A DNA stretch of 33,937 nucleotides. Source: a virus. Under the pieces are notes generated by a model. That model was not told where the DNA came from, made no database searches, and was given only the letters and a program-made list of their open reading frames with translations. Positions within the stretch are counted from its first letter, which is position 1. Every line of letters begins with the position of its first letter. Positions 1 to 33,937 of the stretch are shown piece after piece. The stretch covers positions 1-33,937 of IMG/VR virus record IMGVR_UViG_3300006112_000958. One strand, 5' to 3'. The position numbers were made by a program, and so were the translations under genes.

Positions 1-351
1 AAACATCGTCAGCAGGGTTTCTGGGGTATACCTGGGGGCAAACTTGAAGCGGGTGAAACTGTAATACAAGGACTGGTTAGAGAAATACAAGAAGAAATTG
101 GGGTCGACTACTCCAAGAAAAAGTTTATCCCTTTAGAAACATTTACAGCAGATAACGAAAAATTTGTTTACTATACATTTTTAGTTACAGTGGATCACGA
201 GTTTGTTCCTACACTAAACGACGAACACCGTGGTTATTGTTGGGTAGAGATGAAAGACCATCCAAAGCCCTTGCATCCAGGACTGTGGCGTAGTTTTAAC
301 TTTGATATTATTAAAAAGAAAATTAAGACTTTAGAATCTATTCTAAATTAA
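1..351 (+). CDS. Nudix hydrolase, 3' part (5' end outside window)
   Basis: Frame 1 is open from the first base to a TAA at 349-351, giving the last 116 residues of the protein. It contains a complete Nudix box fitting GX5EX7REUXEEXGU: GGKLEAGE, then seven residues, then REIQEEIGV. This is the Mg-binding catalytic motif of enzymes that hydrolyse nucleoside diphosphates linked to another group. The segment before it (FWGIPGGKLEAGE) is the usual lead-in of the fold. The substrate cannot be told from this piece; phages carry Nudix enzymes acting on dNTPs, nucleotide sugars, ADP-ribose derivatives or capped RNA. The gene converges on the fibre module and its stop codon overlaps the stop of the minus-strand neighbour by four bases (348-351). 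Confidence 0.93.
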   Translation, partial: KHRQQGFWGIPGGKLEAGETVIQGLVREIQEEIGVDYSKKKFIPLETFTADNEKFVYYTFLVTVDHEFVPTLNDEHRGYCWVEMKDHPKPLHPGLWRSFNFDIIKKKIKTLESILN

Positions 352-761
352 CTGCTGGCCAATAGTATTTCAATTAGTTGACTACCAGAGTCTACTGTAG
401 AACTTTCAATTGCACGTCCAATAATTGATCCTGTTGACATAGACCAACCTGGAATATTGTTAGCTAGATTAGTAGCACTTACTCCTCTACCAGATGCCCC
501 GATCATAATTAAATCACCCTGCGCAACTGGCACATCCACTTCAATTTGAATGCGACCAGCAACAGCCACTAATACAACATTTGAGCCTGTTAGATCAGCG
601 TTTAGTACCTGTTCTGCTGTGTCTGTTACTACTCCAGCGATAGCTGTAGTCTGTGCTTGACCAGATGCTGTGGTCACTTCATTGTTACCGCCAAATATTA
701 CTGGAGTTCCTGGACCGTATGATGCATCTGCTTGAAATTTTACTGCTAGTGTAGCTGACAT
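348..761 (-). CDS. Small virion protein, stand-alone fibre C-terminal domain (Peptidase_G2-like)
   Basis: 137 residues, beginning MSATLAVKFQADASYGPG. The ATG at 761 has an AGGAT Shine-Dalgarno a few bases upstream, and the gene starts 4 bases after the stop of the upstream gene, so they are probably co-transcribed. The whole protein aligns by eye with the last ~125 residues of the proteins at 1513-3054 and 4461-5462: YxPGTxVxFGG near the start, AGVVT/AGVIS, an AGR/TGR step, a 'KG' or 'QGD' turn, and IGRA/IGKA before a final hydrophobic strand. Those domains resemble the C-terminal autoprocessing or chaperone domains of phage fibres and appendages (Peptidase_G2-like). This copy lacks the YADLAENY lead-in of its paralogues. 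The fold call is inference; a structural role is likely. Confidence 0.75.
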   Translation of the reverse strand: MSATLAVKFQADASYGPGTPVIFGGNNEVTTASGQAQTTAIAGVVTDTAEQVLNADLTGSNVVLVAVAGRIQIEVDVPVAQGDLIMIGASGRGVSATNLANNIPGWSMSTGSIIGRAIESSTVDSGSQLIEILLASS

Positions 762-765
762 TATA

Positions 766-1512
766 TTATCCTATATCTGCTTCAAGGACAAAATCACGAT
801 ATGTAATTTGTCTAAAGTTAATTAATGGTGTTAATTGATCGTGTATCCAATGTGTTGAGTCTGGCATTACTCGAACAAACTCAACGTTACTATAAGTCGT
901 AACCACATCAGACAATGATAATATAAAAGCTACACCGTTGTCAGTGTCAGTGCTTGCAGGGTAGCCATTTGTGTCTGAGTAGACGTTATTTACAGGTTCA
1001 ACATCTTGGTAATGGTCGTAACCTAGCAAGAATACTTTTTTATGTCCGTCAAAACAAGCTAGGTATGCTGCTAGTGCGCCGGCATCAAATTGAATATTTT
1101 GTGGTACCAGATAAAACTTTCCAGGATATTTTAACATTTGATCAGCAGTGGTATAAACAATATTAGCATCTGCATAACCAGAATTAGCAATTTCCTGTGT
1201 GATAGCATCACCGGTGGCAACTAAGAAGTCTGGAGTAAAGTCTCTATAGAGTGCATTACAACCATAACTTTGCAATTTGTCGGCACCAAGTACTCCGCCA
1301 CGATGGCGAGCAATATGACCTAGATCAAACCCTAAGCGGCTTGTCCCGTTGCCAATTGCAACTGCTTGGTTAGTGGTGTGAGTGTTGATAACAGAGTTTG
1401 GTACAAATTCTGTTTCAGGATTCCATTCGCCGTCAGCTAGTGTAAGCTGAGTAACAATGTTTTCACCAGCGTAGTTTGATCGGTAAATCTGCTTTAGTTT
1501 TTGCTGTGCCAT
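766..1512 (-). CDS. Uncharacterised enzyme-like protein in fibre module (DUF115/MptE-like pattern)
   Basis: 248 residues; ATG at 1512 directly follows the TAA of the upstream gene. Unlike its neighbours it is not Ser/Thr/Gly repetitive and looks like a globular alpha/beta protein. Residues ~50-60 read AIGNGTSRLGFDL, a glycine-rich first loop after a hydrophobic strand; later come GCNALYRDFTPDFLVATG and KVFLLGYDHYQD. The pair 'G.G.SR/SL' plus 'N.LY..F.PD.LV..D/G' is the pattern of DUF115/MptE-like proteins, a family including nucleotide-sugar-linked glycosylation factors. This is recognition of a pattern, not a database match. Its position among receptor-binding genes makes a role in glycan decoration or recognition possible. 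An ATAAATA box lies 44 bases upstream inside the preceding gene. Confidence 0.6.
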   Translation of the reverse strand: MAQQKLKQIYRSNYAGENIVTQLTLADGEWNPETEFVPNSVINTHTTNQAVAIGNGTSRLGFDLGHIARHRGGVLGADKLQSYGCNALYRDFTPDFLVATGDAITQEIANSGYADANIVYTTADQMLKYPGKFYLVPQNIQFDAGALAAYLACFDGHKKVFLLGYDHYQDVEPVNNVYSDTNGYPASTDTDNGVAFILSLSDVVTTYSNVEFVRVMPDSTHWIHDQLTPLINFRQITYRDFVLEADIG

Positions 1513-3054
1513 TTAAAATCTTCCCACGACCACTTCTATGGTCTTTATAGTATTAGTATTTATCGATTCTAGTGCTTTACCCACCACACAACCAGGTATA
1601 AATTGATCGTTGCTGATAGCTTGAGCTACTCCAACAGTTGTACTAGTAACTAAAACTTGGCCCTTTGTAACTGGGCCCTGTACTTGGCACGGAACACGTC
1701 CTGTCATTGCTACTGGTAAACCCGGGGTTGATCCGTTCATTAGATAAGCAGGATTAGTGGATATAACACCAGCAACTCGTGGATCATGGCTTTGTGTAGT
1801 TACTGTAATTTCTTGTTCTCCACCAAATACTACTACAGTACCTGGTGAGTATTCCGCATCTGCGGTGTAATTTTCTGCTAAGTCAGCGTACTGTGCGTGA
1901 ATAGCTGTGCCGTATACTGTTGACCACCAAGCAGTAGTTGATCCCAAATTATAAGTAACGTTAGCTGACGGTATAATATTTTGACCGGTTAGTGTAGTGG
2001 ATATTGTTGCTCCGCCGTTAGCAGTATTAGCCAATGTCATGACTTGTGTACCACCTGCAGAAAACTGCATTTGATCGCCTGTTACTGCATATAAAATACG
2101 ACCGCGGTAATCAGCATTTGGTAAACCAAAATCCACAATACCGCCGGTTGATGGTGTTGCAGTAAGTCTAATTTGTGCATAGTTGCTGTTTGTCCCAGCA
2201 AATACACCAGTGGTAGTCGGATAACCGCCAATGTAGTTTGTTACGCCAAGACCATAAATTGGAGACGTTCCTATACCAACGTTTCCTGTTGATAAACTAG
2301 TTAATGTTCCCAAACTTGTGATATTAGGTTGTGAAGCTGTACTTAGTGTGCCACTCAATGTAGTTGCTGATACAGTACTAGCCGAAATACCACTACTAAC
2401 ATATAAATTACCACCTATGCCAGTACCACCTTGTACCACTAATGCACCAGTAGTAGATGATGTTGATGTAGTAGTTGCACCAACAACTACGTTGCCGCCT
2501 AGAGGATTAAGAATAATTGGATAGTATGTTGCATTTCCTGAATATCCACTTTGTATCCATTGTCCGTATTGATTAGCAGCACCATTACCCGGATATTGGC
2601 CTAATGTTAAGTAGTTGGATCCAGATCCGCTTAAAACTGTGTGAGCACCAACCAGTATTGACCCCGCTGTTGGGGCAAACTGTGATCCACTTAGTATCTG
2701 ATGTTGAATTGTACTGCTGGTAGTACCTGCGTTTAAGTTGCCTGTGATTCCAACTCCGCCCAAGACTTGGAATGTACCCGAAGTTGTTGAGGTTGAACTA
2801 ATGCCACTGTTTGCTACTACTGTGTTATTGGCACTATAGTACAACAAGTTAGCGGCAGCAAATGTTCCACTACTGTTATACTGAATTTGAGTTGTTACAC
2901 CCGATGCACTTCCACCGCCACCGCCTGTGCTGATAACATAGCCGTTGCCTGCCCAAAATAGTCCTGTGGTAGTGTAAATACCGCCGCCAAGAGTCACATT
3001 GGAGTTGACTATTAGATTACCAAATACTTGTGTGCCGGACTGTAGTTTTGCCAT
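1513..3054 (-). CDS. Tail fibre-like virion protein with Peptidase_G2-like C-terminus
   Basis: 513 residues, rich in Ser, Thr, Gly and Asn. The N-terminus (MAKLQSGTQVFGNLIVNSNV) matches beta-strand starts seen in other fibre genes here. Repeats of the type 'STSTTTGALVV.GG.GI.GNL' occur around residues 85-105 and 195-215. The end carries a NLGSTTAWW..VYG step, YADLAENY, and then a ~115-residue domain ending in EVVVGRF, shared with 4461-5462 and with the stand-alone protein at 348-761. The role is inferred as a fibre or appendage subunit, the C-terminal domain acting as trimerisation or autoprocessing unit. The ATG at 3054 has no Shine-Dalgarno but an ATAAATA box 7 bases upstream, suggesting a leaderless late transcript. 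Confidence 0.85.
   Translation of the reverse strand: MAKLQSGTQVFGNLIVNSNVTLGGGIYTTTGLFWAGNGYVISTGGGGGSASGVTTQIQYNSSGTFAAANLLYYSANNTVVANSGISSTSTTSGTFQVLGGVGITGNLNAGTTSSTIQHQILSGSQFAPTAGSILVGAHTVLSGSGSNYLTLGQYPGNGAANQYGQWIQSGYSGNATYYPIILNPLGGNVVVGATTTSTSSTTGALVVQGGTGIGGNLYVSSGISASTVSATTLSGTLSTASQPNITSLGTLTSLSTGNVGIGTSPIYGLGVTNYIGGYPTTTGVFAGTNSNYAQIRLTATPSTGGIVDFGLPNADYRGRILYAVTGDQMQFSAGGTQVMTLANTANGGATISTTLTGQNIIPSANVTYNLGSTTAWWSTVYGTAIHAQYADLAENYTADAEYSPGTVVVFGGEQEITVTTQSHDPRVAGVISTNPAYLMNGSTPGLPVAMTGRVPCQVQGPVTKGQVLVTSTTVGVAQAISNDQFIPGCVVGKALESINTNTIKTIEVVVGRF
1557..1563 (-). promoter_or_regulatory. Late promoter-like box ATAAATA
   Basis: On the minus strand the sequence CGATAAATAC lies in the last codons of the 1513-3054 gene, 44 bases before the ATG of the 766-1512 gene. 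It matches the core of the T4 late promoter (TATAAATA). Assignment rests on this match and its position. Confidence 0.5.
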
Positions 3055-3061
3055 AGTTTAG

Positions 3062-3068
3062 TATTTAT
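3062..3068 (-). promoter_or_regulatory. Late promoter-like box immediately before the 1513-3054 start
   Basis: Minus strand CGATAAATAC is followed by only 7 bases before the ATG at 3054. A T4-type late transcript starting about 6 bases after the box would begin at or next to the start codon. No Shine-Dalgarno is visible. Confidence 0.6.
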
Positions 3069-3070
3069 CG

Positions 3071-4000
3071 TTATAGACCGTTGGTTGGTAGGCCGTATCT
3101 AGTGGCAAAATAATTGTAGTTGTTTAATTGTTCTGCGGCGGTTAATTGTCTATTGTATAAGGCAACTGCGGCAATGTTACCACGAAAATCGCGAAGATCT
3201 CCGCTGTAACCTTCTGTGCCCAAATAGTAAGCAAAGTTGCCGGCAAATGCTCCATTTGTTGTATTGGTTCTTGCACCACCTAAAACGTTCCACCCAGATG
3301 CCAAGTTAGCATTAGTAGTGGTTGCTACACCGTTGATATAGTAAGTAGTTGTGCTGTTGGCCCAGCCATCATTGTTGTCTGGGTTTATTGTTTGCCAAGG
3401 TCCAGTTCCATTGGCATTTTGAAGACGCAGGCTCTTGTCACTACTGGTAGCATCTGTACTAGAACCGATTAATCCCACTAACCCGCTTGATGTAGATAGA
3501 GTAAAGTCAGGTTGAAATACTATGGTACAATCAAGATAATTTTGTGTCACTGTTGTACTAATAAAGTTACCAGAGCCTGCGGTAGGGAAACGCCAGTAAC
3601 TGGATTCACTGTAGGGACCGGCACTGGTCCAAGTTACAGTACCATTCATTGTGGCATTATTGTTAGCTGTTAAATCAAATACAGGAACACTATTGCCTGT
3701 GGTTACGCCGTTACCATTAAAACTGCTTAATTTACCAGCGTCTATGTAAGCTATTAATCCATTGGTTACTAGCATGCCAGTAACTTCATCGAACTGTCCG
3801 GCAACCTGTAAGTTACCTGATCGAAAATGTCGCATTGCTGAACCACCACCTTGATTAGTAACTTCATCTAATAAGGCAGCATAGACCACATTACCACGTG
3901 TGCTGATAGTTGACTGCGTAACTTCGTCGAAGTAACCGTTGTAACCATTGGTTATTAGATTACCAGTTTTAGTTAACCTGGTTGTAAGAATCTTAGCCAT
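3071..4000 (-). CDS. Virion protein with LamG/concanavalin A-like lectin domain
   Basis: 309 residues from the ATG at 4000; a TTG codon just before it in frame is a less likely start, since the ATG follows the upstream TAA by 3 bases with GGGT upstream. The first ~80 residues hold three FDEVT/LDEVT repeats. Residues ~80-309 look like a LamG-type jelly-roll: GLIAYIDAGKLSSFNG opens the domain, WRFPTAGSGNFIS and FQPDFTLS are internal strands, and GNIAAVALYNRQLTAAE followed by RYGLP is the characteristic last strand plus tail. In phage fibres such domains bind carbohydrate; binding here is inferred. Likely a receptor-binding or decoration subunit. Confidence 0.8.
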   Translation of the reverse strand: MAKILTTRLTKTGNLITNGYNGYFDEVTQSTISTRGNVVYAALLDEVTNQGGGSAMRHFRSGNLQVAGQFDEVTGMLVTNGLIAYIDAGKLSSFNGNGVTTGNSVPVFDLTANNNATMNGTVTWTSAGPYSESSYWRFPTAGSGNFISTTVTQNYLDCTIVFQPDFTLSTSSGLVGLIGSSTDATSSDKSLRLQNANGTGPWQTINPDNNDGWANSTTTYYINGVATTTNANLASGWNVLGGARTNTTNGAFAGNFAYYLGTEGYSGDLRDFRGNIAAVALYNRQLTAAEQLNNYNYFATRYGLPTNGL

Positions 4001-4003
4001 CAA

Positions 4004-4375
4004 TTACCCAAAGATAGTATCGAGGCTGTTGGTTGTACTATTGAACATTTGATAAACGGCGCTGGTGGTATTTCCAGACCACGTAAAGTCCACACGATTA
4101 TTGACAAACACATTGCCCATTGTTAAATTGCCGTAACTTGTTACAGCAACGTTGGTGTTGGTAACTCCAGTACTACTTGTAAGAGCCACCACAACACTCT
4201 GTTGAGATTCTGACCAGTAAAGTGCTACGTTTGATACCAGACCGTTGGCGCGGTTAAATATGAATCCTACGTCTACGTTAGCCTGTGTTGAAGCTTGATG
4301 CAATACTGTCAAGGGATCTAAAAAATACTCTATATTAGTATCTAAATCCCAAATTTTTGGTCTAGTTAATCCCAT
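4004..4375 (-). CDS. Small virion protein with 'DPLTVL' fibre module
   Basis: 123 residues starting MGLTRPKIWDLDTNIEYF. An AGGA Shine-Dalgarno lies upstream of the ATG and an ATAAATA box lies 24 bases before it. The core (DPLTVLHQ, then VGFIFNRA, then ALYWSESQQSVVVAL) aligns by eye with residues ~65-120 of the 1166-residue fibre protein (DPLVVFNSG, IGFLVNR, WVWVENDQAFEAI) and with the 156-residue protein at 14597-15067 (DDVLLFNT, VAIRWNEASSSW). This is a reused fibre or fibre-attachment module standing alone. No enzyme motif is seen. Its structural role is inferred from composition, shared modules and location. Confidence 0.75.
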   Translation of the reverse strand: MGLTRPKIWDLDTNIEYFLDPLTVLHQASTQANVDVGFIFNRANGLVSNVALYWSESQQSVVVALTSSTGVTNTNVAVTSYGNLTMGNVFVNNRVDFTWSGNTTSAVYQMFNSTTNSLDTIFG

Positions 4376-4399
4376 TTGTTTACGTCCTGTTTTATTATG

Positions 4400-4406
4400 T
4401 ATTTAT
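4400..4406 (-). promoter_or_regulatory. Late promoter-like box for the 4004-4375 gene
   Basis: Minus strand CGATAAATAC lies 24 bases before the ATG at 4375, with AGGA between them. It sits about ten bases after a strong terminator palindrome, so it restarts transcription of the fibre module. Confidence 0.65.
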
Positions 4407-4415
4407 CGCCAAACA

Positions 4416-4439
4416 AAAAGCGCACTCGAGTGCGCTTTT
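4416..4439. terminator. Bidirectional rho-independent terminator
   Basis: A perfect 24-base palindrome with half-sites AAAAGCGCACTC and GAGTGCGCTTTT, followed on the minus strand by TTTTTG. It lies just past the stop of the 4461-5462 gene and ends that transcription unit. Confidence 0.9.
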
Positions 4440-4460
4440 GTTACATATTTTAGTAAATGT

Positions 4461-5462
4461 TTAGAAACGACCAACAACTACTTCAATAACCGCCTTGCCG
4501 GGGAACGTAACTTCTTGCAGAGCTTTACCGATAACCTGTCCTACAGCTGGTGAATTATTAGTTTTGGCGTAGCCAAAGCCTGCCGATACCATTAAGTCGC
4601 CCTTCTTAACTGGCCCAATTACCATACAAGGAACACGTCCTGTAAGTGCTAACGGAATAATGTTAGCTCCTGTTAGTGCGCCATTCATTAAGTGTGCTGG
4701 ATTGGTAGATACTACTCCCGCTACTGCTGTTGTATCAGCATCTGCTACAGTAACTTCTTGTGCGCCACCAAACATCAATACTGTACCTGGTGCGTATGTT
4801 TTATCAGCTTGGTAATTTTCTGCTAAGTCAGCGTATAATGCGTGTGTTGCTGTACCGTAGATATTATTCCACCAAGCTGTAGTCGAACCTAAGTTTACAC
4901 TTGCGTTGGCGTTTGGAACGATTGCAGCACTTACTGTTAATCCGCTTAATGTACCAACGCTTGTGATATTTGTTTGCGCGGCTGTTTGTAGTGTGCCAGT
5001 CAATGTTGTGCTGCTACTTGCACCAATACTTGTTACACCACCCAGTGTTGTAATGTTTGGTTGACTTGCTGTGCTTAATGTACCGGTTAATGTTGCGCCG
5101 GTATTACCAATTGTAACAGCCTGAACTGTTGTGGCGTTGATTGTGGTTGCAGTTTCTGTGTTGACCGTTGTGGTCGTACCACTAACTGTTAAGCTACCCG
5201 CAATAACTACACCGGTACTGCTTATTGTAAGCTGAGGTATGCCTGATATGTTTGCAAAAACGTTAGTTGATGTAACTGTTACGTTACTGCTACCGCTGTA
5301 AATTTGACTTGGGTTTAGACCGCCAAATCCGTTCGCTGATGCAATAGTACCTGTACCCGTTGTACTAATATTACCTGATGTAACGATATCCCCGTTACCT
5401 GCGAAAACTACGTATGGGCCTACTGTAAGACCATTGTGTACTGTAAAATTTGTGTTTGCCAT
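4461..5462 (-). CDS. Tail fibre-like virion protein with Peptidase_G2-like C-terminus
   Basis: 333 residues. The N-terminus MANTNFTVHNGLTVGPYVVFAG is a beta-rich start typical of fibre genes in aquatic T4-type phages. The middle is Thr/Ser-rich with TLTGTLSTASQPNITTLG and TLTGTLQTAAQTNITSVG repeats, also found once in the 1513-3054 protein. Then come NLGSTTAWWNNIYG, YADLAENY and a ~115-residue C-terminal domain ending in EVVVGRF. That domain is about half identical by eye to the one in 1513-3054, so the two are paralogues with different middles. The unit ends in the palindromic terminator at 4416-4439. AAAAGAG lies before the ATG as a weak ribosome site. Likely a fibre or appendage subunit. 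Confidence 0.85.
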   Translation of the reverse strand: MANTNFTVHNGLTVGPYVVFAGNGDIVTSGNISTTGTGTIASANGFGGLNPSQIYSGSSNVTVTSTNVFANISGIPQLTISSTGVVIAGSLTVSGTTTTVNTETATTINATTVQAVTIGNTGATLTGTLSTASQPNITTLGGVTSIGASSSTTLTGTLQTAAQTNITSVGTLSGLTVSAAIVPNANASVNLGSTTAWWNNIYGTATHALYADLAENYQADKTYAPGTVLMFGGAQEVTVADADTTAVAGVVSTNPAHLMNGALTGANIIPLALTGRVPCMVIGPVKKGDLMVSAGFGYAKTNNSPAVGQVIGKALQEVTFPGKAVIEVVVGRF

Positions 5463-5507
5463 CTTTTTCTCTTTTCCCCGGTTCCATATTCCCCGATAAG
5501 GATTTAA

Positions 5508-5536
5508 TTATAGGAGTGGACCGCCCACTCCTATAA
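5508..5536 (-). terminator. Probable terminator after the long fibre gene
   Basis: A 12-base-pair stem (TTATAGGAGTGG with CCACTCCTATAA) and 5-base loop lie 8 bases past the stop at 5545. On the minus strand it is followed by TTAAAT, a poor T tract, so termination may be partial. Confidence 0.6.
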
Positions 5537-5544
5537 GACTACTA

Positions 5545-8500
5545 TTACAACGGTAAGTATTGTCTCCAAAGTCTTACTGTATTACCAGCATTTGCAGCAG
5601 TAAACTGTACGCTAACTGTGCTACCACTGACGTTTGTACTCATAATACCCAAGTTACCGTTAGTGGTTAACACACCATAGGTAGTAAGTGTACTAGATGT
5701 TCCGTTTTGTACAACTAGCACTTCTTCACTTTGGAAGTTTGTACCGTTTGTGACCTGTAAAATATACTTGGCTGTACGATATGCACTAGTACTAAAACTA
5801 TCAATTGTGGTTGGAGTGTTAGCACTCGCAATACTTACGTTAGCATCGTTACTTACCATGCCACCACCAATTGGAATGGTGAATACTGTGCCTGCACTAC
5901 TTGTGGATACGAATGTAATACCAGCTGAGTCATCAACGTTAACTTGAGCTTTACCAGTAGCACTACTTAGACCAGTAACTGTTGATGTTGTAGTTAAAAT
6001 ACGAACGTCAATAACGTCACCTGTTGCTGGAGCTTCAGTAAATGTTAAAGTTGTACCGCTTACAGAATAAGCTGTTGTTGGGATCTGTACCACACCGTTG
6101 ATACTAACAATAACACCAGCAGTGGTTGCTGACTGAGTTAGTGTAAACGCTGTAGTCGCGCCGTCACCGTTAAACTGATTGGAAACAATAACAGTGAACG
6201 ATGTTGATGCACTTGCCCAACTTGTACCGTTGTACCACTCAATAGCACCAATTGTGCTGTTGTAACGGAACATACCTGTGGTATCTGAGAAGCCAATTGA
6301 TCCTGGACGCTGTGCGTTAGTACCAACTGGTAACAAGATAGTATCTGTTGAGTTGATTAATAACTTAGCACCGTTAACTGCTGTACTTGCTGTAGCAGAG
6401 TTACCAATAATTACAGAATCGTATGTTGAGTTTGGACGTGCCCAAATCAATGTGTTGTTGGTAGCACCTTTGACAATAAAGTCCATACCAGCACCGTTTG
6501 AGGTGTTGAATACTGCTGATTGTCCTGCGTTAATATTACCGCTAATGCCCGCTCCGCCAACAACAACCAATGCACCAGTTGTTGTGTTTGTGCTTGCTGT
6601 GCCAGACGCAGCAACAATGTTACCATTGTGTACGGCTGTTCCAGTTGTTGTAATATTGCTTGTAGTAATGTAACCACCGCTAATTACAGCATTACCAGTT
6701 GAGAAGTTAGTTGCTTGTAGTGTTGTTACACTTCCTGTTGTTCCATTTAAACCAGAAGCATATAACTGTCCAGCTACACCTGCGCCGCCAGCTACTGTTA
6801 GAGCGCCAGTTGTTGTACTAGATGCTGCAGTTGTTGATTTAATAGCAACTACGTTAGAACGTGTGATACGCATTACTTCGTTGTTGGTGTTAATGCCATC
6901 AACAGTAAACACAATATCATTGTTATACCCAGTACCAAGTAATAGGTTACCGCCACCGGTTGTAGAATTACCATACACAAACAAATAAGCATCGTTTGGA
7001 TTAATTAAACTGTATCCAGGATAGTTGTATGTACCGCTAGCAATACCCATATCTAAGTATGTGTCAACATAGGTACCGTTACCAGGACTTAAGAAAATAT
7101 CTGCAGATGCTAAAGGACCGTTGTTAATATTCTGTCCGTTAATAACACCGACATATTGGTTAGCATTACCAAAGGAATTAATAATTGCCATTGGTTCTGG
7201 TACATATCCGCTAGCAATACCAGCAGTAACAGCGCCTACACCAGCAGCATTACCAGTAAAGTCGGCGTATTGTGTAGTAATAGCGGTGACAGTAGCATTA
7301 ATATTACCACCAACAAATAAGTTACCAGCAATATAAGCACCACCAGCTACTTGTAGTGCGCCAGTGCTAGCACCAGTATTGGTTGTGGTATTAGTAATAG
7401 AAGTAATACCACCAATGTATGTTGCACCACTAATGCCAGTACCACCAACAACTACTAAAGCACCAGTTGTTGTGCTGGTACTTGCTGTACCACTAGCAGC
7501 AACCAAGTTGCCGTTTGCAGTAGCAGTACTAGAAGTTGTTAAGGTTGTAAATGCACCAGTGCTTGCTGTGGTACTACCAATTGGAGTATTTTGAATACTG
7601 CCAGCGTAGATTGCGCCAGATACACCAGCACCACCTGCTACTACTAAAGCACCGGTTGTTGTGTTTGTACTTGCTGTACCGGAGTTAGCAACTAAGTTAC
7701 CAGCAACAATTTCAATACCGTTAACAATTTCTGTATTAGTATTGATGTATGTTAATGTTCCTGTAACGCTTAGGTTGCCTGCAATGTTTACGTTACCTGT
7801 TACACCTACGCCACCTGTAACAACTAAAGCACCAGTTGTTGCACTTGTACTTGCTGTACCGCTAGCAGCAACAACGTTACCATTATGTGTTGTTACACCG
7901 CTAGTTGATAATGTTGTAAATGCGCCAGTTGCGGCTGTATTTGCACCAATTGCAAAGTTATCAGCATAACCTCCAGTAATGCGAGCATTACCTGAACTAA
8001 AGTTAGTTGCTTGTAGTGTTGTTATACCAGCGGCAGTAATTAAAGCATTACCAGTTGAGAAGTTAGTAAACTGGCCAGTTGTACCAGAAATACTCGTATC
8101 ACCAGAAATATAACCACCAGTAATATAAGCATTACCGGAGCTAAAGTTTGTTACTACACCGTTTGTGCCGGTAATGTTTGTGGCTTGTAGGTTAGTTAAA
8201 CCAGTTGCACTACCGCTAGTAACTAATATGTTACCAGAACTAAAGTTTGTTACTACGCCAGTTGTAGCACCCAATGTTGTTAGGCCGTTAACGGCACCGC
8301 CGGTAACTAATATGTTACCAGAACTCAAGTTTGTTACTACACCAGTTGTACCACTGATGTTTGTAGCCTGTAAGTTAGCCAAGCCTGTAATGTAGCCACC
8401 GCTAACAACCACGTTAGGTGAGCTAAAATTAGCAGCATAAGATATTGTTGACGCCAATGAAATACCAGAAATGCTACCACCAGTAATTTGAGCATTTGAT

Positions 8501-9045
8501 GTGCTGAAACCAGTTACGGCTGTAAGATATGTAAATGAGCCTGTACCGCCGCTGATTGGAGTACCAGTAAGTGATCCAGCTGTTAAGTTGTTGGTAACAG
8601 TGGCAGATACCATTGTAGTATTACCAGATTTAACGTTGGCAAAACCAGCACTGGTTAAAGTTGTTAGAGCATTACCAGAAGTAGATGTCGCAATAGCTTC
8701 AAACGCTTGATCGTTTTCTACCCATACCCATGCTGTATTAACAGAACCGTAAGGACCAAGTGAACTGTAGTTACGATTTACCAAGAAACCAATATCGTAA
8801 CCGCTGATACTACCTGTATATCCCGAGTTGAAAACTACTAACGGGTCTTGAATATATGTGTTGATTGAGTTAATCGAACTAGTGTTACCGCTAACTGCTA
8901 AGTTACCAATAATAGTAACGTTAGAATTTAATGTTAAGTTTGCATTAAAGTTTGTACCAACCAGTGTACCAGGTACCAAACGTGTATAGTCAATTGTTTG
9001 TACTGTAATCTGGTTATTCTTAATTCTTGTCATGTTTCCCGACAT
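5545..9045 (-). CDS. Long repetitive tail fibre protein
   Basis: 1166 residues, the longest gene here. Start at 9045 is supported by AGAAGGA 7 bases upstream and an ATAAATA box at 9079-9085. Residues ~30-120 are the N-terminal module also seen in small neighbours (NVTIIGNLAVSGNT, DPLVVFNSG, IGFLVNR). Residues ~160-380 contain several 'GVVTNFSSGN..ITGG' repeats. From ~390 to ~820 there are at least six copies of a 'GTASTSTTTGALVV.GG.G..G' repeat with spacers. Around residues 935-1040 is the module RYNSTIGAIEWYNGTSW plus FNGDGATTAFTL, shared with 9278-11824 and 13841-14275. The tail ends NVSGSTVSVQF and VRLWRQYLPL. Likely an extended trimeric fibre; repeat number could vary by recombination. 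Confidence 0.88.
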   Translation of the reverse strand: MSGNMTRIKNNQITVQTIDYTRLVPGTLVGTNFNANLTLNSNVTIIGNLAVSGNTSSINSINTYIQDPLVVFNSGYTGSISGYDIGFLVNRNYSSLGPYGSVNTAWVWVENDQAFEAIATSTSGNALTTLTSAGFANVKSGNTTMVSATVTNNLTAGSLTGTPISGGTGSFTYLTAVTGFSTSNAQITGGSISGISLASTISYAANFSSPNVVVSGGYITGLANLQATNISGTTGVVTNLSSGNILVTGGAVNGLTTLGATTGVVTNFSSGNILVTSGSATGLTNLQATNITGTNGVVTNFSSGNAYITGGYISGDTSISGTTGQFTNFSTGNALITAAGITTLQATNFSSGNARITGGYADNFAIGANTAATGAFTTLSTSGVTTHNGNVVAASGTASTSATTGALVVTGGVGVTGNVNIAGNLSVTGTLTYINTNTEIVNGIEIVAGNLVANSGTASTNTTTGALVVAGGAGVSGAIYAGSIQNTPIGSTTASTGAFTTLTTSSTATANGNLVAASGTASTSTTTGALVVVGGTGISGATYIGGITSITNTTTNTGASTGALQVAGGAYIAGNLFVGGNINATVTAITTQYADFTGNAAGVGAVTAGIASGYVPEPMAIINSFGNANQYVGVINGQNINNGPLASADIFLSPGNGTYVDTYLDMGIASGTYNYPGYSLINPNDAYLFVYGNSTTGGGNLLLGTGYNNDIVFTVDGINTNNEVMRITRSNVVAIKSTTAASSTTTGALTVAGGAGVAGQLYASGLNGTTGSVTTLQATNFSTGNAVISGGYITTSNITTTGTAVHNGNIVAASGTASTNTTTGALVVVGGAGISGNINAGQSAVFNTSNGAGMDFIVKGATNNTLIWARPNSTYDSVIIGNSATASTAVNGAKLLINSTDTILLPVGTNAQRPGSIGFSDTTGMFRYNSTIGAIEWYNGTSWASASTSFTVIVSNQFNGDGATTAFTLTQSATTAGVIVSINGVVQIPTTAYSVSGTTLTFTEAPATGDVIDVRILTTTSTVTGLSSATGKAQVNVDDSAGITFVSTSSAGTVFTIPIGGGMVSNDANVSIASANTPTTIDSFSTSAYRTAKYILQVTNGTNFQSEEVLVVQNGTSSTLTTYGVLTTNGNLGIMSTNVSGSTVSVQFTAANAGNTVRLWRQYLPL

Positions 9046-9078
9046 AGCTCAATCCTTCTAAAATGGCTTCATTAATAT

Positions 9079-9085
9079 TATTTAT
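9079..9085 (-). promoter_or_regulatory. Late promoter-like box for the long fibre gene
   Basis: Minus strand CGATAAATAATA lies 33 bases before the ATG at 9045, with an AGAAGGA ribosome site in between. It matches the T4 late-promoter core. Confidence 0.65.
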
Positions 9086-9102
9086 CGTAACCGTGCGAAA
9101 TC

Positions 9103-9131
9103 AGTCCTTGCAGGCTGTTTTTGGAAGGACT
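9103..9131 (-). other. Hairpin between fibre genes
   Basis: AGTCCTT and AAGGACT form a 7-base-pair stem with a 15-base loop, just past the end of the fibre-tip remnant. There is no T tract on the minus strand, so it could be a decayed terminator or an RNA-processing hairpin. Confidence 0.4.
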
Positions 9132-9142
9132 CGGGGAAAATG

Positions 9143-9265
9143 TTAAACGTTGAAGTAAGTACGTTGGATTCTAATGCTACTAGAAACTGTACCTTGTGCT
9201 AGCAAATTAACAGTTGATCCGTTAATGTTTGCTGAGTACGTGATGGTGTTTACACTAGTATTTAG
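9143..9265 (-). pseudogene. Remnant of a fibre C-terminal tip
   Basis: Forty codons with no ATG, GTG or TTG near their upstream end, ending in TAA. The sequence reads ...TITYSANINGSTVNLL...IRIQRTYFNV and aligns by eye with the end of the 1166-residue fibre (NVSGSTVSVQF...VRLWRQYLPL). It is in the same frame as the tail-collar gene just upstream, separated by that gene's TAA at 9278-9280 and another TAA at 9266-9268. The simplest reading is that an older fibre ended here and a tail-collar tip replaced it by recombination. Stop-codon readthrough is an alternative but would have to pass two TAA codons. Confidence 0.65.
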
Positions 9266-9277
9266 TTAAAACAAAAA

Positions 9278-11824
9278 TTATGCCTTCATAATGTAGCATA
9301 ATGAGTAGTATGGCGGCAAGTTTGCATTGGTACCAGAAGAACCTGCAGAATTTACACTAATACCTGTAGATGCTGAACCAGTGTTATAAACTGGCCTAGT
9401 AGTTGTGTAACTGCCACCAGATAGTGGAACTGTCTGAGTTAAATCATATCCCCCATAACCCGGAGCTGATAGTTGGCCTGAAAGAATGAAAGCTCCGCTG
9501 CTCAATTCATAACTAGCAGTTCCAAAATTGTGAGCATGCCCAGGATCACTAATTCCGTGACTATGGCTTACTACTATAGCATCTTTGCTACCGCCTGTAT
9601 CTCCCACAGCATAAGTGTTGCCGGCACCAACAATAAATCTATCTCGCAAGTCGGGAGTTCCGTTAGAGCCGTTACACAGGTACCAACCGTATGGAATTGT
9701 TGTACTTGAACCTGACCACATCATAATAATACCTGTTGGTAACATGTTGTGTACAAACGCCGTAGTTGCTAATTGTGTGTTATTAGCAGAAATATTTGCT
9801 GTAGGAGCAGTTGGAATACCGGTCAGTGCAGGACTTGCTACTGGAGCCAATGTGGCTATAGTTGCATTAGCTGCTGTCACGTTAGCGTTTACGCTGGTAA
9901 TAGAACTTATGATAGCATTAATACTGTTTGCATCAGTTGCTAAATTGGCAGCAATTTGACCCAATGTAGCAAGTGTACCCGGAGCAGAACCAATTAAATT
10001 ATTGATTGCTGTATTAATCGAAGTGCTTGTGTATGTTTGATTATATGAGTTTGCTGTGGCAATGGCCAAGTTAGCGGCGGTCACGTTTGCATTAATTGCG
10101 GAAATTGATGTAGTTGTATATGTTTGATTATATGAGTTTGCTGTGGCAATGGCCAAGTTAGCGGCGGTCACGTTTGCGTTGATTGCAGAAATTGATGTAG
10201 TTGTATATGTTTGATTATATGAGTTTGCTGTAGTAATCGCCAAGTTAGCGGCAGTCACGTTTGCATTAATTGCGGATATAGTAGCATCTGTTCCTGCGGC
10301 CAAGTATGTAGCCACATTGGCATTGCTGTAGGTTGCAATTGGTGCTCCGCCCAATGACAATGTGTTGCCTGCCACACTTAATGCTGTGCCACCAAAATAG
10401 ATAGTGTTGCTACTTACATATAACGATTTCCATTGTTGAGTTGGACTGCCTAGGTTATAGGTTACGTTAGCACCGGGTATTACATTTCCGTTAACTACGA
10501 TATCATTATCAAAAATATTATCTTTTACAATGCTTACTGCTAAAAAGCGTACATCAATCACGTCAGATGACAATGGTGTTTCTGTAAATGTAATCTGATT
10601 TCCAGTCACATTGTATGACGTTATTGGCTGTTGTACAGTACCGTTAATACTAACTAAAATACCAGAAGTAGTTGTGCCTTGATTTAGTGTAAAGGTGTTT
10701 GTGGCGCCGTCACCATTAATAATTTGATCATTAATTTCGCTGATAACACTAATCCAACTAGTTCCGTTATAAAATTCTACTGTATTGTAGTCACTGTTAT
10801 AGCGTATTTGTCCCGATGCTGGACTCGCTGGACGAGCAGTATTCCCACCAATTGGAACTTGCAATGCCCCTGTACCTAAAAACGTTACGACATTTCCTGT
10901 TTGTCCAGAAATATAATCAGTATAAACATTACCATAGAATTTTGCAATTACATTGCCAGCAGTAATGTTACCTGCGGTTGAAATAGTATTGCTACCAAAA
11001 GAGGCTAGAAATACTGCTACGTTAGCATTTCCATAGTTACTGAATACCACTGGTGCACCGTTGGCATAGAAGAAATTATTAGTAAGAAGATTACCTGTTG
11101 CGGTATTACCAGTTACTGTTAGATTTGTAAGAGTTTGAGAGCCTGATATGTTTCCGAGCACATTACCAACAAGAGTTCCAACAAAATAATTAGAACTAAC
11201 ATTGCCCCCAAATGTTACACCGGTGTTGCCTGTAATAGTATTTCCATTGATGCTGATAGTACCAATATTCAAATTAGCAAAATTAGCAATGCCTTTGACC
11301 CCCGTATAACGAGCACCAACTACATAAACTACGTTAGCTACGTTAGCAACAGGAGTTGGTACGTTAGTATCAGCAAAGTTCACGATACCAGCAGAATAGT
11401 CAAAGTACCATGAGTCACTGTTACCAGATCCGCCTACTGGCAAGTTAACCAAACTCTGTGGATTTGATTTACCAGGAGGTCCTGCATATAATTGTAGCTG
11501 ATAACCAGCACCAAATTGTGGGCTGATCCAGTCAGTTAAGTTTGTTGCCCAGGTTTCTTGTGCTGTGCTTTCACTGAGTGCTGATGCCTGTACTGTAGAA
11601 CTTAAACTATCTCTATAGACTGTGACCACGCTACTGTTACTTGCAGGAAGAGTAGTAACATTGGGAATATAATAATCTTGTTGCCAAACAGTAGAACCAG
11701 GACTTAACTGTGGACTAGCATTAGCTTCGTTAGCTGGCGATTTTGCTGTACTCGTGTCTGTCTTAGAAACCCCACTAAGTTTCTTGTACAATATATCGAC
11801 TAGTTGTGTTTGAGATATTGTCAT
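9278..11824 (-). CDS. Tail fibre protein with C-terminal tail collar domain (gp12-like tip)
   Basis: 848 residues. The N-terminus (LVDILYKKLSG, then YYIPNVTTLP and WYFDYSAGIVNF at ~30-160) resembles virion-attachment regions of fibre genes in aquatic T4-type phages. The middle holds the shared RYNSDYNTVEFYNGTSW and INGDGATNTFTL modules, a YNLGSPTQQWKSLY step and three tandem 29-residue copies of 'INANVTAANLAIATANSYNQ'. Residues ~700-848 are a tail collar domain: PTGIIMMWSGSS, PYGWYLCNGSNGTPDLRDRF, and HSHGISDPGHAH, the His-rich motif that in T4 gp12 binds zinc. The end (NLPPYYSLCYIMKA) is standard. In T4 this domain forms the short-tail-fibre head that binds lipopolysaccharide; receptor binding here is inferred. 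Confidence 0.9.
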   Translation of the reverse strand: MTISQTQLVDILYKKLSGVSKTDTSTAKSPANEANASPQLSPGSTVWQQDYYIPNVTTLPASNSSVVTVYRDSLSSTVQASALSESTAQETWATNLTDWISPQFGAGYQLQLYAGPPGKSNPQSLVNLPVGGSGNSDSWYFDYSAGIVNFADTNVPTPVANVANVVYVVGARYTGVKGIANFANLNIGTISINGNTITGNTGVTFGGNVSSNYFVGTLVGNVLGNISGSQTLTNLTVTGNTATGNLLTNNFFYANGAPVVFSNYGNANVAVFLASFGSNTISTAGNITAGNVIAKFYGNVYTDYISGQTGNVVTFLGTGALQVPIGGNTARPASPASGQIRYNSDYNTVEFYNGTSWISVISEINDQIINGDGATNTFTLNQGTTTSGILVSINGTVQQPITSYNVTGNQITFTETPLSSDVIDVRFLAVSIVKDNIFDNDIVVNGNVIPGANVTYNLGSPTQQWKSLYVSSNTIYFGGTALSVAGNTLSLGGAPIATYSNANVATYLAAGTDATISAINANVTAANLAITTANSYNQTYTTTSISAINANVTAANLAIATANSYNQTYTTTSISAINANVTAANLAIATANSYNQTYTSTSINTAINNLIGSAPGTLATLGQIAANLATDANSINAIISSITSVNANVTAANATIATLAPVASPALTGIPTAPTANISANNTQLATTAFVHNMLPTGIIMMWSGSSTTIPYGWYLCNGSNGTPDLRDRFIVGAGNTYAVGDTGGSKDAIVVSHSHGISDPGHAHNFGTASYELSSGAFILSGQLSAPGYGGYDLTQTVPLSGGSYTTTRPVYNTGSASTGISVNSAGSSGTNANLPPYYSLCYIMKA
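10034..10280 (-). repeat. 87-base tandem repeat, about three copies
   Basis: The plus-strand string TGTTTGATTATATGAG recurs at 10034, 10121 and 10208, exactly 87 bases apart, and the sequence between is nearly identical. It encodes 29-residue heptad-like units in the 848-residue fibre. Near-identity at DNA level suggests recent duplication. Confidence 0.9.
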
Positions 11825-11825
11825 A

Positions 11826-13832
11826 TTAGTTAGTTGGATTCGCTATACTTAATGCTGTTAAACTTTGACCGCTAGTTAGTTTAACACGAATATAAATTTC
11901 GTTACCGGTTGAGCCAGTTGAACTTGCTGTACCAAATGTGCAGGTATAGCTACCACCACTGACCAAACTGTTTAATACTGCGGCACCGCCTGTAGCACAA
12001 CCAGCACTACCATTACCGCCTGTACCTGTTCCTGGTACTCCTGAACCTGCGTAAGCCACTGCCATATTGATCCAACCATTAGTTGGTGCAGCTGTGGTGT
12101 CGATTGTGCTACCGGGTAGTGATACCCATAATCCAGCAATGGTTCCTGAGTAACTAATGTTAAATTTACTTACTGCACCTTTGGTCCATTTGAATGTAAA
12201 GTATTGACTAGCACTACGTCCAGAACTCAAATTAGGACCAACTGGCAAGTAGCCTGTTGAATAATTTGTTACGTCATATTTTAATACTGCGGCAACCACT
12301 GTAGCATCTGTTGCTAGTAGTGTACTAGTTTGACTGTTAAATGTTGCTTCACTACCTGTGTATGTGGGAGTATCCGCAGCTGTTCCGCCGTCAGGATTAA
12401 CTATGCGATATGCGGCACTAGCACCAGTATAGCTATTAGTGATTGCTGTTTCTTCAATCTGTGTTGTTGTACCAGTTTTATACAAAATTGTTACACCCGG
12501 ATTAATTGTACCCGATGAACCCAGCGCATATGGATTACTAAACGTAATGCTTGGTCCGCTGGTACTAGATCCAAACCCCGATACAATGCCGACTGGAGTT
12601 TCAAAATATTGACTGCTGGTTAGATTGCGACTTAACGGAACTGAGACTGTGGGACTAAAACTTGAATATGTAGGTAGTGTTGGTACACCAAATGCACCAC
12701 CAGAGCCAACACCAAACGGACTAGCAAGGTACATATCACCACTCAAATTGGTTACGTTACCTTTGATCTTAAAGGTAGTGCTTGAGTTAAAGTGTGGAAT
12801 AGTACTAGAGTAAGTTGTGCTATTGCTGGTTAAGGTTACGCTGGTATTGCTGACTGTGGGTGTTCCTGGATTACTTGAGTCGTAATACCAAGTTGCATTA
12901 TTTGTTTGTGTGCTTGTGCCAGAATCTGTAATATACACACGATTCCACCCTGCAGATATACCGCCAGTGGCTGTTGCATAAGTTGAAAATACTGTCCAGA
13001 AGCCAGCAGTCACTGAGCTTAGGACATTATGATAGTCCTGAACATTATAAACATACAAGTTACCATTGGTAGTATTACCGTTAGAACCATTTAGTGTTAC
13101 GTTACCATTTGGTGTTCCATTAACATAAGCAGTAACAGTTCCTGTACTACCAGGACCAACGTTGGTAACTGCTGTGGTTGTAAATACTGCTGAACGAACT
13201 GCGTTGACTGCTGTGCCAGCACTGACAGATAAATTACCCCAGCCACTGTTGTCAGTTTGAACAAAATTGGTCATTAGTCCAGCTGTAGTTGCTGTGGAGA
13301 TTGAAATAGTTGTTGCGTTAGGAAAGTTTGGAGGACTCTGCGGAACCAGTTTACCTAGTACATAATTTAAACTTGCAATAGCGTCAGTAACCTTTGTTGT
13401 CTGTGTTAATGATACCGCATTGCTTACCAATGCCTGTACTGTGTTTGCGCCTAGTGTAATTGCATTGCCGGTCAAACCAGTTTGATTAATAACTGTTTGA
13501 ACGTTTGCCCAAGTTAAGTTACCGTTACCGTCTGTGGTTAAAACATAATCAAGACTACCACCGCTGATGGTAATGTTAGAAGTACTACCAAGATTAATAA
13601 CACCTGTGTCACTGGTAATGGTGTTGTTTAAAATATATAAATTACCAATGTGTGCGTTACCAATTACTTCTAAAGGATAATTTGGTGATCCAGTATTAAC
13701 ACCAAGACGATTATTGTTTACATCAAAAAATACCGTTGGAGTATTTGAAATTAAATTTGTAATGGAGAGATTAGAGCCCGCTCTCTCAAGCGTTTGCTGT
13801 AACATTTGACCATTGATACGAGCAATTGCCAT
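11826..13832 (-). CDS. Large virion structural or fibre protein
   Basis: 668 residues; ATG at 13832 has a strong AGGAG ribosome site. The N-terminus (MAIARINGQMLQQTLERAGSNLSI, then FFDVNNNRLGVNTGSPNYPLEVIGNAHIG) is a pattern common in structural genes of aquatic T4-type phages, a 'decoy-free' start followed by a beta strand run. Residues ~130-170 may form a short helix (NAVSLTQTTKVTDAIASLNYVLGKL). The rest is Ser/Thr/Asn/Gly-rich beta structure, with Cys pairs near the end (GSAGCATGG, GGSYTCTFG). The next gene starts immediately after its stop. No catalytic motif is recognised. A fibre or baseplate-linked role is inferred from size, composition and operon. Confidence 0.8.
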   Translation of the reverse strand: MAIARINGQMLQQTLERAGSNLSITNLISNTPTVFFDVNNNRLGVNTGSPNYPLEVIGNAHIGNLYILNNTITSDTGVINLGSTSNITISGGSLDYVLTTDGNGNLTWANVQTVINQTGLTGNAITLGANTVQALVSNAVSLTQTTKVTDAIASLNYVLGKLVPQSPPNFPNATTISISTATTAGLMTNFVQTDNSGWGNLSVSAGTAVNAVRSAVFTTTAVTNVGPGSTGTVTAYVNGTPNGNVTLNGSNGNTTNGNLYVYNVQDYHNVLSSVTAGFWTVFSTYATATGGISAGWNRVYITDSGTSTQTNNATWYYDSSNPGTPTVSNTSVTLTSNSTTYSSTIPHFNSSTTFKIKGNVTNLSGDMYLASPFGVGSGGAFGVPTLPTYSSFSPTVSVPLSRNLTSSQYFETPVGIVSGFGSSTSGPSITFSNPYALGSSGTINPGVTILYKTGTTTQIEETAITNSYTGASAAYRIVNPDGGTAADTPTYTGSEATFNSQTSTLLATDATVVAAVLKYDVTNYSTGYLPVGPNLSSGRSASQYFTFKWTKGAVSKFNISYSGTIAGLWVSLPGSTIDTTAAPTNGWINMAVAYAGSGVPGTGTGGNGSAGCATGGAAVLNSLVSGGSYTCTFGTASSTGSTGNEIYIRVKLTSGQSLTALSIANPTN

Positions 13833-13840
13833 TTAGGCTC

Positions 13841-14275
13841 CTATGCTGGCACGTTGGTGCTGTTGATGTTATGTATAATAACGATTGTAGTTGGACTACT
13901 ACCTGTGTAGGCAGGCGGTATAGCTTGAAGTGTAATTATAGTAGAACCATTGACAGTATAGTTTGTGGTTGGCTGTTGGTAAACACCGCCAACAAATACT
14001 GCGATTGCAGTTGGGTCGCTTTCTGCTTGGCTCATAGTCCATGTTGCATTTACACCATCAGCATTGAAGCTGTCAACCACAAGTTGAACTGAACCAATTT
14101 TGGCAACTTGATTCCATGCGCCGTTGTAGTAAAATTCAATTCTGCTGGTAGCTTGGTTGAATCTAATTAGGCCACTGATAGGTGCGTCACCGTATGATGA
14201 ACTTGGCACGATCGGTAATTGCGCGGCTAAATTAAATCCTTTACCAATTTGAGGATTTTTGAGATATCTAGCCAT
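13841..14275 (-). CDS. Small virion protein, stand-alone fibre interaction module
   Basis: 144 residues, MARYLKNPQIGKGFNLAAQL. Its body is a single copy of a module built into two long fibres here: LIRFNQATSRIEFYYNGAW (compare RYNSTIGAIEWYNGTSW at ~935 of the long fibre), then FNADGVNATWTMSQ and QQPTTNYTVNGSTIITL (compare FNGDGATTAFTLTQ and QIPTTAYSVSGTTLTF). It ends IVIIHNINSTNVPA. The ATG at 14275 lies 2 bases after the upstream stop. Function is inferred as a structural adaptor or decoration protein; no enzyme residues are evident. Confidence 0.78.
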   Translation of the reverse strand: MARYLKNPQIGKGFNLAAQLPIVPSSSYGDAPISGLIRFNQATSRIEFYYNGAWNQVAKIGSVQLVVDSFNADGVNATWTMSQAESDPTAIAVFVGGVYQQPTTNYTVNGSTIITLQAIPPAYTGSSPTTIVIIHNINSTNVPA

Positions 14276-14277
14276 TG

Positions 14278-14586
14278 TTAAATTCCAATATAGCTTACAG
14301 TTGCTGTCACTGATAAATTGGCACTTGCGTTGGCATAAATTGCATCACCGTTTGCAAGAATAATTTTTTCTGTATCAACCACTAATGTATTAAATGCTGT
14401 CATTGTTACATTTGAATAGATAATGGTTGAAGAGTTGGCTTGTTTACCTGCTGGCACTAACCACACGTTAGCTGTAGCACTATTGTTAGTATAGTTGCAA
14501 AAGTGCATGACTGTGGTTGCACTATTATTTGTGCTAGTATAGATTGCACTAGCCACTGTTGTTACGTTTGCGTTTGTTATTGCCAT
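14278..14586 (-). CDS. Small beta-rich virion protein
   Basis: 102 residues, MAITNANVTTVASAIYTSTN. Preceded by AGGA with correct spacing. The sequence alternates hydrophobic and polar residues (ANVWLVPAGKQANSSTIIYSNVTM, then DTEKIILANGDAIYANASANLSVTATVSYIGI), which suggests a small beta-sandwich. Proteins of this size and pattern are common in structural clusters of aquatic myoviruses, but I cannot name a family. It is flanked by fibre genes with very small gaps, so it is likely co-expressed late and part of the virion. Confidence 0.75.
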   Translation of the reverse strand: MAITNANVTTVASAIYTSTNNSATTVMHFCNYTNNSATANVWLVPAGKQANSSTIIYSNVTMTAFNTLVVDTEKIILANGDAIYANASANLSVTATVSYIGI

Positions 14587-14596
14587 TTAATTCGTC

Positions 14597-15067
14597 CTAT
14601 CCAAATATAATCGAGAATGCCACTGCTGCACTCTTGGTTGCTAATTCTTGTTGGGTTCCGTTGGTGTTATCTACGTATAACCCAGACTTACCACTAGATA
14701 CAGTTCCAGTATAAAGGGTTACAGTATTAGCAGTATCAAATAAACTTATACCAGTAATGTTAATATTACCAAACGTTGCACCTGCGGTTAAAATATTACC
14801 GTAGGTAGTACCATTATTTGTCAACTGCCAACTGCTGGATGCTTCGTTCCAACGGATAGCTACGTTAGCAGGTCCTGTGGGACGAACTACACCAATAGTT
14901 GCATTTAAATTCACCGCTGAATTGGTATTAAACAGTAACACATCATCAGCATTAACTGTAGCACTATTAATAGTAGTGGTATTACCAACAACGTTTAAGT
15001 TACCATGAATTGTCATGGTGGGAACATAAACATCATACGTATCCGGAATTCGCTTTACTGTTGCCAT
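14597..15067 (-). CDS. Small virion protein with fibre N-terminal module
   Basis: 156 residues, MATVKRIPDTYDVYVPTMTI. The segment HGNLNVVGNTTTINSATVNADDVLLFNT matches the N-terminal module of the 1166-residue fibre (IIGNLAVSGNTSSINSINT), and VAIRWNEASSSWQLT matches its following step. A short strand-rich tail follows. The gene has an ATAAATA box 22 bases before the ATG and an AGGG ribosome site, and it starts a transcription unit that runs leftward through 13841-14275 and the large fibre genes. Role inferred: virion protein that may pair with the fibre N-termini. Confidence 0.78.
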   Translation of the reverse strand: MATVKRIPDTYDVYVPTMTIHGNLNVVGNTTTINSATVNADDVLLFNTNSAVNLNATIGVVRPTGPANVAIRWNEASSSWQLTNNGTTYGNILTAGATFGNINITGISLFDTANTVTLYTGTVSSGKSGLYVDNTNGTQQELATKSAAVAFSIIFG

Positions 15068-15089
15068 TGTAAAAACCCTAATTTAGTAG

Positions 15090-15096
15090 TATTTAT
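15090..15096 (-). promoter_or_regulatory. Late promoter-like box starting the fibre operon
   Basis: Minus strand GCATAAATAC lies 22 bases before the ATG at 15067 and shortly after a strong terminator. It matches the T4 late-promoter core. Confidence 0.65.
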
Positions 15097-15123
15097 GCTC
15101 GAATACAGATCGTGTTTTCAATA

Positions 15124-15148
15124 AAAAACCCGCCGGCGGCGGGTTTTT
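15124..15148. terminator. Bidirectional rho-independent terminator
   Basis: An 11-base-pair stem AAAAACCCGCC / GGCGGGTTTTT with a GGC loop lies 16 bases past the stop of the 15164-15622 gene. The flanking A and T runs make it work on either strand. Confidence 0.92.
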
Positions 15149-15163
15149 GTATGCTCAATTTAA

Positions 15164-15622
15164 TTAAGCGTATGCTACTTGTACAAATCCTGTTACACCT
15201 GCTGCTGCATCAACACGATATGTATTACTTGTTGTTGCTGTAGCTAAATGATAACGATATTTGTTACCAGAAAAATCATATACCCAACGATTTGTAATAC
15301 GACTAGCGTAAAAAGTTGTTGTATCTGCTTTGGTGCACAAAATAGTCATTTGACCAGTACCAGTAATACTACTTACTAAGGTAGCCACAGCTTTACTAGT
15401 ACCATCTGATACTAGAAATTTGTGTGTACCTTTTTGACGTAAGATTGACCCAGATAGTGAACCATTGCCGATGCTAACAGTTGGATTAATTTGACGGCCA
15501 GTTTGGCTTGTTAGACCGCCTGTACCGCCAAGGTAAGCACCACTGAGATACTCTGGACCAGTATAACGGTCAACTAATTGACCGCTTACTGAGTTGGTTT
15601 TTGTAATTTTTAGTTTTGCCAT
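15164..15622 (-). CDS. Virion decoration-type protein, short paralogue
   Basis: 152 residues, MAKLKITKTNSVSGQLVDRY. It is a paralogue of the protein encoded just upstream: both share MAKLKI(S/T)KT, a TGPE step, INPTVSIGNGSL / IHAQANTGNGPT, GTHKFLVSDGTSK / GEHKFLCSDGTTSK, NRWVYDFSGNKYRYH and the final GFVQV. It lacks the ~75-residue insertion of the longer copy. No known domain is recognised. Position right after the capsid block and abundance-type expression (own terminator) suggest a small head or tail decoration protein; this is inference. Confidence 0.75.
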   Translation of the reverse strand: MAKLKITKTNSVSGQLVDRYTGPEYLSGAYLGGTGGLTSQTGRQINPTVSIGNGSLSGSILRQKGTHKFLVSDGTSKAVATLVSSITGTGQMTILCTKADTTTFYASRITNRWVYDFSGNKYRYHLATATTSNTYRVDAAAGVTGFVQVAYA

Positions 15623-15637
15623 TTGTAACTATTCCAA

Positions 15638-16417
15638 TTAAACTGCATCAGGAATCTGTACAAAACCTACGTAGCCACTTGCTGCATCTTTTACATAAGT
15701 GTTAGCTGTTGTTGGTAATTGGCTCCAATAACGATACTTGTTACGGTTGTTGTAACCATCGTTACCAAAATCGTATACCCAACGGTTTGTCAACTTGCTA
15801 GCAAAGAAGCCAACTTCCATTGGAGCACCTACAGTAGCATTTGCTGCTGTAACTGTCTGTGAAGTAAAGCCAATTGTTACGTTACCATATGCTACGCCGT
15901 TAATTGTTGTGTTGGAATTAATAGCGGTAATAGTTACGTTACCGTTGATACCTGTGTTCATAACTTTTGCACCAACTACAAAACCAGTTGTGCCGCTTGG
16001 TGCTGCGTTTGCTGCTGCTAAACTATATGTCATGTATGTACTTGTTGCGGCACTACCTTGTGCTGTTACGTTAGCCCAGTATGTTACACCAGTATAAACT
16101 GGAACTGAAGCTTGGCCAGGACCGCCATCTGGTACCATACTGTTTACTAGAGTACAAATTTTACTTGTTGTACCATCAGAACATAAAAACTTATGCTCGC
16201 CTTTAGCACGTAACAAGCTAGCATTAGTTGGACCATTGCCTGTATTTGCTTGAGCGTGGATTTGTGGACCGCCTTGTGTATAAACACCGCCAACTGAACC
16301 AGGGTAAGAAGTAATACCACCACTAGTGATTTGCTCTGGACCTGTGTGTTGATCTGTACGTGTTGTACCTGTACCTGTGTTACCTGTAGGTGTTTTACTG
16401 ATTTTTAGTTTTGCCAT
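15638..16417 (-). CDS. Virion decoration-type protein, long paralogue
   Basis: 259 residues from the ATG at 16417, chosen because AAAGGAG lies just upstream with good spacing and because the start MAKLKISKT then matches its paralogue at 15164-15622; an upstream in-frame ATG at 16438 would add seven residues across the ribosome site. Residues ~1-110 and ~205-259 align with the paralogue. Between them is an inserted Thr/Asn/Gly-rich stretch (VTYWANVTAQGS ... GNVTIGFTSQTVTAANATVG) that looks like an extra beta domain. The 86-base leader holds a CGGAG/CTCCG hairpin at 16462-16476. Likely an abundant late virion protein; function not recognised. Confidence 0.78.
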   Translation of the reverse strand: MAKLKISKTPTGNTGTGTTRTDQHTGPEQITSGGITSYPGSVGGVYTQGGPQIHAQANTGNGPTNASLLRAKGEHKFLCSDGTTSKICTLVNSMVPDGGPGQASVPVYTGVTYWANVTAQGSAATSTYMTYSLAAANAAPSGTTGFVVGAKVMNTGINGNVTITAINSNTTINGVAYGNVTIGFTSQTVTAANATVGAPMEVGFFASKLTNRWVYDFGNDGYNNRNKYRYWSQLPTTANTYVKDAASGYVGFVQIPDAV

Positions 16418-16461
16418 TTTATTTCTCCTTTGCCCCATGGGCGTTAGCGTTCTAGGCTATC

Positions 16462-16476
16462 CGGAGTGGTGCTCCG
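16462..16476 (-). other. Leader hairpin before the 15638-16417 gene
   Basis: CGGAG and CTCCG form a 5-base-pair stem with a 5-base loop in the 5' leader. There is no T tract, so it is more likely to affect RNA stability than to terminate. Confidence 0.4.
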
Positions 16477-16502
16477 AAAGTTACTCTTGTGAGTGAACAC
16501 TA

Positions 16503-17378
16503 TTATTTATCAATTTGGGTATAAAGATAGTCAGCCCAAAGTTGGTGACCTGCAGGGTTGGGATGGCAAGTACTGCCTTTAAGATTATAAGGACTGGCAC
16601 CAAGAAATTGCCATCGGTTACCGACACGTTCCATAATATCTAAAAATTCTATCTTGCGGTCTGGATTATTTTTAATAAATTTTTCAGTCAGAGGGTTAAT
16701 TGACATTTGTGCAATAAACGGCACGGGCTTTTGATAGTTTGAAAAATTAAAATTATCTTGTATTATATCACACCATGTTTTGTCTAACAACCAAGGTCTT
16801 GTTTGCCAGCTGTCAGTAAATGCGCGACTAACAATCGGTACCACAGGAACTGTATCAAAATAACTTTGTAAATTATCAAACAAGTAGTTTTCTACTGCTA
16901 CCAAAAATTTGTTTAGGTTGGCACTCTCTTCCCAAAATTTTTGATAAGTTGGTAAAACTTGTATGCGTCTGGTATATTCAGCTTCCCTGAGATCTTCTGT
17001 TAGAGTAACCACAAGATAGATTTTTTTATAACGACTGTTTTGTATAATCGGCTGTATATCCTGTAACTTTTCTAACATCCAATAGTTACTGCATCCTGGG
17101 CGAGCTAGATTAACCCAATCAGAATTCAATTTATCTGCTAGCAATCGACCAAATATTTGAGTAAGTCTAACAGGATCATCTGACGCTTGATTCCAATCTA
17201 TGTTGCCTAGGTGATCACCCCAAGTCCACGAGTCGCCTACTGTTAGTAATAGTGTATCTTGGTCCTGTATATCTTCTGAATACCAACACCTAAATGTTTC
17301 CATGCGATTGGGGTCATAGTCCTGCTGTTTGTGATCTATACTTTGATCAAAAGAAAGTGTATTGTAAAATTTAAACAT
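16503..17378 (-). CDS. SGNH/GDSL-type hydrolase
   Basis: 291 residues. Block I of SGNH esterases is clear near residue 48 (LLLTVGDSWTWGDHLG, catalytic Ser in GDSW). NLARPGCSNYWMLEKL fits block II with its Gly and Asn. The C-terminus has CHPNPAGHQLWADYL, the block V His. Such enzymes remove acyl or acetyl groups from sugars or lipids; the substrate here is unknown. It overlaps the upstream glycosyltransferase-like gene by 8 bases and is the last of three overlapping genes. Its last codons (GATAAATAA) double as a late-promoter-like box for the next gene. Inference: the cassette edits glycans on the virion or cell surface. Confidence 0.82.
   Translation of the reverse strand: MFKFYNTLSFDQSIDHKQQDYDPNRMETFRCWYSEDIQDQDTLLLTVGDSWTWGDHLGNIDWNQASDDPVRLTQIFGRLLADKLNSDWVNLARPGCSNYWMLEKLQDIQPIIQNSRYKKIYLVVTLTEDLREAEYTRRIQVLPTYQKFWEESANLNKFLVAVENYLFDNLQSYFDTVPVVPIVSRAFTDSWQTRPWLLDKTWCDIIQDNFNFSNYQKPVPFIAQMSINPLTEKFIKNNPDRKIEFLDIMERVGNRWQFLGASPYNLKGSTCHPNPAGHQLWADYLYTQIDK
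16504..16510 (-). promoter_or_regulatory. Late promoter-like box overlapping a stop codon
   Basis: Minus strand GATAAATAATAG spans the end of the SGNH gene. It lies 86 bases before the ATG at 16417, and the leader between contains AAAGGAG and a hairpin. Confidence 0.5.
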
Positions 17379-18360
17379 TGAAGACTTCTAATATTTTTGA
17401 ATCATACGGTATAGTATTAATACACCGTTGATTATGTTCAAATACCGCATAATTTTCTTTGTAGAGTTTATCTAAATCTAATTCTAGTAATTTTAAAAAC
17501 TCTTGCTGTACCGCGGCAAATCTTTGATCTGCATCTTCTATTGAATCAAAACTGTAGTCAATGAAGTTAACCAGTTTAAATCCCATATCCACCAATCTTT
17601 GTATTGAGCCAGGATTAGTAAATGGTAGTATAGCATGCCCTTTGATTAGTGGCTCAAATGTTTTTTCTGTGATGTGTATTAAATCTCGCTGTGTGCAATT
17701 ACTTTCTACATAGGTACTAAAATAACTATCTTCATAAAAACTATTTGATACTGGACTGTATGCTCCCATAACCTGATGATCTTCTAAGGTAATACCACGT
17801 GTCCTATTAGATACATAGCCATTGGAACTATGTTCCAGTATAAATTCATAGTAAGGTTTTCGATAGCCATACTCACGTCCTAGCATACTTAAAAATTTTT
17901 TAGATCGTAGATACGATGAATCTAGTCTAATAGATTTATATTTGCCTTGACTGTAATGGTGCAAGTGTTTGTGTGAAGGAATGGGCTCTGTATAGTAGGC
18001 TTTGACACGATTCCACATAAAATCCCAGGGTATAATTTTTACAGTTGGGCCCATATCTAATTTAGGACTTTGATTAACTGTTAGGTATACCTTACAGGGA
18101 TGATCAAATGACCAGACAAATTGTTTAAATCGATTATGATCATAATCGCTGGTGTTGACTAAATCATAAAACACCACAACCTCTTTAGATTTAGCGATGG
18201 TGGTAGTATCGTTTAACCAAGTTGGACCATGTGTGTTGTAGTGGTCGTTCAAAGGAAAAAAATAATAACGATCCGTTATCATAGTACTGGCGTCATAGCC
18301 TAGCAAACTTAAATGATAAGGAATATCGTCGCCTTCAATTCCGCGGATATTTTTGATCAT
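17371..18360 (-). CDS. Glycosyltransferase-like protein (GT10-type C-terminal pattern)
   Basis: 329 residues. The C-terminal half carries HITEKTFEPLIKGHAILPFTNPGS followed by LVDMGFKLVNFIDYSFDSI. This 'TEKTF.P...G...P...NPG....L...GFK' pattern is typical of the nucleotide-sugar-binding lobe in GT10-like and related GT-B enzymes common in aquatic phages. The N-terminal half (SKEVVVFYDLVN, CKVYLTVNQSPKLD, VKIIPWDF) would be the acceptor lobe. The donor sugar cannot be told. It overlaps the SGNH gene upstream by 26 bases and the SGNH gene downstream by 8, so all three are translated together. No close family name is claimed. Confidence 0.65.
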   Translation of the reverse strand: MIKNIRGIEGDDIPYHLSLLGYDASTMITDRYYFFPLNDHYNTHGPTWLNDTTTIAKSKEVVVFYDLVNTSDYDHNRFKQFVWSFDHPCKVYLTVNQSPKLDMGPTVKIIPWDFMWNRVKAYYTEPIPSHKHLHHYSQGKYKSIRLDSSYLRSKKFLSMLGREYGYRKPYYEFILEHSSNGYVSNRTRGITLEDHQVMGAYSPVSNSFYEDSYFSTYVESNCTQRDLIHITEKTFEPLIKGHAILPFTNPGSIQRLVDMGFKLVNFIDYSFDSIEDADQRFAAVQQEFLKLLELDLDKLYKENYAVFEHNQRCINTIPYDSKILEVFNV

Positions 18361-19042
18361 AGAATTCTTTTAATATTTCTGCTATACGTTTGTGACCAAG
18401 TATATTAGGATGGAATAACTTACCGGTAAAATATTCATTTGTTCTTATTGTTGGTATACTGTATTCTTGTCCTGCCAGTGCTTGAGTAATTGTTGTTGGG
18501 TATATTAGATCCTTATATAGTACATGACCAAAGTTATCAGTTGTTAACTGATCAAAGTAACTAAAGAAGATACAGTCAATTTCGTTGTATTGACAAAACT
18601 GCTGAAATTGAAATATAGCCTGACAAGCAAGAAATTCGTTATATACAGAATCTTCAACTAATCGATAGGTTTGTTGCGCATAGTTATTAAATTGTGGTAC
18701 TATTTCCGGAGGTCGACCACTTGGATGTATATTACTAGTTTTGTAAACTGCTTCGGGTGTTATGTTTACAAATTCTTGATCAGCATTACTATAACTCAGA
18801 TACCGTGTTAGTCCAGATAGTCCAACAGCAAAAATAGTCTGACGATCCGAATCGTAATGATTCTTAATAAAATCAAATAGTTGTACTACTAAATGACCAA
18901 TGCTACTAGCCGGCTTTCCCATATTAAGAGATTCTGCATCAAGTGCATTGGCTAAGTGTACTGGCCAAGGTCTCTCACGTGGAATATCTAATTCTGAGCC
19001 AAATGTCCAACTATCGCCAAATGATACCAATAACGTTTTCAT
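18335..19042 (-). CDS. SGNH/GDSL-type hydrolase
   Basis: 235 residues. The first residues MKTLLVSFGDSWTFGSELD contain block I with the catalytic Ser in GDSW; NMGKPASSIGHLV fits block II; VGLSGLTRY stands where GxND usually lies and lacks the Asn; FHPNILGHKRIAEIL gives the C-terminal catalytic His. It is shorter than the second SGNH protein at 16503-17378 and only partly alike, so the two may act on different bonds. First gene of the cassette, lying after the gp23 terminator. The ATG at 19042 has no Shine-Dalgarno but a TAAATA box 4 bases upstream (19047-19052). Confidence 0.82.
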   Translation of the reverse strand: MKTLLVSFGDSWTFGSELDIPRERPWPVHLANALDAESLNMGKPASSIGHLVVQLFDFIKNHYDSDRQTIFAVGLSGLTRYLSYSNADQEFVNITPEAVYKTSNIHPSGRPPEIVPQFNNYAQQTYRLVEDSVYNEFLACQAIFQFQQFCQYNEIDCIFFSYFDQLTTDNFGHVLYKDLIYPTTITQALAGQEYSIPTIRTNEYFTGKLFHPNILGHKRIAEILKEFYDQKYPRN

Positions 19043-19046
19043 ACTG

Positions 19047-19052
19047 TATTTA
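19047..19052 (-). promoter_or_regulatory. Late promoter-like TAAATA box next to the 18335-19042 start
   Basis: Minus strand CTTTAAATACAGT precedes the ATG at 19042 with 4 bases between box and start. No Shine-Dalgarno is visible, which fits a leaderless transcript. Confidence 0.45.
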
Positions 19053-19076
19053 AAGTATATTGTATCTAGCCAACAA

Positions 19077-19098
19077 AAAAGGACCTTTCGGTCCTTTT
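19077..19098. terminator. Terminator after the major capsid gene
   Basis: Stem AAAAGGACC / GGTCCTTTT with a 4-base loop (GAAA on the minus strand, a stable tetraloop), followed on the minus strand by six T. It lies 64 bases past the gp23 stop. Confidence 0.93.
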
Positions 19099-19161
19099 CT
19101 GCCTTCCCATCCCTGGGATGATTTGTTGTTTTAACTTTCGTTAAATCAAGTTCAGTCTTGA

Positions 19162-20340
19162 TTATTGGAAAGATAAGTTTGCAACTGCAATCTCACCAAC
19201 GTAGTCACCAGCGTTACCTAGAGATGACGCTGTGTTTGTTAACTCAACATAACCATAACGTGTCATGAAGCTAACTACTGGTTCGAATGTAGCTGGGTCA
19301 AGAACAACACCAGAGCTCATCAATGGGATATATGGGCAATAGAACGCAGCTGCATCAGCTTCGCTTGAACCCTTATAACCAACTAAAACAGCTTGGCTGT
19401 CGTTTGCATAACCGTCAACATAAATCTTCATTGCACCGTTCAATGTACCAACAAACTTAGTGTTTGTAGGTGCTTCGAATGTACCTTCTGTTGTACGAGC
19501 AAATGCAGATGTTGTAGCACTTTGTAGTACTGTTAATGAAGCTGGGGAAACAACTGCCCAGTTACCAGCACCACGACGTGTACGCTGAGCGATCAAGTTA
19601 GCTGTACGATTGATTAGAACAGCTAAAGCAGCGTGCTCATCACCAACGAATGTAGCTGTACCAGATACTGCAGCTTGGTCAAATGTGTAATCAGTTGCAG
19701 CAAGAGCACGTAAAGAACCAAGAATCTCTTGATCGATCTCAACTGTGATCTCTTGAGCTAAAGCAGCCATAATTTCAGCTTCAACATCCAAACCGTGCAT
19801 AGACTGAGCGTCTTGAGCGGCTTCAAATGTCCAACGAGCTGATAACTTACGTGTCTTAGCTTCAACAACTTGTTTCAAGATTTGAACGTTGATACGGTTA
19901 CCAGCAATACCTTCTAAAGAAGCTGTGCTTGTAGCTTGACCAGTAGTGTTGCTACCAGAGTATGCTGTTGCAATCTTGAATGGTGATAATGCTTCGTCAC
20001 CAGCTTGTGTGCTTGTTGCGTATGCACTTGAGTCAGTTACTGAATCAGCATAACGTACACGTAGTGTATGAATCTGAGCAACTGGACCTGTCATTGGTTG
20101 AACACCAACGATTTCGTTAGCAATAACAGTTGGCATAACACGACGAATAACTGGAAGAATTACACGGTTAAGTGTAGCTACGTTACCAGCTTGTGTTGAA
20201 CCTGCTGTTGCATTTTCTGCTAACATTTTACGGGTGTTTTCTAAGATTACACCCATTGTTGTACGACGACTACCGTTCAAGCCTTCTAACAGAGCTTCTT
20301 TGGTCTCGCCCCAACGGCTTTCTAATAATGCTTGTGTCAT
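19162..20340 (-). CDS. 23: Major capsid protein, gp23-like
   Basis: 392 residues, well under T4 gp23 (521). Recognised by the segment VIRRVMPTVIANEIVGVQPMTGPVAQIHTLRVRY at ~75-105, the T4-type gp23 signature, and by its place after protease and scaffold genes. The N-terminus holds several (L/I)xE sites of the type cut by gp21: LLE at 5-7, LLE at 17-19, ILE at 32-34 and LAE at 40-42. Cleavage after Glu42 would leave about 350 residues; the exact site is inference. A strong GAGG ribosome site precedes the ATG. A short hairpin (19144-19163) and then a strong terminator follow. The shell is built of hexamers of this protein. Confidence 0.93.
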   Translation of the reverse strand: MTQALLESRWGETKEALLEGLNGSRRTTMGVILENTRKMLAENATAGSTQAGNVATLNRVILPVIRRVMPTVIANEIVGVQPMTGPVAQIHTLRVRYADSVTDSSAYATSTQAGDEALSPFKIATAYSGSNTTGQATSTASLEGIAGNRINVQILKQVVEAKTRKLSARWTFEAAQDAQSMHGLDVEAEIMAALAQEITVEIDQEILGSLRALAATDYTFDQAAVSGTATFVGDEHAALAVLINRTANLIAQRTRRGAGNWAVVSPASLTVLQSATTSAFARTTEGTFEAPTNTKFVGTLNGAMKIYVDGYANDSQAVLVGYKGSSEADAAAFYCPYIPLMSSGVVLDPATFEPVVSFMTRYGYVELTNTASSLGNAGDYVGEIAVANLSFQ

Positions 20341-20365
20341 GATATTTCCTCTTTCCTTTTAGGGT

Positions 20366-21481
20366 TTATTTAAGCCCTGCTAAACGTTTCATTTCATAAA
20401 CGTTTGACATTACGTCAGCGGCTTGTGAACTTTCAACGGCAGTTTTAGCAGTTTTATCACCAGTAACTTCTACACGGCTCTCTGTCAAAGCAACCTTAGC
20501 GGCTGGCTTAGTAACAGGGGAGTTGTTTAGAACTGCTGGTAGATACTTTTCGTATGCACTCTGAAGACGATCAGTTTGCACACTCTCGAGTAGGTCACGC
20601 ATAATTGCTGACTTCTCTTTGTTCAAAGGCTTCAACATTTCTGCAAGTTTTTCTTTGCGTTCTGCTGACTCTTTGATAATTTTTATTTCTGTTTCTTTTG
20701 ATTCAACTAGAGCTTTCTTTTCTTCAATTGCTGATACTGCTTCAGACAATTTAGCGGTTACAGTCTCGACTTGAGCTTGTAACGCACGGATTTGCTTGTT
20801 CTCATTTAAATGAGTACCTGCAAACTCGCTGGCGAATGCTTCGAACAGACGACGACCAAACATGTTCTCGCGAGCAATTTGGATATCTTCTTTTAGTTGA
20901 GTCAGTTCTGACTCTAACGAATTGGTTACGGCCTCTTTAACAGCTTCAGCAGATTGCTTAATGAATTTGGCTTGTAGTTCAGCTAATTTAGCTTTACCTT
21001 CTGCAACTAGACGAACCTTAGTTTCCACTACGGCTTTCTTGTCTTGTTCAAATTCTTGAATTTCTTCTGCTAATGCACGCATTGTAAATGACTCGAGTTT
21101 GCCAATGGCATTCTCGTATGTCTTACGATCCGCACGTAGTTCTTTAATTTCTTCTGATAATTTACTTACCATGAAACTATTGAACTTGCTGGCTGATTCA
21201 ATCATGTGCTGTTTAAATGCAACACGGTCTTCAGCTAATTGTTGTTTTTCGTCTGCAAACTCTTTAAGTTCAGCAGTGAGAGACTCTGTTACCATTTTGT
21301 CTAGAGCTTCAACCATTACTTGCTTGTCATGTTGATAACGTTGAGCAAATTCTTCGCGTAATTCTGCACGAACTTGTTCTTTGGCTTCAGTAATGCGTGA
21401 TTCCCAAGCTTCAGCAATAGCTTGCTTGGTATCTTCATTAATGATTCCGTTATCCAACAATGGTTTGATAGCATCTAACAT
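20366..21481 (-). CDS. 22: Prohead core scaffold protein, gp22-like
   Basis: 371 residues, almost wholly helical and charged (long runs of E, K, Q, A), as expected of a coiled-coil scaffold that fills the prohead and is digested by the gp21 protease. Opening MLDAIKPLLDNGIINEDTKQAIAEAWESRI and closing NVYEMKRLAGLK match gp22-like proteins of aquatic T4-type phages, where a short C-terminal 'Y.....R...L' tail is thought to bind the capsid protein. Many LxE sites are present. TAGGAG lies before the ATG. Gene order protease-scaffold-capsid is the T4 order. Confidence 0.9.
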   Translation of the reverse strand: MLDAIKPLLDNGIINEDTKQAIAEAWESRITEAKEQVRAELREEFAQRYQHDKQVMVEALDKMVTESLTAELKEFADEKQQLAEDRVAFKQHMIESASKFNSFMVSKLSEEIKELRADRKTYENAIGKLESFTMRALAEEIQEFEQDKKAVVETKVRLVAEGKAKLAELQAKFIKQSAEAVKEAVTNSLESELTQLKEDIQIARENMFGRRLFEAFASEFAGTHLNENKQIRALQAQVETVTAKLSEAVSAIEEKKALVESKETEIKIIKESAERKEKLAEMLKPLNKEKSAIMRDLLESVQTDRLQSAYEKYLPAVLNNSPVTKPAAKVALTESRVEVTGDKTAKTAVESSQAADVMSNVYEMKRLAGLK

Positions 21482-21493
21482 TGGATATTTCTC

Positions 21494-22132
21494 CTATAAT
21501 TTTAAATCTTTGATTAGGGCTTCGATGCCCTGTTTCAGGTACTTCTGTACTTTTTGATCTTGAGCGGCTTCACGTGCCGTTTCAAATACCTGTTGTCCGC
21601 CACGCATATTCATCAAGCCTTCATAGATGGCTTTAGGATAAGCATGAGGAGCACTAGGTTGTGCTACGATGTCAACGGTAATGATTTCAAAATCACTAAC
21701 GTGTCCACTTCCTTCGTTTACCTGACCTGATCCACGTGAGCTAACACCTAGCTTAACACCACTTGTTAACATGGCTTCAACTAGTTGTCCCATTGGGGTA
21801 GGTAATATTGATAGTTCACCGAAACCGCAAGGGCCATCCATCCACATTTTGTCGATTTTATGGCTTACACGATCTAAGTTAATTTTTAGGTCATCTGGAT
21901 GATCTACTTCGCCTAAGACAGAGTAGCCACCTTTGATTTGTTCATTAATAGTAGAGACAGCTTTTTCAATTTCATGAACGGGATAAACACGTTGGTTAGC
22001 GTTCTTTACGCCGCCCTCGATGAATATCCCTTTCATTTTCAGAGTCTTACCTTTCCCGTCGGCACGGTCTAATGCTTCAACAACAAGACCGGCCCGGTCG
22101 AATGATAAAGTCTCTTTTAGGTACAAAGCCAT
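21494..22132 (-). CDS. 21: Prohead maturation protease, gp21-like
   Basis: 212 residues, the same length as T4 gp21. The likely catalytic His lies in GEVDHPD (His78) and the catalytic Ser in LGVSSRGSG (Ser131 or Ser132), the pattern of the gp21/herpes assemblin serine protease fold. It cuts scaffold, core proteins and the capsid protein N-terminus after (L/I)xE, and then itself. It is followed by gp22 within 13 bases. I saw no missing key residue. Confidence 0.94.
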   Translation of the reverse strand: MALYLKETLSFDRAGLVVEALDRADGKGKTLKMKGIFIEGGVKNANQRVYPVHEIEKAVSTINEQIKGGYSVLGEVDHPDDLKINLDRVSHKIDKMWMDGPCGFGELSILPTPMGQLVEAMLTSGVKLGVSSRGSGQVNEGSGHVSDFEIITVDIVAQPSAPHAYPKAIYEGLMNMRGGQQVFETAREAAQDQKVQKYLKQGIEALIKDLKL

Positions 22133-22150
22133 TTTGTGTTCCCTAATCTA

Positions 22151-23122
22151 TTAACGTACACGTCCGCCGATTTCAGATTTCTTATTAACAGAAACCTTAC
22201 CGTCTTTAGCTGCACCAACCTTTTCACCTGTTTCGCTGTCGCCGTTTTTCTCAGCGCCATGACCTGCAGGTTCAGCTTTTAGCTTTTTGTCGCCGCCAGG
22301 TGTATTACCTACGTTACCGATCAATTTGCCTTCGCCTTTACTGTATTCATTGCTTGGCTTTTCAATTGGCTTACCATCTGGAGCTTGTTCAGCACCTTTG
22401 AAGTCAACTGACTCACCACCAAAATCAGCACCAGGACCTACTGAACCAGGCTTCTTGTTTACGGCAACACGCTTGCTGTCGCCACCGCCAACTTTAGTAC
22501 CTTCTTCAGCGTCACCAGGACCGCCATAAATATCACCGATTTGGTCTACGTATTCACGCATGATTTCAGAAGTAGATTTTTTGTACTGCTTGGATTCAGT
22601 CTTTTTGCCTTTTGGCTCTTTAGATTCTTCCTCTTCCTCTTCTTCCTCTTCTTCAGAGGCTTCCATCATGGACTCTTCTTCCATATCTGCTGCGCTATCA
22701 AACTCAGCTGGCTCAGTGTCCATTTCATCGGAGTGTTCTTCGTGACCCATGATTTCATCAAACTTAGCTAGCAACTCGTCTAACTTAGCATCAATGTTCA
22801 TCACTTGATCTTCAATTTCTTCATGCTCTTCAGATTCTTCATCGTGGCCGACCATTTCGTCGCCCATTTCATTGTGATCAGCATCAAGATCAAATTCTTC
22901 TTCACCTTCTTCATCTTCCATGTGTGCTTCTTCATCACTCACTTCGTGTGTTAGGCTTTCTACGTTGTCAGCAGCATGTACTTTCTCTTCCATGTGCTCT
23001 TCGTCCATGATAGATTCATAAATGTCGCGACTCTTTTCTACTACGATATCGTGAAATAATTCACGTGCTTTTTGATCTTCATCATTAATGATAAATTCAA
23101 TTAATTTTTCAAACTTGTTCAT
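22151..23122 (-). CDS. Acidic prohead core protein, gp67/gp68-like
   Basis: 323 residues. The start MNKFEKLIEFIINDEDQKARELFHDIVVEKSRDI follows the pattern of T4 gp67 (a short helix with 'ARKLF' then an acidic tail). Residues ~40-175 are extremely acidic, including a run of about ten Glu near 160; residues ~190-323 are Gly/Lys-rich and low in complexity. It is much longer than T4 gp67 (80) or gp68 (141). T4 gp67 is cut into internal peptides that stay in the head; this may supply similar ones (inference). TAAGGAG precedes the ATG, and a weak TGTAAATA box lies at 23155-23162. Confidence 0.8.
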   Translation of the reverse strand: MNKFEKLIEFIINDEDQKARELFHDIVVEKSRDIYESIMDEEHMEEKVHAADNVESLTHEVSDEEAHMEDEEGEEEFDLDADHNEMGDEMVGHDEESEEHEEIEDQVMNIDAKLDELLAKFDEIMGHEEHSDEMDTEPAEFDSAADMEEESMMEASEEEEEEEEEESKEPKGKKTESKQYKKSTSEIMREYVDQIGDIYGGPGDAEEGTKVGGGDSKRVAVNKKPGSVGPGADFGGESVDFKGAEQAPDGKPIEKPSNEYSKGEGKLIGNVGNTPGGDKKLKAEPAGHGAEKNGDSETGEKVGAAKDGKVSVNKKSEIGGRVR

Positions 23123-23218
23123 GAGAACTCCTTATAAATGTGGCTTTGTAAAGTTATTTACACAAAACTACGTATATAATAGTTAAATAGGTGTTTTTTG
23201 AAGGATTTTACAGAAAGA

Positions 23219-23452
23219 TTACAGGCCCAATGCACCTGCACCAGCTTCTGGGGCTGGTTGATACTGTTTTGATATGGATTTGAGCTTTTTTTCGTGCTCT
23301 AATTTCTTAACGTCATGACTACGTCTTAACTGATTCAAGTGTGCCAAAGTCAAGCGAGTTTTACGACTATCGTCCATTTTAAGAACCGACTGATCGTCTT
23401 TTTCGCTGTAGTAGCCTGCTGGGGCTTGGTCAAACATCTCAGTAATATTCAT
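23219..23452 (-). CDS. Small conserved head-cluster protein
   Basis: 77 residues, MNITEMFDQAPAGYYSEKDDQ. It is charged and helical in its middle (SRKTRLTLAHLNQLRRSHDVKKLEHEKKLKSI) and ends in a flexible Ala/Pro/Gly tail. It sits between portal and acidic core protein, where T4 and relatives carry small prohead core genes, so a core or portal-assembly role is likely but unproved. No Shine-Dalgarno is seen; a TAAATA box ends 5 bases before the ATG. Confidence 0.7.
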   Translation of the reverse strand: MNITEMFDQAPAGYYSEKDDQSVLKMDDSRKTRLTLAHLNQLRRSHDVKKLEHEKKLKSISKQYQPAPEAGAGALGL

Positions 23453-23457
23453 ACTAC

Positions 23458-23463
23458 TATTTA
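23458..23463 (-). promoter_or_regulatory. Late promoter-like TAAATA box next to the 23219-23452 start
   Basis: Minus strand GGTAAATAGTAGT leads straight into the ATG at 23452. Spacing of 5 bases and lack of a ribosome site suggest a leaderless transcript. Confidence 0.45.
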
Positions 23464-23473
23464 CCGTTTTAGT

Positions 23474-25189
23474 TTAAACTGCGGGTGCTGGGGCAGCACC
23501 GGGAGCGCCCATGCCGCTAGGCTGTGTTGCACCTGCCATGTTTGGACCACCAGCAGCACCTTGTGCTAAGGGTGCTGGTCCTAGAGCTTCTAAGTCAGCA
23601 TCAATACCACCCGGGCTTAGTCCAGTATTGCTGTTACGCAGAGATGGAGCTTCGGGTTGAGCAGATTCAACGTCACCACGCTCTTCAGAAAACATTTGTT
23701 CGTTTTCTGAAATTTCTTGCTCAGTCATACCTAAATAGCGTTTCATTAAGAAACGTTTGCTTAGATAAGGCAGTGGTTCTAACTGTACAAATGTATTAAT
23801 ACGTGCTTGGTCAATGTCAGCTTGACGATATTGTGCAAAGTTTTGTGGTTCATTGAACTGTAATTCAAACAGTGAGCCTTCAATATTAAAGCCTCTCCAA
23901 CGCATAAACAGCTTAAATTCTGCATCTAGTTTATCGGCAATCAAACTCTGCAGACGCATACAGTATTGGTTAAAACGCCATTCTTGTATGAGTGCTTGTC
24001 CCACACGACCGTCATTATAACCTTGACTGCCATCTTCGGCTGTGGTAGGCAAATAGCTACTGGGAATACGTAAACCGCGGAATAACTTGTTGGTAAAGAA
24101 GCGCAAGTCAGTAATTTCGCCTAGGTTTTGACCGCCGGGGAATACGTCTACGCTACTACCACGTCCATCAGCTGTTACTGGGAAGAAGTAGTCTTCGTTT
24201 TGACTCAATGGATTGTATGTAGCATCCATCATGTTTTGGCTACCAGATCCTGCACCTGTTTGTGTAGGAATACGACGTTGATGTATTTCGTTTTTAATAC
24301 GTTCAACAAACGCCATGGCCATATGACTTGGCATATTACCCACGTCAATTTTGAATACACGACGTTCTGGGGCACGTTGCACACGATAGATAATGATACT
24401 ATCTTCAAGCAATTCTTTTTGTTTGAAAACTTTAAAAATGTTTTCTAATACAGAGTTACCAAATGGCCAATATACATCTAAGCCTTCAGTTAAACTAATA
24501 TGAACTACGTGTTCAGCATTAATAACTGCTTCATTACGTGCATGACTAAAGCGTGAGCCACCACCAAATGGTGCTTGTGGTTGTGTGTATGCCCCACTAG
24601 GACCGCCTGTCTGTGGGTGATTTACATAGGTATCTGTTGTTGAAACTGCGGTAACAGTTAAGTTTTGGAAGTTAGGATTTAGATCTTTGATCAAATACTG
24701 TTCGGGCTTTTTACCTTCACCTTCGTTGACAATAACTTTGGTAACCTTAGACATTTCTGTCCAAAATAGTTTAAAGTTTTCTGGGTCACGGATGAATACT
24801 TGGTCGCCGTACTTGAATACGTTACGAACAATTTTGAATATACGTTTGTTAAATTCGTTAAGTGCTACCCATTGTTGCAGTTGCTCGTTAATGATTTTGA
24901 TTTCATTATCGCTGGGTTTGTCTTTGAATTTGATACGGAATGCTGTGTAGTTTTCTTGATTCTTTTGACTACAGAACTCAGCTAAAATATCTAGTGCAGC
25001 ATTGACTTCAGAGTCCATGTCCATTTGTTCGTATTGATTATAACGTTCAACACGATTTGGTTGACCAGTATAGACTTCAGGCAATTGACTTTGATAATTG
25101 CGGTAGCCAGGGTCTACAGCACGCCCGTTTCCTAGCGGACTTACGTTACTGGGTAAATTTGATGTCTTAAAATATTTGCGCCATGTCAT
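23474..25189 (-). CDS. 20: Portal vertex protein, gp20-like
   Basis: 571 residues (T4 gp20 is 524). Recognised by the N-terminal part (YRNYQSQLPEVYTGQPNRVERYNQYEQMDMD), the central FPGGQNLGEITDLRFFTNKLFRGLRIP and the YNPLSQNEDYFFPV step, all classic for gp20. Twelve copies form the ring through which DNA enters and to which the neck attaches. The C-terminus (~525-571) is an Ala/Pro/Gly-rich tail. The ATG overlaps the TGA of the GIY-YIG gene upstream (ATGA at 25186-25189), so its translation may now be coupled to that gene. Confidence 0.95.
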   Translation of the reverse strand: MTWRKYFKTSNLPSNVSPLGNGRAVDPGYRNYQSQLPEVYTGQPNRVERYNQYEQMDMDSEVNAALDILAEFCSQKNQENYTAFRIKFKDKPSDNEIKIINEQLQQWVALNEFNKRIFKIVRNVFKYGDQVFIRDPENFKLFWTEMSKVTKVIVNEGEGKKPEQYLIKDLNPNFQNLTVTAVSTTDTYVNHPQTGGPSGAYTQPQAPFGGGSRFSHARNEAVINAEHVVHISLTEGLDVYWPFGNSVLENIFKVFKQKELLEDSIIIYRVQRAPERRVFKIDVGNMPSHMAMAFVERIKNEIHQRRIPTQTGAGSGSQNMMDATYNPLSQNEDYFFPVTADGRGSSVDVFPGGQNLGEITDLRFFTNKLFRGLRIPSSYLPTTAEDGSQGYNDGRVGQALIQEWRFNQYCMRLQSLIADKLDAEFKLFMRWRGFNIEGSLFELQFNEPQNFAQYRQADIDQARINTFVQLEPLPYLSKRFLMKRYLGMTEQEISENEQMFSEERGDVESAQPEAPSLRNSNTGLSPGGIDADLEALGPAPLAQGAAGGPNMAGATQPSGMGAPGAAPAPAV

Positions 25190-25671
25190 ACAGAGTGTCC
25201 GTTTCTTCTACGAGTTTCCATCATTTTTTCTATTCGTTTTTGTTTATACACTGGATCTGCCCATAGATTTTTAACTGCATTTTTTATATTATTAGCATGA
25301 GTTTCTGCTTTAGGTAGTCTGTATTTTTGTTTATGGTCTTCGGTCCTAACTTTCCCCAAATTACCCTCACTAATGCGTTTTTTAGCAGATTCTGAATGTT
25401 TCCATCCTGGTTCTGCTACCCATCTTGTTATTTTTTTATTGTCGAGAACGCCGCCGTCAACTTTTCTTCCGTATTGTTTTATTAACTGATTTTCTAACTC
25501 GTATGCTTCTTTATTACTAAGTCCATCTTTAATTATAATACGTCTTTCGGGAGGAGGTATTTTTGTGTAAAGATGCTTTTCGCGAATCCTAGTTCCGCTA
25601 CCTTTACCAATATAATATGGCTGACCATCTTCGTTGATGTACTGATAAACGTAATATTTGTTGCCGGCCAT
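25186..25671 (-). CDS. GIY-YIG homing-endonuclease-like protein
   Basis: 161 residues. The N-terminal nuclease domain is clear: YYVYQYINEDGQPYYIGKGSGTRI (GIY and YIG motifs with the Arg that follows), then ELENQLIKQYGRK with the catalytic Glu. The C-terminal half (HSESAKKRISEGNLGK, DHKQKYRLPKAETHANNIKNAV) is of the NUMOD3-like DNA-binding type. It is a free-standing mobile gene between the tape-measure and portal genes, carries its own late promoter at 25693-25700 and ends by overlapping the portal start. It is related to the second such gene at 29349-29993. Confidence 0.88.
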   Translation of the reverse strand: MAGNKYYVYQYINEDGQPYYIGKGSGTRIREKHLYTKIPPPERRIIIKDGLSNKEAYELENQLIKQYGRKVDGGVLDNKKITRWVAEPGWKHSESAKKRISEGNLGKVRTEDHKQKYRLPKAETHANNIKNAVKNLWADPVYKQKRIEKMMETRRRNGHSV

Positions 25672-25686
25672 ATGATTTTCTCTCGT

Positions 25687-25704
25687 ATGCTATATTTATA
25701 GCAT
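25687..25704 (-). promoter_or_regulatory. Late promoter TATAAATA inside a palindrome
   Basis: The minus strand carries ATGCTATA AA TATAGCAT, an 8-base-pair inverted repeat with a 2-base loop whose centre is the perfect T4 late box TATAAATA (25693-25700). It lies 21 bases before the endonuclease ATG and 2 bases past the stop of the tape-measure gene. Confidence 0.7.
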
Positions 25705-25705
25705 T

Positions 25706-28189
25706 TTAAGATGAAGCGTGTAATATCTTTTCCGAAGTGGAGTGTTGATCTTTCATTACATCAATCATTTCTTCCAATTTGTCCAGCATGGAATTAAAAA
25801 TGGTATTCTTGTCCAAAGGTATAATCATTTCATTACCATGTAGACGTGCTGGATAACCCGATGATGGCCCAGAAACCATTGCACCGTCAGCCGCTGAAAC
25901 TTCAGCATGCATATGATCACCGGTATTGTTTTTACTTTTAGTAATATACTCATCTAGTATGTTAGTGAAACCCAGTTTTGACAGCTCTGCTTTATAATCT
26001 GCAGTTTGCTCAGGTTTATATCCCGGAATTTTAAAGTCTATGCCCAGTCCGCGCCCGTGTGGGTCTGGTGATTTATGTGCGTCAAAAATATCTGAATCGT
26101 TCAGTGCTGTAATTGTACTACCAGCAAACATAGGATCTGCTGCTAATTTATTAAGTTTGTCTTGTAGTGACTGCGATATTTTACCAGAACCTTGACGGCC
26201 ATTTACACCAAGTCCAGCTGGTATAGTAGGATCCACACCAGTAGCAGGTGCACCAGGTACATAACCACGACCTCTACCAGCGTTCTGGGTTCCGCCAAAG
26301 AAACCTTTAACTGCATTTTTAGCACCCTCTATCTGCGCTTGTGCAGCAGCTTGTGTTCCTTGACCACGACCCACTGGTGGAGTTCCCCCACCTCCTGCAC
26401 CCCCACCCCCACCGGGTACTGCTTTGAATCCAGCTTCTTTGAGTATTTTACCTGTTTGTTCTAAAATAGTTTTAGCAACATTGTGGAACCCTTGAAAATC
26501 AGTTAATACTTGATTCAAAGTTTTTTGAACTTCTAATTGAGTTTTCTGATTTTCTAAAACAGTTTTAGCATATTCTTCAGTAGCCCCGCCGGCGGTTTCA
26601 ACCGACTTTAACATCCGTGCCATTGTTTCGGCCGGATCGGCTTTTTCAAGTTTGGTATAGAATTCAATATTATTTTGTATACCCGCTGCTTGTTGGCCGT
26701 AGGCGCTATTAACCATTGCTGCTTGACCAATGGATTGCTCAGTCAAGCCAAATTGTTCTCTAATAGCGCCAGCATGCTTTTGGTTAATATCAATTAGCAT
26801 TCGGGCACTATCACCGGACTTGATATTAGTGTCGTTTACAACAGCAATGCCTTCGTTTAATGCCGCATATAAATCATCAGACTGGGATACTAGTTTAGCA
26901 TTTTCGCCTGTGACTGCGCCCAAACCATACATTTCGGCGGCGGCTTCTCTAGCACTTGGTGCCAACGTTGAAAGATAATATTGAAATTTTAAAAATGCGT
27001 CTGGGCCCGCAGCACGTAGTTTGGCATCAACTGCTGCTTGTATTGTTAATTTTTTTGCTTGTTCTTGCGCGGCTTTGGCGTTTTCACCAGTTATTGCACT
27101 AATTAATCTAGTGTTTTCAAGGTATTTGGCTGTCTGTTCAGCCAAGTTAGCATAGTCTGTTGATTGTTTTCTTTCATAGGTACCATACATGCCTAAGAAT
27201 TTAGCAGTACCATCTGCAACGTCGTCAATACTGTAACCAAGTTTAAGTAACTGTTTTATAGCGCCATCAGGAGCCATAAGAATACGACTGACCTGTTTAA
27301 ATGCTGAAACACCTTGTGTTGCAGTACCACCAAACTGTGATAGTCCTTCGGCATTTTCAGTAACAGCTTTCGAAAACTGCTCTAAGGTTAGGCCAGCATC
27401 AAGACTGCCTTGACGCAGACCCATAAAGCTGTCGGTAAAAACTATGCCAGCATTAGCGGCTCCCGAAAAAGCCTTAGTTGTACGTTGGATTTCTCTAACA
27501 GCCGCATCAATACCAGCTTTCTTTAGTTCAGTAAACGAATTGAAAAGTCCGCCAACTACTGGCAGTAGTGCCGCAACGGCAAGACTCAGTCCTGCAGTTT
27601 CTGGTGCTAGCAGGGCCATAGTAGTAGCTAATGCTGCACCTGCTGTGGTTACTCCTTGTACAACTTGGTTGGTACTGTCTGCACCAACCTTAGCAACATC
27701 GCCAAATGTACTGAAAGCATCCGCATTTGACTGTGTGCTGTTTATTAAACTCTTAGTAACATTTACACCCCAGCTGGCTACACTAGTAGCTACCGTACCA
27801 AGGCTGTCTAAAAGGAATTTGTCAGCAGCGCTACTCTTTGCTTGTCTAGCACGTTGTTCAACTTGTTCTTGTAGAGCACGTTTTCGTTTTTTATCAGCTT
27901 CGTCTAGAACTGCATCATCTAATTCTTCTAGAGATTCACGTAGACTAACAATAGACTGTGTTGACTGACCAATATTAACTCGACCACTTTTTAGGGCTTT
28001 GTCAAAACTGTTGAATTCATCTTCAACGTCGCGTACATCTCTTTTGAATCGACTGTTAAAGTATGTGTAGGCAGAACCTGCTTTGTCAACACCAACCGCT
28101 GCCGCTGACATCGATTTGCCAAGATCTTTTATGATGCCGGTTAGGTCTTGTATCGACGAGTTTAGTGAATCAATATCTGGAGTTGCCAT
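25706..28189 (-). CDS. Tail tape-measure-like protein with M15-type peptidase domain
   Basis: 827 residues. Residues ~1-130 are helical and charged; ~175-220 include a hydrophobic stretch (LSLAVAALLPVVGGLFNSF); more helix follows to ~570; a Gly-rich linker lies at ~590-610. Residues ~670-765 look like an M15 (VanY/endolysin) peptidase: HGRGLGID (His711, Asp718; HxxGxGxD) and DHMH (His759, His761). The end, GPSSGYPARLHGNEMIIPL, is a typical tape-measure C-terminus. Such proteins set tail length and may open the cell wall during DNA entry. The call is by pattern; a baseplate-hub protein with a lysin domain is the alternative. Confidence 0.72.
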   Translation of the reverse strand: MATPDIDSLNSSIQDLTGIIKDLGKSMSAAAVGVDKAGSAYTYFNSRFKRDVRDVEDEFNSFDKALKSGRVNIGQSTQSIVSLRESLEELDDAVLDEADKKRKRALQEQVEQRARQAKSSAADKFLLDSLGTVATSVASWGVNVTKSLINSTQSNADAFSTFGDVAKVGADSTNQVVQGVTTAGAALATTMALLAPETAGLSLAVAALLPVVGGLFNSFTELKKAGIDAAVREIQRTTKAFSGAANAGIVFTDSFMGLRQGSLDAGLTLEQFSKAVTENAEGLSQFGGTATQGVSAFKQVSRILMAPDGAIKQLLKLGYSIDDVADGTAKFLGMYGTYERKQSTDYANLAEQTAKYLENTRLISAITGENAKAAQEQAKKLTIQAAVDAKLRAAGPDAFLKFQYYLSTLAPSAREAAAEMYGLGAVTGENAKLVSQSDDLYAALNEGIAVVNDTNIKSGDSARMLIDINQKHAGAIREQFGLTEQSIGQAAMVNSAYGQQAAGIQNNIEFYTKLEKADPAETMARMLKSVETAGGATEEYAKTVLENQKTQLEVQKTLNQVLTDFQGFHNVAKTILEQTGKILKEAGFKAVPGGGGGAGGGGTPPVGRGQGTQAAAQAQIEGAKNAVKGFFGGTQNAGRGRGYVPGAPATGVDPTIPAGLGVNGRQGSGKISQSLQDKLNKLAADPMFAGSTITALNDSDIFDAHKSPDPHGRGLGIDFKIPGYKPEQTADYKAELSKLGFTNILDEYITKSKNNTGDHMHAEVSAADGAMVSGPSSGYPARLHGNEMIIPLDKNTIFNSMLDKLEEMIDVMKDQHSTSEKILHASS

Positions 28190-28211
28190 TAATTATTTGT
28201 TCCGTTTTTTA

Positions 28212-28227
28212 CCTATAAATATATAGG
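28212..28227 (+). promoter_or_regulatory. Late promoter TATAAATA for gp26-like gene, inside a palindrome
   Basis: CCTATA AATA TATAGG is an inverted repeat containing the perfect late box TATAAATA at 28214-28221, 35 bases before the gp26-like ATG. A TGGAAAT ribosome-site-like sequence lies between. Confidence 0.75.
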
Positions 28228-28238
28228 TATATCAATTA

Positions 28239-28245
28239 TATTTAT
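28239..28245 (-). promoter_or_regulatory. Late promoter-like box for the tape-measure gene
   Basis: Minus strand CCATAAATATAA lies 49 bases before the ATG at 28189. With the plus-strand box at 28214-28221 it makes this 67-base gap a divergent promoter; the two transcripts would overlap slightly. Confidence 0.6.
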
Positions 28246-28256
28246 GGAAATAAATC

Positions 28257-29096
28257 ATGGACCAAAAACCAATTAATCCCCTGTCTAAACACTTTAGACA
28301 ACCTGCAATCTACGCTAAATTACCCAGTATGGGCAGATTTTGGCCCGAGGGTTCTTTAGATCTCCCGGTTACAGGAGAAATCCCTGTGTACCCAATGACA
28401 GCTCGAGACGAAATAACTCTACGCACTCCCGACGCACTACTCAACGGACAAGGTGTAGTTGATGTTATTCAAAGTTGTTGCCCAAATATTAAAGATGCTT
28501 GGAAAATGCCCAGCATTGACGTAGATGCTGTGCTACTAAACATCCGTATCGCCAGCTACGGCGCATCGATGGATTTTGACACAAAATGTCCAAAGTGTGC
28601 CGAAGAAAATAGTTTTACAGTAGATATTGGTTCCTTAATTAGTCAAATTAACATGCCCAACTATGATACACCCATCGAAGTTGGTGGTTTAAAAATTACC
28701 CTAGCACCACAGGCCTACTTTGAAGTTAACAAAACCAATCAGTTAACATTTACTGAACAACAGATTATCAGAACTATTAACGATGATACGCTGAGTGAAG
28801 AAGAGAAAAAACAAAAATCTGATCAGTTCCTTAGCAAACTAATAGATCTTAATGTCAATATCTGTACCAGCAGTACCAGAGAAATTGCAACAGAAGATGG
28901 CACAGTTGTAACAGATAAAGAGTTTATTAGAGAGTTTTATAATGCTGCTGACTATAAAGTTATGCGTGTTGTACAAAAGACCCTAGAAGAAATCAGCAGT
29001 CAAATTGCAATCAAACCCCTGAATGCCCAATGTACATCATGTGAACAGGCCTATGATGTTCCCATGACATTCGATTATTCAAATTTTTTCGCCTAA
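28257..29096 (+). CDS. 26: Baseplate hub assembly protein, gp26-like
   Basis: 279 residues (T4 gp26 is 208). The segment PIYAKLPSMGRFWPEGSLDLP style start followed by PVYPMTARDEITLRTPDALLNG and VIQSCCPNIKDAWKMPSIDVDAVLLNIRIASYG is the hallmark of T4-type gp26-like baseplate proteins. Two CxxC pairs (Cys111/Cys114 in CPKC and Cys259/Cys262 in CTSC) could bind zinc. In T4 gp26 helps build the central hub of the baseplate. First gene of a short rightward unit under the late promoter at 28212-28227; the next gene follows after 5 bases, as in the T4 order 26-51. Confidence 0.9.
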   Translation: MDQKPINPLSKHFRQPAIYAKLPSMGRFWPEGSLDLPVTGEIPVYPMTARDEITLRTPDALLNGQGVVDVIQSCCPNIKDAWKMPSIDVDAVLLNIRIASYGASMDFDTKCPKCAEENSFTVDIGSLISQINMPNYDTPIEVGGLKITLAPQAYFEVNKTNQLTFTEQQIIRTINDDTLSEEEKKQKSDQFLSKLIDLNVNICTSSTREIATEDGTVVTDKEFIREFYNAADYKVMRVVQKTLEEISSQIAIKPLNAQCTSCEQAYDVPMTFDYSNFFA

Positions 29097-29101
29097 GGCT
29101 T

Positions 29102-29320
29102 TTGACATTAGATAACGAGCAAGTTGTCGATTACCTACAATCACTCGACAAAGAATCAAAAGCCATAAGGTCCGAAGCTCTAAGATTTGCCTGGCACATG
29201 CGGGGTGGACTTAGCTATGACGAAGCTATGATGTTGGGTCAACAAGAACGAGAAATCATCAGCAAGCTCATTAAAGATAATATCGAGACCACTAAGGAAT
29301 CGGGCCTACCCTTTTTCTAA
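29102..29320 (+). CDS. Small baseplate hub assembly protein (gp51 position)
   Basis: 72 residues from a TTG start at 29102, chosen because no ATG or GTG lies in the first 30 codons and the upstream gene ends 5 bases before; AAGG lies close upstream. Sequence ALRFAWHMRGGLSYDEAMMLGQQEREIISKLIKDN with a final SGLPFF is conserved-looking and helical. In T4 gene 51 (hub assembly catalyst) follows gene 26, and short proteins of this kind occupy that place in aquatic T4-type phages, so the role is inferred from position. It is far shorter than T4 gp51 (249 residues). Confidence 0.65.
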   Translation: MTLDNEQVVDYLQSLDKESKAIRSEALRFAWHMRGGLSYDEAMMLGQQEREIISKLIKDNIETTKESGLPFF

Positions 29321-29336
29321 AAAAACGGCAATCCAC

Positions 29337-29343
29337 ATAAATA
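29337..29343 (+). promoter_or_regulatory. Late promoter-like box immediately before the second GIY-YIG gene
   Basis: ACATAAATATCGTT leads into the ATG at 29349 with 5 bases between. There is no Shine-Dalgarno, so the transcript may be leaderless. Confidence 0.6.
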
Positions 29344-29348
29344 TCGTT

Positions 29349-29993
29349 ATGAATGATTTTTATGTTTACATGTATCTACGAGAAGACGGAACTCCTTATT
29401 ACGTAGGCAAAGGTAAAGGACGCCGCGCTTACCTCAATGGCCGCACCCCGCCAAAACCACCACAACTTGAACGTATAAAAATTGTTAAAGATAAGTTAAC
29501 CGAAAACGAAGCATTTACATTAGAGTGTAGGTTGATATCAGATTACGGTCGTAAAGATTTAGGTACAGGTATTTTACATAATCGTACAGATGGTGGGGAG
29601 GGTGTAGCAGGCAGGATAGCAACTACTGATTCTATTCAAAAAAGAATTGCCAAGAATACAGGAAAGAAACGTACACCCGAACAAAAACATCGAATGAGTG
29701 TAGCCCAAAAAGGTCGTAAAAAGATTGAATACACAGACGAACAGAAAGCTGAGATCTCTAAAAAAATATCAATTGCCCATAAAGGTAAACCCAAATCAGA
29801 AGAACACAAACAAAAACTATCAAAATATTTTACAGGAAGATCAAATGGACAACGCACAGAAGAAACTAAACAAAAGATGCGTAAACCCAAATCAGAAGAA
29901 CACAAAGCTAACATGCGTAAGCCAAAGTCTCCAGAACATATTAAAGCAATATTAGAAGCCAAAGCAAAAAAGAAACTTTTATCAATGAGTTAA
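29349..29993 (+). CDS. GIY-YIG homing-endonuclease-like protein with NUMOD3 repeats
   Basis: 214 residues. Nuclease domain: FYVYMYLREDGTPYYVGKGKGRRAY (GIY/YVG motifs and Arg), then FTLECRLISDYGRKD with the catalytic Glu. Residues ~90-214 hold about four NUMOD3-type helix units: RTPEQKHRMSVAQKGRKK, KAEISKKISIAHKGKPKSEEH, and KQKMRKPKSEEHKANMRKPKSPEH, with a direct KPKSEEHK repeat. These units bind DNA in phage homing endonucleases. It is inserted after the gp51-like gene, where T4 would carry gene 27. Its terminator hairpins at 29993-30040 follow at once. Its target is presumably a related phage lacking the gene. Confidence 0.9.
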   Translation: MNDFYVYMYLREDGTPYYVGKGKGRRAYLNGRTPPKPPQLERIKIVKDKLTENEAFTLECRLISDYGRKDLGTGILHNRTDGGEGVAGRIATTDSIQKRIAKNTGKKRTPEQKHRMSVAQKGRKKIEYTDEQKAEISKKISIAHKGKPKSEEHKQKLSKYFTGRSNGQRTEETKQKMRKPKSEEHKANMRKPKSPEHIKAILEAKAKKKLLSMS

Positions 29994-30040
29994 GATCACT
30001 GCGTGATCTGTTCTTTTCACTGCGTTCAAGAACATTTTTT
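29993..30040 (+). terminator. Twin hairpins ending the endonuclease gene
   Basis: The first hairpin is AGATCAC TGC GTGATCT (29993-30009), overlapping the stop codon. The second has GTTCTT / AAGAAC arms (30010-30033) and is followed by six T (30035-30040), making it a likely rho-independent terminator. Both loops contain the same TCACTGCGT string. Confidence 0.7.
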
Positions 30041-30083
30041 ATATCATTGATGTTTTTCAGTATCATCCAGATTAATCAGTCAC

Positions 30084-30108
30084 ACTTTGCCCAGGTAACG
30101 GGCAAAGT
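30084..30108. other. Strong 9-base-pair hairpin
   Basis: ACTTTGCCC and GGGCAAAGT pair perfectly around an AGGTAAC loop. No T tract follows on either strand, so it is not a terminator; it could be part of a structured RNA. Confidence 0.7.
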
Positions 30109-30241
30109 AAGAATTGTAGCATCATCCGAGTAGCACAATCACTTAGCGTTAGAGCAGTTACAGAGGCGGTTGTCCGGTACCTCGAGCTCCGTCTTTATAC
30201 AACGGCGGTTAATATCAAATACGCTAACATCTGATACCAAC

Positions 30242-30267
30242 GTGTGCTATCGCTAGCACGTCTTTTT
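30242..30267 (+). terminator. Rho-independent terminator in the gene-free region
   Basis: GTGCTA TCGC TAGCAC (30244-30259), extended by two G-T pairs, is followed by CTTTTTAG. It points rightward although no plus-strand gene lies between it and the previous terminator at 30010-30040, so it may end a ~200-base untranslated RNA. Confidence 0.65.
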
Positions 30268-30468
30268 AGCCTTATCTATCTCTTCAAACAATCAAACCGC
30301 GGCAATTAGCGATCTTGGTCCTGTTAAGGATACTGATTGAGTGCTTGCTACAGCGGCAAGTCTTCCGTCCCTCTTATCATCGAGTTGTCATGGGCACACG
30401 ATACTAAACCTGTGCGAGTCAATACTGTTTAATGGGTTTTACTGCGGTTAGACTTTGTGTCTGAAGAG

Positions 30469-30897
30469 TTAAATCTTGTTGATAATGTGTGAGCCATGTA
30501 CACGGACTTGTATGTGTCCGTTATAATAATCGTTTGTTTCTAATACTCTGCGAGCAAATTGTTCTCTCGCTTCAATATAACTACATTCTGATTTTGATTT
30601 ACAGTAATATAAAATTTCTCTTGTAAAGTTTTCAACACCCAGAGCTAGAATATCTTTTGTTAGTTCTGGGCTAGAGCCATAATAGGTTTGCCAATCTGAA
30701 TCTATTTTACCACGAATTTTCTTACGTTTCTTCTTACCATTTTTTAGTTTAACCATTTTGTAAGTGGTCTTGCTAAATTTTGCCAATTTTTTTCCAATAT
30801 ACTTCCTGCCAGATAAGTTATTTGTGATCAAATAAACAAATCCGACACAGTCTTCGGGTAGTGTTTCTACTTGAGAGTTTTCGTAAATCCATGACAT
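30469..30897 (-). CDS. GIY-YIG-type nuclease, conserved in T4-type phages
   Basis: 142 residues. GFVYLITNNLSGRKYIGKKLAKF holds the GIY-like and YIG motifs; basic KLKNGKKKRKKIRGK and SDWQTYYGSSPELTKDI follow; YCKSKSECSYIEAREQFARRVL has the Glu expected for metal binding. It lacks NUMOD repeats, which sets it apart from the two homing-endonuclease-like genes, and resembles the short conserved 'putative endonuclease' of T4-type phages, a resident rather than mobile gene. It is last in the gp46 operon, 20 bases after the second radical SAM gene. A repair or host-DNA breakdown role is possible. Confidence 0.75.
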   Translation of the reverse strand: MSWIYENSQVETLPEDCVGFVYLITNNLSGRKYIGKKLAKFSKTTYKMVKLKNGKKKRKKIRGKIDSDWQTYYGSSPELTKDILALGVENFTREILYYCKSKSECSYIEAREQFARRVLETNDYYNGHIQVRVHGSHIINKI

Positions 30898-30917
30898 GCT
30901 TAGTAGTTATCATCTTA

Positions 30918-31928
30918 CTACCAATTCGTTGCATAATCTTGATTTACTACCCGTTTACTACACTTAGTACGGCATTCCTGCCACTCAAACTGTTTAAAAT
31001 CTTCTGACCAAAACGCATCTTGAACTGCATCGGCTAAGGTTCTAGTTCGCAGATCAAAATTTTTGGCTATATCCTGCCACTCTGTATTGTGTGTATAGCG
31101 ATTAGCTACCCAACAACATGGAAACAATCTTCCCTGCGCATCTATATACAAGCCCTTGTTGCCTATCTCACACAGGGGCACAACTTCACCCTGGGGCTGT
31201 ATTTTTTTATATAATTCTAAATTGATAGCTTTAACTTGATCGTTGAGTCCCCGCTGGCTCAGTACTGTAACACGTCTTTCAAATCTATGCGAGCTGCTTA
31301 GATACCGATCGCTAGGTTGCAGGGGATCATCTATGCCATAATTAGGGTATATTTTTCCAAACTTAGTACTTAAGGTTAATTGAAAAGCATCCATTCCTAG
31401 CTTATTGGCCAGCGACCGCATGTAATCAATATGATCTTCGTTGAATTTAAACGCTATCGCGGCCCACACCAACCTGCACTTACTAGTGGCCCGTAAGGTT
31501 TCAATACCTTGGATAATAGACACAAAATCGCTGTTAACTCTGTATAAATTGTTACTTGCATTGTCGTATCCGTCAACACTAAAGTGTACTGTATCTTGCT
31601 CTGTTAATACACTACCTAATTCAGCCCACCATTCTGTTTTCTTATGACTGCCATTAGTAATAATAACAAATTCAACAGGCTTGATTGATTTAATGTAGCG
31701 TACGACAGGAATTAGATCATGTGCATAAATTGGATCACCGTCGTCACCACAGAATGTAATTTTTTCTACATTTTGTAATATAAATTCTGGTGTAAAATTT
31801 CTTTTAAAAAATTCTAAGTCTAATTCAGTATTGACCAGTGAGTCTGGTACTTCTTGTCGAGCGCAACGAGGACAACGCAGAGTACACTTACTAGATATTT
31901 CAATATGAAAATGCCAAGTGGCTAACAT
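30918..31928 (-). CDS. Radical SAM protein with SPASM-like C-terminus (second of pair)
   Basis: 336 residues. CTLRCPRC at 15-22 is the CxxxCxxC site for the 4Fe-4S cluster that cleaves S-adenosylmethionine. KITFCGDDGDPIYA occupies the place of the SAM-binding GGE motif, HFSVDGYD is a typical later barrel strand. The C-terminal Cys set (PLCEIG, GRLFPCCWVANRY, WQECRTKC) is SPASM-like and would hold one or two extra clusters, as in enzymes that modify peptides or proteins. Substrate unknown. It overlaps the other radical SAM gene by 7 bases, so the two are made together. Confidence 0.85.
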   Translation of the reverse strand: MLATWHFHIEISSKCTLRCPRCARQEVPDSLVNTELDLEFFKRNFTPEFILQNVEKITFCGDDGDPIYAHDLIPVVRYIKSIKPVEFVIITNGSHKKTEWWAELGSVLTEQDTVHFSVDGYDNASNNLYRVNSDFVSIIQGIETLRATSKCRLVWAAIAFKFNEDHIDYMRSLANKLGMDAFQLTLSTKFGKIYPNYGIDDPLQPSDRYLSSSHRFERRVTVLSQRGLNDQVKAINLELYKKIQPQGEVVPLCEIGNKGLYIDAQGRLFPCCWVANRYTHNTEWQDIAKNFDLRTRTLADAVQDAFWSEDFKQFEWQECRTKCSKRVVNQDYATNW

Positions 31929-32785
31929 AGCTCTACCTCACGTTGCCATTGGCTGTCGAATACAGTTACATTTTCTTTGGTAGTACATGTGGTAATACAA
32001 GTAACGTCAGCTAATTCCACATTATTCCAATTGACACTAACTTCTTGAATATCTTGAATAAAATTCTCTTGTCTTGCACCTAACCAGCAACATGGGCTAC
32101 GGCGTCCCCGTGCATCTATATATACACTTTGCTCTGCAAGTGCATGACAGTCAATCTTACCGGGGGTATATGTAGGACGATGCCAACCAACAGGTGCTTC
32201 TAATCCGTTAGTATATTCACGTTTGCTTACTTTAGCGCGAAACCATTTAAATCCCATATCACGGGCTAACTGTTCACACGCATCAACTTGGTGTTCGTTG
32301 TGTCGATATACTAGCATGTCCCAGTGGGCACTACCACCTGCGGCAATAAAGGTTGTTGCATTTTCCATTAACTTAGACCAATTGACTCCACGACGATAGA
32401 TATGATTAGTATCTTCTAATCCGTCAATACTAAAGACCGCATAGTCTAAAGGTTGATTAAACATGCCAGCAAGTTCACTCCACCAACGGACATTTTGTAT
32501 AGCACCGTTGGTATTCATGCCTAAGGTAATTGTGGGATTGGCAGTTCTGAAATAACGATAAATTTCTAGAGTATGCCGACCTGCTGCGGGATCACCGTAG
32601 TTACCACACATAAACATTTTATCCAATTGACTGATAGCCTCTGGAGATAAGTGTTGCTGTATTTGCTCTACGGTTAAATGATGCTGTTGAGATTTATCAA
32701 ATTGAGGATCTAATTCTCTTGCACAACTAGGGCAAGCAGCCTGACATACATCAGTAGACTCTAGATGCACAACCTTATACAACAT
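31922..32785 (-). CDS. Radical SAM protein with SPASM-like C-terminus (first of pair)
   Basis: 287 residues from the ATG at 32785; an in-frame TTG just before it is less likely. CQAACPSC at residues 14-21 is the CxxxCxxC radical SAM site; MFMCGNYGDPAAG stands at the SAM-binding strand; VFSIDGLEDTN is a later strand. C-terminal cysteines (KIDCHAL, GRRSPCCWLGARQ, CITTC) form a SPASM-like cluster region. It differs clearly from the second gene yet shares layout, so the two are ancient paralogues or partners. It begins inside the end of the gp46-like gene (11-base overlap). Substrate unknown. Confidence 0.85.
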   Translation of the reverse strand: MLYKVVHLESTDVCQAACPSCARELDPQFDKSQQHHLTVEQIQQHLSPEAISQLDKMFMCGNYGDPAAGRHTLEIYRYFRTANPTITLGMNTNGAIQNVRWWSELAGMFNQPLDYAVFSIDGLEDTNHIYRRGVNWSKLMENATTFIAAGGSAHWDMLVYRHNEHQVDACEQLARDMGFKWFRAKVSKREYTNGLEAPVGWHRPTYTPGKIDCHALAEQSVYIDARGRRSPCCWLGARQENFIQDIQEVSVNWNNVELADVTCITTCTTKENVTVFDSQWQREVELC

Positions 32786-33937
32786 CAATATCCGTATTAT
32801 AAGTTGTAAAGCCGTTTTCTTTAACTACGTGAAGTGTATTGTTGACACGACCCGCTAGTTCATCTTTGTGCGACACTAACCAAATTGACTTGTTAGCTTC
32901 GCGACTCATCTTTTTCAGGATAGCTAAGGAATTCTCAACTCCTGAACTATCCATACCGCTGTCTACTAACTCATCAATGAATAATAAGTTAATGGGTTGA
33001 TATAGACTTTCCCAAACATCGCGGAAGCTCCAGCTTAAGGATAAGATTAAGCGATTGCGTTCCCCACGACTTAAATTGTCAAAGTCTAAATCTCTACCTA
33101 ACTCTGTAATGGCTACAGTTAAATCATTATTAAATTTAACTGTGTGTGGTAAGCCAATACGATCAAGATATTGTCCCAAGCGGGCATTTAAATAACTTAA
33201 ATTCTGATCAATAATACGTTTACGAATAAACGAGTCTTTGTTAGTTAATAGTTTAAGCAAGAACTCCTGATGTTCTTTGATGTTAGTTAACTCATTGATT
33301 GTATCATACGATATTTCTTCTACACCCTGTGTTTGCATTTCAGCAATCTGCTCTACATACGGATCAGACTCTGCAACCTTAGCAGTAAGTTGTTTAACTA
33401 GATTGTCTACAGTAGCTTGATGGTGAATAGCATCCGATTCATTGTTATAAAATGTTACTGGACGCGGACCCAATTTGCCCAACCCATCGTGAGCAGACTG
33501 TAGTTCAGCCAAGGTGGCAACATACTGTTCCTGATTCTGCTGTGCTGTTGATAATTCTCTCTGCTTGAGTCCCATAACAGATTGGTGCTTTTCGTCATGG
33601 AAATCCTGTCCACAGGTATGACACGTATGATTCTCCAGCGAAACAAGTTCTGCTGATATCTTGCTAATTGTTTTTTCCTCACGGGAAATGTCCAGTTTTG
33701 TGCGACTGATCGCCGAAGATAATTCGTTGAGATCCTTTCGAGTCTGATCCCACGTTTTAAACGCCTGGTGTGCCTGAATCTCGGCCTGGATGTCAATTTT
33801 CTGTAGCTCTTCAATCGCTGATTGAATCTTGTTAATTTCTTCATCGTGTTTGTTGTTCCATAGCGTTTGTCTACGCTTTAGGCTTTCTATTTGTTCTTCG
33901 ATGCGTTTATTAGCATCGCCTACAGCTTTGATACGGA
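32775..33937 (-). CDS. 46: Recombination endonuclease subunit, gp46-like (SbcC/Rad50 type), 5' end outside window
   Basis: The frame is open from the right edge to TAA at 32775, giving the last 387 residues. Coiled-coil (SLKRRQ...KIQSAIEELQKI) leads to a zinc hook CHTC at 33612-33623 (CHTCGQDF), the CxxC by which Rad50-type proteins dimerise. After returning coiled coil come the ABC signature NLSRGERNRL, Walker B INLLFIDELVDSGMD and the H-loop WLVSHKDEL. With gp47 it forms the nuclease that resects DNA ends for recombination-dependent replication. A Met at 33575 is internal, not the start. Two radical SAM genes follow with overlap. Confidence 0.94.
   Translation of the reverse strand, partial: RIKAVGDANKRIEEQIESLKRRQTLWNNKHDEEINKIQSAIEELQKIDIQAEIQAHQAFKTWDQTRKDLNELSSAISRTKLDISREEKTISKISAELVSLENHTCHTCGQDFHDEKHQSVMGLKQRELSTAQQNQEQYVATLAELQSAHDGLGKLGPRPVTFYNNESDAIHHQATVDNLVKQLTAKVAESDPYVEQIAEMQTQGVEEISYDTINELTNIKEHQEFLLKLLTNKDSFIRKRIIDQNLSYLNARLGQYLDRIGLPHTVKFNNDLTVAITELGRDLDFDNLSRGERNRLILSLSWSFRDVWESLYQPINLLFIDELVDSGMDSSGVENSLAILKKMSREANKSIWLVSHKDELAGRVNNTLHVVKENGFTTYNTDIDVV

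What the first reader, a model, noticed from the sequence alone, without database searches (positions are those of the whole stretch)
30918..32785. Two overlapping radical SAM/SPASM-like genes translated directly from the end of gp46
Both proteins have CxxxCxxC plus a C-terminal CCW and CxxxC set, the layout of enzymes that modify peptides or proteins. They overlap each other (7 bases) and gp46 (11 bases), so they are coupled to a core replication/recombination gene. I see no precursor peptide gene nearby and no known pathway that needs two such enzymes beside gp46. Both replace the usual GGE motif with CG(N/D)(Y/D)GDP, suggesting a shared, specialised subfamily.
Basis: partly seen in the sequence, partly recalled or inferred. 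Interest (0 to 1): 0.62.

Follow-up and report, generated by a model that had tools for sequence, protein, structure and literature searches.

The report
Swappable radical-enzyme gene pair in phages
Two small iron-sulfur "radical SAM" enzyme genes ride as one removable unit behind a DNA-recombination gene of large lake-dwelling viruses of bacteria; they belong to a big virus-encoded set of such enzymes that probably builds an unusual chemical decoration, possibly on the virus's tail fibres, whose nature is still unknown.

Summary
In detail: radB (32785-31922, minus) and radA (31928-30918, minus) are genuine radical SAM genes overlapping gp46 by 11 bp and each other by 7 bp, with every cluster cysteine kept in all 43 and 47 aligned relatives. 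Refinements: (1) the C-terminal domain is a four-cysteine Twitch domain (BtrN-like), not seven-cysteine SPASM; (2) radA and radB are two old, separate clades, not a duplication; (3) coupling to gp46 is incidental. In 47 distinct gp46-anchored populations this junction is empty in 13, holds radB+radA in 7, radB alone in 7, and other radical SAM cassettes in most of the rest; two phages 97% identical across gp46 differ by the whole pair. (4) All 31 relative records searched carry several further radical SAM genes; in the seven stretches read in detail these form tandem arrays of N-terminal-Twitch enzymes, beside tail-fibre genes in the window's sister contig. In related phages a radA gene lies inside such an array. 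Best explanation: radA and radB are oxidative radical enzymes of a phage decoration pathway. The substrate (sugar or peptide) is not shown. Multi-radical-SAM T4-like phages were known; this family, exchange slot and array link were not found in the papers searched.

The parts
31922..32785 (-). radB: 287-aa radical SAM enzyme, C-terminal Twitch domain (core Cys14/18/21, auxiliary Cys213/232/263/267, CGNYGDP motif); overlaps gp46 by 11 bp
   Evidence: ORF; Pfam; alignment A2; AF2 pLDDT 91.8
30918..31928 (-). radA: 336-aa radical SAM enzyme, C-terminal Twitch domain (core Cys15/19/22, auxiliary Cys253/271/319/323, CGDDGDP motif); overlaps radB by 7 bp
   Evidence: ORF; Pfam; alignment A1; AF2 pLDDT 88.8
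32775..33937 (-). 3' part of gp46 (SbcC-like recombination endonuclease subunit); upstream border of the exchange slot
   Evidence: phrog_77 E=9.5e-48; empty-site comparison
30469..30897 (-). SegE-like GIY-YIG gene (142 aa) conserved at this place; downstream border of the exchange slot
   Evidence: PF19835; present in 141 loci; homologues in 493 phage records
30918..32785 (-). the radB-radA cassette as a unit, filling the gp46/segE slot
   Evidence: present as about 1.87 kb in L268, replaced by 44 nt in the otherwise 97%/92% identical L259

Best explanation
radB and radA encode two radical SAM/Twitch enzymes that travel as one cassette in a slot between gp46 and a SegE-like gene of large freshwater T4-like phages. 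Shown: enzyme class, the complete auxiliary cysteine set, the slot and its exchange, and the presence of additional N-Twitch radical SAM genes in all 31 relative records searched. Inferred: each enzyme cleaves SAM at the CxxxCxxC cluster, the 5'-deoxyadenosyl radical takes a hydrogen atom from the substrate, and the fully ligated Twitch cluster accepts the second electron, giving a two-electron oxidation (dehydrogenation, or the oxidative half of an epimerisation) as in BtrN. Also inferred: they add tailoring steps to a phage-encoded decoration pathway of which the array is the core, most likely acting on a sugar- or cyclitol-like group, since carbamoyltransferase, SGNH-like, amidinotransferase or glycosyltransferase-type genes accompany the array in various combinations; the product may be placed on tail fibres or the host surface. 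The gp46 overlap merely sets timing and amount of expression.
For: Class: PF04055 above cut-off; confident models. Twitch type: C-x12-G-x4-C ... CxxxC in radA and C-x13-G-x4-C ... CxxxC in radB, 47/47 and 43/43, matching the first half of the SPASM/Twitch motif and the four-Cys ligation described for BtrN (PMC6231123, PMC9012708). Profile neighbours in the PDB are SkfB, NifB, BtrN and MoaA. Exchange slot. Pathway link: NF033640 members over cut-off in 20/20 and 11/11 records, 5 to 19 matches each; tandem arrays read gene by gene in L173-L176, L178, L179 and L181. In L181, from the window's sister contig, the array lies beside a Peptidase_S74 tail-fibre gene and a carbamoyltransferase; an amidinotransferase lies by the arrays of L173, L178 and L179, the last confirmed by PDB match. 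A radA relative lies inside an array in L357 and overlaps an N-Twitch gene in L186; in L351 one sits by the array's unknown gene, a phrog_1962 glycosyltransferase and an A-type Fe-S carrier. A slot-mate radical SAM is followed by an SDR gene and fused to one in L037. No RRE domain, since the core starts at residue 14; the only sizeable intergenic space near the pair holds a structured RNA.
Against: No substrate is shown. The best profile match in the PDB, SkfB, modifies a peptide. The window itself holds no sugar-pathway gene, and in this lineage the pair lies away from the array. The accessory genes vary between the array stretches read, and the arrays of the other records were located by family search only. 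The glycosyltransferase-like genes beside the array of the window's sister contig had no Pfam or PHROG match. Array and pair co-occur in a lineage where N-Twitch genes are universal, so co-occurrence alone is no evidence of a joint pathway. Tail-fibre adjacency was confirmed in one contig only.
Confidence: 0.48

Rival explanations
1. radA and radB modify a polypeptide (for example a phage tail-fibre or host protein) by crosslinking, epimerising or oxidising residues; sugar-type enzymes nearby act on the same protein.
For: SkfB, a peptide-modifying Twitch enzyme, is the best PDB profile hit and aligns across the core (E 2.5e-6); several NCBIfam peptide-maturase models match weakly; in the window's sister contig the array sits beside a Peptidase_S74 tail-fibre gene.
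Against: No RRE domain, no precursor peptide gene seen, scores far below every maturase cut-off; partner genes in array stretches include carbamoyl-, amidino- and glycosyltransferase types.
Confidence: 0.28
2. The pair makes a modified nucleotide or cofactor (queuosine, MoCo-like, DNA hypermodification, or a viperin-like chain terminator).
For: Weak matches to MoaA and viperin models; MoaA is also a Twitch enzyme.
Against: Scores 26-27 bits against cut-offs of 180-284; four auxiliary cysteines unlike MoaA's three; no queuosine or MoCo partner gene among the neighbours listed.
Confidence: 0.1
3. The pair works with gp46/gp47 in recombination or DNA repair, as the translational overlap suggests.
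For: Conserved overlaps: 8, 11 or 17 bp with gp46, 7 bp between the genes.
Against: Slot empty in 13 of 47 populations and filled with other cassettes elsewhere; presence/absence between near-identical phages; two cultured phages near by gp46, Phosso and PA5oct, show no radical SAM annotation at this place.
Confidence: 0.04

Closest known systems
Radical SAM/Twitch enzymes (BtrN, SkfB, MoaA)
   Same: CxxxCxxC core plus one C-terminal auxiliary cluster site with the CX9-15GX4C motif; four cysteines as in BtrN (PMC6231123, PMC9012708)
   Different: Profile similarity is weak (E 2.5e-6 to 0.03); GGE replaced by CGxxGDP; no RRE as SkfB has; phage-encoded pair in an exchange slot; substrate unknown
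NCBIfam NF033640, N-terminal-Twitch radical SAM proteins (the tandem-array genes of the same phages)
   Same: Same two modules, PCC-type auxiliary motif and weak core similarity
   Different: Domain order reversed (Twitch first); radB 33 bits against a cut-off of 170
Radical SAM clusters of Campylobacter phages CP220/CPt10 (PMC2853527)
   Same: T4-related phage with 11-12 radical SAM genes, an amidinotransferase and sugar-transferase-type genes; radA matches at 22%
   Different: Genes not orthologous, different location, no slot behind gp46 described
Marine T4-like viral genome TARA_ERS488813_N000010 and pelagimyophages (PMC5332604, PMC7029224); Pelagibacter phage Mosig
   Same: Many radical SAM genes in the TARA genome, with an A-type Fe-S carrier; radical SAM cassettes in pelagimyophages; carbamoyltransferase beside MoaA-annotated genes in Mosig
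   Different: radA/radB family, cassette slot and this array not described in the passages read

Membership tests
Radical SAM superfamily | CxxxCxxC core and Radical_SAM domain above curated cut-off | tested here: met
   30.9 and 29.8 bits against 29.5; cysteines invariant in 47/47 and 43/43; confident AlphaFold2 models
SPASM domain | seven-cysteine motif CX9-15GX4C-gap-CX2CX5CX3C-gap-C | tested here: not met
   four auxiliary Cys plus one neighbouring Cys not kept in the wider family; CX2CX5C absent; PF13186 below cut-off for radA (18.1 against 21.5) and no hit for radB
Twitch domain | truncated SPASM, one auxiliary cluster: CX9-15GX4C plus later Cys ligands | tested here: met
   radA C253-x12-G266-x4-C271 ... 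C319xxxC323; radB C213-x13-G227-x4-C232 ... C263xxxC267. The cluster itself was not testable here
NF033640 N_Twi_rSAM | N-terminal Twitch then radical SAM, score over 170 | tested here: not met
   radB 33.4 bits, partial match; radA not listed; Twitch is C-terminal
RiPP maturase | RRE domain and a precursor peptide gene | tested here: not met
   core begins at residue 14/15; no maturase model near its cut-off; the only sizeable intergenic space nearby is a structured RNA region
Viperin | NF038283 score over 180 | tested here: not met
   26.1 bits for radA, none for radB; PADLOC pVip 31.9 bits, N-terminal part of radA only
GTP 3',8-cyclase MoaA | TIGR02666 score over 284 and three-Cys auxiliary cluster with open site | tested here: not met
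   27.4 and 15.5 bits; four conserved auxiliary Cys
BtrN-type dehydrogenase | fully ligated auxiliary cluster and two-electron oxidation of a cyclitol | not testable with these tools
   four-Cys pattern compatible; chemistry needs experiment; structure comparison closed

The most novel reading that the evidence does not exclude
These phages encode a radical-enzyme assembly line: a recurrent core of about five N-Twitch radical SAM enzymes plus exchangeable C-Twitch cassettes such as radB-radA. It makes an unprecedented decoration whose chemistry is switched by swapping cassettes, perhaps to vary the virion surface or to counter host defences.
Probability: 0.3. Interest if true: 0.8.

Novelty: new variant of a known kind. 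Interest (0 to 1): 0.52.

Why it matters
Phages with a dozen radical SAM genes have been reported without a known function since 2010. A lineage with a recurrent array, a defined swap slot, an empty-site control between near-identical phages and a family whose motifs can be tested makes the question experimentally accessible, and such enzymes are a likely source of new chemistry.

Tried and rejected
SPASM assignment: rejected on cysteine count. Tandem duplication: rejected, radA and radB are separate clades with full support. Obligate two-subunit enzyme: unlikely, since radA alone and radB alone both occur with no orthologue elsewhere in the contigs searched, though those are fragments of unknown completeness. 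Functional link to gp46: weakened by the empty and swapped sites. Precursor peptide: the only sizeable intergenic space near the pair carries a conserved structured RNA. Genome-wide co-occurrence profiling was considered and not run: too few near-complete genomes per class. Limits: IMG/VR records are fragments; the search for related loci keeps only the best 80 per scan; the literature search covers open-licence PMC papers only.

Full report
Observation. The window is a 33.9-kb virus record. radB (32785-31922, minus) and radA (31928-30918, minus) follow gp46 (phrog_77) with overlaps of 11 and 7 bp. Both pass the Radical_SAM cut-off and fold with mean pLDDT 91.8 and 88.8.

Anatomy. Across 47 radA and 43 radB sequences all core and auxiliary cysteines are invariant. 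The auxiliary set is C-x12/13-G-x4-C ... CxxxC: the Twitch half of the SPASM motif, four ligands, as described for BtrN (PMC6231123, PMC9012708). SPASM's CX2CX5CX3C is absent. A wider family of 22 members shares E, CxxxCxxC, R, G-x-x-GD, T, DG, R, W, N and three of the four auxiliary cysteines as invariant columns, the fourth being mostly conserved; a chromosomal Desulfobacula gene also has CGNYGDP. radA and radB form two separate clades at 100/100, so they are not a recent duplication. dN/dS is about 0.05-0.14, close to gp46.

The slot. IMG/VR gave 243 radB and 303 radA matches. In loci fetched by radA or radB the order gp46-radB-radA-segE is the commonest, with a 7-bp radB/radA overlap in 82 of 91. 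A survey anchored on gp46 alone gives less biased frequencies: of 72 loci in 47 populations, 13 populations are empty (gaps of 34-80 bp), 7 radB+radA, 7 radB, 13 a radA-like gene plus an N-Twitch radical SAM, 2 SDR plus a radA-like gene, 2 radA, 1 a radB-like gene with a B12-type radical SAM, 1 a single other gene that looks SGNH-like by sequence, and 1 mixed empty/radB+radA. The mixed cluster holds L259 and L268: 97.3% identical across gp47-gp46 and 91.8% from the segE side onward, differing by the whole pair. So the pair is a cassette, gained or lost as a unit, and not needed for gp46 function. Each gene can also stand alone: in contigs with only one, no orthologue of the other was found.

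The array. All 31 relative records searched hold NF033640-family genes above cut-off, 5 to 19 matches per record. Seven stretches were read gene by gene and show tandem arrays: L173, L174, L175, L176, L178, L179 and L181 from contig G013, whose radA and radB are identical to the window's. Their accessory genes differ. A carbamoyltransferase-like gene is visible in L173, L175, L176 (cut by the stretch end), L178, L179 and L181, not in the L174 stretch; only the L181 copy was tested, and confirmed. SGNH-like genes, by my reading of the sequences since those tested had no Pfam hit, are visible in L173, L174, L175, L176, L178 and L181, not in L179. An amidinotransferase-like gene is visible in L173, L178 and L179 only; the L179 copy was confirmed by its match to L-arginine:glycine and inosamine-phosphate amidinotransferases. 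Tail-fibre adjacency was confirmed in L181 only (Peptidase_S74). Glycosyltransferase-like genes there had no Pfam or PHROG match; one in L351 matched phrog_1962. In the other records the N-Twitch genes were located by family search only, so what lies around them is not known.

Link between pair and array. In L357 a radA relative lies within such an array, among N-Twitch genes; in L186 a radA fragment overlaps an N-Twitch gene; in L351 a radA relative sits beside the array's unknown gene, a glycosyltransferase and an A-type Fe-S carrier. A slot-mate radical SAM is followed by an SDR gene, fused to it in L037. Outside this lineage, Campylobacter phage CP220 carries radical SAM genes with an amidinotransferase, and Pelagibacter phage Mosig carries them with a carbamoyltransferase.

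Mechanism. Inferred: SAM cleavage at the CxxxCxxC cluster, hydrogen abstraction, then electron transfer to the fully ligated Twitch cluster, a two-electron oxidation as proposed for BtrN (PMC9012708).

Known and new. T4-like phages with 11-12 radical SAM genes were reported (PMC2853527, PMC5332604). The radA/radB family, the gp46/segE exchange slot and its link to the array were not found in the papers searched.

Noticed in passing
window 30030-30430 (-): RF01718 Polynucleobacter-1 RNA at 30286-30420 downstream of the SegE-like gene; conservation continues some 250 nt beyond the Rfam model, with base pairs changed on both sides, so the RNA may be longer than described.
   Followed up: partly
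L181:5127-17861; also L173-L176, L178, L179: Tandem arrays of N-Twitch radical SAM genes; a 356-366 aa gene of unknown function (LEKN[YF]C-type motif) is visible in six of the seven stretches as read (L173-L176, L178, L181) and in a related form in L179. Accessory genes vary between stretches.
   Followed up: partly
window 30469-30897 (-): SegE-like GIY-YIG gene, present at this place in 141 loci and with homologues in 493 phage records: a conserved phage gene rather than a sporadic homing endonuclease; PHROG labels it NAD synthetase.
   Followed up: partly
window 29349-29993 (+): Second GIY-YIG/NUMOD3-type gene between the gp26-like gene and the RNA region; its family was found in 12 loci.
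   Followed up: no
L037:8851-10545: Radical SAM enzyme fused to a short-chain dehydrogenase; unfused copies L051 and L083 are followed by an SDR gene.
   Followed up: partly
L354:1825-5130: gp46 appears interrupted by a 368-aa ORF and extra sequence, perhaps an intein or inserted element.
   Followed up: no
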